Assembly: GCA_028712225.1 (NCBI GenBank) | Contig: JAQTQN010000003.1 | Span: 1-59,415, forward strand | Length of the DNA stretch: 59,415 nt | Source of the DNA: Methylobacter sp. | GTDB taxonomy: Bacteria > Pseudomonadota > Gammaproteobacteria > Methylococcales > Methylomonadaceae | Reading direction: 5' to 3' | Shown here: positions 1 through 59,415 of the stretch, one piece after another | Layout of the letters: each line of letters opens with the position of its first letter | Position numbering within the stretch: position 1 is the first letter of the stretch | Made by a program: the position numbers and the translations under genes | Notes under the pieces: model-generated | What the model was told of the DNA's origin: nothing | The model's input: only the letters and a program-made list of their open reading frames with translations | The model's database searches: none

Positions 1-99
1 GAGGGCTAGCCCATCGCCATCTACTAAATTAAATTCTTTGTCTTTGGGTTTAGCTTGTTTTACTTCGGTATTGGTAGGGGGTTGAGTGACTCTAGCCAT
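1..99 (-). CDS. Tyrosine-type integrase, N-terminal fragment (Arm DNA-binding domain), cut by window edge
   Basis: Reverse translation from ATG at 99: MARVTQPPTNTEVKQAKPKDKEFNLVDGDGLAL..., matching the 'AKPKDK.(Y/F)xLxDGxGLxL' N-terminus of Arm-DNA-bd/DUF4102 integrases; lies just beyond the 3' end of tmRNA. Confidence 0.8.
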   Translation of the reverse strand, partial: MARVTQPPTNTEVKQAKPKDKEFNLVDGDGLAL

Positions 100-196
100 T
101 TTAGTAACACCGCATTTGATGATCTTGGGTCGATGTTACTATGCGTGTTACTAAAACCCTAGGATTTTATAAGACCTTACAGGATATTATAGGCAA

Positions 197-240
197 TAAA
201 AAACCCGAAAACCCTGTATTATCAAGGTGTTTCGGGTTTA
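197..240 (-). terminator. Rho-independent terminator downstream of tmRNA
   Basis: Inverted repeat AAACCCGAAA (201-210) / TTTCGGGTTT (230-239), followed on the minus strand by a T-rich tract. Confidence 0.6.
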
Positions 241-265
241 GTTTAACTCTTCTAAAACTTATAAG

Positions 266-645
266 TGGTGGAGGCGGCGGGGATTGAACCCGCGTCCGTA
301 AGTACTCCGCTGTAAGGTCTACATGCTTATCCCACACTTTTGATTTAGCCGATAACTACCCGTTGGGCCAAGAAAATTATCAGCGATTCCGTAAGGTTTT
401 AGGGCATCCGCTCCGGACAGGCTTCAGCACGATCTTATGTAATATGACCTCTGAGCGTCCAGCGAACCGAACTCCACCCGCATAAGCACAGATGGTCAAA
501 GGAATGGGAGCTGTGTTTAAGCAGCTAACGCCATTGAGTAGTTTTCGTCATTTGCGAATACTTTTTTTCTGTAGGATTTACGAGGTGTACAGTCCTCGGC
601 ATGCACTTAAAGTTTCGCTACCCACGTCGAAGCCATGTCGCCCCC
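266..645 (-). ncRNA. ssrA: Transfer-messenger RNA (tmRNA)
   Basis: 5' GGGGGCGACATGGCTTCGACGTGGG and 3' CGGACGCGGGTTCAATCCCCGCCGCCTCCACCA on the minus strand; 7-bp acceptor stem GGGGGCG/CGCCTCC; tag ORF at 517-555 encodes ANDENYSMALAA-stop. Confidence 0.96.
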
Positions 646-702
646 GTGGATTAATAATTTAACAAATAATTATGTTAAATACTACACAATTTTTATTTGC
701 CG

Positions 703-2304
703 TTAATCAACCAGCATTCTTGCCAGTGGATCCTTTTCTTGCGCGGGCTGCCGTGTTTTTTCCGGCTGTTTTGCGCATTGTTGAATAATTTCCAGCAATT
801 GCTGGATTTGTTCGGCGTGTTGCTGAACGATTACTGTTATAGAGTCTGAAACTGAGATTTCAAGGGTCGTTAGTGCTTGATTTAATCCTTTGTTAAGACC
901 TCTGATAGCGGTTTTTTTCAGCGACGGTTGAGCTTTTTTAATAACGAAGAAGGGTATCAACCAGCTCAAGGCAATCGCCAAGGTGCTGTGAATAGCAAAA
1001 TCAACGCCCAAGTATTGGCTGTGGGTGATGTTACTGGTGTAGTAGCCCATGAACACTTGGTAGCCGACCCAGGCCATAACCGTTAACGGCAGCAGTATTT
1101 CGGCGAGGCGCATGGTTTTTAAAAAAATCCGTTGGGCTAAGTTGCCGGGATTGGCTAAAGCCTGGCGCACGGCAAGCGCACTTTGGTCTAGGATGATTTT
1201 TTCAGCCTGTTCGCGGATAGGTGTCAGCTGCTGCCTGACGGGCGCGGTTGGCATGCCGAGTTGACTGGCATTGCTGATAAATTCATCCAGGGCATCATCC
1301 AGCCTGCTTTGCGCCCAGGTGTCCCAAAGCACAATTTGATTCATTGATGGATGGGTAATCAAGTCGGCAGTGTGCTCGGCATAATAATTAGCCGCTTGCT
1401 GTATCGGCCAAACAAATCCTTGCAGCAGGAGTTTGGCAGAGTGATGCCATTGCTGTTGCCATATTCCAGGCAATTGCTGAGCGGCGTTATCTTCACCAAG
1501 TTTCGGCACGATCTGTTGCAGGCGCTGTGCGAGTTCTTGTGTGCGAACTTGCAGCCCGCGTTGTTCGAGCTGTTCGATGGTGTGCTGGGTTGCCAGCGTT
1601 ACTAGGGTTGATTTTAATGACTCGAACTCATCGCTTGGTGACACTGGATCGCAGATGGTTTTGAAGATGATCGGCTCATTAAAACCGGCTTGCTGCAGTT
1701 GCTGGATGAAGTCTTGGTATTGTTCGGTTTGTCCCCTATCCCACTGATTAAAGACAAACAGCCAGGCATGTTTACCGCCCTCGGCAAGCAAGAGCCGCCA
1801 GGCTTTGTTGTCGCGATAACGTTCGGGACTCACCACATAAATCAGTACATCGATGTGCGGCAGCCATTGTAAGACTTGGTGTTTGTTAGTTTGCTCGGTG
1901 CTGTCAATATCGGGCATGTCAATCCAAACGATGTGTTGGCTGGAGTCATCCTGATGTGCCGCGATATTGACTTGGTCGACAGGGAATTGCGCAGGCAAGT
2001 GTTGCAGCGTCACCGTGTGGTGATGGTACAAGGTGACTTCTCTGGAGGTGGGTCGTTCCACACCGGCTTTGGCGATAGCTTTACCAGCCAAGCGGTTGAG
2101 CAACGAGCTTTTGCCGACGCCGGTGCCGCCCATAAAAGCGACAATCAACGGTCTGGATTGACCAAGATCAAATAATGCGGCGGGTGCTTGTAATTCAATA
2201 TCGCTGATAGCGTGCAAGCTATCTTGATTGATCCAGCCGGCCGCTAGAGCTTGTTCAGCCCAGCATTGGGCGTTTTTAAGTAAATCAGAGTAATCGTAAG
2301 CCAT
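703..2304 (-). CDS. Dynamin/Era-like GTPase with C-terminal membrane segments
   Basis: P-loop GGTGVGKSSLLNRL, DMPDID switch II, FNQWDRG G4; two hydrophobic segments near residues 400-455. Confidence 0.75.
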   Translation of the reverse strand: MAYDYSDLLKNAQCWAEQALAAGWINQDSLHAISDIELQAPAALFDLGQSRPLIVAFMGGTGVGKSSLLNRLAGKAIAKAGVERPTSREVTLYHHHTVTLQHLPAQFPVDQVNIAAHQDDSSQHIVWIDMPDIDSTEQTNKHQVLQWLPHIDVLIYVVSPERYRDNKAWRLLLAEGGKHAWLFVFNQWDRGQTEQYQDFIQQLQQAGFNEPIIFKTICDPVSPSDEFESLKSTLVTLATQHTIEQLEQRGLQVRTQELAQRLQQIVPKLGEDNAAQQLPGIWQQQWHHSAKLLLQGFVWPIQQAANYYAEHTADLITHPSMNQIVLWDTWAQSRLDDALDEFISNASQLGMPTAPVRQQLTPIREQAEKIILDQSALAVRQALANPGNLAQRIFLKTMRLAEILLPLTVMAWVGYQVFMGYYTSNITHSQYLGVDFAIHSTLAIALSWLIPFFVIKKAQPSLKKTAIRGLNKGLNQALTTLEISVSDSITVIVQQHAEQIQQLLEIIQQCAKQPEKTRQPAQEKDPLARMLVD

Positions 2305-4093
2305 GGCGTTTTTCTTTAAGTTGGGCTTCTGCCGCCTGGAGTTGTTCAGGGGAAATGTTGAAGTTCATAGTCGAAGACACTGACGCGGGCAACTGCCTTA
2401 AGCTTTCGCGCAGGCAGTTGATAAATAAGTTTTGTTTTACGGTATTGAGCTGCTGTTGTTTGAGTTCGCGTTCTACCTTACCCATATAACTGCCGATAGC
2501 GCTCTCTGTCAGTAATGAGGTAACGGTGAACATCGCCGGGGCAATGATCAAATCGTGCAAGCCCACGCCGCCGGTATTGAGCGCTAGTGCAATGGCCGCC
2601 GCATCAGCGGTAACGCGGGTTGCACGCAGGCTATTGAGGGCCAGCGGTTGTTTTTGCAGCTGTTGATATAAGCGGTGCGCGGCACTTTCCACGTCCTGTT
2701 GAAAATCCACATGATAGCTTTTTGCGGCATCATCAAATTCGAGCAACAGCCTTTGTTTTTGATTGCGCAGCACGTTGGAGAGCTGTTGCCACCACTGATT
2801 TTGACGGCTTTGCTCAGTTTCATCCAACAAATGATCCGCCAATTGAATCAGCAAGTGCTCGGCGATTTGTTTGAGCAATGCCAGCTCATGGCTGCTATTG
2901 GCAAGATGCAGGCGTTTTCGTCCCAACTTCATCATTTGTCGGACCGGCCAAGTCAGTATTTTACGCGTACTGGCCAGCACTCCGGCTAAGCCGGGTATTT
3001 CCAGCAGATTTAACAGTTCTGCCAGCGCATATTGAAAGGTCTCATAATGATGCGGATGATCGAGAAAGTTCTGCTGATACGAGAGTAGAGCCTGTTCAAT
3101 GTTTTGTTCAATCAAATCGTGCCAGTGCTGTAAGGCTTGATGTTCAGCAAGTACCGGTTCCAGCCAGATTGGCCAATATTTTTGCAGGTATTCTTGCTCT
3201 AAGCGCGCCTGTTTTTTTCTTGTCGAGGTCTTAGCGATGCGCTGCAGCAGCTCTTGCACGTATTCTGGTAATACGGGCAGACCAAGCTGTTTTTGATAAT
3301 ACAAGGGTACGATTTTCGGCGCTGCATCGCTTCTGGTCTGTTGCCATTTCTCTTGTAGCGACCGGATAAGCACGGCTTCCGAGCCTTCTACCAGTTTATT
3401 CAAAAAAATCAGGGTAGGCTGGTTTAAGGTCTCAATAGCAGACATCGCATCCCAGACCGATTGATCAGCGTATTTTTCTTTACTGACGACTAAAATGATG
3501 ACATCCGCCAACGCAACCGTCCTGAGTACGCCCTCCCTGTAATTGGCGGCGTCTATTGAATCAAAATCCGGGCTATCCCACACCACGCAAGGGGGCAGGT
3601 TGGCAGAGCCGATCGGGGTTTCGGCTAGTGAGTAACAATCGAAACGATCAGGCGTGAGTTGCGCGGGCGATAGCTGCTGAAACCGGCCGAAATAGCGCTG
3701 TAAGCTTTGACAGTCTTGTGTCGGTAGCCAATTACAAAATCCCTGGGGATGCACGGTATAGCCTGCCAACGGGCTCACGCCAGCTATTGGACTGTTTAAT
3801 AACACGTTAACCAGTGAACTTTTGCCAGCCTGGGTTGGGCCGATCACGGCAATTTGCAGAGGCAGCTTCGGCTCGGTAGCCAGCAGCTTGCCTTTGCGCA
3901 AAAACGCTTCAGCCAACAGCAATTGATCTATGCGCTGTTGATACTGAGAGGCGTTGATTTGATTACCTTGCTGGTCAAGAACCAACTGGTAACGCTGTTG
4001 TAACGATAGGATAAATTCCAGCATACATGGTGGCTGAGGGTTATAATAACCTTGCATTTTACTTTGTTTAGTAATTTGGCGTATCAACATCAC
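2285..4093 (-). CDS. Second GTPase of the pair, dynamin-like
   Basis: P-loop GPTQAGKSSLVNVLL, DSPDFDS, FLNKLVEG; hydrophobic C-terminal segment; stop overlaps the start of the downstream GTPase by 20 nt. Start may lie further in (e.g. MQGYYN). Confidence 0.75.
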   Translation of the reverse strand: MMLIRQITKQSKMQGYYNPQPPCMLEFILSLQQRYQLVLDQQGNQINASQYQQRIDQLLLAEAFLRKGKLLATEPKLPLQIAVIGPTQAGKSSLVNVLLNSPIAGVSPLAGYTVHPQGFCNWLPTQDCQSLQRYFGRFQQLSPAQLTPDRFDCYSLAETPIGSANLPPCVVWDSPDFDSIDAANYREGVLRTVALADVIILVVSKEKYADQSVWDAMSAIETLNQPTLIFLNKLVEGSEAVLIRSLQEKWQQTRSDAAPKIVPLYYQKQLGLPVLPEYVQELLQRIAKTSTRKKQARLEQEYLQKYWPIWLEPVLAEHQALQHWHDLIEQNIEQALLSYQQNFLDHPHHYETFQYALAELLNLLEIPGLAGVLASTRKILTWPVRQMMKLGRKRLHLANSSHELALLKQIAEHLLIQLADHLLDETEQSRQNQWWQQLSNVLRNQKQRLLLEFDDAAKSYHVDFQQDVESAAHRLYQQLQKQPLALNSLRATRVTADAAAIALALNTGGVGLHDLIIAPAMFTVTSLLTESAIGSYMGKVERELKQQQLNTVKQNLFINCLRESLRQLPASVSSTMNFNISPEQLQAAEAQLKEKRHGLRLL

Positions 4094-4137
4094 AACAACA
4101 ATAAATACTCACCGGGACCTGTACTTAACTTGAGGTT

Positions 4138-4584
4138 ATGTTTATGAAAAAACTCTCTGCTCTCCTGCTTGTTATCGCGTCACTCGCCTTGGTTGCTTGT
4201 GGAAAAGGCGAACAAATCAACGGCCACAATACGAACACCGCTTATAAATCGATAAAAATGATAAAAAATCGTTTGCCGGCTGATAACCGTATCGAATATG
4301 AAGTTTCATTCTGGACTATCCGTGATTCGATTAAAGATGATGGTGAATTTTTATCTACAGTGGACGGTAAAAATCCACAACAAATTGTTGAGTTAGGTAA
4401 AGAATTTTATCAAAAACGCAAAGTTGCCGGATTTAAGGAATATGAGCAGTATGCAAGCTGGGAAGAAATGATTGCCAAATTTGGTAAAGAAAGAATTGAG
4501 CAGGACCGGTCTAAAAGCAAAAACAAAAAAGATCAAGTCGATTCTTCTCGCGACAACGTGATGTATAAGCTCGACAACATTTAA
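4138..4584 (+). CDS. Small lipoprotein of unknown function
   Basis: Signal peptide and lipobox MKKLSALLLVIASLALVAC-GKG. Confidence 0.75.
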   Translation: MFMKKLSALLLVIASLALVACGKGEQINGHNTNTAYKSIKMIKNRLPADNRIEYEVSFWTIRDSIKDDGEFLSTVDGKNPQQIVELGKEFYQKRKVAGFKEYEQYASWEEMIAKFGKERIEQDRSKSKNKKDQVDSSRDNVMYKLDNI

Positions 4585-4594
4585 TCGTTCTAAT

Positions 4595-4621
4595 GCAGGG
4601 TGCGTCCGTACCCTGCTTTTT
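4595..4621 (+). terminator. Rho-independent terminator
   Basis: GCAGGGTGCGTCCGTACCCTGCTTTTT. Confidence 0.7.
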
Positions 4622-5279
4622 ATCGTCCAGGCAGGGCTTTTTGACTGCCTAAAGCCGCAACAAATTGACTAGCCTCGGCGATGGTCAGTTCCATTGCTTG
4701 AATCAGCTGAGAAATATCCACCCCAATTTCAATAAACTCGTGCCGCAATGCCGCAATCGCTTGGGCATTGAGGTTATGTTTAAGATACAGCACTTGATCC
4801 TTAAACGCCGCCAGCACCGGCTGAATTTTCGACTCGGCGCGCTGCATGGTGCGAATTAGCCGGGCATAGTTTTGCCGAGCCATTTTTAATTGCTGGCGAC
4901 TGCTGTTACGCAAGGCGCGATTGGTATATTCATTTAGCTCGTTTTCCCATTCCACAAACAACGCTTCGCTGACTTCTTCTATCGCGCGGATTCTATTGCT
5001 CACCGACTCCGATCTAGCGCAGCAGTATTGATACTGTCTATTGAGCAAGTTGTATTTATGCTCCATCGGCGTGTCATTGACATGAACCAGACTTTTAAAA
5101 CGCTCCAGTGCGTCCTGAAATTCATCGCGCGTTTCTTGCAATCCAGTACAGGCCTGTTCCACATGGCCCACAACAATGTTGCGCTTAGAATCACCGATAG
5201 ATTCCCGCGCCTGGTAATAGGCCGTCCGGAACTTTTTGGCAAGAAACCGGCTGATTAAATTAAATGCGTCTTCGGCCAT
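4620..5279 (-). CDS. DUF2959-like coiled-coil protein
   Basis: Motifs 'AYYQARESIGDSKRNIVVGHVEQA', 'FKSLVHV', 'ALFVEWENELNEYTN', 'QVLYLKHNLNAQAIAALRHEF' typical of the DUF2959 family. Confidence 0.75.
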   Translation of the reverse strand: MAEDAFNLISRFLAKKFRTAYYQARESIGDSKRNIVVGHVEQACTGLQETRDEFQDALERFKSLVHVNDTPMEHKYNLLNRQYQYCCARSESVSNRIRAIEEVSEALFVEWENELNEYTNRALRNSSRQQLKMARQNYARLIRTMQRAESKIQPVLAAFKDQVLYLKHNLNAQAIAALRHEFIEIGVDISQLIQAMELTIAEASQFVAALGSQKALPGR

Positions 5280-5833
5280 GAATTTGTCTGCGAGTTAATG
5301 ATGTGAATGGTAAAAGCTGCGTTTTGCACAGCTGCACAAAATGCATTGTCGATTGTACCCCGGGCTGCCAGCTCAGCTAAATTTTGGTCAGGTTCAATGA
5401 CGGCAGACTTTACCAAAATCAAATCACTGGCAGATACCGCACCGGCCAACCAAGCTGCCAAACTGTCTGAGGTAATGTCCCAGCTGGCCGTTATTCCGGC
5501 AACATCAAGTTCGTGAATATTGGGTGACCAGATCAGCGTTTGTGCCTGGCCTGACTGCGCCTGAATATCGGCAACGGTTTCGGCTATCGTAAATTGGCTT
5601 TTCAGTCCGTTGATCAGCAGCGCCATTTGCTGCATCGCCAGCAAAGCCATGACATGGGCGGTGCGATCATCAAATTGCCAGCGAAGTTGTGCCATTCTGA
5701 CCTGATCGGCAAATACCCCACCACCCGGCACAATCACCACTGAGTCGTTTTGGTAGTGTTGTTCTATCTGCTGCAAACAATCAAGCAACGTACCGGATTG
5801 CTCCAGGCTGCCGCCTAATTTAACTACGATCAC
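5255..5833 (-). CDS. Amino-acid kinase family protein (aspartate/glutamate/uridylate kinase fold; MfnE-like)
   Basis: MIVVKLGGSL..., VIVPGGGVFADQVR; overlaps pabB by 14 nt. Confidence 0.75.
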   Translation of the reverse strand: MIVVKLGGSLEQSGTLLDCLQQIEQHYQNDSVVIVPGGGVFADQVRMAQLRWQFDDRTAHVMALLAMQQMALLINGLKSQFTIAETVADIQAQSGQAQTLIWSPNIHELDVAGITASWDITSDSLAAWLAGAVSASDLILVKSAVIEPDQNLAELAARGTIDNAFCAAVQNAAFTIHIINSQTNSWPKTHLI

Positions 5834-7205
5834 TGCTTTGCAATTGCTTCAATAGATTCAGCATTGCGGCGGCTTTATCGAAGCATTCTTGATATTCCTC
5901 TTCCATAACCGAATCGTTGACGATGCCGCCGCCCGCCCAAAAGCGAATAGTTCCGGCGGAATGTACCAGTGTTCTTATGGCGATATTGGTATCCATATTG
6001 CCATCGAAACCAATGTAACCGATGGCACCGCAGTAAACACCGCGACGATGTGGTTCAAGTTCTTCGATGATTTCCATCGAGCGAATTTTAGGCGCGCCGG
6101 TGATGGAGCCGCCTGGAAAGCAACTTCTTAACAAATCCAAAGCCTGCTTGTCTTCCGCCAACTCGCCGGTCACCGTGCTGACCAGGTGATGCACGGTCGC
6201 ATAGCTTTCTACATCAAACAGCACCGGCACTTTAACCGAACCGCTTTTGCAGGTTTTACTGATGTCGTTGCGCAGCAAATCGACAATCATCAGGTTTTCG
6301 GCACGGTCTTTTTTACTGTGTTGTAAATCGTGTGAGTGTTGAAGATCTTCGGCTTCATTAATACTGCGGGGTCGCGTACCCTTGATCGGCTTAGTCTCGA
6401 CTACACGGTCAGTCAGTTTTAAAAAGCGCTCCGGCGATGAACTTAATATTTGCACGTCGGGGGTTGTGAGATAGCAACTAAAAGGTGCCGCATTTAACTT
6501 ACGCAACGTCTGATAAGCGACCCACGGATCACCCTCGCAAGGCGCAACAAAACGCTGTGCAAGGTTGACTTGATAGCAATCGCCTTCTTTTAGATATTGT
6601 TTGATTTTATTAAAGGCCGTCGCGTACGCCTGTTTATCCATGTTAGCTGTAACCGGCCCCAACACTTTGAAGTCCGTATGCGCAGGCTCAACAGGCTGGC
6701 GGCTAAATTGGTTCAGCAACATTTGCCACGTTGCTTCATCGCAGTGCTGGGCTATCAGGTGAGTGCTTTGCTGCTGATGATCGACCACCACTGCCCAGTC
6801 ATAAATGCCAACGGCCATTTCGGGGATATGTTCGGCATCTTCGGCAAGTGCCGGAAGTTTTTCTAAACGACGCGCCAAGTCATAAGCAAAATAGCCAATT
6901 GCACCGCCATTAAATGGCAAGTCATGGGCTTCACGGCTGTAGCCTGCCAGTTGTTGTTTAACTAATTCGAAAGGATCGGCACCGGACGTTTGGGTAACGC
7001 CATCACGAGTAATTTGGGTGACGTCACCTTGGGTTACTAAGGTACAACGTGGTTCGGCAGCGATTATGTCGTAGCGGCCCTGAGTGCAGTGTGGATAACC
7101 GCTGTCAAGAAATACGGCCCATGGCTGGCTGGCGATAACAGAAAATAGCGTCGCGCTATCTTGAAAATACGGCAACGAGCATAAACGTTGAGTCGGTGAG
7201 GGCAT
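5820..7205 (-). CDS. pabB: Aminodeoxychorismate synthase component I
   Basis: Chorismate-binding motifs PIKGTRPR, DLLRNDISK, SCFPGGSITGAPKIRSMEII, YCGAIGYIGFDG. Confidence 0.93.
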   Translation of the reverse strand: MPSPTQRLCSLPYFQDSATLFSVIASQPWAVFLDSGYPHCTQGRYDIIAAEPRCTLVTQGDVTQITRDGVTQTSGADPFELVKQQLAGYSREAHDLPFNGGAIGYFAYDLARRLEKLPALAEDAEHIPEMAVGIYDWAVVVDHQQQSTHLIAQHCDEATWQMLLNQFSRQPVEPAHTDFKVLGPVTANMDKQAYATAFNKIKQYLKEGDCYQVNLAQRFVAPCEGDPWVAYQTLRKLNAAPFSCYLTTPDVQILSSSPERFLKLTDRVVETKPIKGTRPRSINEAEDLQHSHDLQHSKKDRAENLMIVDLLRNDISKTCKSGSVKVPVLFDVESYATVHHLVSTVTGELAEDKQALDLLRSCFPGGSITGAPKIRSMEIIEELEPHRRGVYCGAIGYIGFDGNMDTNIAIRTLVHSAGTIRFWAGGGIVNDSVMEEEYQECFDKAAAMLNLLKQLQSSDRS

Positions 7206-7300
7206 TGAGTATGTTTGGGAGAGTTAAAACGATAAGCTTAGAAGCGGCCAGAGATGGGCATTAAAACAATGCCCTTCGCATATCTTAAATCTTGGCGGCG

Positions 7301-8284
7301 TTATTTACCAAAAAACTGTCCGAATGCCCGACTACCTTCGCCGGTTTTAATGGTATTAACCACTTTTAAAGTGTTGCCGTCGATTACCGACACCGTGCCA
7401 TCAAACCAGTTAGCGACATAAACATGACGATCATCGGGATGGGTGCTGATACCTTCCGGTTTATCACCCACTTTAATAAGAGCAATTTCTTTTAAGGATT
7501 CAGTGTCGACAACCGACACGGAACCATCATCCTGGTTAGTGACAAATAAGCGGCTGTCATTGAGCGCCAGTGTTGTCGCATAGGGCAGCATGTTGACTTT
7601 GACGGTGCGTATCGGCTTCATACGGTTGGCGTCAACCACAGTCACATCGTCACTTTGCACATTGGCTACGTAAATACGCTCGCCTTTGCTATCGATAGTC
7701 AGTCCGAACGGATGCTTGCCTACGTCAACGGTCGCTTCGATAGTTAATGACTTGAGGTCAATTTTCGACACCGAATTACTGAGTCTATTGGCGACGTAAA
7801 GCCATTGATTATTTGGACTGATAACCAAGCCGGAGGGCGACTCTCCTACGGCAATTCTTTTAATCACTTGCCAATCGCCGGCATCCAGCACAGCAACCGA
7901 ATTGGTATACCAATCGGCGACATAAACGCGCTTACCATCGGGAGCAACAGCAATACCCAAGGCGCCATCGCTTACCTCTACTTTATTCAGAAGCTGATGG
8001 GTATGGGTATCCAGCACTGCAAAGCCTTTACCTTCCGGGGTGCTGACATAGCAATAACGGCCATCGGGTGATACCGCAATGCCCGCCGGTTTACCCGGAA
8101 CAGCAATGGTATTGACGACCTTAGCTTGGTCGGTATCAATCACCGAGACGCTGTCATCTAATTGATTGCTGATGTAAGCATAAGGAGCAGCCATGACATG
8201 CGCTGATAAAAAAACGGTAGCGACAAACATCGCTACCGTCATTTTGTTCACTGAGAACACAGAAGCAGCCTTACTTTTCAGCAA
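7301..8284 (-). CDS. Secreted YVTN-family beta-propeller repeat protein
   Basis: Signal peptide; repeats 'YISNQLDDSVSVIDT', 'YVADWYTNSVAVLDAG', 'YVANRLSNSVSKIDL', 'YVANWFDGTVSVIDG'. Confidence 0.9.
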   Translation of the reverse strand: MLKSKAASVFSVNKMTVAMFVATVFLSAHVMAAPYAYISNQLDDSVSVIDTDQAKVVNTIAVPGKPAGIAVSPDGRYCYVSTPEGKGFAVLDTHTHQLLNKVEVSDGALGIAVAPDGKRVYVADWYTNSVAVLDAGDWQVIKRIAVGESPSGLVISPNNQWLYVANRLSNSVSKIDLKSLTIEATVDVGKHPFGLTIDSKGERIYVANVQSDDVTVVDANRMKPIRTVKVNMLPYATTLALNDSRLFVTNQDDGSVSVVDTESLKEIALIKVGDKPEGISTHPDDRHVYVANWFDGTVSVIDGNTLKVVNTIKTGEGSRAFGQFFGK

Positions 8285-8834
8285 GTGCTTTTAAGTTTTC
8301 AAGACCAGCTTTCAATACTGTGGTTACTGCAGTATTAGCGGCTTCTTCGTTCATTTCTGCTGGTGGGTTGTTGTTCATGTAAGCGCGGTAATAACCGGCT
8401 TTCCAGGAAACAGTAGTGGTATCGCCATTTGGAGTGACATCAATGCTGGCTGCATAGTTATCAACCGGGAACACAGGTACTTTTTCTTCAGCGCCGGAAT
8501 GGGTAATGGTTTTTGCAGTGCTAATGTCGGTAATCTTATAAGCATAAGACAAACCTTTTTCGTCATACTTTTTCAATTCTTCGGTGATGGTGCCGCCGTC
8601 TTTTAGTGTTAACACGCGGGTTGCGCCTTTAGTGTTGCCACCGTTAACAGTTACACTTTTAACCGCCGGTAGCCAAGATAAATCGCCGTAATCTTTAATG
8701 ATCGACCAAACTTTCTCAGCCGGTGCATTGATGGTAATTTCCTCGTCTGTTTTTTGACGAACAGGACCGTGAGCACTGACTAAACCGCTAAACAAAAATA
8801 GTGCCGCCGATCCAGCCAAAATAACTTTCTTCAT
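8271..8834 (-). CDS. Periplasmic SRPBCC-family protein, MxaD-like
   Basis: Signal peptide then 'EEITINAPAEKVWSIIKDYGDLSWLPAVKSV', an SRPBCC/MxaD signature; overlaps the YVTN gene. Confidence 0.8.
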   Translation of the reverse strand: MKKVILAGSAALFLFSGLVSAHGPVRQKTDEEITINAPAEKVWSIIKDYGDLSWLPAVKSVTVNGGNTKGATRVLTLKDGGTITEELKKYDEKGLSYAYKITDISTAKTITHSGAEEKVPVFPVDNYAASIDVTPNGDTTTVSWKAGYYRAYMNNNPPAEMNEEAANTAVTTVLKAGLENLKALAEK

Positions 8835-9036
8835 AGTAACCCTCTTAAATTATTAACATAAAAACCAAACCCGAATCATATGATAACGGCATGCAACCTG
8901 CTCCGCAATAAGCCTGGCAGCGGCTGTTAACGCCAGGAAAAAACCTTGGAATTGCTTGGTCTAAAATTTACCTGCTTTTCGCTTCCGCTTGTTGCGATAA
9001 TAAGCCCACATTAATTATTAAAGGGTACTGTTTCGC

Positions 9037-9945
9037 ATGTGGTTTAAAAACTTAAGTATTTTTCGTCTTACCGAAGAGTTCGCTCTAACTCCAGTCGAAT
9101 TGGAAGAAAAGCTCGGTCAAATCGCTTTCCGTCCTTGTGGTCAGCATGAAGAAGCCACTTTCGGCTGGACTGCGCCTTTAGGCAAAACATCACAACAGCT
9201 GGTACACGCGGCTAACGGTTTTATGATGATTTGCGTGAAAAAAGAGGAAAAAGTCCTGCCGGCAGCGGTAGTCAATGAAATGCTTCAGGAAAAAATTCTG
9301 GAAGCCGAAGATCAACAAGGCCGGAAATTAGCTAAAAAAGAACGTGCCGCAATTAAGGATGAATTGATCTTTGAGCTATTGCCCAGAGCTTTTACCTTTT
9401 CCAACAAAACCTATGCTTACATTGATCCTAAAGGCGGCTGGATAGTCGTTGATGCCGCATCAGCAAAAAAAGCTGAAGATTTACTCAGCCTGCTGCGTAA
9501 GTGCTTAGGCTCATTACCTGCCGTTCCGCTTAATACTGTCGATAAACCAGTAGCCATCATGACCGATTGGTTGATCAACAACCAACCGCCTTCAGACATC
9601 ACTATCGAAGATGAATGCGAACTGCGCTCGCCGGAAGAAGAGGGCGGTATTATTCGTTGCAAACGCCACGATCTGTCGTTGCCGGAAATCAAAAATCACC
9701 TGGATACCGGCAAGGAAGTGATTAAATTGGCGGTCAGCTGGGCAGATCGTTTAGCTTTTATCATTGATGAAAATCTGGCAGTAAAACGCCTGAAATTTCT
9801 GGATTTAATACAAGAACAAGTCACCGACACCGAAACTTCAAGTGAAGCCGAACAATTCGATGTGGATTTTTCCATCATGTCATTAGAATTGGCAAACTTT
9901 CTGCCACGGCTATTGGAATTGTTCGGTGGCGAAAATAAAGCCTAA
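9037..9945 (+). CDS. rdgC: Recombination-associated protein RdgC
   Basis: MWFKNLSIFRLTEEF...LEEKLGQIAFRPCGQHEEATFGWTAPLG is characteristic of RdgC. Confidence 0.95.
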   Translation: MWFKNLSIFRLTEEFALTPVELEEKLGQIAFRPCGQHEEATFGWTAPLGKTSQQLVHAANGFMMICVKKEEKVLPAAVVNEMLQEKILEAEDQQGRKLAKKERAAIKDELIFELLPRAFTFSNKTYAYIDPKGGWIVVDAASAKKAEDLLSLLRKCLGSLPAVPLNTVDKPVAIMTDWLINNQPPSDITIEDECELRSPEEEGGIIRCKRHDLSLPEIKNHLDTGKEVIKLAVSWADRLAFIIDENLAVKRLKFLDLIQEQVTDTETSSEAEQFDVDFSIMSLELANFLPRLLELFGGENKA

Positions 9946-10254
9946 TCAGCCATAAAACACTCGGCATGCCGGTCAGCACTGAGTCTACTCCGGCATGTCA
10001 ATTATCACTTCGGTAATGCTTCCTAGTCCCCTAGCATGTTGAGCACAGCCATACTGTCTTAACCAGGCCATTCTTATGCCTTGATTAACGGGTTGTTTAG
10101 ACGCTGGATGTTTTTTGCACCGTTGTTTTTTTGGAACTCATTTTGTGAGGTGGATCGTAAATCCAGTAACTTCTTCTAAACTATATCCCACTATCAGCCC
10201 GTAGCCCGATTTCATCTTAACCACCATGATTAATCAGCAACATCAATGTGAAAA

Positions 10255-12216
10255 ATGCGCCGTCTAATTACTACTTTGATTCTGCTGGCCCTAAGCAGAT
10301 CAGTCACGGCAAATGATTCCGACACTGAAGACTTAACCAATCTTTCCATCGAAGAATTACTCAACGTCGAAGTAATCAGCTCATCACGACTGGGTCAAAA
10401 AACTAACCAAGCCCCCACATCGGTATCAATACTGACCGCCAGTGACATTCGCACTTTTGGCTGGCGCACCTTGGCTGATGCGCTTAACGGAATGCGTGGG
10501 CTGTTTACTGCCAACGACCGTAACTACAGCTTTCTTGGGGTACGCGGCTTTGAAAAAAATGATTACAACTCGCGCGTGCTAATGATGATCGATGGCCTGC
10601 GTATGAATGAAAACATTTATGACACCGGCAATATCGCTCAGGAATTCATGCTGGACATCGATTTGGTCGAACGCATCGAATATATTCCAGGGTCTGGGTC
10701 GACGATTTATGGTGCAAATGCCTTTTTGGGCTTTATCAATGTCATCACCAAAAAAGGTAAAGCCATTAATGGTGCTCAACTGGCCGGAGAAGCTGGGAGT
10801 TTTGATACTTATAAAGGCCGGGTCAGTTATGGCAAGCAATTCGACAACGGCACAGATATTCTATTTTCAGCCTCACATTACGATAGCGGTGGCGTAGAAA
10901 ATCTCTATTTCCCCGCACACGACAATCCCGCCAGCAACAACGGCATTGCCCATAACATGGACACCGAACGCGCAGATCGCCTGTTCGGAAAAGTGCAATT
11001 TGAAGATTTTACCTTCAGCGGTGGCGTTGTCGACCGGTATAAACAAGTGCCAACAGCGTCATATGGGCAGGTTTTTAACGACCCGGATAATCACTCTGTC
11101 GATAGACAATATTTCGGCAATATTAACTATCAAAAAGCCCTAAACGATAAAAGCTCCTTGCTGCTAAAAGGTTTTTACCAAGGCTACGATTACCAGGCCA
11201 AAGATATTTATAATTTCAACGATACGCGAACTGTCTCTATTGATAAAACCGTCGGCCGCTGGTTTGGCGGCGAAGCGCAAATCACCACCAATGTGTTTGA
11301 CCGGCACAGACTGATATTTGGCTTGGAATATCAATACGATCTTCGTCAGTACCAAGTAAATTACGACGTTGATCCTTATTATCAGTATCTGAACACCAAC
11401 CGAAATGGTCATCGTGTTGAAGTGTTTGCCCAGGATGATATTCAAATACTGGATGATCTGGTCTTTAGTGCCGGACTCCGCTTTGATTATCATCACCAAA
11501 TTCAACATTTGCCGGTTAATCCACGCCTTGGGTTGATCTGGAATCCGTTATCCAGCACCACCTTTAAACTGCTTTACAGCTCGACATTTCGCGCACCCAA
11601 TGCCGCACAGATGGATGCCAACCTGTATTACTTCGGCGTTAATTCAAAACTTCAGGAAGAGAAAATAAAAAGTTATGAAAGCATTGTCGAATGGCATTCA
11701 TCAGATGGTTTAAAGCTTTTCGGCTCTTTGTTTTATAACCATATGGAAAAGCTTTTAGGCTACAACAGCGATGGCTATGTTGCCAATATCGATCACTACG
11801 ACGCCTATGGTGCAGAATCAGAGGCTGAAAAACGCTGGGATAATGGACGCTTGTTGAAAGCTTCGTATACCTTTAGCTTCCTGAGTGATCAACTGAAGGA
11901 TGGTGCCCGGACGACCGGATCACCGCAGAATGTGTTTAAACTGCATTATGCCGAACCGCTATTTAATAACTATGCAAAACTCGGGGTAGAAAATATTTAC
12001 ATCGGCAACCGCAAAACCGAGCAAGGTAATTTGGCGGATGCTTATGATCTGATTAACGTTAATCTGACTTCAGATCGACTAATGCAGGGCTTGGATGTAT
12101 CGCTGGGTGTTTATAACTTATTAGACAGCCATTACCAAATGCTGGGCGGGGGCGTGAACAACATCTTGTTGATGAATGGCCGCGAATTTCGTGTCAAATT
12201 GCAAGTCACGTTTTAA
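10255..12216 (+). CDS. TonB-dependent receptor
   Basis: Plug domain 'ELLNVEVISSSRLGQKTNQAPTSVSILTASDIRTFGWRTLADALNGMRGL', beta-barrel, C-terminal 'GREFRVKLQVTF'. Confidence 0.9.
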   Translation: MRRLITTLILLALSRSVTANDSDTEDLTNLSIEELLNVEVISSSRLGQKTNQAPTSVSILTASDIRTFGWRTLADALNGMRGLFTANDRNYSFLGVRGFEKNDYNSRVLMMIDGLRMNENIYDTGNIAQEFMLDIDLVERIEYIPGSGSTIYGANAFLGFINVITKKGKAINGAQLAGEAGSFDTYKGRVSYGKQFDNGTDILFSASHYDSGGVENLYFPAHDNPASNNGIAHNMDTERADRLFGKVQFEDFTFSGGVVDRYKQVPTASYGQVFNDPDNHSVDRQYFGNINYQKALNDKSSLLLKGFYQGYDYQAKDIYNFNDTRTVSIDKTVGRWFGGEAQITTNVFDRHRLIFGLEYQYDLRQYQVNYDVDPYYQYLNTNRNGHRVEVFAQDDIQILDDLVFSAGLRFDYHHQIQHLPVNPRLGLIWNPLSSTTFKLLYSSTFRAPNAAQMDANLYYFGVNSKLQEEKIKSYESIVEWHSSDGLKLFGSLFYNHMEKLLGYNSDGYVANIDHYDAYGAESEAEKRWDNGRLLKASYTFSFLSDQLKDGARTTGSPQNVFKLHYAEPLFNNYAKLGVENIYIGNRKTEQGNLADAYDLINVNLTSDRLMQGLDVSLGVYNLLDSHYQMLGGGVNNILLMNGREFRVKLQVTF

Positions 12217-12231
12217 GTCGAGCTATTTATT

Positions 12232-12762
12232 ATGACTTTAAAACGCTGCTATCTAATCCTTTTTTTGCTACTCGCAACGGCTATTGCCGATCAAGCATTC
12301 GCCGAGTCCGGTAACGAAGAAGCGGTAAAAACAGCTTTTCTATATAACTTTTTTAAGTTTATTGACTGGCCGAAAGCCGCTTCTACAGAAAAGGTTTTAA
12401 ACTTGTGTACAACTAATGACGACCATTTAGGTGACAGCCTATGGGTGCTTAAAAATAAAACCATTGGTAACACCCCTATATTTATACGTCGTGGCATCAA
12501 TGATGACACCCTAAAAACCTGCCATATGGTATTTATCAGCGGCTCTAACAATGACGAAGTCATCATTAAAAATTTAAAAGGCCTGCCGATAGTAACGGTT
12601 AGCGACATGCCAGGATTCATCGATCACGGCGGTATGATAGGCTTGGTGCGAGCCGATAATCGTCTCAGTTTTGAGATTAATATTGATACTGTAAACGCCA
12701 GTAGTGTGCATATCGGCACCCAAATGCTTAAATTGGCGAAAAGAATCAATACTGAAAAATAG
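12232..12762 (+). CDS. YfiR family protein (DUF4154)
   Basis: Signal peptide; 'EEAVKTAFLYNFFKFIDWP', 'CHMVFIS', 'LPIVTVSDMPGFIDHGGMIGLV', 'FEINIDTVNASSVHIGTQMLKLA'. Confidence 0.88.
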   Translation: MTLKRCYLILFLLLATAIADQAFAESGNEEAVKTAFLYNFFKFIDWPKAASTEKVLNLCTTNDDHLGDSLWVLKNKTIGNTPIFIRRGINDDTLKTCHMVFISGSNNDEVIIKNLKGLPIVTVSDMPGFIDHGGMIGLVRADNRLSFEINIDTVNASSVHIGTQMLKLAKRINTEK

Positions 12763-12786
12763 TCTGTTAATGGTTACCAACGTCTT

Positions 12787-15700
12787 ATGAAACCACATAA
12801 ATTTTCCGACCTGCCCATAACGAACAAACTGCGTCGTTTGCAGGCAATGACATTGGGTCTGGCACTAATACTTACTTTGTTGATTAGCAGCATCACCCAT
12901 CTCTGGCATCAGCACCGAGACATGTTGGTTGATGTTAATTCCACAGGGAATATGATCGGCTTTAATGCCTCAGCGGCCCTGCTGTTTGACGACAAACAAT
13001 CTGCAACCGATATTCTGTCGGCGTTGCGTAGTAAACCCAACATCATTGGCGCCCAGTTATATACCATTGAAGGGGCTCCATTTGCCCACTACAGCGCAAA
13101 CGGTTATTTTATCGGTTTCCCAAATCTATTATCAGACGCGGAAAACCAGTTACAGCAACAAAGCATTATGTTGCTTACTCATATTGTGATCCAACCGATT
13201 TACCATAAAGACGATACCGTCGGCTATCTATACCTGCTGATCGATTTACAACCAATGTGGTTAGGGCTGTTGAACGAACTAGGCCAAATATTGCTGGCAA
13301 TGCTGGCGGCTTTTGTCGTTAGCGGATGGTACGGACAACGCTTGGCGGCATTAGTTTCAGCCCCATTGATTAGCTTATCGCTAATCGCACAGCAAGTATC
13401 GCGGGATAAAAATTACACCGTCAGGGCGCTAGGTGAAAGCGAAGATGAAATAGGCCAACTGGTAAAAAGCTTTAATCAAATGATAGAGCAAGTTCAGGAA
13501 CGCGATAACGCACTGGGAAACCAGCGCGATCAACTTGAAACCGAAGTTGCAGCCAGGACGATAGATTTACGACAGGCTGTCATCGAAGCACAAGCTTCAA
13601 ACATTGCTAAATCCCAGTTTCTTGCCAACATGAGCCATGAAATACGCACGCCGATGAATGGCGTGCTGGGTATGACCGAGTTGTTAATTAATACTGACTT
13701 GACGAGTCGCCAAAAACGGCTGGCTGAAACAGCTTATCGATCCGCAGAGTCATTACTGGGGGTTATCAACAACATTCTGGATTTTTCTAAAATCGAGGCC
13801 AGCAAGTTTCAATTACACATCAGCGACTTTGATTTACGTGCCCTGCTGGAAGAAACCACAGAAACACTGGTCAGTCAGGCTCATCATAAAAATCTTGAAT
13901 TAATATTAAATTTGCCGGTTGAATTAAACGATATTGTGAGCGGCGACATCGATAGGCTGCGCCAGGTATTAATTAATTTACTGGGTAACGCCATTAAATT
14001 CACCCATACCGGCGAGGTGCAGTTAAAAGTAAGCTATTTACCAGCCAACCAAGAACAATGCATACATTTATTATTTGAAGTAACCGATACCGGTATCGGT
14101 ATCCCACTTGAACGACAAAACACTATTTTTGAAAGTTTTACGCAAGTTGATGGCTCCATTACGCGTCGGTATGGAGGCACAGGCTTAGGATTGACAATCT
14201 CTAAACAACTGGTTGCCCTGATGGGCGGTAATCTGGAAGTCAGTAGTAACGATGGGCAAGGTTCTAAATTCTACTTCAGCTTACAGCTGGAACGCAGTGC
14301 TCAGCAGTCCTTGGCAAAAGCGGATATAAGTGCGTTGCAAGGCATGAATATTTTAGTGGTGGACGATAGCGCCACCAACCGGGAAATTTTGTACGAACAA
14401 TTAAGCCACTGGGGGTGTTTGTGTGATTGCGTAGCCAGCGGCGCCGGAGCCCTGGCGCATTTACAGGCAGCGGTACAGCAAAATAAACACTATCACGTGA
14501 TTTTATTAGATTGGCACATGCCGGAAATGGATGGTCTGACTCTGGCAAAAAATATCAAACATGACTCGCGTTTTCCATCCGTGCCAATGGTCATGTTGAG
14601 TTCTGACAACATAGCTATTGATGCCGAAAAGGTAAGTGATTACGGGATTAACTTGTTTTTAACAAAACCGGTCATTCAACAAAAGCTATTGAAATGTTTA
14701 TTGGAACTTTTCGGAAGCGCCGGTACCCAAGAGAAAATCGCTCAGGCTATGCTCGTTGATCAGAGCCCAAAAACGATCGTTACTATTTTGATTGCTGAAG
14801 ATCAGCCCATTAACCAAGAAGTCGGCGCATGTATGCTGGCCGCTATGGGCTATAACGCAGAAATTGCCAATAACGGACAGGAAGCCGTTAACGCCAGCGC
14901 GGAAAAACACTATGACTTGATTTTAATGGATTGCCACATGCCGGAACTGGACGGCTTTGACGCAACTAAAGCCATACGTAAACGTGAGTTGGCAACGCCT
15001 GAACAATACCATGTGCCAATTATTGCGCTAACGGCGGACGTACAAAAAGGGATTGTTGAACAGTGTCTGGATGCCGGGATGGATGGCTATTTAAGTAAGC
15101 CTTTCAGTCGGAGCCAATTGCAGGACGCATTAACCAAATGGTTGGTGACCAAGCAAAGCGAGACGGTACCGTTAGCATCAACTATTGCCTTGGACACAGA
15201 TCAAAAAACCATTGTTCCTTACATTACCGAGCGTCGCGGCATAGTTTTAAACCAAGAGGCACTAGAAAATCTCCGACAAATTACCACCACTACCGGCGAA
15301 ACCCTGCTAAACAATGCCATCAGGATGTTTTTACATTCTGCTCCCGAAGCTGTTCTGGCATTACGTAACGCCTTCAACATTCAAGACAGCGCTGCATTAA
15401 GAAAAACCGCGCATAGTTTTAAATCAGTGTGCGCCAATTTGGGGGCTCAAGCTTTAGCCGATGCTTGTGCGACCGTTGAAAGCATAGCCAAGCAAGGTAA
15501 ATTTACTGGCGTAGCAGAGTTACTGTCGGCTATGGAAATTAATCTACCCAAAGTCATTAATGCCCTAACTAAAGAATTTGATAGTGCAGCGCTTACGAAT
15601 TCGGCTAACGTGAATCAGCAAGCTCAACCTGAATTAACCAGCAAACGTATTTTGCTGGTTGATGATGACAGTAATTTTCGTTTAATCACTAGCGCCGCAT

Positions 15701-17712
15701 TGAATGCATCGGGTTTTTTAGTTGATCAGGCTGTCAGCGGCAACGAGGCGCTTGAAAAAATCACCAAGCAGGAGCCGCCGGATTTAATATTACTGGACGC
15801 GGTAATGGACGGAATCGATGGTTTTGAAACCTGCCGATTATTACGTAGCGCAGATAATATGGCTGATGTGCCCATCATCATGTCAACAGGCTTAGGTGAT
15901 ATCGATTCTATCAATCGCGCTTTTGAGGCAGGTGCCAATGATTTCGTTATAAAACCTTTAAACTATCCGATCTTAATGCATCGACTAGGATTTATTTTAA
16001 GAGCCAGCGCGAACACTGCTGAGCTTAAATGTAGTAAATTTCAGTTGAGTGCCGCCCAACGTATTGCTCGCCTGGGTTACTGGACGTGGGATTCAAGGCT
16101 TAACCAATTTCAAATTTCCGAGCATTTGGCAGAATTATGCGGCATAGATTTAGCGTCTTTTAACAAAACCTTAGAAGGCTTTATTGCACTAATTCATCCG
16201 GATGATCAAGAGTTTGTTAAAAACATTATTACAGCGGCACGTAATAAGGCAACAACTCAACATGCTGAATACCGCTTACAAGTAAGCCATTCCGATCCTA
16301 TTATTGTCCACCAGGAAATTGAAGCCATCACCGAAAACGCTCATTCCATTATTACCGGTACGGTTCAGGACATTACCCATAAAAAACAAACGGAATTGCA
16401 GATACACCGCTTAGCCTATTTTGATAATCTGACCGGCTTGGCGAGTAGAGCGTATTACTATGAACGCATTGAAGATTTCATTAATGCGGCCAATCGTCGT
16501 AGCGAGCAGTTTGCATTTTTGTTTCTTGATCTGGATGGCTTTAAAGATATTAACGATAGCTTTGGTCATGATGTCGGCGATCACTTTCTTAAAGCCATTG
16601 CCGAACGTCTAAAACATGTCGTTAGAGACATTGATTTTGCAGCTAGGTTAGGCGGCGATGAATTTTGTATTATTCTGAATAATATCGCTGATGATGAAGG
16701 TATTGCTGAGGTTGCAGACCGTTGTTTGCGACAGATTAATCAACCCTTACAGCTGGATCAGCATCAGATAAAACCTCGTGTAAGTATTGGTATTGCCCTC
16801 TATCCCAGAGACGGAACAAATGAAGTGAAGCTAATGAAAGCAGCAGACGCCGCTATGTATGCCGCTAAACAAGCCGGTAAACAGCGCTATATGTTTTATT
16901 CAGAGGATATGGCCAGCCAGGCGATCAGCCGTTTGGAAAAAGAACAATCCTTAAGAGAGGCGTTTGATCAGGATCAGTTTGTGCTGCATTATCAACCGCA
17001 AATATCCATGCAGACGGGCAAAATGGTTGGTATGGAAGCTTTGATCCGCTGGCAACATCCTGAAAAAGGCCTGGTTCCACCGATTGAATTTATTTCGTTA
17101 GCCGATCAACTAGGCTTAATTACGGAGTTGGGTAATTGGGTATTGCGCGCTGTCTGTCGACAAATTGTGCAATGGCATCAAGCCGGATTACCGTATTTAC
17201 GAGTCGCGGTGAATATTGCCCCGGCGCATTTTCAAAATCCCGAGTTATTCAATACTGTTAACGAATTACTGCAACAGACCGGGATACCGCCGGAATATCT
17301 CGAGCTGGAAGTTACCGAAAGTACAATACAAGCAGCGAGCTCACTTAATGTCTTTCAACAATTAAGGGCGTTAGGCGTAAAAATTGCCATTGATGATTTT
17401 GGTACCGGCTATTCTTGTCTCGCTTCGTTAAAACAATTACCTTTGGATTGTTTAAAAGTAGACAAGGTTTTTATTGATGACGTCTTAACCAATCCGCATA
17501 CTGCATTACTTTTGGGCACTATTATTGGTTTAGCGAATGCCCTGGATTATGCATTGGTGGCCGAGGGCGTTGAAACCAAAGAGCAAGCGTTGATTATGCA
17601 TGGCTTAGGCTGTCACATCATCCAAGGCTATTTGTTTAGTCGTCCGGTAGCCAGCGACCAAATCCCCGCTCTGTACAATGTGGATTTCACACTACCTAAA
17701 AATATTGGATAA
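12787..17712 (+). CDS. Hybrid sensor histidine kinase (sensor-HAMP-HisKA-HATPase-REC-REC-HPt-REC-PAS) fused to GGDEF and EAL domains
   Basis: FLANMSHEIRTPMNGVLGM (H box); GGTGLGLTISKQLV; three receivers (ILVVDDSATNREIL, ILIAEDQPINQEV, ILLVDDDSNFRLI); HPt RKTAHSFKSVCANLGA; RLGGDEFCIIL; EALIRWQHPEKG; IDDFGTGYSCLASLKQLP. Confidence 0.93.
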   Translation: MKPHKFSDLPITNKLRRLQAMTLGLALILTLLISSITHLWHQHRDMLVDVNSTGNMIGFNASAALLFDDKQSATDILSALRSKPNIIGAQLYTIEGAPFAHYSANGYFIGFPNLLSDAENQLQQQSIMLLTHIVIQPIYHKDDTVGYLYLLIDLQPMWLGLLNELGQILLAMLAAFVVSGWYGQRLAALVSAPLISLSLIAQQVSRDKNYTVRALGESEDEIGQLVKSFNQMIEQVQERDNALGNQRDQLETEVAARTIDLRQAVIEAQASNIAKSQFLANMSHEIRTPMNGVLGMTELLINTDLTSRQKRLAETAYRSAESLLGVINNILDFSKIEASKFQLHISDFDLRALLEETTETLVSQAHHKNLELILNLPVELNDIVSGDIDRLRQVLINLLGNAIKFTHTGEVQLKVSYLPANQEQCIHLLFEVTDTGIGIPLERQNTIFESFTQVDGSITRRYGGTGLGLTISKQLVALMGGNLEVSSNDGQGSKFYFSLQLERSAQQSLAKADISALQGMNILVVDDSATNREILYEQLSHWGCLCDCVASGAGALAHLQAAVQQNKHYHVILLDWHMPEMDGLTLAKNIKHDSRFPSVPMVMLSSDNIAIDAEKVSDYGINLFLTKPVIQQKLLKCLLELFGSAGTQEKIAQAMLVDQSPKTIVTILIAEDQPINQEVGACMLAAMGYNAEIANNGQEAVNASAEKHYDLILMDCHMPELDGFDATKAIRKRELATPEQYHVPIIALTADVQKGIVEQCLDAGMDGYLSKPFSRSQLQDALTKWLVTKQSETVPLASTIALDTDQKTIVPYITERRGIVLNQEALENLRQITTTTGETLLNNAIRMFLHSAPEAVLALRNAFNIQDSAALRKTAHSFKSVCANLGAQALADACATVESIAKQGKFTGVAELLSAMEINLPKVINALTKEFDSAALTNSANVNQQAQPELTSKRILLVDDDSNFRLITSAALNASGFLVDQAVSGNEALEKITKQEPPDLILLDAVMDGIDGFETCRLLRSADNMADVPIIMSTGLGDIDSINRAFEAGANDFVIKPLNYPILMHRLGFILRASANTAELKCSKFQLSAAQRIARLGYWTWDSRLNQFQISEHLAELCGIDLASFNKTLEGFIALIHPDDQEFVKNIITAARNKATTQHAEYRLQVSHSDPIIVHQEIEAITENAHSIITGTVQDITHKKQTELQIHRLAYFDNLTGLASRAYYYERIEDFINAANRRSEQFAFLFLDLDGFKDINDSFGHDVGDHFLKAIAERLKHVVRDIDFAARLGGDEFCIILNNIADDEGIAEVADRCLRQINQPLQLDQHQIKPRVSIGIALYPRDGTNEVKLMKAADAAMYAAKQAGKQRYMFYSEDMASQAISRLEKEQSLREAFDQDQFVLHYQPQISMQTGKMVGMEALIRWQHPEKGLVPPIEFISLADQLGLITELGNWVLRAVCRQIVQWHQAGLPYLRVAVNIAPAHFQNPELFNTVNELLQQTGIPPEYLELEVTESTIQAASSLNVFQQLRALGVKIAIDDFGTGYSCLASLKQLPLDCLKVDKVFIDDVLTNPHTALLLGTIIGLANALDYALVAEGVETKEQALIMHGLGCHIIQGYLFSRPVASDQIPALYNVDFTLPKNIG

Positions 17713-17728
17713 CCAGCCAAAATAACCC

Positions 17729-18613
17729 ATGCAAGAAATTAATACTGAAGATGTGCTGGCACAGTTTCTGAAAAAATTTAATGGGCCAATACGCATAGCG
17801 CCATTAGCGATAAATATTCATATCTTGATGCAAGCGCTAGCCGACGACGACATAGATCAGCGGCAATTAGCGGCAGTGCTGCATCATTATCCTGTGATTA
17901 CTGCCCGTTTGATCGCATTAGCCAACTCTGCATGGGCCTGTCCCGCGACTCCGATTACAAATATCGAAACGGCTTGTATTAGACTGGGAACCTCGGTTGT
18001 TAAGGGTATCAGCATTGCGATAGCCGTTGCCTCTTCTTTCAATGCCGCACGCTGTCCAGTGTTTGATTCAGTCCGTTTCTGGACGACCAGCATGCTGGTC
18101 GCTGAAGGAGCCAGATTGCTGGCAACAAAACTATCCGGCAAAGAAAAGTACTCCCTGGATTTCGAATACACTGCGCAAACCGCAGGTATTCTTCATAATC
18201 TGGGCTTGTTGTGGTTGGCTGACAATTTGGCAACAGAAACGGCAGAAGCCCTACAGTTAACCGCCGCAGACCCGTTATTAACCGTCAAGCAAGCATTAGT
18301 GCAGCGTACTGGTATTGATTATTGCTTGGTCGGCACGTGGATAGCTACGCAATGGCAAATTCCCGATGAGTTAATTGCCGTAATACAACATCATCGCGAC
18401 AATCAATATCAAGAACATACACCTGCACTGGTCGTACTGGTCGGTGCTGCCGCTAGAATGATGTCTTTAATATTTCAGGAAGCTGGGGAAATGGGGCATA
18501 ATCAAGATCTGCACAATTTAGGCATAGATGTTGATTGGCAACGCCACGTTTTTAAGCAACTCATTAATAAATTTGATTCAACTCGAGAGCTGTCTAAGAC
18601 GTTGTTTTTATAA
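17729..18613 (+). CDS. HDOD domain protein
   Basis: 'ALANSAWACPATPITNIETACIRLGTSVVKGISIAIAVASSF', 'TAGILHNLGLLWLAD', 'LIAVIQHHRD'. Confidence 0.85.
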   Translation: MQEINTEDVLAQFLKKFNGPIRIAPLAINIHILMQALADDDIDQRQLAAVLHHYPVITARLIALANSAWACPATPITNIETACIRLGTSVVKGISIAIAVASSFNAARCPVFDSVRFWTTSMLVAEGARLLATKLSGKEKYSLDFEYTAQTAGILHNLGLLWLADNLATETAEALQLTAADPLLTVKQALVQRTGIDYCLVGTWIATQWQIPDELIAVIQHHRDNQYQEHTPALVVLVGAAARMMSLIFQEAGEMGHNQDLHNLGIDVDWQRHVFKQLINKFDSTRELSKTLFL

Positions 18614-18669
18614 GGCTTATGTGTTTTAAATTATGCAGTATTTCTAATAAAAAACGAGCGAGGTGAGTT

Positions 18670-19368
18670 ATGTCATTATCAAAAAAATTAGCGGCAGAGT
18701 TTATTGGAACTTCTTGGCTGGTGTTAGGTGGGTGCGGAAGTGCCGTACTTGCTGCAGCTTTTCCTGACGTCGGAATCGGTTTTTTGGGCGTTTCGTTAGC
18801 TTTCGGGCTAACGGTATTAACTATGGCATTTGCTATTGGTCATATATCAGGTTGCCATTTAAACCCGGCGGTATCTTTGGGACTTTGGGCGGGTGGCAGA
18901 TTTTCAGCGACAGAACTTGGCTACTACATCTTGGCGCAAGTTGCGGGCGGGATTCTTGGTGCCGGCGTTTTATATCTAATTGCAACCGGCAAGGCTGGCT
19001 TTGAAATTGGAGGGTTTGCATCCAATGGCTATGGTGAACACTCACCTGGTGGTTACAGCTTGGCGGCAGCATTAACGACAGAAGTGGTTTTGACGTTTAT
19101 GTTTCTGATCATCATTTTGGGGGCAACCGATAAGCGCGCACCGCAAGGTTTTGCACCTATTGCGATTGGCTTAGGACTTACGCTGATCCATTTGATTAGC
19201 ATCCCTGTTACCAATACGTCTGTTAACCCCGCAAGAAGTACCGCCGTTGCTATATTTGCCGGCGATTGGGCAATATCGCAACTGTGGTTATTTTGGGTTG
19301 CGCCGATCGCCGGAGCCATTATTGCCGGATTTGTGTATCGTTGGCTTGAAGCTGAGGATGCTGCTTAA
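18670..19368 (+). CDS. aqpZ: Aquaporin Z
   Basis: Two NPA boxes ([32 protein letters not shown]) and MIP-family topology. Confidence 0.93.
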
Positions 19369-19444
19369 ATCAGTCAATATAGAAACTGTAAAGCGGGGGG
19401 CATACGCATTTCCGCTTTACCGTCTTAATGATTTAACTGCCGTA

Positions 19445-19840
19445 TTAATAGAAGCCTTTTTGACGCATTTCGGCCTCAAAAAGCTGTAGGTATTTTGTTT
19501 CCGGGTGCCGCCGAATGGCCTCTTCCAGTAGCTCTAAATCGGCACCATCAACATCAGCGGCAAATAAAATCATTAAGCCGCCATCATTAGAATCAATAAC
19601 CGTTTCCTGCAGTTGTGCGATTACTCCACCGCGTTCAGCTTTAATCAACGCAAACTCATAAGCGATACGTGGCTGATTGGCGTTGATAACAATCGATTCA
19701 AGCAACTCCAAATCTGCTTCCGGCAGATCATGGGCAAACCGATAAGCCAATTCGGCATCGTCTAACGCAACCACTTGTTGTTGCAGTTGTTCGTTAAAGC
19801 CCTGTTCGCTGATTCTTTTTAATAATTCAACAGCTGTCAT
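19445..19840 (-). CDS. Hypothetical protein with internal HEAT/ARM-like repeats
   Basis: Repeat units 'AYRFAHDLPEADLELLESIVI' and 'MILFAADVDGADLELLEEAIR'. Confidence 0.65.
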   Translation of the reverse strand: MTAVELLKRISEQGFNEQLQQQVVALDDAELAYRFAHDLPEADLELLESIVINANQPRIAYEFALIKAERGGVIAQLQETVIDSNDGGLMILFAADVDGADLELLEEAIRRHPETKYLQLFEAEMRQKGFY

Positions 19841-19855
19841 GGCTTGACCTCCCGT

Positions 19856-20500
19856 TCAGACACTTTCAGCAACTTGCCTTGCGAGCAAGCGTTCGGACAT
19901 CTGGGCAGCAAAAAGTCTTATACATTCATAGGCTTCCGGCAATGTTTGTAGCAAAGTTGCCATAAGCAGTTCATCTGTAGGTTCTCTTCCGGTCAGTTGC
20001 AACTGTGATTTCAGCTGATCGATGTTTTTTAGGACGGATAAATCACCTTCAACCAAGGCAATAATGATGTCAACGCTGTTACTGACTACATCAGATGCCT
20101 GATTAGTTTCCTTGACAATAATGCCGCTTTTCCAAAAGGCGAGCCGTAAACGTAAGCCTTGTAAAAATCCGGAGCTCCAATACCAAAGCCGATCAAATCC
20201 AGCATCATCAAGAGCACTGAAGTCATATGGAAATTTAAGTTCATTTTTAAGTAAGGCTTTGTTGCTGGCTTTAACAACGGCGGTAACAGCATTTTTTAAG
20301 TCTTTTGATTGTTTGCCGGTTAACTGGGGGCGCTCGCCAAAAAATAATTCGGCCATCCAGTCGGCCGGATCAATGATGGCGGGAGTAATGGCTAATGCAT
20401 AAAAGAAACCGCTAAGTCCGTCTTGATTTAGGTGCTCATCTGTTGGCACGCAGTTGTTGAGTTCGGCTTCCAGTTTACGAAGTAATTTTTTATCTATCAT
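19856..20500 (-). CDS. UPF0149 (YecA-like) family protein
   Basis: 'LNQDGLSGFFYALAITPAIIDPADWMAELFFGERPQL', 'FDRLWYWSSGFLQGLRL'. Confidence 0.75.
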   Translation of the reverse strand: MIDKKLLRKLEAELNNCVPTDEHLNQDGLSGFFYALAITPAIIDPADWMAELFFGERPQLTGKQSKDLKNAVTAVVKASNKALLKNELKFPYDFSALDDAGFDRLWYWSSGFLQGLRLRLAFWKSGIIVKETNQASDVVSNSVDIIIALVEGDLSVLKNIDQLKSQLQLTGREPTDELLMATLLQTLPEAYECIRLFAAQMSERLLARQVAESV

Positions 20501-20550
20501 GGGATAAGCTCTTTGAAAGTTTCATGAATTAAGGGGGGCTGGTAACGGCT

Positions 20551-21297
20551 TTAGGTGTTTAGGGTATCCATTAAATCAATCATAAATTCCATGTCTTCAT
20601 CTTCAATGTTTGCCCAAACGTCAAAGCTAAGGTTTTTTAACACATCTCTTCCCTTCTCGTCGACATTCATCGCCAATAAACTTTCTCTTAATTCATCACG
20701 CCGGTGGGCTAATCTCGGTCCAACTAACAGAGCATGTTGAATAACGCCAATTTGGCTTTGTACTAATATTCTTAGTTGTTTTTTAATGATGCTGGATAAA
20801 TCGTCATAGGCTTCAGCCAAAAAAATACCAACATCCGCGTCTTCGCGCAGCAATTGTTTGGCGACTAACACATAACTGTCACAGACTTTTATTTGGACAT
20901 TGTCGGTAGTCAAATCGGCAGGTTCCAGCATGATCATACCCATTAATCTGACATCAGGGTCTTCCGTGACGGCTATCCGGCTACCTGGCGATAATTCGGT
21001 GACATCGGTAATGGCGCTTGCTTTATTGACAGCGACGATGGCTTCATCGGATACCCCTTGTACCTTAACCAACGGCAGAAAGCCTTTTTCGCGTACCAGC
21101 ATCGCAGCATCAAAAGGGTTGGCGTAAATCAAATCAATTTTGTCGATGTGGATAGCATCACGCTGTGCTTGAAAACTGTTATATAGCTCCAGATGGATGG
21201 CTTCGCCGATTTGTCTTTGTAGCCAGGTATTAAAAATGTACCATCCGGAAAGATGGTCGGGGCTAAAGTCGGGGCTAACGGTTAACTGGTAAGGCAT
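20551..21297 (-). CDS. PhnD-like substrate-binding-domain protein without an evident signal peptide
   Basis: 'YQLTVSPDFSPDHLSGWYIFNTWLQRQIGEAIHLELYNSFQAQRDAIHIDKIDLIYANPFDAAMLVREKGFLPLVKV' resembles PhnD/phosphonate-binding folds. Track ORF starts at 21330; internal ATG at 21297 is more plausible. Confidence 0.7.
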   Translation of the reverse strand: MPYQLTVSPDFSPDHLSGWYIFNTWLQRQIGEAIHLELYNSFQAQRDAIHIDKIDLIYANPFDAAMLVREKGFLPLVKVQGVSDEAIVAVNKASAITDVTELSPGSRIAVTEDPDVRLMGMIMLEPADLTTDNVQIKVCDSYVLVAKQLLREDADVGIFLAEAYDDLSSIIKKQLRILVQSQIGVIQHALLVGPRLAHRRDELRESLLAMNVDEKGRDVLKNLSFDVWANIEDEDMEFMIDLMDTLNT

Positions 21298-21326
21298 GTT
21301 GCGTCTCCACGTTATCAAGCAGGTGA

Positions 21327-21812
21327 TCAAAACAGGGTAGGGTAAAGTTTAATGGACTCTTCCACTTTAGATCGGGATGGTTTGCGGCGTACTGAGGTAT
21401 AGCCTACAACTTGGCCATGTCTGACATTGGGTATTACTGTTGCTTTCACCCAATAATAGCCGCCATCTTTACGCAGGTTTTTAACATAGCCTTGCCATTT
21501 TTCGCCTTTGCTAACGGTATTCCATAAATCTTTAAAAGCGGCGGGTGGCATGTCCGGGTGTCTTAAAATGGAGTGTGGAGAATTAATCAATTCCTCTTGG
21601 GTATAGCCGGACATTTCAACAAAGGATTTGTTTACCTGAGTGATTATGCCGTTGATGTCGGTTGTTGAGACGATAAGTTTGCCATCAGGGTAAGGCGTTT
21701 CTGTTTCTGTATATAAGCAAGTGCGGCGTATGCCGCCGTATAAGTCCAGAGTTACTTCCTTGTAATCCCCGATTATGTGTTCCGGTTTCATATCATAAAT
21801 CATGGGAACCAT
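21327..21812 (-). CDS. Stand-alone PAS domain protein, Aer-type
   Basis: 'ITQVNKSFVEMSGYTQEELINSPHSILRHPDMPPAAFKDLWNTVSKGEKWQGYVKNLRKDGGYYWVKATVIPNVRHGQVVGYTSVRRKPS'. Confidence 0.9.
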   Translation of the reverse strand: MVPMIYDMKPEHIIGDYKEVTLDLYGGIRRTCLYTETETPYPDGKLIVSTTDINGIITQVNKSFVEMSGYTQEELINSPHSILRHPDMPPAAFKDLWNTVSKGEKWQGYVKNLRKDGGYYWVKATVIPNVRHGQVVGYTSVRRKPSRSKVEESIKLYPTLF

Positions 21813-21881
21813 CTTCTCCGCTTCGCTGCGCTAAGGAAATCAGCCTGAAATTCATCAGGCTGATGGGACATGGTTTTGGAT

Positions 21882-22439
21882 CTAGTTATAAGCTTTGGCA
21901 AGATTGGTAAATAGAGTGCGGCTCATTCCGGAAATTTTTAGAAATTTCTCTAGTTCTTCAGCAATGCTGGATTCTTGATAGGATTGTTGCATGATCATCA
22001 ATGCCAGCCCTGTTACTGCGTTAATGGCTTGCAGTGCTTTGCTGCATTTGTCGAGGTCAGACCCCATTTTGTCTATGACTAGTTTGATGATTTCAGTGTT
22101 AATCAAGGTCATGGCGCCAGCCATAAATTCTACCGGTAAGTTGACTTTGACATGAATATCACCAACTTTGTACATCCCCTCGGCAAACTGGGCATCAACA
22201 TCAAGTTCGAATAGATTTATCATCCATTTTAAATGCGCGGCTTTTAGATGCTCAATGCGGCCGGCCAAGTATTTTTCAGCAGCCGGTATAGTCGCTAACT
22301 GCTCGTAAAAGCTGTCGGTGACCTGTTTAAGATGCGGTGTTATCACGGGGGCGATGTCTTTTAAACAAACCTCCAACTCTGGTGTTAAACCTGAAAAAGT
22401 TTTGCTATACATAATCAACTCATTAAAGTTTTGTGCCAT
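21882..22439 (-). CDS. Protoglobin-domain protein (stand-alone globin-sensor fold)
   Basis: 'ITPHLKQVTDSFYEQLATIPAAEKYL', 'HLKAAHLKWMINLFE', 'KVGDIHVKVNLPVEFMAGAMTLI', matching the proximal-His region of protoglobins. Confidence 0.8.
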   Translation of the reverse strand: MAQNFNELIMYSKTFSGLTPELEVCLKDIAPVITPHLKQVTDSFYEQLATIPAAEKYLAGRIEHLKAAHLKWMINLFELDVDAQFAEGMYKVGDIHVKVNLPVEFMAGAMTLINTEIIKLVIDKMGSDLDKCSKALQAINAVTGLALMIMQQSYQESSIAEELEKFLKISGMSRTLFTNLAKAYN

Positions 22440-22468
22440 ACAAATGCTCCAAGTTCAGTAAGCCGGAA

Positions 22469-22831
22469 TTACAACAACTCGGCAATGCTGGCTGCCGCAC
22501 GTTTTACGTCAAGAAAGATCAAGCCCAATTTGGCGTTGGGTTTTGCTAAAACAGTCAATACCGATTCGGCCCCAGCATAAGTCATCAATACATAGCCTTT
22601 GTCACCTTTAATCAGTACTTGTTCCAGCGCTCCCCTAGCCAATTCTTGCGCGGTTCTGTCGCCTAATGACAGCATTGCTGCACTCATTGCTCCCACCCGG
22701 TCTTCGTCCATGCCTGCCGGTAGAACAGACGCTATCATTAAACCGTCAGTCGATATGACGCCTGAAGCTTCGATATCGCCTGATGTACCATTAAGTTCTG
22801 TTAAAACAGATGTCAACATATCTGCGCGCAT
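22469..22831 (-). CDS. Roadblock/LC7 domain protein
   Basis: 'LNGTSGDIEASGVISTDGLMIASVLPAGMDEDRVGAMSAAMLSLGDRTAQELARGALEQVLIKGDKGYVLM'. Confidence 0.9.
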   Translation of the reverse strand: MRADMLTSVLTELNGTSGDIEASGVISTDGLMIASVLPAGMDEDRVGAMSAAMLSLGDRTAQELARGALEQVLIKGDKGYVLMTYAGAESVLTVLAKPNAKLGLIFLDVKRAAASIAELL

Positions 22832-22860
22832 AGTTTTTCCTTTTTCTGAGTGATTAAAAA

Positions 22861-23505
22861 TTAATTGTTCTTAGTTGCGTAACGAATAGTTAACGCCCAC
22901 ACCAAAGATACAAATTCCGGCTGGTTAAAATGGGGAATGCCGGAAACTGCCATCACAAAGCGGTTATTGCCGATAAATAACGGCCAAAAACCGACTTGGC
23001 TGTTACCGAACATGTCGATCACCGCCCAGGCATGGCTGCCTAGCCCCATGTTGTTGAGCAACAATCCTGAGCGGCGCTCATGGACGGTTGCAATTTCTGC
23101 ACTTAACGCCGACAGCTCCTCAGCGACTTCATGCGGAAACCCTTGACTGGCAAGATAAAACCCTTGTTGATCTGCGAGTAATACCTTGCCGTTTTCTGAG
23201 AGCGTACCGAGTAGGTCGGGTAGAATATGTTCTAGCGTATCACCTGGGTAGTCTTGAGCGTTTTGCAGGCCTTGTATCCAACCCAGTTTCTGGCAGTGGT
23301 AGAGCAATTCCAGACACTTTTGCTCATCCTCAAGACCCATTAACTGCTGTAATGTTTCAAGTGTTAATGCTGGAGTTTGTCTCTGAAGCAACAGGTTCCT
23401 GAGGAATTGCCGGGGTTTATCAATTTCCGTGGCGCAAATAGCGTAGTAAGCGCCGACGGGTGTCGGATAAAGATGAAGCCCTTTGCTCAGCGCATAGTTA
23501 CTCAT
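22861..23505 (-). CDS. Hypothetical protein, apparent wHTH-like N-terminus plus roadblock-like C-terminus
   Basis: 'LTLETLQQLMGLEDEQKCLELLYHCQKLGWI' then 'VLLADQQGFYLASQGFPHEVAEELSALSAEIATVHERRSGLL'; between roadblock and GTPase genes with a 4-nt overlap to the latter. Confidence 0.65.
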   Translation of the reverse strand: MSNYALSKGLHLYPTPVGAYYAICATEIDKPRQFLRNLLLQRQTPALTLETLQQLMGLEDEQKCLELLYHCQKLGWIQGLQNAQDYPGDTLEHILPDLLGTLSENGKVLLADQQGFYLASQGFPHEVAEELSALSAEIATVHERRSGLLLNNMGLGSHAWAVIDMFGNSQVGFWPLFIGNNRFVMAVSGIPHFNQPEFVSLVWALTIRYATKNN

Positions 23506-24044
23506 AAACCTTCCTCTGCTCCGGGATCCAACGAAAATAGCAACGATTGAACCAATACTGAAACATCATTTCTAACCCTGGCATCAACGGCAAACACTGG
23601 CGGCTTTAACCCCAGTGTTTTAAGTTGCAGGTGATAATCGTCAATAGTGGGCGTCATACTGACATCCATCTGTGTCACGCCTATGGCAACACCGGTTTCG
23701 CCAATAAATTTATCAAAGGCTTCTAAAAAGAATTTCATATCCTGGAATGGATCTGCCCGGGTATTGTCCAGCAGTAACACCAAACCAATGCCACCATTGA
23801 TCAAAATGTCCCACATAAAATCGAAGCGTTCTTGACCAGGTGTTCCGTAAAGATGGATTTTTTCACCGCCTGCCAGATTCATAATGCCGTAGTCCATGGC
23901 AACTGTGGTTGCGGCTTTTCTGGTTTTGGTCATATCGCTAGCCGCCGCGTCGGTTTTTATCGGCGGTACATCACTAATCGAATTGATGGCTGTGGTTTTG
24001 CCTGCGCCGACCGGTCCGGTAAAAATAATCTTGTATTGACTCAT
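23502..24044 (-). CDS. Small Ras/Arf-like GTPase (MglA/COG2229-type)
   Basis: 'IIFTGPVGAGKTTAINSISD', 'IHLYGTPGQERFDFMWDILINGGIGLVLLLDNT', 'IGVTQMD'. Confidence 0.92.
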   Translation of the reverse strand: MSQYKIIFTGPVGAGKTTAINSISDVPPIKTDAAASDMTKTRKAATTVAMDYGIMNLAGGEKIHLYGTPGQERFDFMWDILINGGIGLVLLLDNTRADPFQDMKFFLEAFDKFIGETGVAIGVTQMDVSMTPTIDDYHLQLKTLGLKPPVFAVDARVRNDVSVLVQSLLFSLDPGAEEGL

Positions 24045-24059
24045 GATATGTATGATCCG

Positions 24060-25247
24060 TTATGCGTTACTGCCACGTAATTTGCTGATGATACGGCCTA
24101 ACAGGCCCTTCTTTTTCGAGGGTACGATTACCGGTGCTTGCACTAATTCGTCGGCTTCCCGTCTTGCCTGGCCAACTAAGCCTAAAGCGTAGGCGGCACT
24201 GATAAATACAAAAACATACTGAGGTTTAATATTGAGCGCCTTAATAATCTCTTCTACCGTTTTAGGTTCCTGAACCAAAAGTGCGGCAATACGCATCGCG
24301 TGCGGCGTAATTAACAGGCGGGTAAAATTAGGCCAGTTTTTTAAGTACACAGGATGTTCCAGATTGATAGCGTCAGGGTACCGGCCTTTCGATGTCCAGC
24401 AGGCCACTTTCCAGAGGAAAGCATCCAAGTTATGGAATTTTTCCGGTTCATCGTTCAAAGCGGATAGATTTGCTTTAAACGGTGACAGCTGCATTTTTTG
24501 ACCGGTAAGCCTGTCAACTTTGACATTGGCAAATGCTCTTAATAACTTGTCGTCGGCGTCCAGCCAGATTTTACGGCTTTGCGGAAACAGCACGACTTGC
24601 CGCCAGCCTGTGTGTAACTGGAGGTTTTCGCCTTTTTCATGACTGGTGTTAATGGCGAATTGAATATAATCCTGAAAATAATCTTTGGGGTTATATGCTG
24701 CCTTGGCAAATTGCGTCGGGTCATTGACATCCACGCCGGGCACTACACCTATGTATGCATTAAAAGCCGCCTCGTTTAACTGCATTGCGGTTTGATGTTT
24801 ATTGCCCTTTTGTGCGTCAGTATTACGAGCGTATTTTTTCAGTACCGGTTGCTCGGCAGCGGCATCATTTGCAATTGGATCGTTATTAGACTGTTGACTC
24901 TCTCTAGCTTGCCGGGCTTGCTGCTCCAGTCTGGCTTTAACCTCGGCCAGTGCGCCAAGCATATCTTCGGCTTTAACCGGCTTTTTAACCAAAACGACAT
25001 TGTCCAATTTTATGCTTTGTAAAGATAAGACAATAATCGGTCTGGACAATGGTTTAGCCGCATGTTCCGCCAATAATTGTTTGGCATTGTGACTATCACC
25101 ATCGAAAATATCAATGTCCGCCGAGGCTTCATCAACCACCACTGCAGCACCTTTGCAAGGCCCTTGTAAGTACATAGCCATGGTTCTGATGCTGCGCTCA
25201 TTCATCGCATATAGAGCAACTCTAAGTGGGCGTTTTATCTTATCCAT
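24060..25247 (-). CDS. Receiver-like N-terminus plus C-terminal wHTH-like protein of the GTPase operon
   Basis: N-terminal degenerate receiver-like region (LRVALYAMNERSIRTMAMYL...DIDIFDGD...PIIVLSLQ...VLVKKPVKAEDML); C-terminal 'ALLVQEPKTVEEIIKALNIKPQYVFVFISAAYALGLV' and basic tail. Confidence 0.65.
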   Translation of the reverse strand: MDKIKRPLRVALYAMNERSIRTMAMYLQGPCKGAAVVVDEASADIDIFDGDSHNAKQLLAEHAAKPLSRPIIVLSLQSIKLDNVVLVKKPVKAEDMLGALAEVKARLEQQARQARESQQSNNDPIANDAAAEQPVLKKYARNTDAQKGNKHQTAMQLNEAAFNAYIGVVPGVDVNDPTQFAKAAYNPKDYFQDYIQFAINTSHEKGENLQLHTGWRQVVLFPQSRKIWLDADDKLLRAFANVKVDRLTGQKMQLSPFKANLSALNDEPEKFHNLDAFLWKVACWTSKGRYPDAINLEHPVYLKNWPNFTRLLITPHAMRIAALLVQEPKTVEEIIKALNIKPQYVFVFISAAYALGLVGQARREADELVQAPVIVPSKKKGLLGRIISKLRGSNA

Positions 25248-25971
25248 TTTGATTTAGCTCTTTGAAATACTCGCTCATAGACTGCCATTCATCCGGCACC
25301 TGCAGGCCCGAATCTGTTAATTTGCTGTACATGCGATTAAAACTGTCTGCATCTCGGATTGATTGGTAGAGTATTAACAATTCCTCATGCAGCTCCAGCC
25401 TATCGGGTTGCTTCAGAATGGCAGTTTCAAGCACCGCCTGCGCCTCCAGCAGTTGACTGTATTCAATAAAATCACGAGCCAGGACTAGGGGATCGACGTC
25501 CAAGTGACGCTTGCCTTCGGTAAGTTGAACTATATGGGGTGTGCCGATAAGCCCCTTGCTGAATAGTGAATAACGGTTGCCCGGCAGCAATTGACTATCA
25601 ATTTTGGTGTGTTGCAAATACCGCTGCAGCGTTTTTAACTGCTTTGCGCTCAATGCAGATCTTGCGCCGATAACCATACGACGACTGATCGCCTCGCCGC
25701 GCCTATTCAAGACAATCAAAAAATCCACCAACGCCGCATAAAGCTGTTCATCAAGCTTCGCCTGATAGCAGTAATAAATTCGCTGCACATGAGTCAGTAA
25801 ACACTTGGGTGTTTTAGCAACCCTAAACACTAATGTATCTAAAAGACCGGTATCGGGCAGTGCATCGGTTACGAACAAGTTTTTGCTTTCCTGTAGAGAG
25901 AAAAAGCCGACTATTACCGGCGCAAGCGGTGTTTCGTCATTACAAGTAATCAAGGGTAAGTTAGTGTTCAT
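25240..25971 (-). CDS. Hypothetical protein with FimV-like C-terminal TPR segment
   Basis: 'ARDFIEYSQLLEAQAVLETAILKQPDRLELHEELLILYQSIRDADSFNRMYSKL' resembles the FimV C-terminal domain. Confidence 0.65.
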   Translation of the reverse strand: MNTNLPLITCNDETPLAPVIVGFFSLQESKNLFVTDALPDTGLLDTLVFRVAKTPKCLLTHVQRIYYCYQAKLDEQLYAALVDFLIVLNRRGEAISRRMVIGARSALSAKQLKTLQRYLQHTKIDSQLLPGNRYSLFSKGLIGTPHIVQLTEGKRHLDVDPLVLARDFIEYSQLLEAQAVLETAILKQPDRLELHEELLILYQSIRDADSFNRMYSKLTDSGLQVPDEWQSMSEYFKELNQNG

Positions 25972-26107
25972 TTTGGGTTTCCCGATAACATCCGGTAAAG
26001 CCTAGTTTAAAGAGGGTTTTTTTCAAGGCGGTAGCATGACAAACTTTTAATCAGTTCAAAGTTACCCTATCCTGTAGACCATTTTTTTAATCATTAAAGA
26101 AGAAGCC

Positions 26108-27388
26108 ATGACCGAAGCAGCTACATTATTTTCCGATGCCAAACTTGTTATTCCCGGCGGTGTCAATTCTCCCGTTCGTTCTTTTAGCGGTGTGGGCGGC
26201 ACGCCGGTATTTATCGACCGTGCATCGGGCGCTTATATTGTCGACAGTCTGGGCAACAGTTATATCGATTATGTAGGTTCCTGGGGACCGATGATTTTGG
26301 GCCACGCTCATCCGGAAGTGATTGCGGCAGTAAAAACGGCCGCTGAAAAAGGCTTAAGCTTTGGCGCACCGACAGAAATTGAAACGCAAATGGCGCAACG
26401 GGTTTGCGACTTGGTGCCTTCCATCGACATGGTGCGTATGGTCAGCTCCGGCACCGAAGCTACCATGAGCGCTATTCGCTTAGCGCGCGGCTACACCGGT
26501 CGCGATAAAATCGTAAAGTTCGAAGGTTGTTATCACGGTCATTCCGATTCTTTATTGGTTAAAGCCGGTTCCGGCGCACTTACCTTTGGTGTGCCCAGCT
26601 CTCCGGGCGTACCGGCTTCAGTTGCGGAAAACACGCTCACCCTGACTTACAACGACAGCGACGCAGTCAAAAAACTGTTTGCCGACATCGGCGAACAAAT
26701 TGCCTGCATTATTGTCGAGCCGGTAGCCGGCAATATGAACTGCATCCCACCGGTGCCGGGCTTTCTGGAAACCTTGCGTGAAGTGTGTGACCACTATCAA
26801 AGCGTGCTGATTTTTGATGAAGTGATGACCGGCTTTAGAGTTGCATTAGGTGGCGCGCAAGCTGTTTACAACGTCACGCCTGACTTGACCACACTAGGCA
26901 AAATAATCGGCGGCGGCATGCCGGTCGGCGCATTTGGCGGGCGGCGCAAGATCATGGAATGCCTTGCTCCATTAGGCCCGGTTTATCAAGCGGGTACATT
27001 GTCGGGCAACCCCGTGGCCATGGCCGCAGGCTTAAAAACCTTGGAACTGATTGATCAGCCAGGTTTTTACGAAACGTTAACCGCAAAAACAGAAAAATTA
27101 ACTTCCGGCTTGAAAGCCTGTGCCGGTCAAGCCGGTATTGCTCTTAGCACCAACAGTGTCGGCGGCATGTTTGGGTTATTTTTTACTGAAGAGGAGCAAG
27201 TCACCCGCTTTGCCCAAGTGATGGCATGCGATCAAAACCTCTTTAAACGTTTCTTCCACGCTATGCTGGATGAAGGCGTATATCTGGCGCCGTCCGCATT
27301 TGAAGCCGGTTTTGTCTCTATCGCCCACAGTGATGAAGATCTGGATAAAACCCTGGATACTGCAGAAGCTATCTTTAAACGCTTGTAA
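26108..27388 (+). CDS. hemL: Glutamate-1-semialdehyde 2,1-aminomutase
   Basis: '[16 protein letters not shown]', '[49 protein letters not shown]', '[16 protein letters not shown]'. Confidence 0.97.
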
Positions 27389-27436
27389 ATCTTTTGGGCT
27401 TTGCGGCCATTGTCGTAAAGCCCGTACCCATTCGAA

Positions 27437-28759
27437 ATGAATACACTAGCTATCATCCCTCCCTGGTTATGGGCTTCATTTGGCTTATTGGCTGGAATAA
27501 TCATCACGCGCCTGGTTTCAGGTAAAGATAAAGCTTCATTTCAGCAATTTAAAACCGATCTCGCCATCGCCGAAGAAAAACTCAAACAAGCTGCCAACAC
27601 CGAGGCCGAATTTAAGCAGCTGCAACAACGATTTTTAGCGCTCAGCCAAGAAAACGCCAAACTGCAAGCGAGCATGGCGAGCCAAGCCAGTCACGCCGCA
27701 GAAAAAATCCAGCTGTTACAAAACGCTGAAGCCCGCCTGACTACCCAGTTTGAAAACCTGGCAGGTAAGATTTTTGAAGAACGCAGCAAGCAATTCACCG
27801 AACACAACAAAACCAGCCTCGACCATATCGTTACGCCGCTACGTCAACAGTTAGGCGAGTTTAAACAACGCATCGAAATGGTCTACGATAATGAAAACAA
27901 AGACCGAATCTCCCTGCGCGAGGAAATTATCTCGTTGCGGCGCGATACCGCACAAATGAATCAAGAAGCCCTGAACCTGACCCGCGCCCTAAAGGGCGAC
28001 AAGAAAACCCAGGGTAATTGGGGCGAGATGATCCTGGAGAAAGTGCTGGAAAAATCCGGGCTGCGCAAAGGCATTGAATACGACACCCAAGGCGCCTACC
28101 GTGATGAAGACAATAGACTGTTCAAGCCCGACGTCATCGTGCGTCTGCCGGAAAACAAAGACATCGTCATCGATTCCAAGGTCTCGCTGGTTGCGTATGA
28201 GCTTTATTGTTCAACCGAAGACGATCAAGAACGCATTCAAGCCTTAAAACAACATACCGACGCTGTGCGTGAACACATCAAAGGCTTGAGCAACAAACAT
28301 TACGCCGGTCTCAAAGGCTTGCGTTCACTGGATTTTGTACTGCTGTTCATACCCATCGAATCCGCGTTTATTGCCGCCTTCCAGGCTGATGAGCGCTTAT
28401 TTACCGATGCCTTCGAGCATAATATCGTCGTCGTCACCCCCACTACCTTATTGGCTACTTTGCGTACCATAGAAAACATCTGGCGCTACGAGCGCCAAAA
28501 CGAAAACGCTCGCGCCATCGCCGATAAAGCAGGCATCGTCTACGACAAAATTCGTGGCTTTGTGGAAGATTTGGACAAACTGGGTAAGCAATTGCATACC
28601 GTCCACAGCACTTACGACGGCGTCATGAGCAAACTCACCCAAGGCCAAGGCAACTTAATCCGTCAAGCCAGCAGCTTTGTCGATCTCGGAGTTAAGATTA
28701 AGAAAACATTGCCTAAATCAATTACTGAGCAGGCGGGGATTGAGACGAATGAAGACTGA
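27437..28759 (+). CDS. rmuC: DNA recombination protein RmuC
   Basis: N-terminal TM and coiled coil; 'GNWGEMILEKVLEKSGLRKGIEYDTQ', 'PDVIVRLPENKDIVIDSKVSLVAYE'. Confidence 0.93.
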   Translation: MNTLAIIPPWLWASFGLLAGIIITRLVSGKDKASFQQFKTDLAIAEEKLKQAANTEAEFKQLQQRFLALSQENAKLQASMASQASHAAEKIQLLQNAEARLTTQFENLAGKIFEERSKQFTEHNKTSLDHIVTPLRQQLGEFKQRIEMVYDNENKDRISLREEIISLRRDTAQMNQEALNLTRALKGDKKTQGNWGEMILEKVLEKSGLRKGIEYDTQGAYRDEDNRLFKPDVIVRLPENKDIVIDSKVSLVAYELYCSTEDDQERIQALKQHTDAVREHIKGLSNKHYAGLKGLRSLDFVLLFIPIESAFIAAFQADERLFTDAFEHNIVVVTPTTLLATLRTIENIWRYERQNENARAIADKAGIVYDKIRGFVEDLDKLGKQLHTVHSTYDGVMSKLTQGQGNLIRQASSFVDLGVKIKKTLPKSITEQAGIETNED

Positions 28760-28982
28760 GTCGATTTACTAAAAATTTCTGTCCGGATATAGTCGATGGC
28801 AATTTAAAAGCGATTTGTTCAGCACTCCCAATCAGCGCTTCTAGTGTGCTACTAAACATATCAAACGTGCTCTCTTGACCGCTCTAAAAAACAGGCGCTG
28901 ATTTCAGGCACTTCGAAAAAAATCAACAACATAAGAAGAAATCTGTGCTCAATTTTAAAAAAAGTCGGCCATATTTGGGTAG

Positions 28983-29156
28983 CATCTGCACTATACAAAG
29001 ACTTTATCCATCCCTGGACAGCGGCAAAACCTTGCTTATCATCAGCACGAGATAACAGCAGTGCCGCTGCCGCAAACATTTACCCTAATGCTTGCCGGAC
29101 TGGGCATGTTTGGCGCAATTGCACAGCGACGTAAACAGCATGAAGCGATGGCTTGA
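28983..29156 (+). pseudogene. Remnant of a PEP-CTERM protein gene (C-terminal sorting signal only)
   Basis: Open frame without start ends '...ITAVPLPQTFTLMLAGLGMFGAIAQRRKQHEAMA*', a PEP-CTERM-like Pro motif, TM and basic tail. Confidence 0.5.
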
Positions 29157-29220
29157 TTGACACGACACACGGCTGCTATAAAAAGCTGTTTTCAGCAAAA
29201 TGTTACCTTCCGTTGTTGGA

Positions 29221-29724
29221 TCAGTTTTCCATACACACCAAGCCTGTAAAGCTAGTCGCCTGATATAGGCCATTGCCTTTAATTTCAAGATTTCCATGAC
29301 CGCCTTTGAACATTTTGCTGCCACCGACCATGGTGACCAGCTCAATTGGATTGTTGCTTGGATCCAATAAAACGACGTCCTTTGAAAAAACGCGTCCTAG
29401 TTCGACGGTACCTGCCTTTAGACGAATAGTTGATGCCGCGGTAAATTGGCCGACGTTATTTACTGTTAAGCCGGAAAAGGACGTTCCTGTTACCGGTTTG
29501 CCGTCCCAGGTTGCTTGTAACGTGCCGGAAAAACAGCTGTTAGCACTGCCAAAGAAGGTGACATCAGGGAAATGCCCATCTCTGTCTTTCAAAATATTAC
29601 AGGCAGGATCAGGAACTAATTGATTTATTGTGCCTGTGATAGGCTTGCAAACATAACTATCCGCTAGGGCATTAACAGACGTTAACGCAAACAAAACAGC
29701 GGAGATAGACGTGAATATTTTCAT
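29221..29724 (-). CDS. Secreted hypothetical protein
   Basis: Signal peptide MKIFTSISAVLFALTSVNALADS; no recognised domain. Confidence 0.65.
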   Translation of the reverse strand: MKIFTSISAVLFALTSVNALADSYVCKPITGTINQLVPDPACNILKDRDGHFPDVTFFGSANSCFSGTLQATWDGKPVTGTSFSGLTVNNVGQFTAASTIRLKAGTVELGRVFSKDVVLLDPSNNPIELVTMVGGSKMFKGGHGNLEIKGNGLYQATSFTGLVCMEN

Positions 29725-29819
29725 AATGCGGTACCTAAAAGGTTAATGATGGCTGATACCGCAATGATGGGATATTGCTGACAATTTTTCTGTTCGCTGA
29801 CGAACATAGAAACGAATTT

Positions 29820-30536
29820 TTAGATGTGCTTTGCGAAGCGTAATAAAAACGGCTGTAAAAATGCGCTGCTTTCAGGTGTGTAGACACCTTTTGACGCATA
29901 AATCGTCAAACTCTCGGATATATAAGAAGATGATAAGCGACTAAAGGTCAGCGCTGACACTTTGGCCGGGGTATGTGCGTAGCCTTGAAAGCTGACTTGC
30001 CGGATTAGAAATAACCCGGCCGCCTGCGCAATGACAGTAAATTGCGCTGTCGCATAGATAGGTAGCAGCACGTAAAACAGTCCGCTGGCTGACAAGCATT
30101 GCTCGACGGCAATGAGTAAATCGATGTAAGGCAAACAATCAGTGTGTCGGGCAATATTTCTTAAGGCATCATCGGCTTTGCTGTGTTGCTCAAAAAACGG
30201 CGGATTGCTGATGATAATGTCGTATTGTCGATCGGTAGTTGCCGCATAACGTTGAATATCCTGGAATATCGCCGTTAGCCGATCTGACCAGGGGCTGTTA
30301 CTAAAATTTATCGCAGCTTCTTCATACGCTTCACTGGTAACTTCCACTGCGCTAACTTGTGCAGCACCCAATTGCGCTGCACATAACGACAGCACGCCGG
30401 TTCCTGTGCCGATGTCCAGCACAGTATCTCCAGATTTGACCGGTGCCATTGCACCGAATAACAAGCCGTCGGTACATATCTTCATGCCCGATTGCTGCTG
30501 CCGGACGGAAAACTGTTGGCAGCGGAATATGTTCAA
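29820..30536 (-). CDS. trmN6: tRNA1(Val) (adenine(37)-N6)-methyltransferase
   Basis: 'CQQFSVRQQQSGMKICTDGLLFGAMAPV', 'VLDIGTGTGVLSL', 'IISNPPFF' (N6-MTase NPPF). Confidence 0.9.
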   Translation of the reverse strand: MNIFRCQQFSVRQQQSGMKICTDGLLFGAMAPVKSGDTVLDIGTGTGVLSLCAAQLGAAQVSAVEVTSEAYEEAAINFSNSPWSDRLTAIFQDIQRYAATTDRQYDIIISNPPFFEQHSKADDALRNIARHTDCLPYIDLLIAVEQCLSASGLFYVLLPIYATAQFTVIAQAAGLFLIRQVSFQGYAHTPAKVSALTFSRLSSSYISESLTIYASKGVYTPESSAFLQPFLLRFAKHI

Positions 30537-33500
30537 GACAGTCCCGGGTCGTTTTGTTCGCTTTTCTCGCCGGGCAGTGTGGCTTCCAAATTAACTTTCT
30601 TTGCTTTCGGCAGCCATAAACGCCCACTGGAAAAACAACTCCAGCCCCATTTCAACCAGTTGAGTAACGACACCGCCAGCCATAACGACCAGGCCAGCAT
30701 TAATATCCGATAAACAATTAACGGCACTGAGATGACGGTAGCAACGGGCAAAGTTGCTGCGCTTCTGTCCTGATACCAGTTAAGGTTGAAGGCGGACGAT
30801 TGATTACCGGAAATTTGCATTTCCGGCGAGCCCAGCAAGCCTTGTTCAACCGCCAAAAACAGTAAGCCCAACGATAATAAAGTCAGGCCAGCGATAAGTA
30901 CTTGTAACAGATTGAAATAACGCGACTCAATATCGGCGGCTTGCTTGCGCCAACCTAACAACATCAGCCAACCGATCACTAGCCCGGCGGCTTCAATGGC
31001 AATTTGGCTAAGGCCAAGCAACAGCAAAAACCATTGCCAATGTTTTAACGGTGTCAGCGGAATTTTGCTTAACGCGACCGCCAATATCACGATCACCAGC
31101 AGCACGCCCCAGAATAAAACCGCCGGTCCGAAACGCGGGCCTAGAGTTAACAATACCCAGCGATCCTGTCCTAAGCTGATGTTCAGTCGGCTGTTAACAC
31201 TGGCGACGCCCAAATCAACATCTGGGCTGCTTAATATGCCTGCGATGCCGGTGGCTTGCTGCCAATTCAGGGTAATGTCTTGTTTGCCTGGATTGACCGG
31301 CAAGGTGAGTTTTTTGCCTTCTTGCCGTATCGGTTGCAGTTGGCCGTTGATAGTGACCGATTGCAGCGCGGCTTGTTCCGGTAAGACGATGCTGTGCTGG
31401 CCGCCTTGAGAGCTGCGCAGGCTGATGCTGAGTTGCGCTTCCTGGCTGCGTTGCCCCGGTTTAATGCTCAAACTGCTGCTGTCGATAGTTAAGGTCTGGC
31501 CGTCAACGGTGTCCGGTCGGGTAATGTTCAGCGTCAGTTGTTCGCCGGGCCATGGGTGCCATTCAGCCAGCCATAGCCCTGTATTGTCCAGATGCATCAT
31601 GGCAATGCCGGAAGCTTCAAGATGCCAGATGGGGCTGATGTCCGCTTGCCAGACTTCAACCCAATGCTCGTTTTGCACGGCGGTTAATGCGATTTTGTCG
31701 GTTTTTTCCAGCGTCGACTGCCACTCAATAAGCGCTTGGCCGGAAGGCATGTTGACGTCGACATTACCGGATTTAACCCGAACGCCGGGCGTGGTTACCG
31801 ACTCGCCAGCCAACAGCGGCACCGCAAGAACCACGGCAGTATCGGCTGGAGAAAGCCGAACCACGCGAGTCACCACACGCCAGTCCAGGCCCAGTTGCAA
31901 GCTACGCTCAATCCGTACAAACGGCGGAAATACCGCCGACGTTAGGGCTGATTTATCGGCTTGATTACTTGGCGATACTGCCGATTGCACTCGAGTAAAT
32001 TGCAATTGCTCATCGACCAGTCCGTTTTCTTGCAAGCCCACCACGTCCCAACCTGTGCCGGTCAGTTTTACGACGTTAGGTTTTAGCGGTAACGGCAAGG
32101 TGAATTTGCTTAATGCTGGCGCGGGGGCTGTCAGCGTTACTTGATGCGGGCCTGCATTCAGGTTGAGCCACAAGCCGTTGTCATCACGATATAAGCCCTG
32201 AGCATTTTCGCCATCGACCAGCACTTGATTGGGAAACCATTGCTCAATGTCCGCCGGTAACGGCACCGCAACAGCTTGTTGTGCATGAATTTGCAGGCCA
32301 ATCGTCAACTCTTGGCTGCTAATGTTAAGTTGCATCTGTGAAATTTGCGCGCAACTGGGCAGGCAATCCGGTGCTTCCAACAGCTTATTTTTTAAGGTAT
32401 CGAGTAGCGCCTGATCGGGAAAACCAGCATAACTGTCCTGGCTCGGTAACGTTAGTGCGGGCAGTAATACCAACCACAACACCAGCGGCGCGACCGGTTT
32501 GATTTTGAACATGAACTTCTCAGCCACACCAAACATTAACAACGCCAACACGCTCACCAAGGCAACGCGGATAAAATTGAGCACCAAGGTTAAGGTCGGC
32601 GACAATAGCCATAGATCCACTTGCTGCCCAGCATCCACCGCGCCATTCCAAGACAACACCACTTTATGCCATTGCCATTGCGGTAAGCCGGGGCCGGTTT
32701 GTACTCGGGCTTTGGGGTCAATGCGTTCAAAGTTGACAGAGCTGTCAACACCTTCCGCCATGCTATAAGCCTTTTTCCTTAGCATTTGCCTATCTTGCAT
32801 CACCATTGGCGCCGCCGGTTCCGCTGCGGGTGCCATTGATGCTATTTCAGTTGAAGCAGAATCAGCATAAGGTTGCGGCACGATGTCTTGCCAAGCTTGT
32901 TCCAATTGCGGATATAGACCGATGCGCAGTTGCGACACCATAAACGGCACGGTAATCAAGATGAGCGCCAGCCAGCAAAGATTGCGATAACCTCGAATGA
33001 ACTTAAGAAACTTATTCTCGGGTAATACTGTGATCAGTGCCGTTGCGGCCAAAATATTAAGCCAAACAAAATGCGGCGACTCCGGCTCATGCCAAATCAG
33101 CGCCAGGGTGATCAACGCAAACACGCCCCACGGCAAAGACCACAAACGGCTGGTAGCAAGCGCCGCGATCAACACCATAAACAAGTCCAATAAGGTCCAA
33201 CGAGAAATCCAGCTATCCGGCACATTATCAACACCGTTAGCGGCAACTAAGCGCCAGCCTGGAGGTAGATTGAGTTCGGCGCGTACATTATGAAAATTTT
33301 GCGCCCAACCGACTGAAGTCAAGTCACTAACGCTGCCTTCAATACGGCTGTCGGCATCCAAATTGATTTGGCCTTTTCTGACTTCAACGCCCTGTTTATC
33401 GCCTTGGCGGGTAATCAGCTGGTTGTTATTATCCAGCGTCACGCGGCCCAATTGGGTTTGCGGTAAGGCATTCAAGCGCCAATCGCGGGTCATGGTGCCG

Positions 33501-34615
33501 GTAATCCGGTCATTGACGGTATAGCCCGTGCCGGAAAAATCCAGCCACAGTTGCCGGTTGAGATTAAGTTGATTGGGTTCGGGCTCCGGATCGCCGCGGC
33601 GGATGACGTTTAGGCTCATCGCCTGACCTTGATCTATTTTGTAAGCGGGCAAGGCTTTCCAGTCATCCGGCAGATTGGTCTGGCTGGCGTCAATAGCGGC
33701 GGGTTGTGCAATTTCCACCATCCGCAGAGCGGGGTGTGCTTCAAATACCCAGACTTCCGAATCCGGCCAATTCTGATTATCGGTATTTAAGGTAAGTGTG
33801 TTGATTTCACTGATATGCCGGGCGAGCAAGTCAATCTGCCAATGACCGGGACGCACTTGCAACAACAGCTGCCCATCGGGCTCCAAGCGAGCGGGCAAGG
33901 CGCTTTGTAACTGCATGGGGATAAAATCGTCCAGCATCGGCTTGGCCAAACGGATTTCGCGTTGTTGGCCGGATACTTCCAGTTCAATGCGGGTTAACAC
34001 TTGCAAGGGCACGTCATCGCTGATTTTTCTGAACACCTGAATATCCAGATTGTTTTGGCTATCGTCCGCTTTGCTTTGCCCGGTTTCGCTTTGCTTTAAC
34101 CATAACTGACCATCTTTAATAGCGGGTGTAGCAATAGCACGGCCATTGACTTGCACACTGATCAAGCCGGTATCATCGGGTATTTGCAGATTATCAGGCA
34201 GGCTGTCCCAGAAAAATTCACCGCTGACTTGGTAAAGTCCCGGCGCCAGTTTTATCGACGGCACGCCGTCTTTATCCATCACCAGCGCGGTTTTGTTATT
34301 AGCACTAACGTTAAGCGGCCAATGCTCGTGGTTACCCGGCAAACTGATCCAGCTATCCTGATAGATTTTCCAGGTGATGGCAAAACTACCTTTGCCGGGT
34401 TGCAAATCCAGCGTCAACCGGGTCGGCCAGCTACAGCGCTTTTGCTCGACACTGTTATAAATAAACGGACAAGCCAGTTCGGGATTATCCTGCAGCACCC
34501 AGGCAATCCAGGGTTTTAGCGGCTCCGGTACTTGTTCCGGGGTTAGTGGTTTGGCTTGAGACAACGGCGCAAACAGCAAAGTGCTTAACAATATCAGCCA
34601 CGGGGAAAAGGTCAT
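30533..34615 (-). CDS. Large (1360 aa) envelope/membrane protein of unknown function
   Basis: Signal peptide MTFSPWLILLSTLLFAPLSQA; TM clusters in the middle and at the C-terminus separated by large soluble regions; overlaps trmN6 by 4 nt. Confidence 0.75.
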   Translation of the reverse strand: MTFSPWLILLSTLLFAPLSQAKPLTPEQVPEPLKPWIAWVLQDNPELACPFIYNSVEQKRCSWPTRLTLDLQPGKGSFAITWKIYQDSWISLPGNHEHWPLNVSANNKTALVMDKDGVPSIKLAPGLYQVSGEFFWDSLPDNLQIPDDTGLISVQVNGRAIATPAIKDGQLWLKQSETGQSKADDSQNNLDIQVFRKISDDVPLQVLTRIELEVSGQQREIRLAKPMLDDFIPMQLQSALPARLEPDGQLLLQVRPGHWQIDLLARHISEINTLTLNTDNQNWPDSEVWVFEAHPALRMVEIAQPAAIDASQTNLPDDWKALPAYKIDQGQAMSLNVIRRGDPEPEPNQLNLNRQLWLDFSGTGYTVNDRITGTMTRDWRLNALPQTQLGRVTLDNNNQLITRQGDKQGVEVRKGQINLDADSRIEGSVSDLTSVGWAQNFHNVRAELNLPPGWRLVAANGVDNVPDSWISRWTLLDLFMVLIAALATSRLWSLPWGVFALITLALIWHEPESPHFVWLNILAATALITVLPENKFLKFIRGYRNLCWLALILITVPFMVSQLRIGLYPQLEQAWQDIVPQPYADSASTEIASMAPAAEPAAPMVMQDRQMLRKKAYSMAEGVDSSVNFERIDPKARVQTGPGLPQWQWHKVVLSWNGAVDAGQQVDLWLLSPTLTLVLNFIRVALVSVLALLMFGVAEKFMFKIKPVAPLVLWLVLLPALTLPSQDSYAGFPDQALLDTLKNKLLEAPDCLPSCAQISQMQLNISSQELTIGLQIHAQQAVAVPLPADIEQWFPNQVLVDGENAQGLYRDDNGLWLNLNAGPHQVTLTAPAPALSKFTLPLPLKPNVVKLTGTGWDVVGLQENGLVDEQLQFTRVQSAVSPSNQADKSALTSAVFPPFVRIERSLQLGLDWRVVTRVVRLSPADTAVVLAVPLLAGESVTTPGVRVKSGNVDVNMPSGQALIEWQSTLEKTDKIALTAVQNEHWVEVWQADISPIWHLEASGIAMMHLDNTGLWLAEWHPWPGEQLTLNITRPDTVDGQTLTIDSSSLSIKPGQRSQEAQLSISLRSSQGGQHSIVLPEQAALQSVTINGQLQPIRQEGKKLTLPVNPGKQDITLNWQQATGIAGILSSPDVDLGVASVNSRLNISLGQDRWVLLTLGPRFGPAVLFWGVLLVIVILAVALSKIPLTPLKHWQWFLLLLGLSQIAIEAAGLVIGWLMLLGWRKQAADIESRYFNLLQVLIAGLTLLSLGLLFLAVEQGLLGSPEMQISGNQSSAFNLNWYQDRSAATLPVATVISVPLIVYRILMLAWSLWLAVSLLNWLKWGWSCFSSGRLWLPKAKKVNLEATLPGEKSEQNDPGLS

Positions 34616-34710
34616 GAGTGTCTCCAGATGTTAAAACGCCGCTATGAGTGCAAAATAAAACTAGACGGCCGGTTGCGGCAATCTTGCAATAAAATTCCTC
34701 TAGCTACAAG

Positions 34711-34830
34711 GCGTTAAGCCGTTCATGGTTCGACAAGCTCTCGGCAACTGCTCCTGCGTTGCCCTACCTCCTGCATGCCCGATAAAGCGGGGCAGGCTCT
34801 CCTTGCAGTCGACCATGAACGGCTTAACGC
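34711..34830. repeat. MITE/REP-like element with about 22-bp terminal inverted repeats
   Basis: GCGTTAAGCCGTTCATGGTTCGAC at the left end vs GTCGACCATGAACGGCTTAACGC at the right end; 120 bp, non-coding. Confidence 0.65.
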
Positions 34831-34871
34831 ATCTTTAGACAAACACACTAACTCAGCTTGGGAGCAAGCAC

Positions 34872-35207
34872 ATGATTAAAAAAGCCAATTTATTTGAACA
34901 GCTTCCCAAGCCAGCGGCTGAAGAGAGTTTTGAAATATTGCTGGAAACGCCCGGTCTACGCTTAGAGCGCATCATCTCCCGCGCGCATGCCACACCGGTA
35001 GGAGAATGGTATGACCAGGACTGGCCGGAATGGGTAGTGTTGCTGCAAGGATCGGCATGCTTGCAGATTGAAAATGAGCCCGAGCCGGTGCTGCTAAAGC
35101 CCGGCGATTACCTGCATCTACCAAGCCATCTGCGGCATCGGGTTGAATGGACTGATCCGGAGCTGCCGACTATTTGGTTGGCGGTGCATTACGGGCTAGA
35201 AGAATAG
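34872..35207 (+). CDS. Cupin domain protein
   Basis: 'EWVVLLQGSACLQIENEPEPVLLKPGDYLHLPSHLRHRVEWT'. Confidence 0.85.
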   Translation: MIKKANLFEQLPKPAAEESFEILLETPGLRLERIISRAHATPVGEWYDQDWPEWVVLLQGSACLQIENEPEPVLLKPGDYLHLPSHLRHRVEWTDPELPTIWLAVHYGLEE

Positions 35208-35358
35208 GTGCTAGGTTGAAACTCGATTGATGGGCTTCGTACCTCAGCCCATCCTATCGCTCTGCGATAAATTCACTAATGAAAAAATAAAGCGCTACTG
35301 AAAGAGGTTCAATTAATTTGATTGGGTTTTGGCTCATAATTTACGATGATTCTTTTGC

Positions 35359-35445
35359 GCATAACGTAGAGCTAACGGGCGCTGCGCGGCTTTATCGCGC
35401 AGCGCCCAGCGACCGAAGGGAGCGAGGTTGAGCGCTATGTTAGAC
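35359..35445 (-). other. Integron attC recombination site (cassette B)
   Basis: Minus strand: R'' GTCTAAC ... 12-bp stem GGGCGCTGCGCG-ATAAAGC-CGCGCAGCGCCC ... R' GTTATGC; R'' is the exact complement of the GTTAGAC core that opens the same cassette at 36246-36252. Confidence 0.85.
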
Positions 35446-36225
35446 GTTGCGATAGTCATAGATAAGTACGGCATTGAATTCCTGAATCGAGCTCTGGAAT
35501 TCCTTTTCCCACCAATCCGGAATGCCCTCTCCTCTATGCTCCAGCAGCGACGAAACGTAGGCAGGCAACTGTGAATGAATGCCTCGTTGGACGTATCTGC
35601 CTTCCGGTTCTTTGAGTTCGGAAGCAAAGTAGGTTTCAAAAAATCGTGAGAGCCGATCACTCGGATCTCTTGCGTAGGGGCAACACGCAATGCATGGGAG
35701 AGGCACTGAACGTGATAGCAAATCAGCGGCTGTTATGCTTTGCCGAACGCCAATAATGAAATCAGTGTTTAGACGATTAGCCCCTGCAAGATAAACACCA
35801 TCGGTCTGAGACGGTCCATTCCCGCTTAGCGTTTGAAGACCTTGTGAGGAATAAAGTGCGTAAAGTGCCAGAGCATTCGCTTTCTTTGCGTCGGCACGAA
35901 GCATGTCGATCTGTAGGCCGTAACGGTTCGTATACGCTAGCCCTGGATAGTTGTCTCCAGTTGGTAACATTTTCTTTGCTTGAACCCTGAGCCGCATTGA
36001 CTGTTTCTTGAAAAGAAGCCACCACTCCCAGTCAGCCCCTGTTTTGCGAGCTTCTTCATGCCGGGTAAAAGCGTGATAGAGAACAGAGGGTACATTTAAT
36101 GAGACGTCGTACAGGAGATAATCAGTCAATGACTCTTCCTTCACACCAGGCTGGCTGACGAGCCACTGCTTGATATACTCCGAAGACTCGTGAAGTTGTT
36201 CGCAGATAGTTTTTTGGATGGGCAT
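35440..36225 (-). CDS. Integron cassette B protein, candidate PD-(D/E)XK-type fold (DUF6615-like)
   Basis: 'EESLTDYLLYDVS...FTRHEEARKTGADWEWWLLFKKQSMRLRVQAKKM'; stop codon overlaps attC R''. Confidence 0.75.
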   Translation of the reverse strand: MPIQKTICEQLHESSEYIKQWLVSQPGVKEESLTDYLLYDVSLNVPSVLYHAFTRHEEARKTGADWEWWLLFKKQSMRLRVQAKKMLPTGDNYPGLAYTNRYGLQIDMLRADAKKANALALYALYSSQGLQTLSGNGPSQTDGVYLAGANRLNTDFIIGVRQSITAADLLSRSVPLPCIACCPYARDPSDRLSRFFETYFASELKEPEGRYVQRGIHSQLPAYVSSLLEHRGEGIPDWWEKEFQSSIQEFNAVLIYDYRNV

Positions 36226-36245
36226 AAGTGGGCGGAAATAGATAG

Positions 36246-36369
36246 GTCTAACGTAAAGCTAAGGGGTGCGCCTTTCACGGAAGCATGGCGAAGCCACCGA
36301 AGCCGAAAAAACAGAAAACTTTCAAAACCGCCGCGATAAGGCGCGTCCCGCTTGAGCGTAATGTTAGGG
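36246..36369 (-). other. Integron attC recombination site (cassette A)
   Basis: Minus strand: R'' CCCTAAC-ATTACGCTCAAGCGGGACGCGCC ... GGCGCACCCCTTAGCTTTAC-R' GTTAGAC; R'' is the exact complement of the GTTAGGG core that opens cassette A at 36992-36998. Confidence 0.85.
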
Positions 36370-36981
36370 TACTGCTCCACGTCCATTTGTGAGCAAGATT
36401 AGCAACAGTACGGTCGTACGACCGACTAGCAAAAAGCAGAAAACCCCAGCAAGGATACGCATTACTTTTGAAAATCGGAGCGTCCGGTAACCTGGAGCGA
36501 CACTTTCATTTACTGTTATAAGAACAAAGAAGGAGTAAATTAGTAATAGCCCAACAATATAAACAATGGACAAGCTAATGATTGAGCTAGGTGTGTATGG
36601 TGCTGGCAACGGTAAATCGAATACGAGTGCAGCCAAGGCTACGCCACATGTCGTGCCAACGTAAGCGCCGCCGATACCAAGTGCGACGTTCGGAAAGTAG
36701 ACACCAAGTATATGAACCCACCGAGTATTGAGGTCGGCAATTGGGCCTATGCGGGCAACGTGAAAGGAGAGAAATAGCAGTGCAACACTGCAAAGAAACT
36801 CAAAGGTTTTTGGCGCTCGATTTTCGTTTATCACTTCTATGATGTCTTTTTCATAGACTCCTTGTATGGCAACCGAAAATAGCAATGCAGACAACAAGAA
36901 AAAGGATAAGAAAGATGCACCCATCGATCGAAACGAAATAGGATGTGCAGCGAAGAATGTTTGGAGATAGCGAAATGTCAT
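36364..36981 (-). CDS. Integron cassette A protein, multi-pass membrane protein
   Basis: Several hydrophobic segments (FLSFFLLSALLFSVAI; FLCSVALLFLSFHVA; IISLSIVYIVGLLLIYSFFVLI; ILAGVFCFLLVGRTTVLLLILL); stop codon within attC R''. Confidence 0.75.
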   Translation of the reverse strand: MTFRYLQTFFAAHPISFRSMGASFLSFFLLSALLFSVAIQGVYEKDIIEVINENRAPKTFEFLCSVALLFLSFHVARIGPIADLNTRWVHILGVYFPNVALGIGGAYVGTTCGVALAALVFDLPLPAPYTPSSIISLSIVYIVGLLLIYSFFVLITVNESVAPGYRTLRFSKVMRILAGVFCFLLVGRTTVLLLILLTNGRGAVP

Positions 36982-36991
36982 GTATTCAGAG

Positions 36992-36998
36992 CCCTAAC
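36992..36998 (-). other. Integron core site (GTTAGGG) at the start of cassette A
   Basis: Minus-strand GTTAGGG about 11 nt upstream of the cassette A start codon, complementary to R'' of attC A. Confidence 0.7.
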
Positions 36999-37395
36999 GT
37001 AATATATAAGACATCACTTGTCCTATATTTAGCTGAAAATGTCCTATAAGCGAGAATGCTGTTATATAGTCTATTGATTTATAAGTAATTCATATTTTCA
37101 AAGTGGACAAGCCTATCTGGCAAAAAGCGACACCTGGAATATCGAATTAATTCAAAAGCGTGGGCAGCACCTTTTTGTGCCGACAGCGCTAACTATTAGC
37201 TCATAAAAGATACTCTTCTCGAAGGTATTTCAGCAAAAATCAATGGCTGAGTTTAAGTCGATAGCCTGGCGTTCCTATTTCGCAGCTGACAAATACAAAC
37301 TCGCGTTTACCGCGCAGCACTTCCTCCAGTAGCCAACTGACAGCTTGGTCGGTGATGCTGTCAGTTGATTTTGTTGATTAACTTAACAAGCTCTA

Positions 37396-38607
37396 TCAAT
37401 CCCGACAATCTACCGGTAACAGTTTGCTATCCAAATTGCTGCTGCCGCAACGCCAGACTATTTGTTTGTTATCGTCGATAGATGGCACCAGTTCAATCGT
37501 ATTTCCAAGATGGGCCGGTATGTCGATAATAATCCTAATACTGCCGGTATTGGCATCTAGGCTAATGGGTTGAACGCCTTGCGGGATGTATAACGGCGCA
37601 TATCCGGCTTGCTCAAGAGTTTGCGGCAGGGATTTATTGGTCTGGTAATAGGCCGTTACTGCATTTGCTGCGATACGCGCTTCTGAGACTGCTTGGCTTA
37701 ACTTTGCACGCGTTGTGTAGTCTTGATATGCCGGAACCGCGATGGCGGCCAGTATGCCAATGACTGCAATGGTAACTATCCCCGAACCAGCCCCGCCGCC
37801 AACGCCCAAGCGCGGGACAAATAGCGCTAACAGCCAAGCGATAGGGTGGCGAGCGGGTTGCTTTGGTTCATTTCCTTTTGCCAAGGTTTGCACGGCGGCA
37901 ACACGTTTGGTCAGCCAGGGATAGTCGCTAATCAGCTCGTGCAATGACATCCAGAATCCGGATGAATTCCGCGTCTGTAACACATAACGATCAATATTAA
38001 TCGTTCGCCAACGATTGCCACCTGCCGCCAATGCCGCCAGTCCTAAAGGCGCGCTGTCCGGATTGTGGCAAGCGGCCAGGCCATGCCGATCGCAGGTATA
38101 TTCGCGAGCGCGGGAATAAGCGGCGCCAATTAGCGGCAGAAAAGCGGCTGGCGCAACTACCGGCCCCCACAGCAAATGGTTGCGTTTAATGTGGCCGATT
38201 TCATGACCGATATAAAAATTTAAGGCGTCAGGATGGGCTTCAAGCGCATCGACGACATCGGAAAATAACACAATAAAGTTTCTACCGAGAAAGCGGGTAG
38301 CCAATGCATTAAAGGCGCCGTCGGCATGCAATAGATAAGCGTCGGGGACTTTCGGTAATTCCAGTTTTTGACAGCATTCGCTGATGTGCTTATGTAAATC
38401 CGGAAATTGCTCCGGGGTAATTTCAACTGCAGTGCCTTTCAGGTAAGAAATAAATCCCGCTTGCGCAAATAGATAAAAGAGAAAAAAACTGGCGATATAG
38501 ACCAGTACTATTCCCGCCGTTCCAACAATTAGCCCGCCCCAAATCGCTAATGAGATGATTAGCAAAATGATGAATAGGTATTTTTCATTTTTGTAGATAA
38601 GACTCAC
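37396..38607 (-). CDS. M48-family zinc metalloprotease fused to a type IV pilin-like C-terminal region
   Basis: HEIGHIKRNH zinc motif; C-terminal 'GIVTIAVIGILAAIAVPAYQDYTTRAKLSQAVSEARIAANAVTAYYQTN'. Confidence 0.9.
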   Translation of the reverse strand: MSLIYKNEKYLFIILLIISLAIWGGLIVGTAGIVLVYIASFFLFYLFAQAGFISYLKGTAVEITPEQFPDLHKHISECCQKLELPKVPDAYLLHADGAFNALATRFLGRNFIVLFSDVVDALEAHPDALNFYIGHEIGHIKRNHLLWGPVVAPAAFLPLIGAAYSRAREYTCDRHGLAACHNPDSAPLGLAALAAGGNRWRTINIDRYVLQTRNSSGFWMSLHELISDYPWLTKRVAAVQTLAKGNEPKQPARHPIAWLLALFVPRLGVGGGAGSGIVTIAVIGILAAIAVPAYQDYTTRAKLSQAVSEARIAANAVTAYYQTNKSLPQTLEQAGYAPLYIPQGVQPISLDANTGSIRIIIDIPAHLGNTIELVPSIDDNKQIVWRCGSSNLDSKLLPVDCRD

Positions 38608-38732
38608 AGCTATTTCCCCTAATAGTTACGTATTAATTTCCAGCATATTATTAGCGTTAGGTCTCGTCTGTCAAAGGATTGGGTAATTGTGGGTTGAGGA
38701 GGCAACTCACAATTACCCGGTAATGCTAATGA

Positions 38733-40661
38733 TTACGGACTGGTTGGCGTCGCGCTATTGCCAGATTCTGGCGGTGTGCTTTTTGGCGCCGGAGGTGGTG
38801 TAGGTTCCGGGGCCGGTGTAGGTTCTGGAGCCGGTGGAGGGGGCGGCGGTGCTGGCGCTGGTTCAGGAGTGCTTGAACTGGAACTACTCGAACTTGATCC
38901 GGAACTATAGCTGGGGCTGCTATCCATGCTGGAGCTGCCAGCACTGGAATCCGAGCTATAGCTTGGGTTGGAATCAGAACTTGAACTGCTGGGGCTGGAT
39001 CCGGAACTATAGCTGGGGCTGCTATCCATGCTGGAGCTACCAGCACTGGAATCCGAGCTATAGCTTGAGCTGGAATCAGAACTTGAACTGCTGGAACTTG
39101 ATCCGGAACTATAGCTGGGACTGCTATCCTTGCTGGAACTGCCAGCGCTTGAACCAGAGCTATAGCTTGAGCTGGAGTCAGGTACTGAACTACTGGCGCC
39201 GTTGCTGTTTGACTCGATGCTGACACTTGGCGTTGTGGTTGTGGAGCCGCTAGAGTCTATGCCTGATTCTGTATTGGTTGAACTTGAGCCATTGTTATCG
39301 CTTGTTCCTGAAGTGCTAGGTGCAATATTTGGATTGATAACGGTTGTGTCAGTACTTAGATTTGTAGGTATTCCAATATTCGGGTCACTGAATGTTGGAG
39401 CACTCGAACCCGAATTAGAACCTAAGCTAGGCACGGTTGCTGGTTCAGTGTTCGAGCCTGGGGTTGGCGTTAAATTGGTGTCAACGCTTGTGCCAATGGG
39501 CGGGGCGGCAATTCCTGTATTGCTATCAACGCTTGGGTTGACTGGTAATTCCGCGCTGCTGCCAGCAGTTGGGTTGGTAGTAGAGGTTCCGCTATTTGTT
39601 GGGATAACTACCTGTCCGGTAGTGGGCTCAAGCACTGGATTGACTATCGTCTCGGAGCCGTTGCCAGTAGTTGGGATAGTTGCAGTGGTGCCGCCATTTA
39701 TCGGTATAACTACCGATCCATTACTGGGCTCCGTAATCGGATTGACAACTGCCTCGGCACCGTTATTAGGCAAAGTTGTAGGGGTAGGCGTTAAGCCGGT
39801 AATGGGAGCAGGGCTTAGGTCGGGCTTTGAACCATGCCTTGGTCTGCCGCCTGGGCCCGGTAAAGGTGGATTGTTAATTGAACCATTGTTTACCCAATGG
39901 CGTAGGGGACGATTCTCTGGGTGATGATCGCGATTCTTCTCATCATGATGCTTATTTTGATGACCTTCACGGTAGGCCTCATGTTCATGTCGATGATGAT
40001 TATCGCGATGACGACGCCACCAGCCCCAAGTGTTGTAATACGGATCGCTGTAGATCGGAGTGCTGCTATAAGTAATCGTGTTGTATGTCCGGGGTCTAAC
40101 GTTATTGTAAATGTTGTAATTAGTGTAATTGCTGCTGTAAGCAAAATATCTGGTAGGTGCTTCGGTAATCGCAGACTGTTGCAGTTTGCGCATATTACTC
40201 ATCAGCTCATCAAGCATTTGCTCGGCAACCAATTCCATCACTTCTTCCCAATCCTCATTGGCTGTAAAACGTCGTTTAACCTGACTGTAGACCAAATACT
40301 CGGCATCGTCATATAGCTTGCCCTGCGCGAGCAACACATTGTCTTGATAAGACAAAATCTTCAGTTGCAGCCTAAGCGAATGAATCGAATCGTCGGTTTG
40401 CAGTCTATTCTCGTCGGTTAGCTGGAGGCGAATGGCGTTTTCCAACAACAGCAAGGCGTAGTTATTCTGGATGGGCTGCGACGCGATAGCGGTCGACGGG
40501 GTATGTTCGATGCTGATTTTGGCTAAATCGCGCTGACGAAAATCGACGATTTTACTTGCGCCACGACTGGGTGAAGCACTGCAGCCGATAACTACCAAGA
40601 GCGTCAGAACCAATAATACCGGTAGTCGATACTGAACAAGGGTCTGGATAAGTTGATGCAT
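38733..40661 (-). CDS. Lipoprotein with low-complexity Ser/Pro/Gly/Thr-rich C-terminus
   Basis: Lipobox-like VLTLLVVIGC-SAS; C-terminal 'SSYSSGSSAGSSS...' repeats and 'PEPAPAPPPPPPAPEPTPAPEP'. Confidence 0.8.
   Translation of the reverse strand: MHQLIQTLVQYRLPVLLVLTLLVVIGCSASPSRGASKIVDFRQRDLAKISIEHTPSTAIASQPIQNNYALLLLENAIRLQLTDENRLQTDDSIHSLRLQLKILSYQDNVLLAQGKLYDDAEYLVYSQVKRRFTANEDWEEVMELVAEQMLDELMSNMRKLQQSAITEAPTRYFAYSSNYTNYNIYNNVRPRTYNTITYSSTPIYSDPYYNTWGWWRRHRDNHHRHEHEAYREGHQNKHHDEKNRDHHPENRPLRHWVNNGSINNPPLPGPGGRPRHGSKPDLSPAPITGLTPTPTTLPNNGAEAVVNPITEPSNGSVVIPINGGTTATIPTTGNGSETIVNPVLEPTTGQVVIPTNSGTSTTNPTAGSSAELPVNPSVDSNTGIAAPPIGTSVDTNLTPTPGSNTEPATVPSLGSNSGSSAPTFSDPNIGIPTNLSTDTTVINPNIAPSTSGTSDNNGSSSTNTESGIDSSGSTTTTPSVSIESNSNGASSSVPDSSSSYSSGSSAGSSSKDSSPSYSSGSSSSSSSSDSSSSYSSDSSAGSSSMDSSPSYSSGSSPSSSSSDSNPSYSSDSSAGSSSMDSSPSYSSGSSSSSSSSSTPEPAPAPPPPPPAPEPTPAPEPTPPPAPKSTPPESGNSATPTSP
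38896..39183 (-). repeat. Three tandem copies of a 102-bp (34-codon) unit within the Ser-rich lipoprotein gene
   Basis: 'gatccggaactatagctgg' recurs at 38896, 38998 and 39100; third copy diverges near its end. Confidence 0.85.
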
Positions 40662-41114
40662 TTTTCTACTCCCACTAACAATGACTGTGAATGAAGCAAT
40701 GCTTTAGCTAATTGGCATGACCTTGTATCCCATCCCCAGAGAAGCGAAGATTCTCGACAATTAGCGTTAAGCTCTAGCGTGAAAACTGAGCGTAAAGCAA
40801 TCGGCTGAACATGATCTGAATGGATGATTTTTGCTGACCGGCAATAGGCTTTAGTGCATCGTGCGGTTATCTCGGCAGTTAAATTAAACTGTGTTATTTA
40901 ACGTAATAAAAAGGACATATCACTCGATTTTTAAAAAATTAGTGCTGATTTTTCAGGCATTTAATAAGAGAGGTTGTTTTTCAAGTCATTGTAAATAATG
41001 CAATTATTGTTTTTTATAAGTTGTTGGCGCGAATCGTGCTTTTCTCTGCGTAGACAAGTTGGGAACAAGTATCAATGTTCCCTTGCCTCAGGAAAGAGTT
41101 AGTTGCCAGGGAGT

Positions 41115-41253
41115 AGAGCTCAGGCTCTTAAGCCACACCCGTCGCGAGGCGGGCTCGGAAAGCCACGGGTCTTGATCCTAACAAGACAGCCGGGCCGCCC
41201 TCTCAGTATTGGGGGGCTATGAGTGCATTCTTAAAATCAAGAATGCACTTAAT
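41115..41253 (+). promoter_or_regulatory. Structured 5' UTR, c-di-GMP-I (GEMM)-like riboswitch candidate, copy 1
   Basis: CCCGTC-GCGA-GGCGGG hairpin then GGAAAGCCACGGGTCTT...AAGACAGCCGGGCCGCC, resembling GEMM AAAGCC-ACGGGUCU...GCCGGGUUGCC; downstream hairpin AGTGCATTCTT/AAGAATGCACT. Confidence 0.55.
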
Positions 41254-41282
41254 CAACATAACAACAACTAGGAATGAAAACG

Positions 41283-42050
41283 ATGACTCAATTTAGAAAA
41301 TTGGCTATTGCAGGTGCGGTAACTGCATTGATGAGTGCAACTGCAGCGGAAGCACATGTGTCTTATAACACCAATACTTCATTAGCCAATGGTAATACAG
41401 GAACAGCCGCCAATTGGACCGGTGGATTACCAACTGGATATATCGGTCACTTGCCGGCAACCTGGATAGCAAACGTCCATAACGATGTTACCCCTAATGT
41501 GTCTTACGAAGTATCTAAAGCCGACGCTATAGCCGAGGGCGCACCTTCAACCTATAAAGTTGAGACATTAGCTAATAAATGGAACCCTGCACAAAGTTGG
41601 GGTAATGCACTTGATTTCGGTTTGATCGACTTGCATGCAGCCGGAGATTTATTGATTACAGTTGCGGCTGATGCGACTCAGGGCTCTGTTTTTACTCCGG
41701 GCTTTACTCTTTTTAGTGGCTGGGATACTTCTGCAACTAGCACTAAGCACGGTTCTTGGAACGTTGCGCTGCCAGCAGTTCCAGTTAATCCTAGAGGAAC
41801 AACCGGCTTAGCTTATTTGGGGCAAGCATCGACTACAGTAGCCGGTGGTGTTGCTTCGTATCTATTCACTGGTCTGGCAGCTGGTCATTACAGTTTGTGG
41901 ATTGGTGGTAATGGTACAGGCGGTACAGGTACAACTAACCAGAGTTATGTGGCCAACATTTCCGCTGTGCCTGTCCCAAGCGCAGTCTGGCTATTCGGCA
42001 GTGCGTTAGCAGGTGTTGTTGGTCTGCGTCGTCGCAAAATGGCTGCATAA
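41283..42050 (+). CDS. PEP-CTERM sorting-domain protein, copy 1
   Basis: Signal peptide and C-terminal 'VPVPSAVWLFGSALAGVVGLRRRKMAA'. Track start 41274; the paralogue lacks that ATG, supporting 41283. Confidence 0.92.
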   Translation: MTQFRKLAIAGAVTALMSATAAEAHVSYNTNTSLANGNTGTAANWTGGLPTGYIGHLPATWIANVHNDVTPNVSYEVSKADAIAEGAPSTYKVETLANKWNPAQSWGNALDFGLIDLHAAGDLLITVAADATQGSVFTPGFTLFSGWDTSATSTKHGSWNVALPAVPVNPRGTTGLAYLGQASTTVAGGVASYLFTGLAAGHYSLWIGGNGTGGTGTTNQSYVANISAVPVPSAVWLFGSALAGVVGLRRRKMAA

Positions 42051-42078
42051 CAGATCATAGAATTCATCTGTTAAACAG

Positions 42079-42117
42079 AAACCCGGTGCATCATTTCTTG
42101 ATGCACCGGGTTTTTTT
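42079..42117 (+). terminator. Rho-independent terminator
   Basis: AACCCGGTGCATCA-TTTCT-TGATGCACCGGGTTTTTTT. Confidence 0.9.
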
Positions 42118-42511
42118 ATTGTGAATAGAATTGAGCTGTCAATTGTTATTGATACGTTATGGTTAAAAATCAGCTATTTAATACCATGAACATTAAGTTT
42201 TTCGATAAGCAGGCTACTAATACCGCTTGAAATATATGAGTTCGCTCTTTAAGGAAGCATCTTAATTTAGCCCGACAATTAAATTAAACTATGTTATTTA
42301 ACGTAAAAAAATAAGCCATATCACACCCCCATTCAAAAAGTCAGTGTCGATTGCATAGGTAAGCCTGAATCACAAATCATTGTAAATTAATGATTTTATT
42401 TAAAAAATAAGCATTGGCACGAGTAGTGCTTTCCATTTGGCAGTTAGACAAGTTTGGCACAAACATTAATGCCCACTTGACCTCAGGAAGAGTTAGCTAT
42501 CAGGGAAATCC

Positions 42512-42650
42512 AAGAGCTTAAGCTCTTATGCCACCCCCGTCGTGAGGCGGGTTCGGAAAGCCACGGGTCTTGATCCTAACAAGGCAGCCGGGTTGTCCTC
42601 TCAATAATGGGGGGCTATGAGTGCATTTTTCAAACACAAGAATGCGCTTA
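42512..42650 (+). promoter_or_regulatory. Structured 5' UTR, c-di-GMP-I (GEMM)-like riboswitch candidate, copy 2
   Basis: CCCGTC-GTGA-GGCGGG then GGAAAGCCACGGGTCTTGATCCTAACAAGGCAGCCGGGTTGTCC; paired changes relative to copy 1 keep the stems. Confidence 0.55.
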
Positions 42651-42681
42651 ATCAACATAATAACTACTAGGAACTAAAACG

Positions 42682-43557
42682 ATGACTCAATTTAAAAAAT
42701 TGGCTATTGCAGGCGCGGTAACTGCATTGATGATGAGTGCAACTGCGGCAGAAGCTCATGTGTCTTACAATACCTTTACTACAACAGCCACATCTCAAAC
42801 TGACGGCTGGACACGTACTTTTGACGGCGCTGATGCAGACGCTATCGCTACTGGTCCGGAAAGCCAAGGCAACAAAGGTACTTTAGCGCCTTGGCTCGGC
42901 ACTTCAGGCGGTGCATTGCCTTTTGGTTACACAGGATCTTCACATTTGAACTGGGCAGCCGAAATTCACGCTGCAGGTGATTCATTGGAAGTTTCTGCCG
43001 CTGATTCCCTGGCCGATTATGGCGTTGCTGCTGAAATAGATACTGGTGCTGGCGCTTGGAAAGATACTAACGGTACCGGATGGAAACACCAAACTGACAT
43101 TGGTTTGATTAAATCTAATGTTACCCAAAATGTGACTATTAATCTCTCTACTTTAGGCATAGCAGGCACGCCTGCAGGGCTCCTCGTCAATAACAATTTT
43201 GGCGTGACCGTTTTTACTGGCATGGACACCAATACTGGAAATTACAGTCATCATGGTAGCTGGAATAATGCGACAAAACCTGAAACTAACAGTAACCCGT
43301 TTGGTACAGCTAACCTGACTTACCTGACTCACGACGCAACAGTTGATTCAGTTAACGGTTTAACATTCACTGCGTTAGCTGGTCAAATTTACTCCATTTA
43401 TCTGGGTGGCAACGGTGTTGGCACTTGGAGTCAAAACGTATCTGACTATAAATTAAACATTACTACTTCTCCTGTACCTGTTCCTGGTGCAGTTTGGTTA
43501 TTCGGTAGTGCGTTAGCGGGTTTTGTTGGTCTGCGTCGTCGCAAAATGGCTGCATAA
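42682..43557 (+). CDS. PEP-CTERM sorting-domain protein, copy 2
   Basis: Near-identical signal peptide and C-terminal 'VPVPGAVWLFGSALAGFVGLRRRKMAA'. Confidence 0.92.
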   Translation: MTQFKKLAIAGAVTALMMSATAAEAHVSYNTFTTTATSQTDGWTRTFDGADADAIATGPESQGNKGTLAPWLGTSGGALPFGYTGSSHLNWAAEIHAAGDSLEVSAADSLADYGVAAEIDTGAGAWKDTNGTGWKHQTDIGLIKSNVTQNVTINLSTLGIAGTPAGLLVNNNFGVTVFTGMDTNTGNYSHHGSWNNATKPETNSNPFGTANLTYLTHDATVDSVNGLTFTALAGQIYSIYLGGNGVGTWSQNVSDYKLNITTSPVPVPGAVWLFGSALAGFVGLRRRKMAA

Positions 43558-43576
43558 CAGCAACAAGTTAGTCTTA

Positions 43577-43616
43577 AAAAACCCGGCACATCAGTCTTTG
43601 ATGTGCCGGGTTTTTT
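43577..43616 (+). terminator. Rho-independent terminator
   Basis: AAAACCCGGCACATCA-GTCTT-TGATGTGCCGGGTTTTTT. Confidence 0.9.
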
Positions 43617-43669
43617 ATTGCATTGAGAATTGAGTAGCAAGCCAAGATAGTTATGGTTAGGTATTCCCC

Positions 43670-44686
43670 TCAGCCAATATGCTCTCCAGCAATATCATTC
43701 GTCATAAAAGCCAAGATTTGCTGCTGGTCAGTAAAATTACCGTACGCCAGCGCCAGCTTTACATAAACGGCTTCAATCGACAGGTTCCAGAGCATCTGCG
43801 CGCCGTGTTCCAACAGGGTTAGTGTGCTTTGATAGGCATCGGGCGAATGTATGGCCGGGGCCAAATAAATAGGTACATTTTCCGCTTTACAGTGTTTGAT
43901 GAATTCGATCAGTGAATGTTGAGCGCCCCATTGTAACGAGGCGCAAGCAGTGCCGGAGTGATAGAGATCGTGTAGTACCGCGTCGACATTCTCCAAATCA
44001 AAGTGTCGATAATCCAAACCGGGATAAGGTTTTATCATTAAGATTTGGTCGGAAAAATTGGCTGTTAATGGCGCTATCGATATTTCAGGTTGTTTTGCCG
44101 ACGGCGTAAGTTTTACAAAACCACCTTCTTCAAAGCGCATGGCACTGTTGCCCTGAACGCTGAAAAAATCCCCACTTAATTGTAACGAACAAGCCAGCCG
44201 GTTGCCTTGGTGTACTTGCATGGTTTGTTGCGGGTTACGGTAGGGTACATAAACACAGGTAGCGATTTGTTGACGAATAAACTCAACAGCACAGATAAAG
44301 TTTTCCAAGCCGTTAGCGCGCTCATCATCCAGCGGATAATTGCTGGACACCAGCAGGATCGGTAGCTTCAGGGCGTGGAAATAAAAGCTTAACGCGGCGG
44401 CGCTATAAGCCAGGGTATCGGTGCCGTGGGTGATGATGATGCCGTCATATTGGCTGGGGTTCGCTTTTTCAATGGCGTTAATAATGATTGGCCAGGCGGC
44501 GGGAGAGAGATTTTCACTGAGAATTTGCAGTGGCTGCAAGGTGTCGAATTGCAATTGTTGATGCTCGGGATAATGCTGCTCAAACAAATGCAGTAATTTG
44601 AACGGCGCATTGCCGGAGGTGTCGATGGTGCCTTCCGATACGGTGGAGCCGATGGTTCCTCCGGTGAAAACTAGCAGTATTTTCAT
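43670..44686 (-). CDS. Asparaginase
   Basis: 'MKILLVFTGGTIGSTVSEG' and 'GIIITHGTDTLAYSAAALSF' active-site motifs. Track ORF start 44944 overruns folA; ATG at 44686 preferred. Confidence 0.88.
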   Translation of the reverse strand: MKILLVFTGGTIGSTVSEGTIDTSGNAPFKLLHLFEQHYPEHQQLQFDTLQPLQILSENLSPAAWPIIINAIEKANPSQYDGIIITHGTDTLAYSAAALSFYFHALKLPILLVSSNYPLDDERANGLENFICAVEFIRQQIATCVYVPYRNPQQTMQVHQGNRLACSLQLSGDFFSVQGNSAMRFEEGGFVKLTPSAKQPEISIAPLTANFSDQILMIKPYPGLDYRHFDLENVDAVLHDLYHSGTACASLQWGAQHSLIEFIKHCKAENVPIYLAPAIHSPDAYQSTLTLLEHGAQMLWNLSIEAVYVKLALAYGNFTDQQQILAFMTNDIAGEHIG

Positions 44687-44747
44687 AGTATGATGCGGGC
44701 CTTTAGTTGACGTCTTTCCAGAATAACAAAGCAAATCCATCAGTAAA

Positions 44748-45239
44748 ATGAAAATATCTCTTATCGTCGCGATGGCGAGCAATCGGGTGATTGGTTTAAA
44801 CAACCAGATGCCCTGGCATTTATCCGCTGATCTTAAAAAGTTTAAAAGCATCACCATGGGCAAGCCGATTGTGATGGGCCGAAAAACTTTTGAATCTATC
44901 GGCAGGCCGCTACCCGGCCGCACCAATATCATCATCAGCCGCAATTCCGGCTACAGCCAAGCGGGCTGTATTGTCGTTAATGATCTCGACAGCGCATTGG
45001 CTAGCACGTGTCAGCAAGCCGACGAGATTTTTGTGATTGGCGGCTCGGCACTTTATGACGCGTTATTACCGCGTGCCGACCGGCTTTACTTAACGCAAAT
45101 TAATGCGGCTTTTGAGGGTGACACTTTTTTTCCTGAAATCAATTGGGATGAATGGCGGGAATTAAATCGCGAAGATATTGATAACGATCCGCAGGTGGCT
45201 TTTAGCTATAGTTTTTTACAGCTGGAAAGAATGGGTTAA
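44748..45239 (+). CDS. folA: Dihydrofolate reductase
   Basis: 'ISLIVAMASNRVIGLNNQMPWHLSADLKKFKSITMGKPIVMGRKTFESIGRPLPGRTNIIISR'. Confidence 0.96.
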   Translation: MKISLIVAMASNRVIGLNNQMPWHLSADLKKFKSITMGKPIVMGRKTFESIGRPLPGRTNIIISRNSGYSQAGCIVVNDLDSALASTCQQADEIFVIGGSALYDALLPRADRLYLTQINAAFEGDTFFPEINWDEWRELNREDIDNDPQVAFSYSFLQLERMG

Positions 45240-45347
45240 TTCAAGAGCAAAATAGGTGGTTGAAAAAAGGGGTGGGGAGGCGTAATTTTTCAAAAGTTAG
45301 CGAAAGCTAAGCTAAGAATTATTATAACTATAACGAGGAAGGCCGCT

Positions 45348-47186
45348 ATGACAACCCCAAAACACGTCGATAGACGTCAGTTTTTGCAATATTCCCTGTT
45401 CGGTGCCACGCTTGCTGCCTTTCCGGGTGTGCTGCTGGCCGAATCCAGCCAAATTAAAACCAGTCCAACACCAGGATTTAATGCCGATGTCGAGCTTGAG
45501 TTTACCGCTCAAGACGCGTTCATCTCCATCTTCGACCAAGGCAAAAAAACCAAAGTACAAAAGTATTTCGCCAAACTGTTAAAAGGCCCTAAAGATACCT
45601 TGACCCAATTGCACGACACACATCTGGGGCCGATTGTGCATTTTGTCAAAGGCCAAAAGGTCAGAGTTTATTTTAACAATGAGCTGACCGAGCCCCATAT
45701 TATCCATTGGCATGGCCTGCATGTACCGCAAAGCAGCGACGGGCATCCTATGTACACCGTTGAACCGGGCGAAAAATTCGTTTACGAGTTTGAAGTGCTT
45801 AATCGTGCCGGTACCAGTTTTTATCATTCTCACGCCCACCATTTAACAGCAGAGCAAGTTTATAGAGGCTTGGCGGGCTTGATTACTGTATCCGACGATG
45901 ATGAAAAAGCCTTGGATTTACCTCGCGGTGAATACGATGTGCCGTTCGCCATTCAAGACCGGACTTTTGACGACAATAACCAGCTGCAATATTTGCACGG
46001 CATGATGGGCAAAATGATGGGTTTTTTGGGCGATACCATTTTGGTGAACGGTAAAAAAGATGCCGAATTTGCAGTAAAAACTCGGGCATATCGGTTCCGT
46101 GCATTGAACGGCTCCAGTTCCAGAATTTACAAATTAGGTTGGGAAGACGGTACGCCATTAACCGCCATCGGCACCGATGCCTGCTTATTGGAAAAACCGG
46201 AAACACGGCCTTACATCATGCTGGCCCCCGGTGAACGAGTCGATTTGTGGCTGGATTTTACCGGCCGCGAAGCGGGATCAAAACTGGTTATGTTCAGCTT
46301 GCCGCATTCCGGCACCATGCCTGCTATGTACGAGAAAATGCACAAGGGCGGCAAACATTCCGAAGCTGGAGGCGAACAACATCGCGGCATGGGCATGATG
46401 GGCGGCATGCAACATGGTGGCGATAACAAAACTGAAGCAGGAGATCATCAAGGTATGGGCATGGGAGGTATGCACGGCGGCGGAATGGGCATGATGAATG
46501 GTCTGGCCCAAGGTGCCAAGTTTGTGATTGCTACTTTTAAGATCACTGAAAAAGTGTCGGATTCGCCTAAGCTGCCGGAAAAATTAGTCACTTTTCAACG
46601 TTTGACTGCCGCTGATACCGACAATGCCGGTCAACCGATTCCCATTGCTATTTCTGAAGGCCCCATGGCAATGCGCTTGAATACTAAGCCATTTTCGATG
46701 GACGAAGTGATGGACATTGAAAAAGTGAAGTTGGGATCGATTAAAAAAATCAAAATTTTCCATGCACACGGCGGAGAACAAAAAATGGAGCACGGCGATA
46801 AAGCCGAGAGCAAATCAGGCGGCACGGGAGAAATGAGCGGCATGCAGCATGGCGGCGATAAAAAAACCGAGGCGTCAGGGCAAGCCGGAGGAATGATGGG
46901 CGGCATGGGTGGCGGTATGATGATGAGCATGGCTCATCCGATACATTTACATGGTCAGCAATACCAGATTCTATCCAGAAAAATCTCCAGCATGGGGTCG
47001 CCGGGATACGAAACCGTTAAAGACGGTTTTATCGACAGCGGCTGGAAAGATACCGTGTTGGTAATGCCTGGAGAAGAAGTTGAAATCGTTAAACCGTTTC
47101 AAGATTACAAGGGCTTGTTTCTTTACCACTGCCATAATCTCGAACACGAAGGTTTGGACATGATGCGGCAGTTTTATATCAGCTAA
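45348..47186 (+). CDS. Multicopper oxidase (CopA-like) with Tat-like signal and His/Met-rich insertions
   Basis: RRQFLQYSLFG; HWHGLH, FYHSHAHH, HPIHLHGQQY, FLYHCHNLEHEGLDMM copper motifs; MHGGGMGMM-type runs. Confidence 0.93.
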   Translation: MTTPKHVDRRQFLQYSLFGATLAAFPGVLLAESSQIKTSPTPGFNADVELEFTAQDAFISIFDQGKKTKVQKYFAKLLKGPKDTLTQLHDTHLGPIVHFVKGQKVRVYFNNELTEPHIIHWHGLHVPQSSDGHPMYTVEPGEKFVYEFEVLNRAGTSFYHSHAHHLTAEQVYRGLAGLITVSDDDEKALDLPRGEYDVPFAIQDRTFDDNNQLQYLHGMMGKMMGFLGDTILVNGKKDAEFAVKTRAYRFRALNGSSSRIYKLGWEDGTPLTAIGTDACLLEKPETRPYIMLAPGERVDLWLDFTGREAGSKLVMFSLPHSGTMPAMYEKMHKGGKHSEAGGEQHRGMGMMGGMQHGGDNKTEAGDHQGMGMGGMHGGGMGMMNGLAQGAKFVIATFKITEKVSDSPKLPEKLVTFQRLTAADTDNAGQPIPIAISEGPMAMRLNTKPFSMDEVMDIEKVKLGSIKKIKIFHAHGGEQKMEHGDKAESKSGGTGEMSGMQHGGDKKTEASGQAGGMMGGMGGGMMMSMAHPIHLHGQQYQILSRKISSMGSPGYETVKDGFIDSGWKDTVLVMPGEEVEIVKPFQDYKGLFLYHCHNLEHEGLDMMRQFYIS

Positions 47187-47221
47187 GAGGGGAGTTGTTG
47201 GGTTAAGGATAAAACCGGTCG

Positions 47222-47266
47222 AAATACCCCGCACTCGTCAAGCTTTGGCGAGTGCGGGGTATTTTT
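47222..47266. terminator. Strong bidirectional Rho-independent terminator
   Basis: AAATACCCCGCACTCG ... CGAGTGCGGGGTATTTTT. Confidence 0.9.
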
Positions 47267-47335
47267 ATGCGAGTCAGTTAGCACACATTAGAGGGGGCTC
47301 GAAACTTCAGTATTTCGATATGCCCCTCTCAAGCC

Positions 47336-47743
47336 TTATTTTTCTGTCTTAGCCGCGTCTTCATTTTTAGAAATGTTTGAAGCGATGCATTCCATAAAAC
47401 TTTCCGTGAAATTGGTATGTGCTTCCGCAAGGGCTTTGGGCGAACCAAAGTCATTACGCAATTCTTCCAATGTCTTTTTAGGATCTGCCGCTTTGCCCAA
47501 GGTGAGCATTTTTGCGTAATTGCGATAAGCAGTCATACGAGCCGGATCAAAAGGAAACAGCCCTGGCATGTTGCTGGAGCTTAAGTCCACCACGCAGGCA
47601 GTCATTTTTTCGGGTTCAATTTTATAATCTTTAACATCCTGTTCTTGCTGCATTTGTTCTAACACGGCTTGCTCGTATTGTTGTTTGTCTGCGCAAGCGG
47701 TGAGCGATAAAGCAATAATGCAGATGAGTAATGGTTTCTTCAT
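47336..47743 (-). CDS. Lipoprotein of unknown function
   Basis: MKKPLLICIIALSLTAC-ADK lipobox. Confidence 0.75.
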   Translation of the reverse strand: MKKPLLICIIALSLTACADKQQYEQAVLEQMQQEQDVKDYKIEPEKMTACVVDLSSSNMPGLFPFDPARMTAYRNYAKMLTLGKAADPKKTLEELRNDFGSPKALAEAHTNFTESFMECIASNISKNEDAAKTEK

Positions 47744-47815
47744 GGATGTTTCCGTTGGTTGAGTTGGTGTTAGGCAGAGATGTCATTATATCCCCGCCCA
47801 GGAAATAGCAGTTCG

Positions 47816-48580
47816 CTATGGATTTTCCAATTCTTGCATTGCTTGCGTCACCCAGGCTTCGGCTTCGGCATTTATATCAGCAGCTTTACGGCCTTTACTG
47901 ATGATCGGCGGACCGATTTTTACGGTAATGGTGCCCGGATATTTTAAAAAACTGTAACGCGGCCAATAGGTGCCCGCATTCAGGGCAATAGGCAGTACCG
48001 GATAGCCGGATTTGTGGGCCAGCATAGCGCCGCCGGCACTGAATTTTGTTTCCGTTTTGGGCGCAATGCGCGTTCCTTCGGGAAAAATTACTACCCATAA
48101 GCCGCGCTGCAAACAGTCTGTGCCTTTAGTTAACAAGATGCGCATGGCTTCGCGCTGATTGTCCCTGTTTATCGCAATAGAGTCCGATGCTGCCAGCGCC
48201 CAGCCCCAAATCGGAAACCACTGTAAGGATTTTTTTAGTAAGGTGGTTTGCATCGGCAAAATGGTTCTTAAGGCCAATGTTTCCCAGGCCGATTGGTGTT
48301 TGCACAGCACAATGTAAGGTTGATTGGGTGCAATGTGCTCGCGGCCTTCGACGACATAGTCAATGCCGCAAAAAAACTTGCCCATCCAGACGACCAGGCC
48401 GCACCAGGCCGCACCAAGCTGATAGCGCACCCGCAATGAAAACGGTAACGCCAACAAAATCAATATGCCGATGATAGTTGCGGACAAAAAAATACAAACA
48501 AATAACAGGGCGGAACCGAGATAAACCCGCAAGGTTTTCTCTCTGTTTACGTTAGCTGGCTTGTTCATGGATAGTCTCAA
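47816..48580 (-). CDS. plsC: 1-acyl-sn-glycerol-3-phosphate acyltransferase
   Basis: 'KHQSAWET' (HX4D-family variant with E), 'VVIFPEGTRIAP'. Confidence 0.88.
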   Translation of the reverse strand: MRLSMNKPANVNREKTLRVYLGSALLFVCIFLSATIIGILILLALPFSLRVRYQLGAAWCGLVVWMGKFFCGIDYVVEGREHIAPNQPYIVLCKHQSAWETLALRTILPMQTTLLKKSLQWFPIWGWALAASDSIAINRDNQREAMRILLTKGTDCLQRGLWVVIFPEGTRIAPKTETKFSAGGAMLAHKSGYPVLPIALNAGTYWPRYSFLKYPGTITVKIGPPIISKGRKAADINAEAEAWVTQAMQELENP

Positions 48581-48649
48581 AAACGGCTGTGTTATGTGGT
48601 TGGGAGGCTAATATTTGAAAATCCCCATTTGAAAAATGGGGGTAAAAAA

Positions 48650-50731
48650 TTAGGCCTGCAATTTAGAAATGTCGGCGCAAGTTAAAAACTGGTCCGACAA
48701 GAAATTAAGCAAGGCCAACCGATTGGCGCGTAATTCAGCGTCATCAGTCATCACCATGACATTATCAAAAAACGCATCGACATCGTTACGTAACGTAGCC
48801 AATCTATTGAGCGTTGCTTGATAGTCGCGTTCTGCCAATAACGGCTGAATGTCTTTCGCGGCGAGTTGTGCAGCCGCTAACAGCGCTAACTCTTGCGGTT
48901 CCACCAATCGATCAATTAAGCCGCCGATGTTTGCCGCCGCAGGTGTGTCAGATTTTTTCAGGATATTGCGAATACGCTTGTTGGCGGCCGCCAGACTGTC
49001 TGCTTCAGGCAGTTGCCTGAAGTCTTTAACCGCTTGTAGCCGTTGTATAAAGTCCAAAGGTTGGGTTGGATTAACTGTGAGCACGGCATCAAACTCATCA
49101 GTGCTGTAACCCTGATCCAGACAGTAACCTTTCAGACGATCGAAAATAAAATCGGTGACAGAGTTACGAGTGGCTTCAATATCAAACTCATGAGTAAACA
49201 ACGACAGGGCAACATCAATGCTTTCGGGTAAATCGAGCACCAAGTTGTTTTCAATAACGGTACGCAACACACCCAGCGCAGCCCGGCGCAATGCATAAGG
49301 GTCTTTATCGCCGGTCGGGATCAAGCCGGCGCTGAAAATGCCGGTTAAGGTGTCTATTTTTTCGGCAATGGCAAGCACGACGCCGATCGCGCTAGTGGCG
49401 ACAGGACTGCCGGATTGTTTAGGGAAATATTGCTCTTCAATTGCCCAAGCGACTTCGACCGGCTCGCCATCGGCCAGCGCGTAATAACGGCCCATTAGAC
49501 CTTGCAGATTGCCGAACTCACCGACCATTTCCGTCATCAAATCGGTTTTGGCCAGCAGTGCTGCGCGCTTGGACAGGTCGACATTAAAATTGAGCTGCTT
49601 GGCAATGCTTTCTGCAAGTTTGATAACGCGCTGGGTTTTGTCGCTAATGGTGCCCAGTTTTTCCTGAAAAACAATTGTAGAGAGGCTGTCAACGCGGTCT
49701 GCCAGAGATTTCTTTCTATCCTGTTTCCAGAAAAATTCTGCATCGGAAAGCCGAGGAGTCACCACGCGCTCATTACCGAGTTGAATGGATTCAGGATGGC
49801 TGCTTTCGATGTTGCTGAAGGTTATGAAGTGCGCCAACAAATCCCCTTTTGCATTTTTAACCGGAAAATATTTCTGGTTGGTTTGCATGGTGGTAATCAG
49901 CACTTCGGCAGGCAACTCAAGAAAACGCACATCAAAACCGCCGGTAATCGGCATCGGCCATTCGTTTAAGGCGGCAATTTCTTCCAGCAAATCTTCTTCG
50001 ATATGTGCCAAGCCGCCCACCGCCGAGGCTGCTTGATTGGCCGCATCACGAATCAACGTAAGGCGTTGCTCAAAATCGGCAATGACTTTGCCTTGCGTAT
50101 ACAGAATGTCTGCGTAATTTTGCGGCTGGGAAATCGTTATCGCTTGCGGCGCATGAAAACGATGTCCATGGGTAAGCGTGCCGGTTTTCAGGCCTAAAAT
50201 TTCCGTGTCAATCACCTCATTGCCATAAAGCAATACCGCCCAATGTACCGGCCGAACAAATTCGGTGGTGTTATTGCCCCAGCGCATCCTTTTAGCGATC
50301 GGTAAATCGGCAATGCTTTGACGAATAATCTCCGGGAGCAACTGCTCGGTGGCTTGGCCGTTTACCTGTTGGGTAAAGCTAAGCCATTCGCCCTTGTCGG
50401 TTTTTAAGCGCTCCAACTGCTCGAAACTGGTGTTGCAACTGGTGGCAAAACCTAATGCCGCTTTGCTTGGACTGCCGTCCGGGGCAAAGGCAGCCTGCAG
50501 TGCAGGACCGCGCTTTTCTACCGTTTTATCAGGCTGGGCGGCAGACAAGTTTTCAATCAACACCGCCAAACGGCGAGGTGTGGCGTATGCCTTACTTGTA
50601 GTGAAAGTGAGCTCCGCGGCGTTTAAGCCCTGAACGATATTGTTCAGTAAGGCATTGCTTAACTTCAGCAGGTTTTTTGGCGGCAGTTCTTCCGAGCCTA
50701 GCTCGAAAAGTAGATGTTTTTTATCTGACAC
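48650..50731 (-). CDS. glyS: Glycyl-tRNA synthetase beta subunit
   Basis: 'LLFELGSEELPPKNL', 'KRMRWGNNTTEFVRPVHWAVLLYG', 'DKDPYALRRAALGVLR'. Confidence 0.97.
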   Translation of the reverse strand: MSDKKHLLFELGSEELPPKNLLKLSNALLNNIVQGLNAAELTFTTSKAYATPRRLAVLIENLSAAQPDKTVEKRGPALQAAFAPDGSPSKAALGFATSCNTSFEQLERLKTDKGEWLSFTQQVNGQATEQLLPEIIRQSIADLPIAKRMRWGNNTTEFVRPVHWAVLLYGNEVIDTEILGLKTGTLTHGHRFHAPQAITISQPQNYADILYTQGKVIADFEQRLTLIRDAANQAASAVGGLAHIEEDLLEEIAALNEWPMPITGGFDVRFLELPAEVLITTMQTNQKYFPVKNAKGDLLAHFITFSNIESSHPESIQLGNERVVTPRLSDAEFFWKQDRKKSLADRVDSLSTIVFQEKLGTISDKTQRVIKLAESIAKQLNFNVDLSKRAALLAKTDLMTEMVGEFGNLQGLMGRYYALADGEPVEVAWAIEEQYFPKQSGSPVATSAIGVVLAIAEKIDTLTGIFSAGLIPTGDKDPYALRRAALGVLRTVIENNLVLDLPESIDVALSLFTHEFDIEATRNSVTDFIFDRLKGYCLDQGYSTDEFDAVLTVNPTQPLDFIQRLQAVKDFRQLPEADSLAAANKRIRNILKKSDTPAAANIGGLIDRLVEPQELALLAAAQLAAKDIQPLLAERDYQATLNRLATLRNDVDAFFDNVMVMTDDAELRANRLALLNFLSDQFLTCADISKLQA

Positions 50732-50758
50732 AGGGGCGACCTTTGTTAATAGTGATTG

Positions 50759-51334
50759 TCACAGATTTTGTAACGTTGTGCTGTCGGCGTTATAGGGGTT
50801 GGCTTTTAAATACTCTATCCAATTAGCCAAGAGATTTATACCTATTGCATTGTTCATTTTTAAATCACGAAACAAGATTTTAAATCGGGGATCTTTTTTA
50901 CTGAACTCACTTTTTGATTCATCTATTAACCCCTTTAACGTAGTCGGCAAATTATATCTAACGTGATCTAAGGTAATACCAACTTGCTGGGCCTCATTGA
51001 GAATCCATTGTTCAATGGGCGGATGAAATATTAAAAAATGATTTTTTTGTGGATGCTTATATAGCTTTAAATGTTGTTTTTCAGCAAGTAATGCAAATTC
51101 AGAAGTGCGAGATAATGGCCTTTTATCGCTATCCACAATACCTACTGCGAAATCATCTTTCAATTTGCCCAGCATTTCGTCAACCACTTTATTGCAGCTA
51201 CGCTGGTGATTATAACCGCGTGCGCTACCAATTCTTTCAGGAGGAACAATCGTTTCAACCAAATTTGTATCGAGAAAGCATTCCGGCATAACGCATAAAT
51301 TTATATTAGATTTCATCCGTGAATAACTCAGCAT
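50759..51334 (-). CDS. Small protein paired with the AAA ATPase, possible TOPRIM-like
   Basis: 'MPECFLDTNLVETI' and 'FAVGIVDSDKRPL' could be the E and DxD motifs of a TOPRIM fold; overlaps the ATPase gene. Start may be 51316 (MKSNIN). Confidence 0.65.
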   Translation of the reverse strand: MLSYSRMKSNINLCVMPECFLDTNLVETIVPPERIGSARGYNHQRSCNKVVDEMLGKLKDDFAVGIVDSDKRPLSRTSEFALLAEKQHLKLYKHPQKNHFLIFHPPIEQWILNEAQQVGITLDHVRYNLPTTLKGLIDESKSEFSKKDPRFKILFRDLKMNNAIGINLLANWIEYLKANPYNADSTTLQNL

Positions 51335-52376
51335 TAAAAAACAGGTCTAATCCATATTCGTAAACATCATTTAATTCAGCATCAGTCAGTCTTTTAATAA
51401 CTGTTTGTCCATCTTTAAAATCTGCCATATAAATTGCCAAATCATCACGGTCTTTTTCTAAAAATGTATCGAGAATATAAGGGCTGTGCGTAGCAATAAA
51501 AAACTGATTGCTTTCTGAGTCAATAATTTCTCTGGCAATATGAGTGATATAAGGTGGGAAGCAGTGAGCTTCGGGTTCTTCAAAAAGTAAGATTGAATTT
51601 TTGTTAGAAGTAATTGCCGTTTTAAAAAATATTACCCTTTGCAACGTATCGGCAATAGAGCTGTAGGGCAATGAAACCATTGTTTTATTGTCTTTCAATG
51701 CTTTCATTATCCTTACTGTTTGATTTGTCTTATCAAGCAGAAGCTGTAATCCGTATCCAGTAAATAATCCAGATAATTCATCTTTTAGCTTACCTTTCTG
51801 GATAATATCGAAAAAATTAACTCCGCTAGGCGGTATCAGTCCAACGGTTTTTACAAGGTCTTGCGCTTTCGAAATAAGAGTATGAGGAAATTTATAATAT
51901 TTAACTTTTGGAGATGGGTAATCATGCTTTTTATAAGAACCCACGAGACTGAGTTTATTGTCTGCAATCAAGGTGTGGCTTTCTGAGGTTTTAAGGTCAA
52001 CAGTTGGCAAGTTTCCATATAATTCATAAGCAACGTCTTGGTTTTCTAAATTTATTTCAAATCCAACGAAACCTGATTCGGGTAAATATTCAACGCTACA
52101 AAAACTGCCATCATCAGCCTTAATATTAATTTTTTCTTCTATATTCCCATCAAAAAATAATTCGGCAATATTTTCTAATCTAACGAATTGCGTTATTTTT
52201 TTGCTCTTGTTGTATTTAATATAAGGCAAGCTAAACAACCCAATAGCCTCCAAAATATTAGATTTTCCAACATTCGGTTTACCAATCAGCAAGTTAATAC
52301 GCCTGCAGTCGCTTAAAGTGACATCTTTAAGCGACTTAAAGTTGCGGATCTGTACCGAGTTGAAAAACGTTGTCAT
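51306..52376 (-). CDS. AAA family ATPase (AAA15/OLD-like, AbiEii/AriA-type)
   Basis: 'VQIRNFKSLKDVTLSDCRRINLLIGKPNVGKSNILEAIGLF', 'NSILLFEEPEAHCFPPYI', 'QFFIATHSPYILDTFL'. Confidence 0.88.
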   Translation of the reverse strand: MTTFFNSVQIRNFKSLKDVTLSDCRRINLLIGKPNVGKSNILEAIGLFSLPYIKYNKSKKITQFVRLENIAELFFDGNIEEKINIKADDGSFCSVEYLPESGFVGFEINLENQDVAYELYGNLPTVDLKTSESHTLIADNKLSLVGSYKKHDYPSPKVKYYKFPHTLISKAQDLVKTVGLIPPSGVNFFDIIQKGKLKDELSGLFTGYGLQLLLDKTNQTVRIMKALKDNKTMVSLPYSSIADTLQRVIFFKTAITSNKNSILLFEEPEAHCFPPYITHIAREIIDSESNQFFIATHSPYILDTFLEKDRDDLAIYMADFKDGQTVIKRLTDAELNDVYEYGLDLFFNAELFTDEI

Positions 52377-52379
52377 AAA

Positions 52380-53327
52380 TTACTCGGCTGGAGTGTTACA
52401 CATCGGAAAACCCAATGATTCACGCCGCGCGTAATAAGCTTCAGCGACGGCTCGGGACAAGGTTCTGACTCTTAAAATATAGCGTTGGCGCTCGGTGACC
52501 GAAATGGCGTGGCGGGCATCCAGCAAGTTGAAGGTATGCGAGGCTTTCAGCACCATTTCATAGGCAGGCAACGGCAGATTAACGGCAATCAGCTTTTGGC
52601 ATTCTTGCTCGTAGGTATCAAAGCAGCCGAATAGAAAATCGACATTGGCATGTTCAAAATTGAACGCCGACATTTCCACTTCGTTCTGATGAAACACGTC
52701 GCCGTAAGTGACGGTGCCGTGCGGGGTTTTGGTCCAGACCAAGTCATAAACGCTCTTAACACCCTGCAAATACATGGCAATGCGTTCCAGCCCGTAAGTG
52801 ATTTCACCGGTCACCGGTCGACATTCCAGGCCGCCGACTTGTTGGAAATAAGTAAACTGGGTGACTTCCATGCCGTTTAGCCAGACTTCCCAGCCCAAGC
52901 CCCAGGCGCCCAATGTTGGCGATTCCCAATTGTCTTCGACAAAGCGAATATCGTGCTCGAGCAAGTCAAAACCCAAATGGCGCAACGACCCCAAATATAA
53001 CTCTTGGATGTTGTTAGGCGAGGGCTTCAGCATTACCTGAAATTGGTAATAATGCTGCAAGCGGTTGGGGTTTTCGCCGAAACGGCCGTCTGTCGGCCGC
53101 CGTGACGGCTGCACATAAGCGGTATTCCAGGGCTCAGGACCGATGGCGCGTAAGAAGGTGGCAGGGTGAAAAGTCCCCGCACCGACTTCCTGATCTAACG
53201 GCTGTAACAAAATACAGCCTTGAGCTGACCAGTATTCCTGCAAGGCAAGAATAAGTCCCTGAAACGTTGATATATCGTGGGTTTTATTCGACACGGCGGC
53301 TACAAGAGGCAATAAAAAGGGGGCCAA
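52380..53327 (-). CDS. glyQ: Glycyl-tRNA synthetase alpha subunit
   Basis: '[77 protein letters not shown]'. Confidence 0.97.
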
Positions 53328-53475
53328 TTATAGCTTAAAAATGTTGATGAAGTAGGGTTTGGACGTGGGCTAATAGCTGGATCTCTATGCGTGGCTTAGC
53401 CGATACATCGCTATCCAGTGTGGCACTAATAATGCTAGTTGCAGATATATGTCAAAAAATTACCGGGAGAGATAA

Positions 53476-53691
53476 ATGAACACGTCAATGAAAACACAAT
53501 CACTGATTTTGGAAAGAACAGATTTTATTGAATTATTAAGTGCCGAATTCAGTTTTGCCAAAGGTGTTGGGGTTTATGCGTTTCTGTCGTTTAGCGATAT
53601 TGAAAAACTTTATAATCAGTTTCTAGGGGATACGGTTCCCGTGACGATTTTTGTAAGAGTTTTTGTCAAAAGATTTCGGTACACCAAGTAG
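53476..53691 (+). CDS. Small hypothetical protein
   Basis: 71-aa ORF with an upstream GGGAGAGA ribosome-binding-like sequence; no recognised domain. Confidence 0.4.
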   Translation: MNTSMKTQSLILERTDFIELLSAEFSFAKGVGVYAFLSFSDIEKLYNQFLGDTVPVTIFVRVFVKRFRYTK

Positions 53692-53850
53692 ATTGCTAAT
53701 TGCCGGAGTCCAGATTAGATTGATGTGTGTGAATCAAATTACTTAATTAGTGGTTGAGTCAGTTATTGTCACAATCTGTTGATAGCTGTTTTTGAAGTTG
53801 TGTATCAAAATAAGCGCTTAATGAGTATTTTCTCAGTATTTGGACTTTCT

Positions 53851-54393
53851 ATGAGTAAGCAAAAATTATCGTTACAAGATCAGTTGTTAAAGTCAGGTTT
53901 GGTAAGTAGTGCCAAAGCTAAAACGATTAAATCTAATAAGCACAAACAGACTCGTCAGCAACAAAAAAACAATGTCGTTGTGGTGGATGAAACGAAATTG
54001 CTGGCTGAACAAGCTCAAGCCGAAAAAATAGCCAGGGATAAAGAGCTTAATCAGTTGCGCAAGTTGCAGGATGAGCAAAAGCAATTAGTCGCCCAAGTAA
54101 AGCAGCTGATTGAGCTGAATCGGCAGCCCAAAGACGAGAATGGACTGGCTTACAATTTTAACGACAATAACAAGATTAAAACTGTATACGTTGCCAACGC
54201 GATGCGCGAACAGATTATTCAGGGACGTGTGGCAATTGTTAAGCTAGCGGGGGCGTATGAGGTGGTGTCTGCCGAGGTGGCAAAAAAAATATTGGACCGT
54301 GATGCGAGCAGCGTTATTGTTTTCAATCAGCAAGCTGATAATGCCTCTGATGCCTATGCGGCTTTTCAGATTCCTGATGATTTGATTTGGTAA
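53851..54393 (+). CDS. DUF2058 (YaiL-like) family protein
   Basis: 'SLQDQLLKSGLVSSAKAKTIKSNKHKQ' then coiled coil and 'AYNFNDNNKIKTVYV'. ATG at 53851 preferred over track start 53779. Confidence 0.8.
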   Translation: MSKQKLSLQDQLLKSGLVSSAKAKTIKSNKHKQTRQQQKNNVVVVDETKLLAEQAQAEKIARDKELNQLRKLQDEQKQLVAQVKQLIELNRQPKDENGLAYNFNDNNKIKTVYVANAMREQIIQGRVAIVKLAGAYEVVSAEVAKKILDRDASSVIVFNQQADNASDAYAAFQIPDDLIW

Positions 54394-54412
54394 GTCAAAC
54401 TCTAAGATTGGC

Positions 54413-55957
54413 TTACCCTAAACAGCATTGGTTTCGGCCTTGCTGTTTAGCCTGATAAAGTGCTTTGTCAGCGCGTTCAAATACAGTTTCGTCGTCATCG
54501 CCTGGATTAAAATCGGCAATGCCGCAAGAGATGGTGACTACCACGGCACTGCCGTTGGAATTAAAGCCGGTTTTTTCAATCGTTGCCCGTAATTGATTGG
54601 CTAATATTAATGCCGATTCTTTGTTGGTATTTGGCAGCAACATCGTGAATTCTTCACCTCCAAAACGCGAGATAAAATCAGTTTCGCGAGAGTGGGCAGA
54701 CAGTTGTCTGGCAATTAATAACAATACTTTATCGCCAGCCTTGTGGCCGTATGTGTCGTTAATGCGTTTAAAGTGATCAACATCCCAAACTATCAAACTG
54801 AGCGGCGCTAGATAACGTTTCCAGCGCGCTATTTCTGCTTCTAGGCGCTCGTTGTAAGCGGTGCGGTTGGGCAAACCAGTAAGTGAATCTCTGAAAGCTT
54901 GATTATTGGCGAGAATTAACTTGGATTTCAGTTCGGAAGATTCTGACTCCATGTTGGCAATTCTGCCGTTTAGTGCTTCTAGTTGTTGTTCAGTTTTTTG
55001 TCGTAGTGTTTGCTCGGTTGCACTATGACGCTGAATTTCCTGGGTAATTGTTGACAATCGTTCAGTAATTGCAGCTTTTAAAGGCTCTAGTGAAGTAGCG
55101 TTGGCTGAATTGGCTTGTAGCTGCTGCATTTGTGCAGTGACGGACTGGTCATGATGACTACGACTTTCTGCGGTTTCCGTTGCAACTGAACTGACGCCAA
55201 TCAACGCTAAACTGACTTCCGCGAGCTTATCGGTAAGTGCGCCTAGAAATTTGTCGACGTCTTGTTGTTCTGCTTGATTGTATTGGGTGATTTTCAGCAG
55301 CAAATCGACGGATTTATTGAGTACCGGCTCAAAAATCGCCGTTGATTGAGACGATTCAACTAATAATTGTTTGACCGTTTGCGCCTGTCTTTCAAAAACT
55401 CCAGGAATTTTGATGCCTTCAAGCAGGTGCAGTAATTGCCGACTGACAATTTCCGTATCGATATGGCTATTGATAAGGCTATCGATGGGGCTGGTTTGAT
55501 GCTCTGATTCCAGTGCATTAAGTAAGGTGCTAAAAAGCTGGTTGGTATTTTCGAACTGGTTGTCTTCGGCTTGCTTTTTAGCGCAGTGCAGTAAATGTTG
55601 ATGTGTTGGAGAGGAATATTGCTGCAGCAAAAAATCAATCAGTAAGCTTGCATCCAATTCATGATTTTGCGGTGTCGTGCTTTGGAGCTGGGCGACGGCT
55701 TGGGTAAAATTTTCCAGCTCAGCTTTAAGTTTATGACTGTCAATACCAACTTTTAACTGTTCTCTGATACGCTTTAAATGCGGATCGAGTTGGCGGTCAA
55801 AGCCAGTGGCTGCAATCGACAAGCGGATAATGGCCCGGCACAAGAGTTGTTCGTGCTCTTGACGGCCTTTATCAGCTTGTTCTTGCTCGTCCAGCAGCTC
55901 CAGGTACTTTTCCCGCCACTTGTCTTTTTCATTAACTTCTTTTTTTGAGAAAAACAT
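54413..55957 (-). CDS. GGDEF-domain diguanylate cyclase with coiled-coil N-terminal region
   Basis: 'DSLTGLPNRTAYNERL', 'DVDHFKRINDTYGHKAGDKVL', 'FISRFGGEEFTMLLP'. Confidence 0.93.
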   Translation of the reverse strand: MFFSKKEVNEKDKWREKYLELLDEQEQADKGRQEHEQLLCRAIIRLSIAATGFDRQLDPHLKRIREQLKVGIDSHKLKAELENFTQAVAQLQSTTPQNHELDASLLIDFLLQQYSSPTHQHLLHCAKKQAEDNQFENTNQLFSTLLNALESEHQTSPIDSLINSHIDTEIVSRQLLHLLEGIKIPGVFERQAQTVKQLLVESSQSTAIFEPVLNKSVDLLLKITQYNQAEQQDVDKFLGALTDKLAEVSLALIGVSSVATETAESRSHHDQSVTAQMQQLQANSANATSLEPLKAAITERLSTITQEIQRHSATEQTLRQKTEQQLEALNGRIANMESESSELKSKLILANNQAFRDSLTGLPNRTAYNERLEAEIARWKRYLAPLSLIVWDVDHFKRINDTYGHKAGDKVLLLIARQLSAHSRETDFISRFGGEEFTMLLPNTNKESALILANQLRATIEKTGFNSNGSAVVVTISCGIADFNPGDDDETVFERADKALYQAKQQGRNQCCLG

Positions 55958-56002
55958 ATCGAACCCGACTGCATCAATTTACAACATTTATACGACTAGC
56001 AA

Positions 56003-56662
56003 TTATTTAGCGCTACTCTCTTGTTTGATCAACTGATTGATGACATCAATCATTTTTTCTTGAGAACCTGCCAGCGTGGCATTAGTTCTGTATTTGCCAT
56101 TGACGATGATGGCAGGAACACCCGTTACGCCATAACGTGCAGCCATGGTTTTAGCCTGACGCATTTTTGCATCGACTAAAAATGAATTGTAGTTAGTGCG
56201 AAAATCGCTGTCCTTCACACCATGAGCGGCAAAAAATTTAGCCAGCTCATCTTCCGTTTCAAGTGATTGTTTGGCTTGTACGGCATCAAAAAGATCAGAA
56301 TGGACTTTGTCGACTACGCCCAGCGCTTCGGCGGTGAAATAAGCCTTCGCGTGTTTGCCCCAAAGTTCGCTAAATACTGCCGGCTGGCGGATAAATTCAA
56401 CATTTTTAGGCAGTGTCTTGGCCCATTTCGATAAGGAAGGTTCAAAGCTGTAACAATGCGGGCAACCATACCAAAAGAACTCAATGACCTCGATTTTGTC
56501 GGTACTTTTGGTTGGTTGTGCGGGTGTTACGGCTTCATAACCGGCAGTTTCGGCATTGATTATCGAGGTAAAGCTAAGCATTAGGCTGAACAATGCCGAC
56601 GCTATGATTTTTTTGTACATTGTTAAATTCTCCTGATCTATTGATTGATGCTGTGACAGCAC
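56003..56662 (-). CDS. dsbA: Thiol:disulfide interchange protein DsbA
   Basis: 'EFFWYGCPHCYSFEPSL' active site, 'YGVTGVPAIIVNGKYRTN' cis-Pro loop. Confidence 0.9.
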   Translation of the reverse strand: MLSQHQSIDQENLTMYKKIIASALFSLMLSFTSIINAETAGYEAVTPAQPTKSTDKIEVIEFFWYGCPHCYSFEPSLSKWAKTLPKNVEFIRQPAVFSELWGKHAKAYFTAEALGVVDKVHSDLFDAVQAKQSLETEDELAKFFAAHGVKDSDFRTNYNSFLVDAKMRQAKTMAARYGVTGVPAIIVNGKYRTNATLAGSQEKMIDVINQLIKQESSAK

Positions 56663-56664
56663 AA

Positions 56665-57351
56665 TTATTTCATGGTCGATATTTTGTAAGAGACGGCTTT
56701 GATTTCTTCATCGGTCATTTTTTTAGCAATCATGTGCATAATATTTTCCGGATTGTTGCTACGTTCATCAGATTTAAAATCACTAAGTGCTTTGATGAGG
56801 TAATCGGCATGCTGCGATTTTAACGCCGGGAAAGAAGCCGGCTTGTTGCCTTCTCCATAAGGACCATGGCAAGCGATGCATGCGGAAACAGCTCTAGGAA
56901 TGTCGCCATTCCGGTACAAATTGCCGCCTTGTGCTAACAGTGTTTCGATAGTGGCAGGTTTTTTTGCCGAGGGATCTTTTACATCTGCTGCTTTGACATC
57001 GTCATCATTGGGCGGAAGGGTGGGCTCTGCATTGGCAGACACTTTTTGAGCGGCATAATATTCGGCAATGTCAGCCATATCTTCGTCTGATAAGGACGTT
57101 GCCAATGGCGACATAACGGCATTCTTGCGAACGCCATCTTTAAAGGCTCGCAGCTGTTGAATGAGATAAGAACCATGCTGCTGGGCAAGCTTTGGAAATG
57201 TTGAGATCAAGCTGTTGCCATCTTCTCCATGACAAGCACCGCAAGCGGCAGCCTTTTGTTTGCCCGCTGCAAGATTACCTTGAGCGTGTACAAGGCTTGA
57301 TACACTGGCCAGTGCCAGAGTGATTGAAAGTGCCAGCAGATGTTTCTTCAT
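56665..57351 (-). CDS. Cytochrome c4-type dihaem cytochrome
   Basis: Signal peptide; two CXXCH motifs (CGACH, CIACH) in duplicated domains. Confidence 0.9.
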   Translation of the reverse strand: MKKHLLALSITLALASVSSLVHAQGNLAAGKQKAAACGACHGEDGNSLISTFPKLAQQHGSYLIQQLRAFKDGVRKNAVMSPLATSLSDEDMADIAEYYAAQKVSANAEPTLPPNDDDVKAADVKDPSAKKPATIETLLAQGGNLYRNGDIPRAVSACIACHGPYGEGNKPASFPALKSQHADYLIKALSDFKSDERSNNPENIMHMIAKKMTDEEIKAVSYKISTMK

Positions 57352-57460
57352 CAGGTTCCCCTTCGGAATAATATGATCAGTTATGGTAGCCTGTGTCGAT
57401 ACATGGCCGCCAAATTGTGGCCGAATTCTACTCTAATTGACACAGCTAAGCGAGACAGCG

Positions 57461-58093
57461 ATGAATCCAATCTACATCCAGGCAAAATTTATAAATAGTT
57501 CTCCACATCTTAACGATACGCCGCCGGATCAAGGGCTGGAAGTGGCATTTGCCGGGCGCTCCAATGCCGGGAAATCCAGCGCAATTAATACGCTGACTCG
57601 GCAAAATTCCTTGGCCAGGATCAGTAAAACGCCAGGCAGAACGCAAATGCTCAACTTTTTTGAAATTAATGCTCAGCAACGTTTTGTCGATTTGCCTGGT
57701 TATGGTTATGCAAAAGTGCCGCTAGAAGTGAAGAAGAAATGGCACGAATTGATGGAAACGTATCTCACCCAGCGCAAATCTTTATGCGCAATTATTTTGG
57801 TGATGGACGTGCGTCATCCGCTTACCGAGTTTGATTGGAAAATGGTTGAGTGGTGTGAACACACAGGCTTGCCGCTGCATGTGCTGTTAACTAAAGCCGA
57901 TAAATTGGCTTACGGCGCGTCTAAAAATACCTTATTGCAGGTGCAACGCGAGCTTAGTCATGTCAGTTTTCCAGTGACTATCCAGCTGTTTTCAGCATTA
58001 AAAAAGACCGGTATTGATGAAGTGCATGCGGCACTTGATCGTTTGTTTAAGCCATTTCAAGATGATCAAAGCGGAATTTCAAACCCTTCCTGA
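57461..58093 (+). CDS. engB: Ribosome biogenesis GTP-binding protein YihA/YsxC
   Basis: 'FAGRSNAGKSSAINTLTRQNSLARISKTPGRTQMLNFFEI', 'VDLPGYGYAKVP', 'LLTKADKL'. ATG at 57461 preferred over the TTG-initiated track start 57437. Confidence 0.95.
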   Translation: MNPIYIQAKFINSSPHLNDTPPDQGLEVAFAGRSNAGKSSAINTLTRQNSLARISKTPGRTQMLNFFEINAQQRFVDLPGYGYAKVPLEVKKKWHELMETYLTQRKSLCAIILVMDVRHPLTEFDWKMVEWCEHTGLPLHVLLTKADKLAYGASKNTLLQVQRELSHVSFPVTIQLFSALKKTGIDEVHAALDRLFKPFQDDQSGISNPS

Positions 58094-58947
58094 GCTAACT
58101 CGAAGTCAAAGCCGACCGCTGGATATTGCTGTAGTAAGGTTTGATAAATTGCATCCAGATCCGCATCGGTGCGGGTCGGTTCATGATGGGTGAAAAATAG
58201 TTTTTTCACCCTGGCGGCTGTTGCCAGTTGGATCGCGGATGCATAAGTCCCGTGCCCCCAGCCTCGCTTTGATGCGTATTCGCTGTCGGTGTAAGAGGAG
58301 TCGACAATCAGCGCATCGACATTCGCCATCGCGGAGACAACTTCCTGCCATTTTTCCTCAATTAACACCTGAAATTGCTCATACTCCTCGTCTTCAGGGT
58401 TATAGATATTTAGCTCAGGCTCATAGTCACCGGTAAAAAATAGCGACTGCCCGTCGCAATCAATGCGATAGCCAAAATTCAGTACCGGATGGCTGAGCAC
58501 TATCGGCGTAATGGTGGCTTTGCCAATGTTAATCGGAACGCCTGGAATGAGGGTTTTATATTCGACACGGGCATTAAGCTGGGCCTCGCGTATCGGGAAA
58601 AAACTGTATTGTAGTTGTACCGTTAGGGCCCGGTTAATGCCTTCACTGGTGACCGGATCCTGACTGCCATAAACAGTGATGCGATTATTGGCAATAAAAA
58701 TCGGTGTGAAAAACGGTAAGCCCTGAATGTGATCCCAATGCGTGTGGGTGATGAAAATATTGGCATGAATAGGCATTTCTTTTAACAAGTCCTGCGCCAA
58801 TGCGTGTATGCCTGTGCCGGCATCAAGAATGATTAAGTCGTTATCGTCAGTCCTGATTTCAATGCAAGTCGTGTTGCCGCCGTATTTAACAGTGCGAGGG
58901 CCTGGCGTCGGGATAGAACCTCTTACGCCCCAGAATTTGAATTTCAT
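58066..58947 (-). CDS. MBL-fold metallohydrolase
   Basis: 'MKFKFWGVRGSIPTPGP', 'THTHWDHIQGLPFF', 'LFFTGDYE'. Confidence 0.9.
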   Translation of the reverse strand: MKFKFWGVRGSIPTPGPRTVKYGGNTTCIEIRTDDNDLIILDAGTGIHALAQDLLKEMPIHANIFITHTHWDHIQGLPFFTPIFIANNRITVYGSQDPVTSEGINRALTVQLQYSFFPIREAQLNARVEYKTLIPGVPINIGKATITPIVLSHPVLNFGYRIDCDGQSLFFTGDYEPELNIYNPEDEEYEQFQVLIEEKWQEVVSAMANVDALIVDSSYTDSEYASKRGWGHGTYASAIQLATAARVKKLFFTHHEPTRTDADLDAIYQTLLQQYPAVGFDFELAQEGFEIPL

Positions 58948-58962
58948 TAATTGCCCCTTGTC

Positions 58963-59415
58963 TCAAAGGTGAATAAACGATTGTGCCTCAGATTTTATTG
59001 CTTCTAGATCGCCTAAGCTTTCAATTAGCGGTTGCATGGCAAAATCAGCAGGTAACTCATGTTGTAAGCCAAAACGCGCCGCTGTAGATTCCGAAAACGA
59101 CTCTAATACCGGATTGCCGCCATCACCAAATCGTAAATGTTTACTGATTTGATTAGCGGCAAACACGCAGTCCTCCAACGCCGATTTAGTGCTGTCAAGA
59201 TCATGATGATGCGCAATGGCTGCAATCAATTGTTCGGACAAGCCCCATTTTTCGGCCAGAATTCTGCCCGCTTGAGCATGATTGATACCAATGAATTCAA
59301 GCTCCGCCTCATGCAAAGGCATTTGTAGCAAGTTGCTTTTTTCTAGCGCCAGTTTGAATTCGACCGGCATAAATTCAGTGAACACCACTTTACCAAAATC
59401 ATGCAGTAAACCGGC
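58963..59415 (-). CDS. HDOD domain protein, truncated at window edge
   Basis: Frame stays open to the edge: 'AGLLHDFGKVVFTEFMPVEF...HAQAGRILAEKWGLSEQLIAAIAHHHDL'. Confidence 0.8.
   Translation of the reverse strand, partial: AGLLHDFGKVVFTEFMPVEFKLALEKSNLLQMPLHEAELEFIGINHAQAGRILAEKWGLSEQLIAAIAHHHDLDSTKSALEDCVFAANQISKHLRFGDGGNPVLESFSESTAARFGLQHELPADFAMQPLIESLGDLEAIKSEAQSFIHL

Follow-up and report, generated by a model that had tools for sequence, protein, structure and literature searches.

The window, the whole 59,415-nucleotide stretch of Methylobacter sp. contig JAQTQN010000003.1 that was analyzed, carries two neighboring genes whose products have a C-terminal PEP-CTERM sorting signal, each with a structured leader (41082-41283 and 42460-42682) on its 5' side. 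The features of the leaders and genes are listed in Table 1. The sorting signal follows the pattern VPxPxAxWLFGSxLxG..RRK, which identifies the proteins as PEP-CTERM proteins and agrees with the original prediction, made from the letters of the DNA, that the leaders precede matrix-type genes; the TIGR03370 model matches at 43474-43545 with 24.3 bits, slightly under its cut-off of 25.35. Enzymes of c-di-GMP signaling are encoded as had been predicted, the genome having 34 GGDEF matches, of which two lie in the window. The window also contains a tmRNA gene (266-645, minus strand).

Table 1. Features of the two leaders and their genes (window positions; aptamer nucleotides are numbered as in Vc2, by our own fit to the Rfam alignment)
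Feature	Position	Strand	Details
Sigma-54-type promoter, copy 1	41025-41039	+	TGGCGCGAATCGTGC, -24/-12; pattern match; putative start near 41051
5'-terminal hairpin, copy 1	41061-41082	+	GGGAACA/TGTTCCC; folds; stem of different sequence at the same place in relatives
Hairpin P0, copy 1	41115-41128	+	AGAGC-TCAG-GCTCT; directly 5' of the aptamer, where the P1 5' strand is expected; read from sequence
c-di-GMP-I aptamer, copy 1	41122-41202	+	G20 41132, C21-G46 41133/41158, A47 41159, C92 41198; RF01051 47.2 bits, R1 77.0 bits
Hairpin 1 (anti-aptamer), copy 1	41197-41217	+	GCCCTCT/GGGGGGC, takes nt 91-97; predicted fold
Hairpin 2, copy 1	41220-41251	+	TGAGTGCATTCTT/AAGAATGCACTTA; predicted fold
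Shine-Dalgarno, gene 1	41270-41274	+	AGGAA; read from sequence
PEP-CTERM gene 1	41283-42050	+	MTQFRKLAIAG...VPVPSAVWLFGSALAGVVGLRRRK; start set by comparison with copy 2
Sigma-54-type promoter, copy 2	42415-42429	+	TGGCACGAGTAGTGC; pattern match; putative start near 42441
Hairpin P0, copy 2	42512-42527	+	AAGAGC-TTAA-GCTCTT; read from sequence
c-di-GMP-I-type aptamer, copy 2	42520-42600	+	G20 42530, C21-G46 42531/42556, A47 42557, U92 42596; RF01051 44.3 bits, R1 70.4 bits
Hairpin 1, copy 2	42595-42615	+	GTCCTCT/GGGGGGC, U92 in a G-U pair; predicted fold
Hairpin 2, copy 2	42618-42650	+	TGAGTGCATTTTT/AAGAATGCGCTTA; predicted fold
Shine-Dalgarno, gene 2	42669-42673	+	AGGAA; read from sequence
PEP-CTERM gene 2	42682-43557	+	MTQFKKLAIAG...VPVPGAVWLFGSALAGFVGLRRRK; sorting signal

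The post-aptamer leader and signal peptide of copy 2 match those of a relative's first gene at 97 and 96%, compared with 35 and 39% for its second gene, whereas the promoter and mature protein match the second gene (68 and 56%) better than the first (49 and 39%). By these identities the copy 2 leader is a recombinant, in which the post-aptamer leader and signal peptide have been homogenized from a copy 1-type gene. Because of this homogenization the likeness between the copies provides no independent evidence of conservation, so that of the conserved leader originally described the structure is indeed present in both copies, but their mutual resemblance does not count toward its conservation.

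Aptamer class and the inverted core pair

Both leaders hold c-di-GMP-I (GEMM-I) aptamers with the C21-G46 pair, and each aptamer lies between a sigma-54-type promoter and a PEP-CTERM gene, PEP-CTERM proteins being surface proteins sorted by exosortase. In a cmscan search of Rfam 15 the RF01051 model (c-di-GMP-I, GEMM-I) matches both copies at full length, end to end, and above its gathering score of 35 bits. The second covariance model in Table 1, R1, was trained on 69 diverse relatives with copy 1 included and copy 2 left out. In the alignment of these relatives 17 of the 21 aptamer pairs show two-sided changes and 94% of cells are paired; two-sided cells number 224, compared with a mean of 64 after shuffling and no more than 42 with the pairing slid. 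The P1b and P2 stems that characterize c-di-GMP-I are thus supported by covariation, which places the leaders in this class. The GEMM-like character and c-di-GMP-I core proposed originally are borne out, with the GNRA hairpin (GCGA or GTGA loop), the GGAAAGCC core and the P2 stem all located where they had been placed, and the covariance search proposed at the time yielded an RF01051 match with covariation rather than no match.

RF01051 aptamers number 9 in the source genome and 128 in 61 genomes (the source and 60 relatives). The ligand nucleotides G20 and A47 are present in both window copies and in 125 and 127 of these 128 aptamers, respectively. Nucleotide 92, which pairs with the second guanine of the ligand, is a cytosine in copy 1; in copy 2 it is a uracil although the RF01051 model matches, so that c-di-GMP is only the probable ligand of copy 2. 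When compared with Vc2 (PDB ID 3IRW, RF01051), the two-hairpin fold, the GNRA loop, G20 and A47 are common to both copies and C92 to copy 1, and matrix or surface genes likewise lie downstream. The window copies differ from Vc2 in having C21-G46 instead of G21-C46, a P1 of less than 4 bp, the local hairpin P0 and, in copy 2, U92. The orphan Rfam variants c-di-GMP-I-GGC (RF03167) and c-di-GMP-I-UAU (RF03168) give higher raw scores than RF01051 (51.7 and 55.2 bits), but neither reaches its gathering score (59 and 65.9, respectively), and by our own reading of the model consensus GGC is marked by G at position 47 and UAU by U20 (with U92), in contrast to the A47 and G20 of the window. Both variants were rejected on these grounds, and membership of the leaders in either is extremely unlikely.

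The difference in the core, written CTCGGAAAGCC/TTCGGAAAGCC and called atypical in the original prediction, is real. The GGAAAGCC core of both copies has one base pair inverted, G21-C46 to C21-G46, giving GCC...CGGAAAG in place of the canonical GGC...GACGCAAAG. In the source genome and its relatives this pair is C-G in 111 of the 128 aptamers, G-C in 15 and another combination in 2, making C21-G46 the commoner form in Methylomonadaceae, and a pattern scan with one genome per species found it, among the matches listed, in Deltaproteobacteria-type lineages, Campylobacterota, Vibrio, Photobacterium, Nitrosospira and others. The 3',3'-cGAMP riboswitch of known structure has C15-G40 as the closing pair of P2, adjoining A14 (position 20) and A41 (position 47) (PMC6274999). 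This pair of the Geobacter GEMM-Ib RNA (PDB ID 4YAZ) is equivalent to C21-G46 of the window and lies beside the ligand (PMC6274999); positions 20 and 92 of the Geobacter RNA are A (A14) and C (C75), compared with G20 and C92 or U92 here. That the odd core signals a new ligand was rejected, the change being a compensatory pair swap that is found in 111 of 128 aptamers, in other lineages and in the cGAMP riboswitch itself. As a known and widespread subtype, C21-G46 is uninformative about a new ligand, and the atypical core does not point to one.

A P1 helix of 4 bp or more around the pocket is absent from both leaders, the best helix being 3 bp in copy 1 and 2 bp in copy 2, in line with the earlier remark that its 5' strand is not obvious; P1 lies outside the base pairs of the RF01051 Rfam model. 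Hairpin P0 sits directly 5' of G20 and is kept in relatives of the same leader. The starts of the transcripts (41051-41115 and 42441-42512) hold a stem-loop of differing sequence, also present in relatives, and after it a conserved CCTCAGGAAAGAGTTAGCTNNCAGGGA stretch. Elsewhere, four GEMM-I aptamers occur in a row within 345 bases of a Desulfosudis MAG (L182, 7168-7512); doublets and triplets have been reported for the c-di-GMP-I class in a tandem survey (PMC9481103).

Genes and promoters of the proposed riboswitch regulon

In Methylomonadaceae the c-di-GMP-I riboswitch mainly targets PEP-CTERM genes. A PEP-CTERM motif was found in 66 of the 83 complete genes that follow C21-G46 aptamers, a value that is a floor because the motif missed several obvious cases, and in none of the five that follow G21-C46 aptamers. 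Among 90 downstream proteins, NCBIfam models identified 49 as VPLPA-CTERM and 45 by the flocculation-associated PepA model. Sigma-54-type sites lie upstream of 25 of the 111 C21-G46 aptamers, both window copies included, compared with 1.9% of random 150-nt windows, and the source genome encodes the PrsR regulator (701.6 bits; cut-off 502.6). Sigma-54/PrsR control of PEP-CTERM genes was described by Haft et al. 2006 (PMC1569441) and has been shown for pepA of Aquincola (PMC9850573), with which the sites found before PEP-CTERM genes agree. The TGGC..../..TGC promoter and PrsR are common to that regulon and the source genome; the window differs in adding a riboswitch leader between promoter and gene, which extends the picture to a regulon that combines sigma-54 with a riboswitch for the biofilm-matrix PEP-CTERM proteins of relatives of methane-oxidizing bacteria.

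c-di-GMP riboswitches before PEP-CTERM genes are also known from Methylophaga nitratireducenticrescens GP59, where several have been described, each preceding a PEP-CTERM gene and three of them consecutive (PMC12530212). That organism belongs to another family than the source of the window, and the accessible text of that report does not describe pocket variants of its riboswitches (PMC12530212). Copy 1 is an ordinary riboswitch whose setting has been described before. Decayed aptamers that have lost the 3' half precede PEP-CTERM-like genes in other genomes (L304, 2706-2784; L305, 3-75), with a U92 aptamer nearby at the same locus.

Downstream hairpins and the proposed switch

The segment 3' of the aptamer, comprising hairpins 1 and 2, folds far better than shuffled sequences (z of -6.8 for copy 1 and -5.0 for copy 2), and the two hairpins had been recognized earlier, together with the copy 2 changes that keep their pairing as G-U wobbles. 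Exact matches of hairpin 2 in the genome are limited to the two copies, and its interpretation as a genome repeat was rejected. Hairpin 1, of 21 nt, starts at nucleotide 91 and uses the ligand-contacting nucleotides 91-93, so that it should compete with ligand binding; the expression platform suggested in the original prediction is plausible. Two related leaders that retain a post-aptamer identity of only 34-47% form a 9-11 bp hairpin with the same start, and the presence of a hairpin at this place in relatives with unrelated post-aptamer sequence provides independent support for hairpin 1.

We consider the leaders to be best explained, with a probability of about 0.75, as C21-G46 c-di-GMP-I riboswitches in which hairpin 1 competes with the ligand and copy 2 is retuned. 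Bound ligand would draw nucleotide 92 into pairing with the dinucleotide, so that hairpin 1 could not close fully, and without ligand hairpin 1 would form. Control is probably exerted on translation, with the gene probably ON when the signal is high, as suggested by the lack of a terminator and by sister leaders whose Shine-Dalgarno region is covered by hairpin 1 or by the flank of the aptamer. In many shorter sister leaders the 3' flank of the aptamer, CACCUUAUGU or CCUUAUGU, pairs with the Shine-Dalgarno region ACAUAAGG, and in others hairpin 1 itself covers the GGAG. For the window leaders an effect of hairpin 1 on the start site is proposed by analogy with these sister leaders, but the modeled Shine-Dalgarno accessibility of the two window leaders hardly differs between free and ligand-constrained folds. 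An AUG lies just after the hairpin 1 3' arm GGGGGGC, at 41219 in copy 1 and 42617 in copy 2. In copy 2 (42617-42670) and two relatives it opens an upstream reading frame of 17 codons whose stop is the UAG of the Shine-Dalgarno sequence; in copy 1 (41219-41296) the frame has 25 codons, a one-base change in loop length shifting it. Speculatively, this upstream frame could link hairpin 1 to the gene start.

The two stable hairpins 3' of the aptamer could instead act in transcription termination, intrinsic or Rho-dependent, but no U run follows hairpin 1 or hairpin 2 in either leader and the Shine-Dalgarno sequence of sister leaders lies inside the competing helix, making this platform improbable. 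It is less probable still that the leaders have kept their structure but lost the switch and only stabilize the mRNA of two homogenized paralogs; the missing P1, the unchanged predicted Shine-Dalgarno accessibility, the recombination between copies and the decayed aptamers at other PEP-CTERM genes would be compatible with such a loss, but both copies, like their orthologs, retain G20, A47 and the 21-46 pair.

For the preferred switch by hairpin 1 competition, the folding model gives a cost of freeing nucleotide 92 of 5.0 kcal/mol in copy 1 and 1.1 kcal/mol in copy 2, these being nearest-neighbor estimates of hairpin energy that leave out ligand and tertiary energy. U92 would thus weaken both the pairing with the ligand and the hairpin that competes with it, which may allow the switch to keep working with another set-point. 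Copy 2 (G20/A47/U92) would most likely still respond to c-di-GMP, with its affinity shifted.

Nucleotide 92 and the ligand of copy 2

The canonical C92 of copy 1 and the U92 of copy 2 form a difference in the ligand-pairing nucleotide that was absent from the original prediction. U92 occurs in 12 of the 128 aptamers of the unselected sample of relatives. In the window's ortholog group it is found in copy 2 and in the matching first genes of two sister genomes, with C92 in copy 1; among these orthologs U92 toggles with C92, and drift and retuning are indistinguishable there. A search of 237 Methylomonadaceae genomes, with the 3' flank as query and position 92 left free, returned 30 matches with 0-1 mismatch in six genera, all 30 carrying U92. 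The covariance model confirmed 27 of these as U92 aptamers; two of the other three have no match to it and one is partly aligned. Nearly all members of this group precede one type of PEP-CTERM gene (VPLPAAVWMFGAGLMGVLR..RRK), an ortholog group other than that of the window. Mere drift as the origin of U92 is ruled out for the conserved ortholog group by the invariance at a position that was left free. No RNA partner for U92 is evident in the leaders of this group, and ligand contact is therefore its likely role. On an aptamer tree built without nucleotide 92 the U/C label changes 10 times, compared with at least 18 in 200 shuffles, for a set that is partly selected; in the unselected sample the same test gives 8 changes, compared with a shuffled mean of 11.5. 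Copy 2 thereby points to a natural counterpart of C92U, a pocket mutation made in the laboratory, and this U92 subtype is kept in six genera within one ortholog group. No description of a natural conserved U92 subtype was found in the literature searched, a set that does not include the first survey of variants (Weinberg et al. 2017).

Copy 1, with G20, A47 and C92, should bind c-di-GMP in the canonical manner. The single pocket change of copy 2 is identical to that of engineered Vc2 C92U (PDB IDs 3MUR, 3UD3, and 3UD4), a laboratory mutant, in contrast to the natural U92 that is conserved in an ortholog group. According to a review, C92U enabled a class I riboswitch to bind 3',3'-cGAMP (PMC12032345), and together with the invariance of U92 in the 30 matches and its lack of an apparent RNA partner this would be consistent with 3',3'-cGAMP or a similar mixed dinucleotide as the ligand of the U92 aptamers, G20 holding the guanine and U92 pairing with the adenine. 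The ligand would then presumably, and just as doubtfully, lie in the orientation opposite to that in the known A20 cGAMP riboswitches; the A20 of those riboswitches is absent from the window, where both copies have G20. However, the Vc2 C92U mutant has been crystallized (3MUR, PMC10671752), G20/C92 mutants retain c-di-GMP binding although more weakly (PMC9049102), and close paralogs carry C92.

The genomes also bear on the supply of such a ligand. cGAMP-making GGDEF enzymes of the Hypr type are recognized by a GHxxG[S/T/C] change. No GGDEF of this type was found in a search of 11 genomes, of which the majority carry U92, nor among the motif-readable GGDEFs of the source genome, where of 32 domains read most match the motif, all of these with the canonical aspartate, and the rest are divergent or partial. 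SMODS synthases are present in only three of the 11 genomes, and no known cGAMP synthase signature tracks U92. This lack of a link to cGAMP synthases, together with the weakening by U92 of both sides of the competition, favors c-di-GMP with another set-point as the likely ligand setting of the U92 aptamers, a changed ligand being the unlikely option. In the same tentative sense, G20/A47/U92 might define a natural, conserved Methylomonadaceae subclass that senses a dinucleotide other than c-di-GMP, such as 3',3'-cGAMP bound in reverse orientation, in which case neighboring PEP-CTERM genes of one genome would answer two different cyclic dinucleotides. The variant or related-ligand riboswitch envisaged originally therefore stands as a member of the c-di-GMP-I class, but the core swap is no basis for a different ligand, and the ligand-relevant difference is U92 of copy 2. 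With the natural C92U form, it becomes possible to ask whether a single nucleotide sets how tightly a second-messenger riboswitch binds or swaps its ligand while the fold is untouched.

The A20, A47 and C92 signature of 3',3'-cGAMP riboswitches was observed in aptamers of two relatives (L081, G006:C30:2853-2927; L133, G056:C1:1548160-1548238). U92 aptamers of the Methylomonas-type genomes L330, L331, L337, L338, L344 and L346 have long inserted tips on the P2 arm, with matches of 124-148 nt.

Follow-up and report, generated by a model that had tools for sequence, protein, structure and literature searches.

Why do an ATPase gene and a small partner gene lie inside the glyQ-glyS operon, between the genes for the alpha and beta subunits of glycyl-tRNA synthetase? 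The question is raised by a stretch of 59,415 nt from Methylobacter sp. (contig JAQTQN010000003.1, positions 1 to 59,415; hereafter the window), for which an earlier note, made from the letters alone, had suggested a two-gene defence module riding on an essential transcript.

An AT-rich gene pair inside the glyQ-glyS operon

The four genes of the locus are encoded on the reverse strand: glyQ (52380..53327; Pfam 1.9e-150), a 356-aa OLD/AAA15-like ATPase (51306..52376; Pfam AAA_15 6.8e-19, AAA_21 2.8e-14), a 191-aa partner with TOPRIM-like motifs (50759..51334), and glyS, which starts with GTG (48650..50731; Pfam 3e-203). We refer to this ATPase and partner as type A. At the left junction, 3 nt (TAATTTATG; 52377..52379, reverse strand) separate the glyQ stop from the ATPase ATG, a spacing consistent with translational coupling of the two genes. 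At the right junction (50732..50758, reverse strand), 27 nt carry a new ribosome-binding site (AAAGGTCGCCCCT) for the glyS gene with its GTG start. The ATPase and partner genes share 29 nt in the annotation, or 11 nt if the partner starts at Met7, the better conserved of the two starts. The ORFs lie exactly where the earlier note had placed them, and its impression that the pair was AT-richer than its flanks was borne out: the ATPase and the partner had GC contents of 34.0% and 36.3%, the two lowest values when the 38 window ORFs that reach 190 aa are compared (mean 46.7, sd 3.7), versus 51.4% for glyQ and 49.6% for glyS. Scanning for promoters and terminators returned counts at chance level and hence no clear internal promoter or terminator. 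The search for flanking direct repeats and terminal inverted repeats found only weak internal ones, so that there was no sign of transposition.

The ATPase presented a Walker A motif (GKPNVGKS, residues 32-39), a Walker B motif with the catalytic acidic residue (LLFEEPEAH, 263-271) and an H-switch (THSPY, 296-300), the combination that defines OLD/AAA15 ABC-type ATPases. G32..GKS39, LFEEPEAH (264-271) and T296-Y300 were invariant in 22 homologues. Pairwise identity reached 79-93% over the N-terminal motifs and 78-91% around Walker B, and fell to 7-29% over residues 81-180. This stretch roughly delimits a hypervariable middle, and such variability might be expected if the region were a diversifying sensor. 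Among PADLOC models, AbiLi matched the ATPase best (2e-20), followed by AriA (2e-18), but such matches are generic for OLD/AAA15 ATPases; some OLD ATPases, such as Cran1, are non-defensive (PMC12796447).

Regarding the partner, E18, D22, D68, D70, E108 and W110 were invariant in 24 homologues (E18xxxD22, D68xD70 and E108xW110), and the order of these acidic motifs corresponds to that of the TOPRIM E, DxD and second acidic motif. The E and DxD motifs guessed beforehand fall on four of these residues, E18, D22, D68 and D70. The alignment retained 23 invariant columns across the 24 homologues and dN/dS ranged between 0.05 and 0.27 in the 14 closest pairs, which argues against a chance pair of ORFs; the partner is under purifying selection. 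It gave no match in Pfam, NCBIfam, PADLOC, PHROGs or PDB, and a single family member showed one weak DUF4276 match (0.059). An AF2 model built from 8 close sequences only was of low confidence (pLDDT 48) and yielded no meaningful Foldseek match. The proposal of an ATPase with a TOPRIM-type partner thus held for the ATPase, which Pfam places in OLD/AAA15, and for the motifs of the partner, and found no Pfam, PDB or profile match for a TOPRIM fold; the assignment of the type A partner to TOPRIM is inferred at the level of motifs.

A recurrent slot with varied cargo

In order to place the pair in its family, we surveyed glyQ-glyS spacing in 201 Methylomonadaceae genomes. The type A partner was present in 28 of them, belonging to 10 out of 29 genera and including the named relatives Methylobacter (M. 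tundripaludum SV96) and Methylovulum (M. miyakonense HT12); about 85% of the family lacks it, and even a single genus contains genomes with and without it, so that it does not behave as a family-wide housekeeping gene. A profile of the 24 partners produced 0 matches when run against 273 genomes of the class from outside the family, and tblastn against plasmids and phages returned no type A match. At every type A locus read, the ATPase gene adjoined the partner and glyS followed the partner immediately, except in one case where a UPF0149 gene intervened. In some genomes of genus g9, glyQ is located elsewhere and the pair remains with glyS alone (L143). One further g9 locus (L142:6431-8198, genome G101), which adjoins hisD/hisG and lies apart from the full glyS, consists of a broken ATPase, a partner that is intact and a glyS fragment from the 5′ end; it is a displaced remnant of the slot.

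The distance between glyQ and glyS, worked out by hand from the coordinates listed, was 6-31 nt in most of the genomes listed. In contrast to these empty junctions, about 43 genomes from 12 genera held an insert of 0.7-3.5 kb. The inserts comprised at least four unrelated kinds of ATPase and TOPRIM-like pair (types A to D) as well as single genes, and close relatives often differed in the kind they carried. Type B consists of an ATPase starting with MLKRLY(V/I)HNYK and a partner of 171-196 aa that has the motifs LCED, IDxD and RNIESWF. Profile searches detected it in 16 genomes of 8 genera, decayed copies included, and all type B matches whose context was read precede glyS; comparison of the A and B partner profiles with hhalign revealed no homology. 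Type C (L105, L112), which is PARIS-like, combines an ATPase with a 263-302 aa partner that matches PADLOC AriAB (6e-6 and 3e-4), and type D (L117) combines an ATPase with a DUF4276/RloB-like protein (DUF4276 7e-7, RloB 3e-4). Types B and A also occurred in tandem (L122, L124, L129, L130 and L141). Within the genus of the window, the three genomes with a readable junction carried type A (the window), type B (G003) and an empty site (G002). A survey of 140 genomes of the class revealed no comparable inserts; same-contig gaps longer than 300 nt, identified by length alone, occurred only in G236 (~690 nt) and G332 (~600 nt). In the open-access literature we found no relevant report of a defence insertion between glyQ and glyS. 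The slot is a recurrent, family-specific hotspot with varied cargo rather than the site of a one-off insertion.

Other genes were also observed in the slot. Bro-N genes (phage antirepressor-like, 257 aa) come first, ahead of a B-type or A-type module (L114:962-1735 in G221 and L127:1732-2505 in G169). A UPF0149/SEC-C protein is found alone or directly behind module A (L113:141-815 in G076 and L144:2483-3157 in G097), the L113 copy matching the PADLOC candidate PDC-S12 (1e-33); the L144 slot also holds a PD-(D/E)XK-like protein. At a further locus (L107:152-1960, G155), the slot encodes a coiled-coil protein of 602 aa, which contains repeats of LGRxExKxDxLxDK-like segments and showed no family match except a weak one to V-SNARE_C.

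Turnover of the cassettes by recombination

The junctions differed between empty and occupied alleles. In empty alleles, glyQ typically ends in LGFPM(C/L)xGQGA, the glyS ribosome-binding site lies within its last codons and glyS starts with ATG. Occupied alleles have a glyQ tail that diverges right after LGFPMC, as in the window; the first cargo gene begins a few to some tens of nt past glyQ, and the glyS GTG is preceded by a new ribosome-binding site. Among all distinct loci compared, glyS started with GTG in 44 out of 44 occupied loci (one with an alternative ATG) and with ATG in 38 out of 38 empty ones. Two scar alleles (G193 and G156) also have the GTG; their gaps measure 128-134 nt, and a B-partner tail was detectable in G193, with a similar stretch visible by eye in G156. 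That the GTG is found in occupied and scar alleles and the ATG in empty ones suggests that the right end is shared whichever cargo is present. The GTG/ATG split is independent of cargo, and a shared founder or a tuning of the subunit balance may be its cause.

Remains of former occupants were also found behind present ones: a B-partner tail behind the coiled-coil gene in L107 and an A-partner tail behind type B in L106. Sequence comparisons between pairs of genomes revealed mosaics. G106 and G133 are 96% identical over the glyS body, versus 58-71% in the partner DNA, and their identity drops locally to 82-92% over the first ~300 nt of glyS; conversely, the partner tract of G106 and G220 is 87-97% identical, mostly above a background of 81-91%. 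Flanks of ~94% identity surround non-homologous inserts in G120 (type B) and G185 (type A), an example of non-homologous cassettes at one core locus of related genomes, the pattern of a defence replacement hotspot. Across 12 genomes, partner and glyS-body distances were uncorrelated (Mantel r 0.16, p 0.12), and the nearest neighbours by partner and by glyS agreed in 2 and disagreed in 10 of the 12. Such discordance, together with the mosaic tracts, would be expected if cassettes were exchanged by homologous recombination, and scars, tandems and mosaics indicate that recombination of this type, acting via the core genes on either side, drives turnover. No integrase or terminal repeats were seen at the slot loci.

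These data bear on the possibility that the cassette was inserted once in an ancestor and then inherited vertically, with many losses and little horizontal exchange. The GTG start of glyS in every occupied allele does suggest a common founder. Nevertheless, unrelated cargo within near-identical flanks, the mosaic tracts and a partner phylogeny that is uncorrelated with that of glyS are difficult to reconcile with vertical descent, and empty alleles keep an intact canonical junction. We consider this explanation highly improbable.

Probable role of the modules and comparison with known systems

Altogether, the glyQ-glyS junction is in our view probably a replacement slot, specific to this family, in which AbiL/PARIS-like abortive-infection modules are expressed from an essential operon. 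Small promoterless cassettes, mostly two-gene ATPase and TOPRIM-like modules, occupy an integrase-free slot and are gained, lost and swapped by homologous recombination via core flanks and conserved cassette parts; they would be expressed, presumably by read-through, from the essential glyQS transcript. We propose, in analogy to PARIS and AbiL, that the ATPase of the type A module acts as a sensor and keeps the small partner inactive, and that the hypervariable middle of this ATPase recognises a phage product. Infection would release the partner, probably a metal-dependent TOPRIM nuclease, which would cut RNA (perhaps tRNA) or DNA, stopping both cell and phage. The defence module proposed from the letters alone fits the patchy distribution, the AT-rich composition and the defence-like ATPase and TOPRIM pairs that share the slot; that the window pair itself protects against phages we infer by analogy, as is the case for the release mechanism and the substrate of the partner.

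The pair most likely works like the PARIS and AbiLii/RloB systems. In PARIS, AriB is sequestered by the ATPase AriA until a phage trigger sets it free to cleave tRNA (PMC12409363); AbiLii and RloB are OLD-TOPRIM effectors encoded next to AAA ATPases (PMC10440598). As in PARIS, the ABC-ATPase and the small TOPRIM-type effector are separate genes, and type C from the same slot matches AriAB, although the type A partner matches neither AriB nor AriAB in PADLOC. Similarly, AbiL and RloB/DUF4276-type pairs (HEC-01) consist of two genes, AbiLi is the best model for the window ATPase and the type D partner matches DUF4276 and RloB. In contrast, the type A partner has no RloB match in PADLOC or Pfam, and the window pair occupies a chromosomal slot of an essential operon rather than a plasmid or an island. 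An OLD-type ATPase is also shared with class 1 OLD, Gabija and retron Eco8. Unlike Gabija, the 356-aa ATPase is not fused to TOPRIM and its neighbours are glyQ and glyS, with no GajB UvrD helicase; nor does a reverse transcriptase adjoin the pair, as it would in retron Eco8, whose effector model scored 58.5 bits against a cut-off of 250. Regarding genomic organisation, the slot resembles the replacement defence islands and core defence hotspots (cDHS) of Vibrio, E. coli and Pseudomonas (PMC10250203), since short non-homologous defence cassettes are swapped between core flanks with no integrase seen. It differs from them in being tightly packed between two subunit genes of one essential enzyme, in the change of the downstream start from ATG to GTG and in its restriction, in this survey, to Methylomonadaceae.

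Alternatively, the pair could be an accessory or regulator of glycyl-tRNA synthetase, sensing for instance uncharged tRNA-Gly, and be kept at glyQS by function. Gene spacing suggests co-translation, and types A and B were found solely at this slot in the 201 genomes. This exclusive location on the glyS side is explained more simply by spread through flank homologous recombination than by functional coupling to the enzyme. Moreover, a regulator of the synthetase would not be expected to be missing from most of the family, to vary within one genus or to have a hypervariable middle, nor to stay with glyS alone where glyQ and glyS are apart; its place is also taken by non-homologous pairs or by Bro-N, UPF0149 and coiled-coil genes. 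We thus judge this reading unlikely. The same holds for a related scenario in which modules A and B are adapted to the glyQS transcript and guard glycyl-tRNA synthetase: a phage that causes translation to fail or charged tRNA-Gly to run out would thereby shift the ATPase:effector balance and trigger the effector, and the ATG-to-GTG change would tune the subunits, which seems to us a doubtful proposition. It is also improbable that the pair is a toxin-antitoxin system or a selfish addiction cassette, maintained through its position in an essential operon and active against phages only incidentally. The two overlapping genes would suit such a cassette, and pairs of an AAA antitoxin and a TOPRIM_OLD toxin are known in toxin-antitoxin networks (PMC10440598), yet frequent clean loss or replacement, as seen in empty alleles and scars, is atypical of strong addiction, and the sensor-like hypervariable region points to changing ligands.

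As a replacement slot for abortive-infection modules, the glyQ-glyS junction would constitute an unusual kind of defence hotspot, in which promoterless two-gene cassettes without visible integrases lie between the subunit genes of an essential synthetase. It is a compact, searchable source of new ATPase and TOPRIM-type modules, the A and B partners having no family models. Different cassettes within near-identical flanks provide a natural experiment, and the hypervariable region of the ATPase predicts the site of phage recognition. Few studies have addressed immunity in methanotrophs, hosts that are important in methane cycling. Elsewhere in the window, at 45348-47186, we observed a 612-aa protein that resembles multicopper oxidases and carries long insertions rich in His and Met (GMGGMHGGGMGMM, GGMMGGMGGGMMM).
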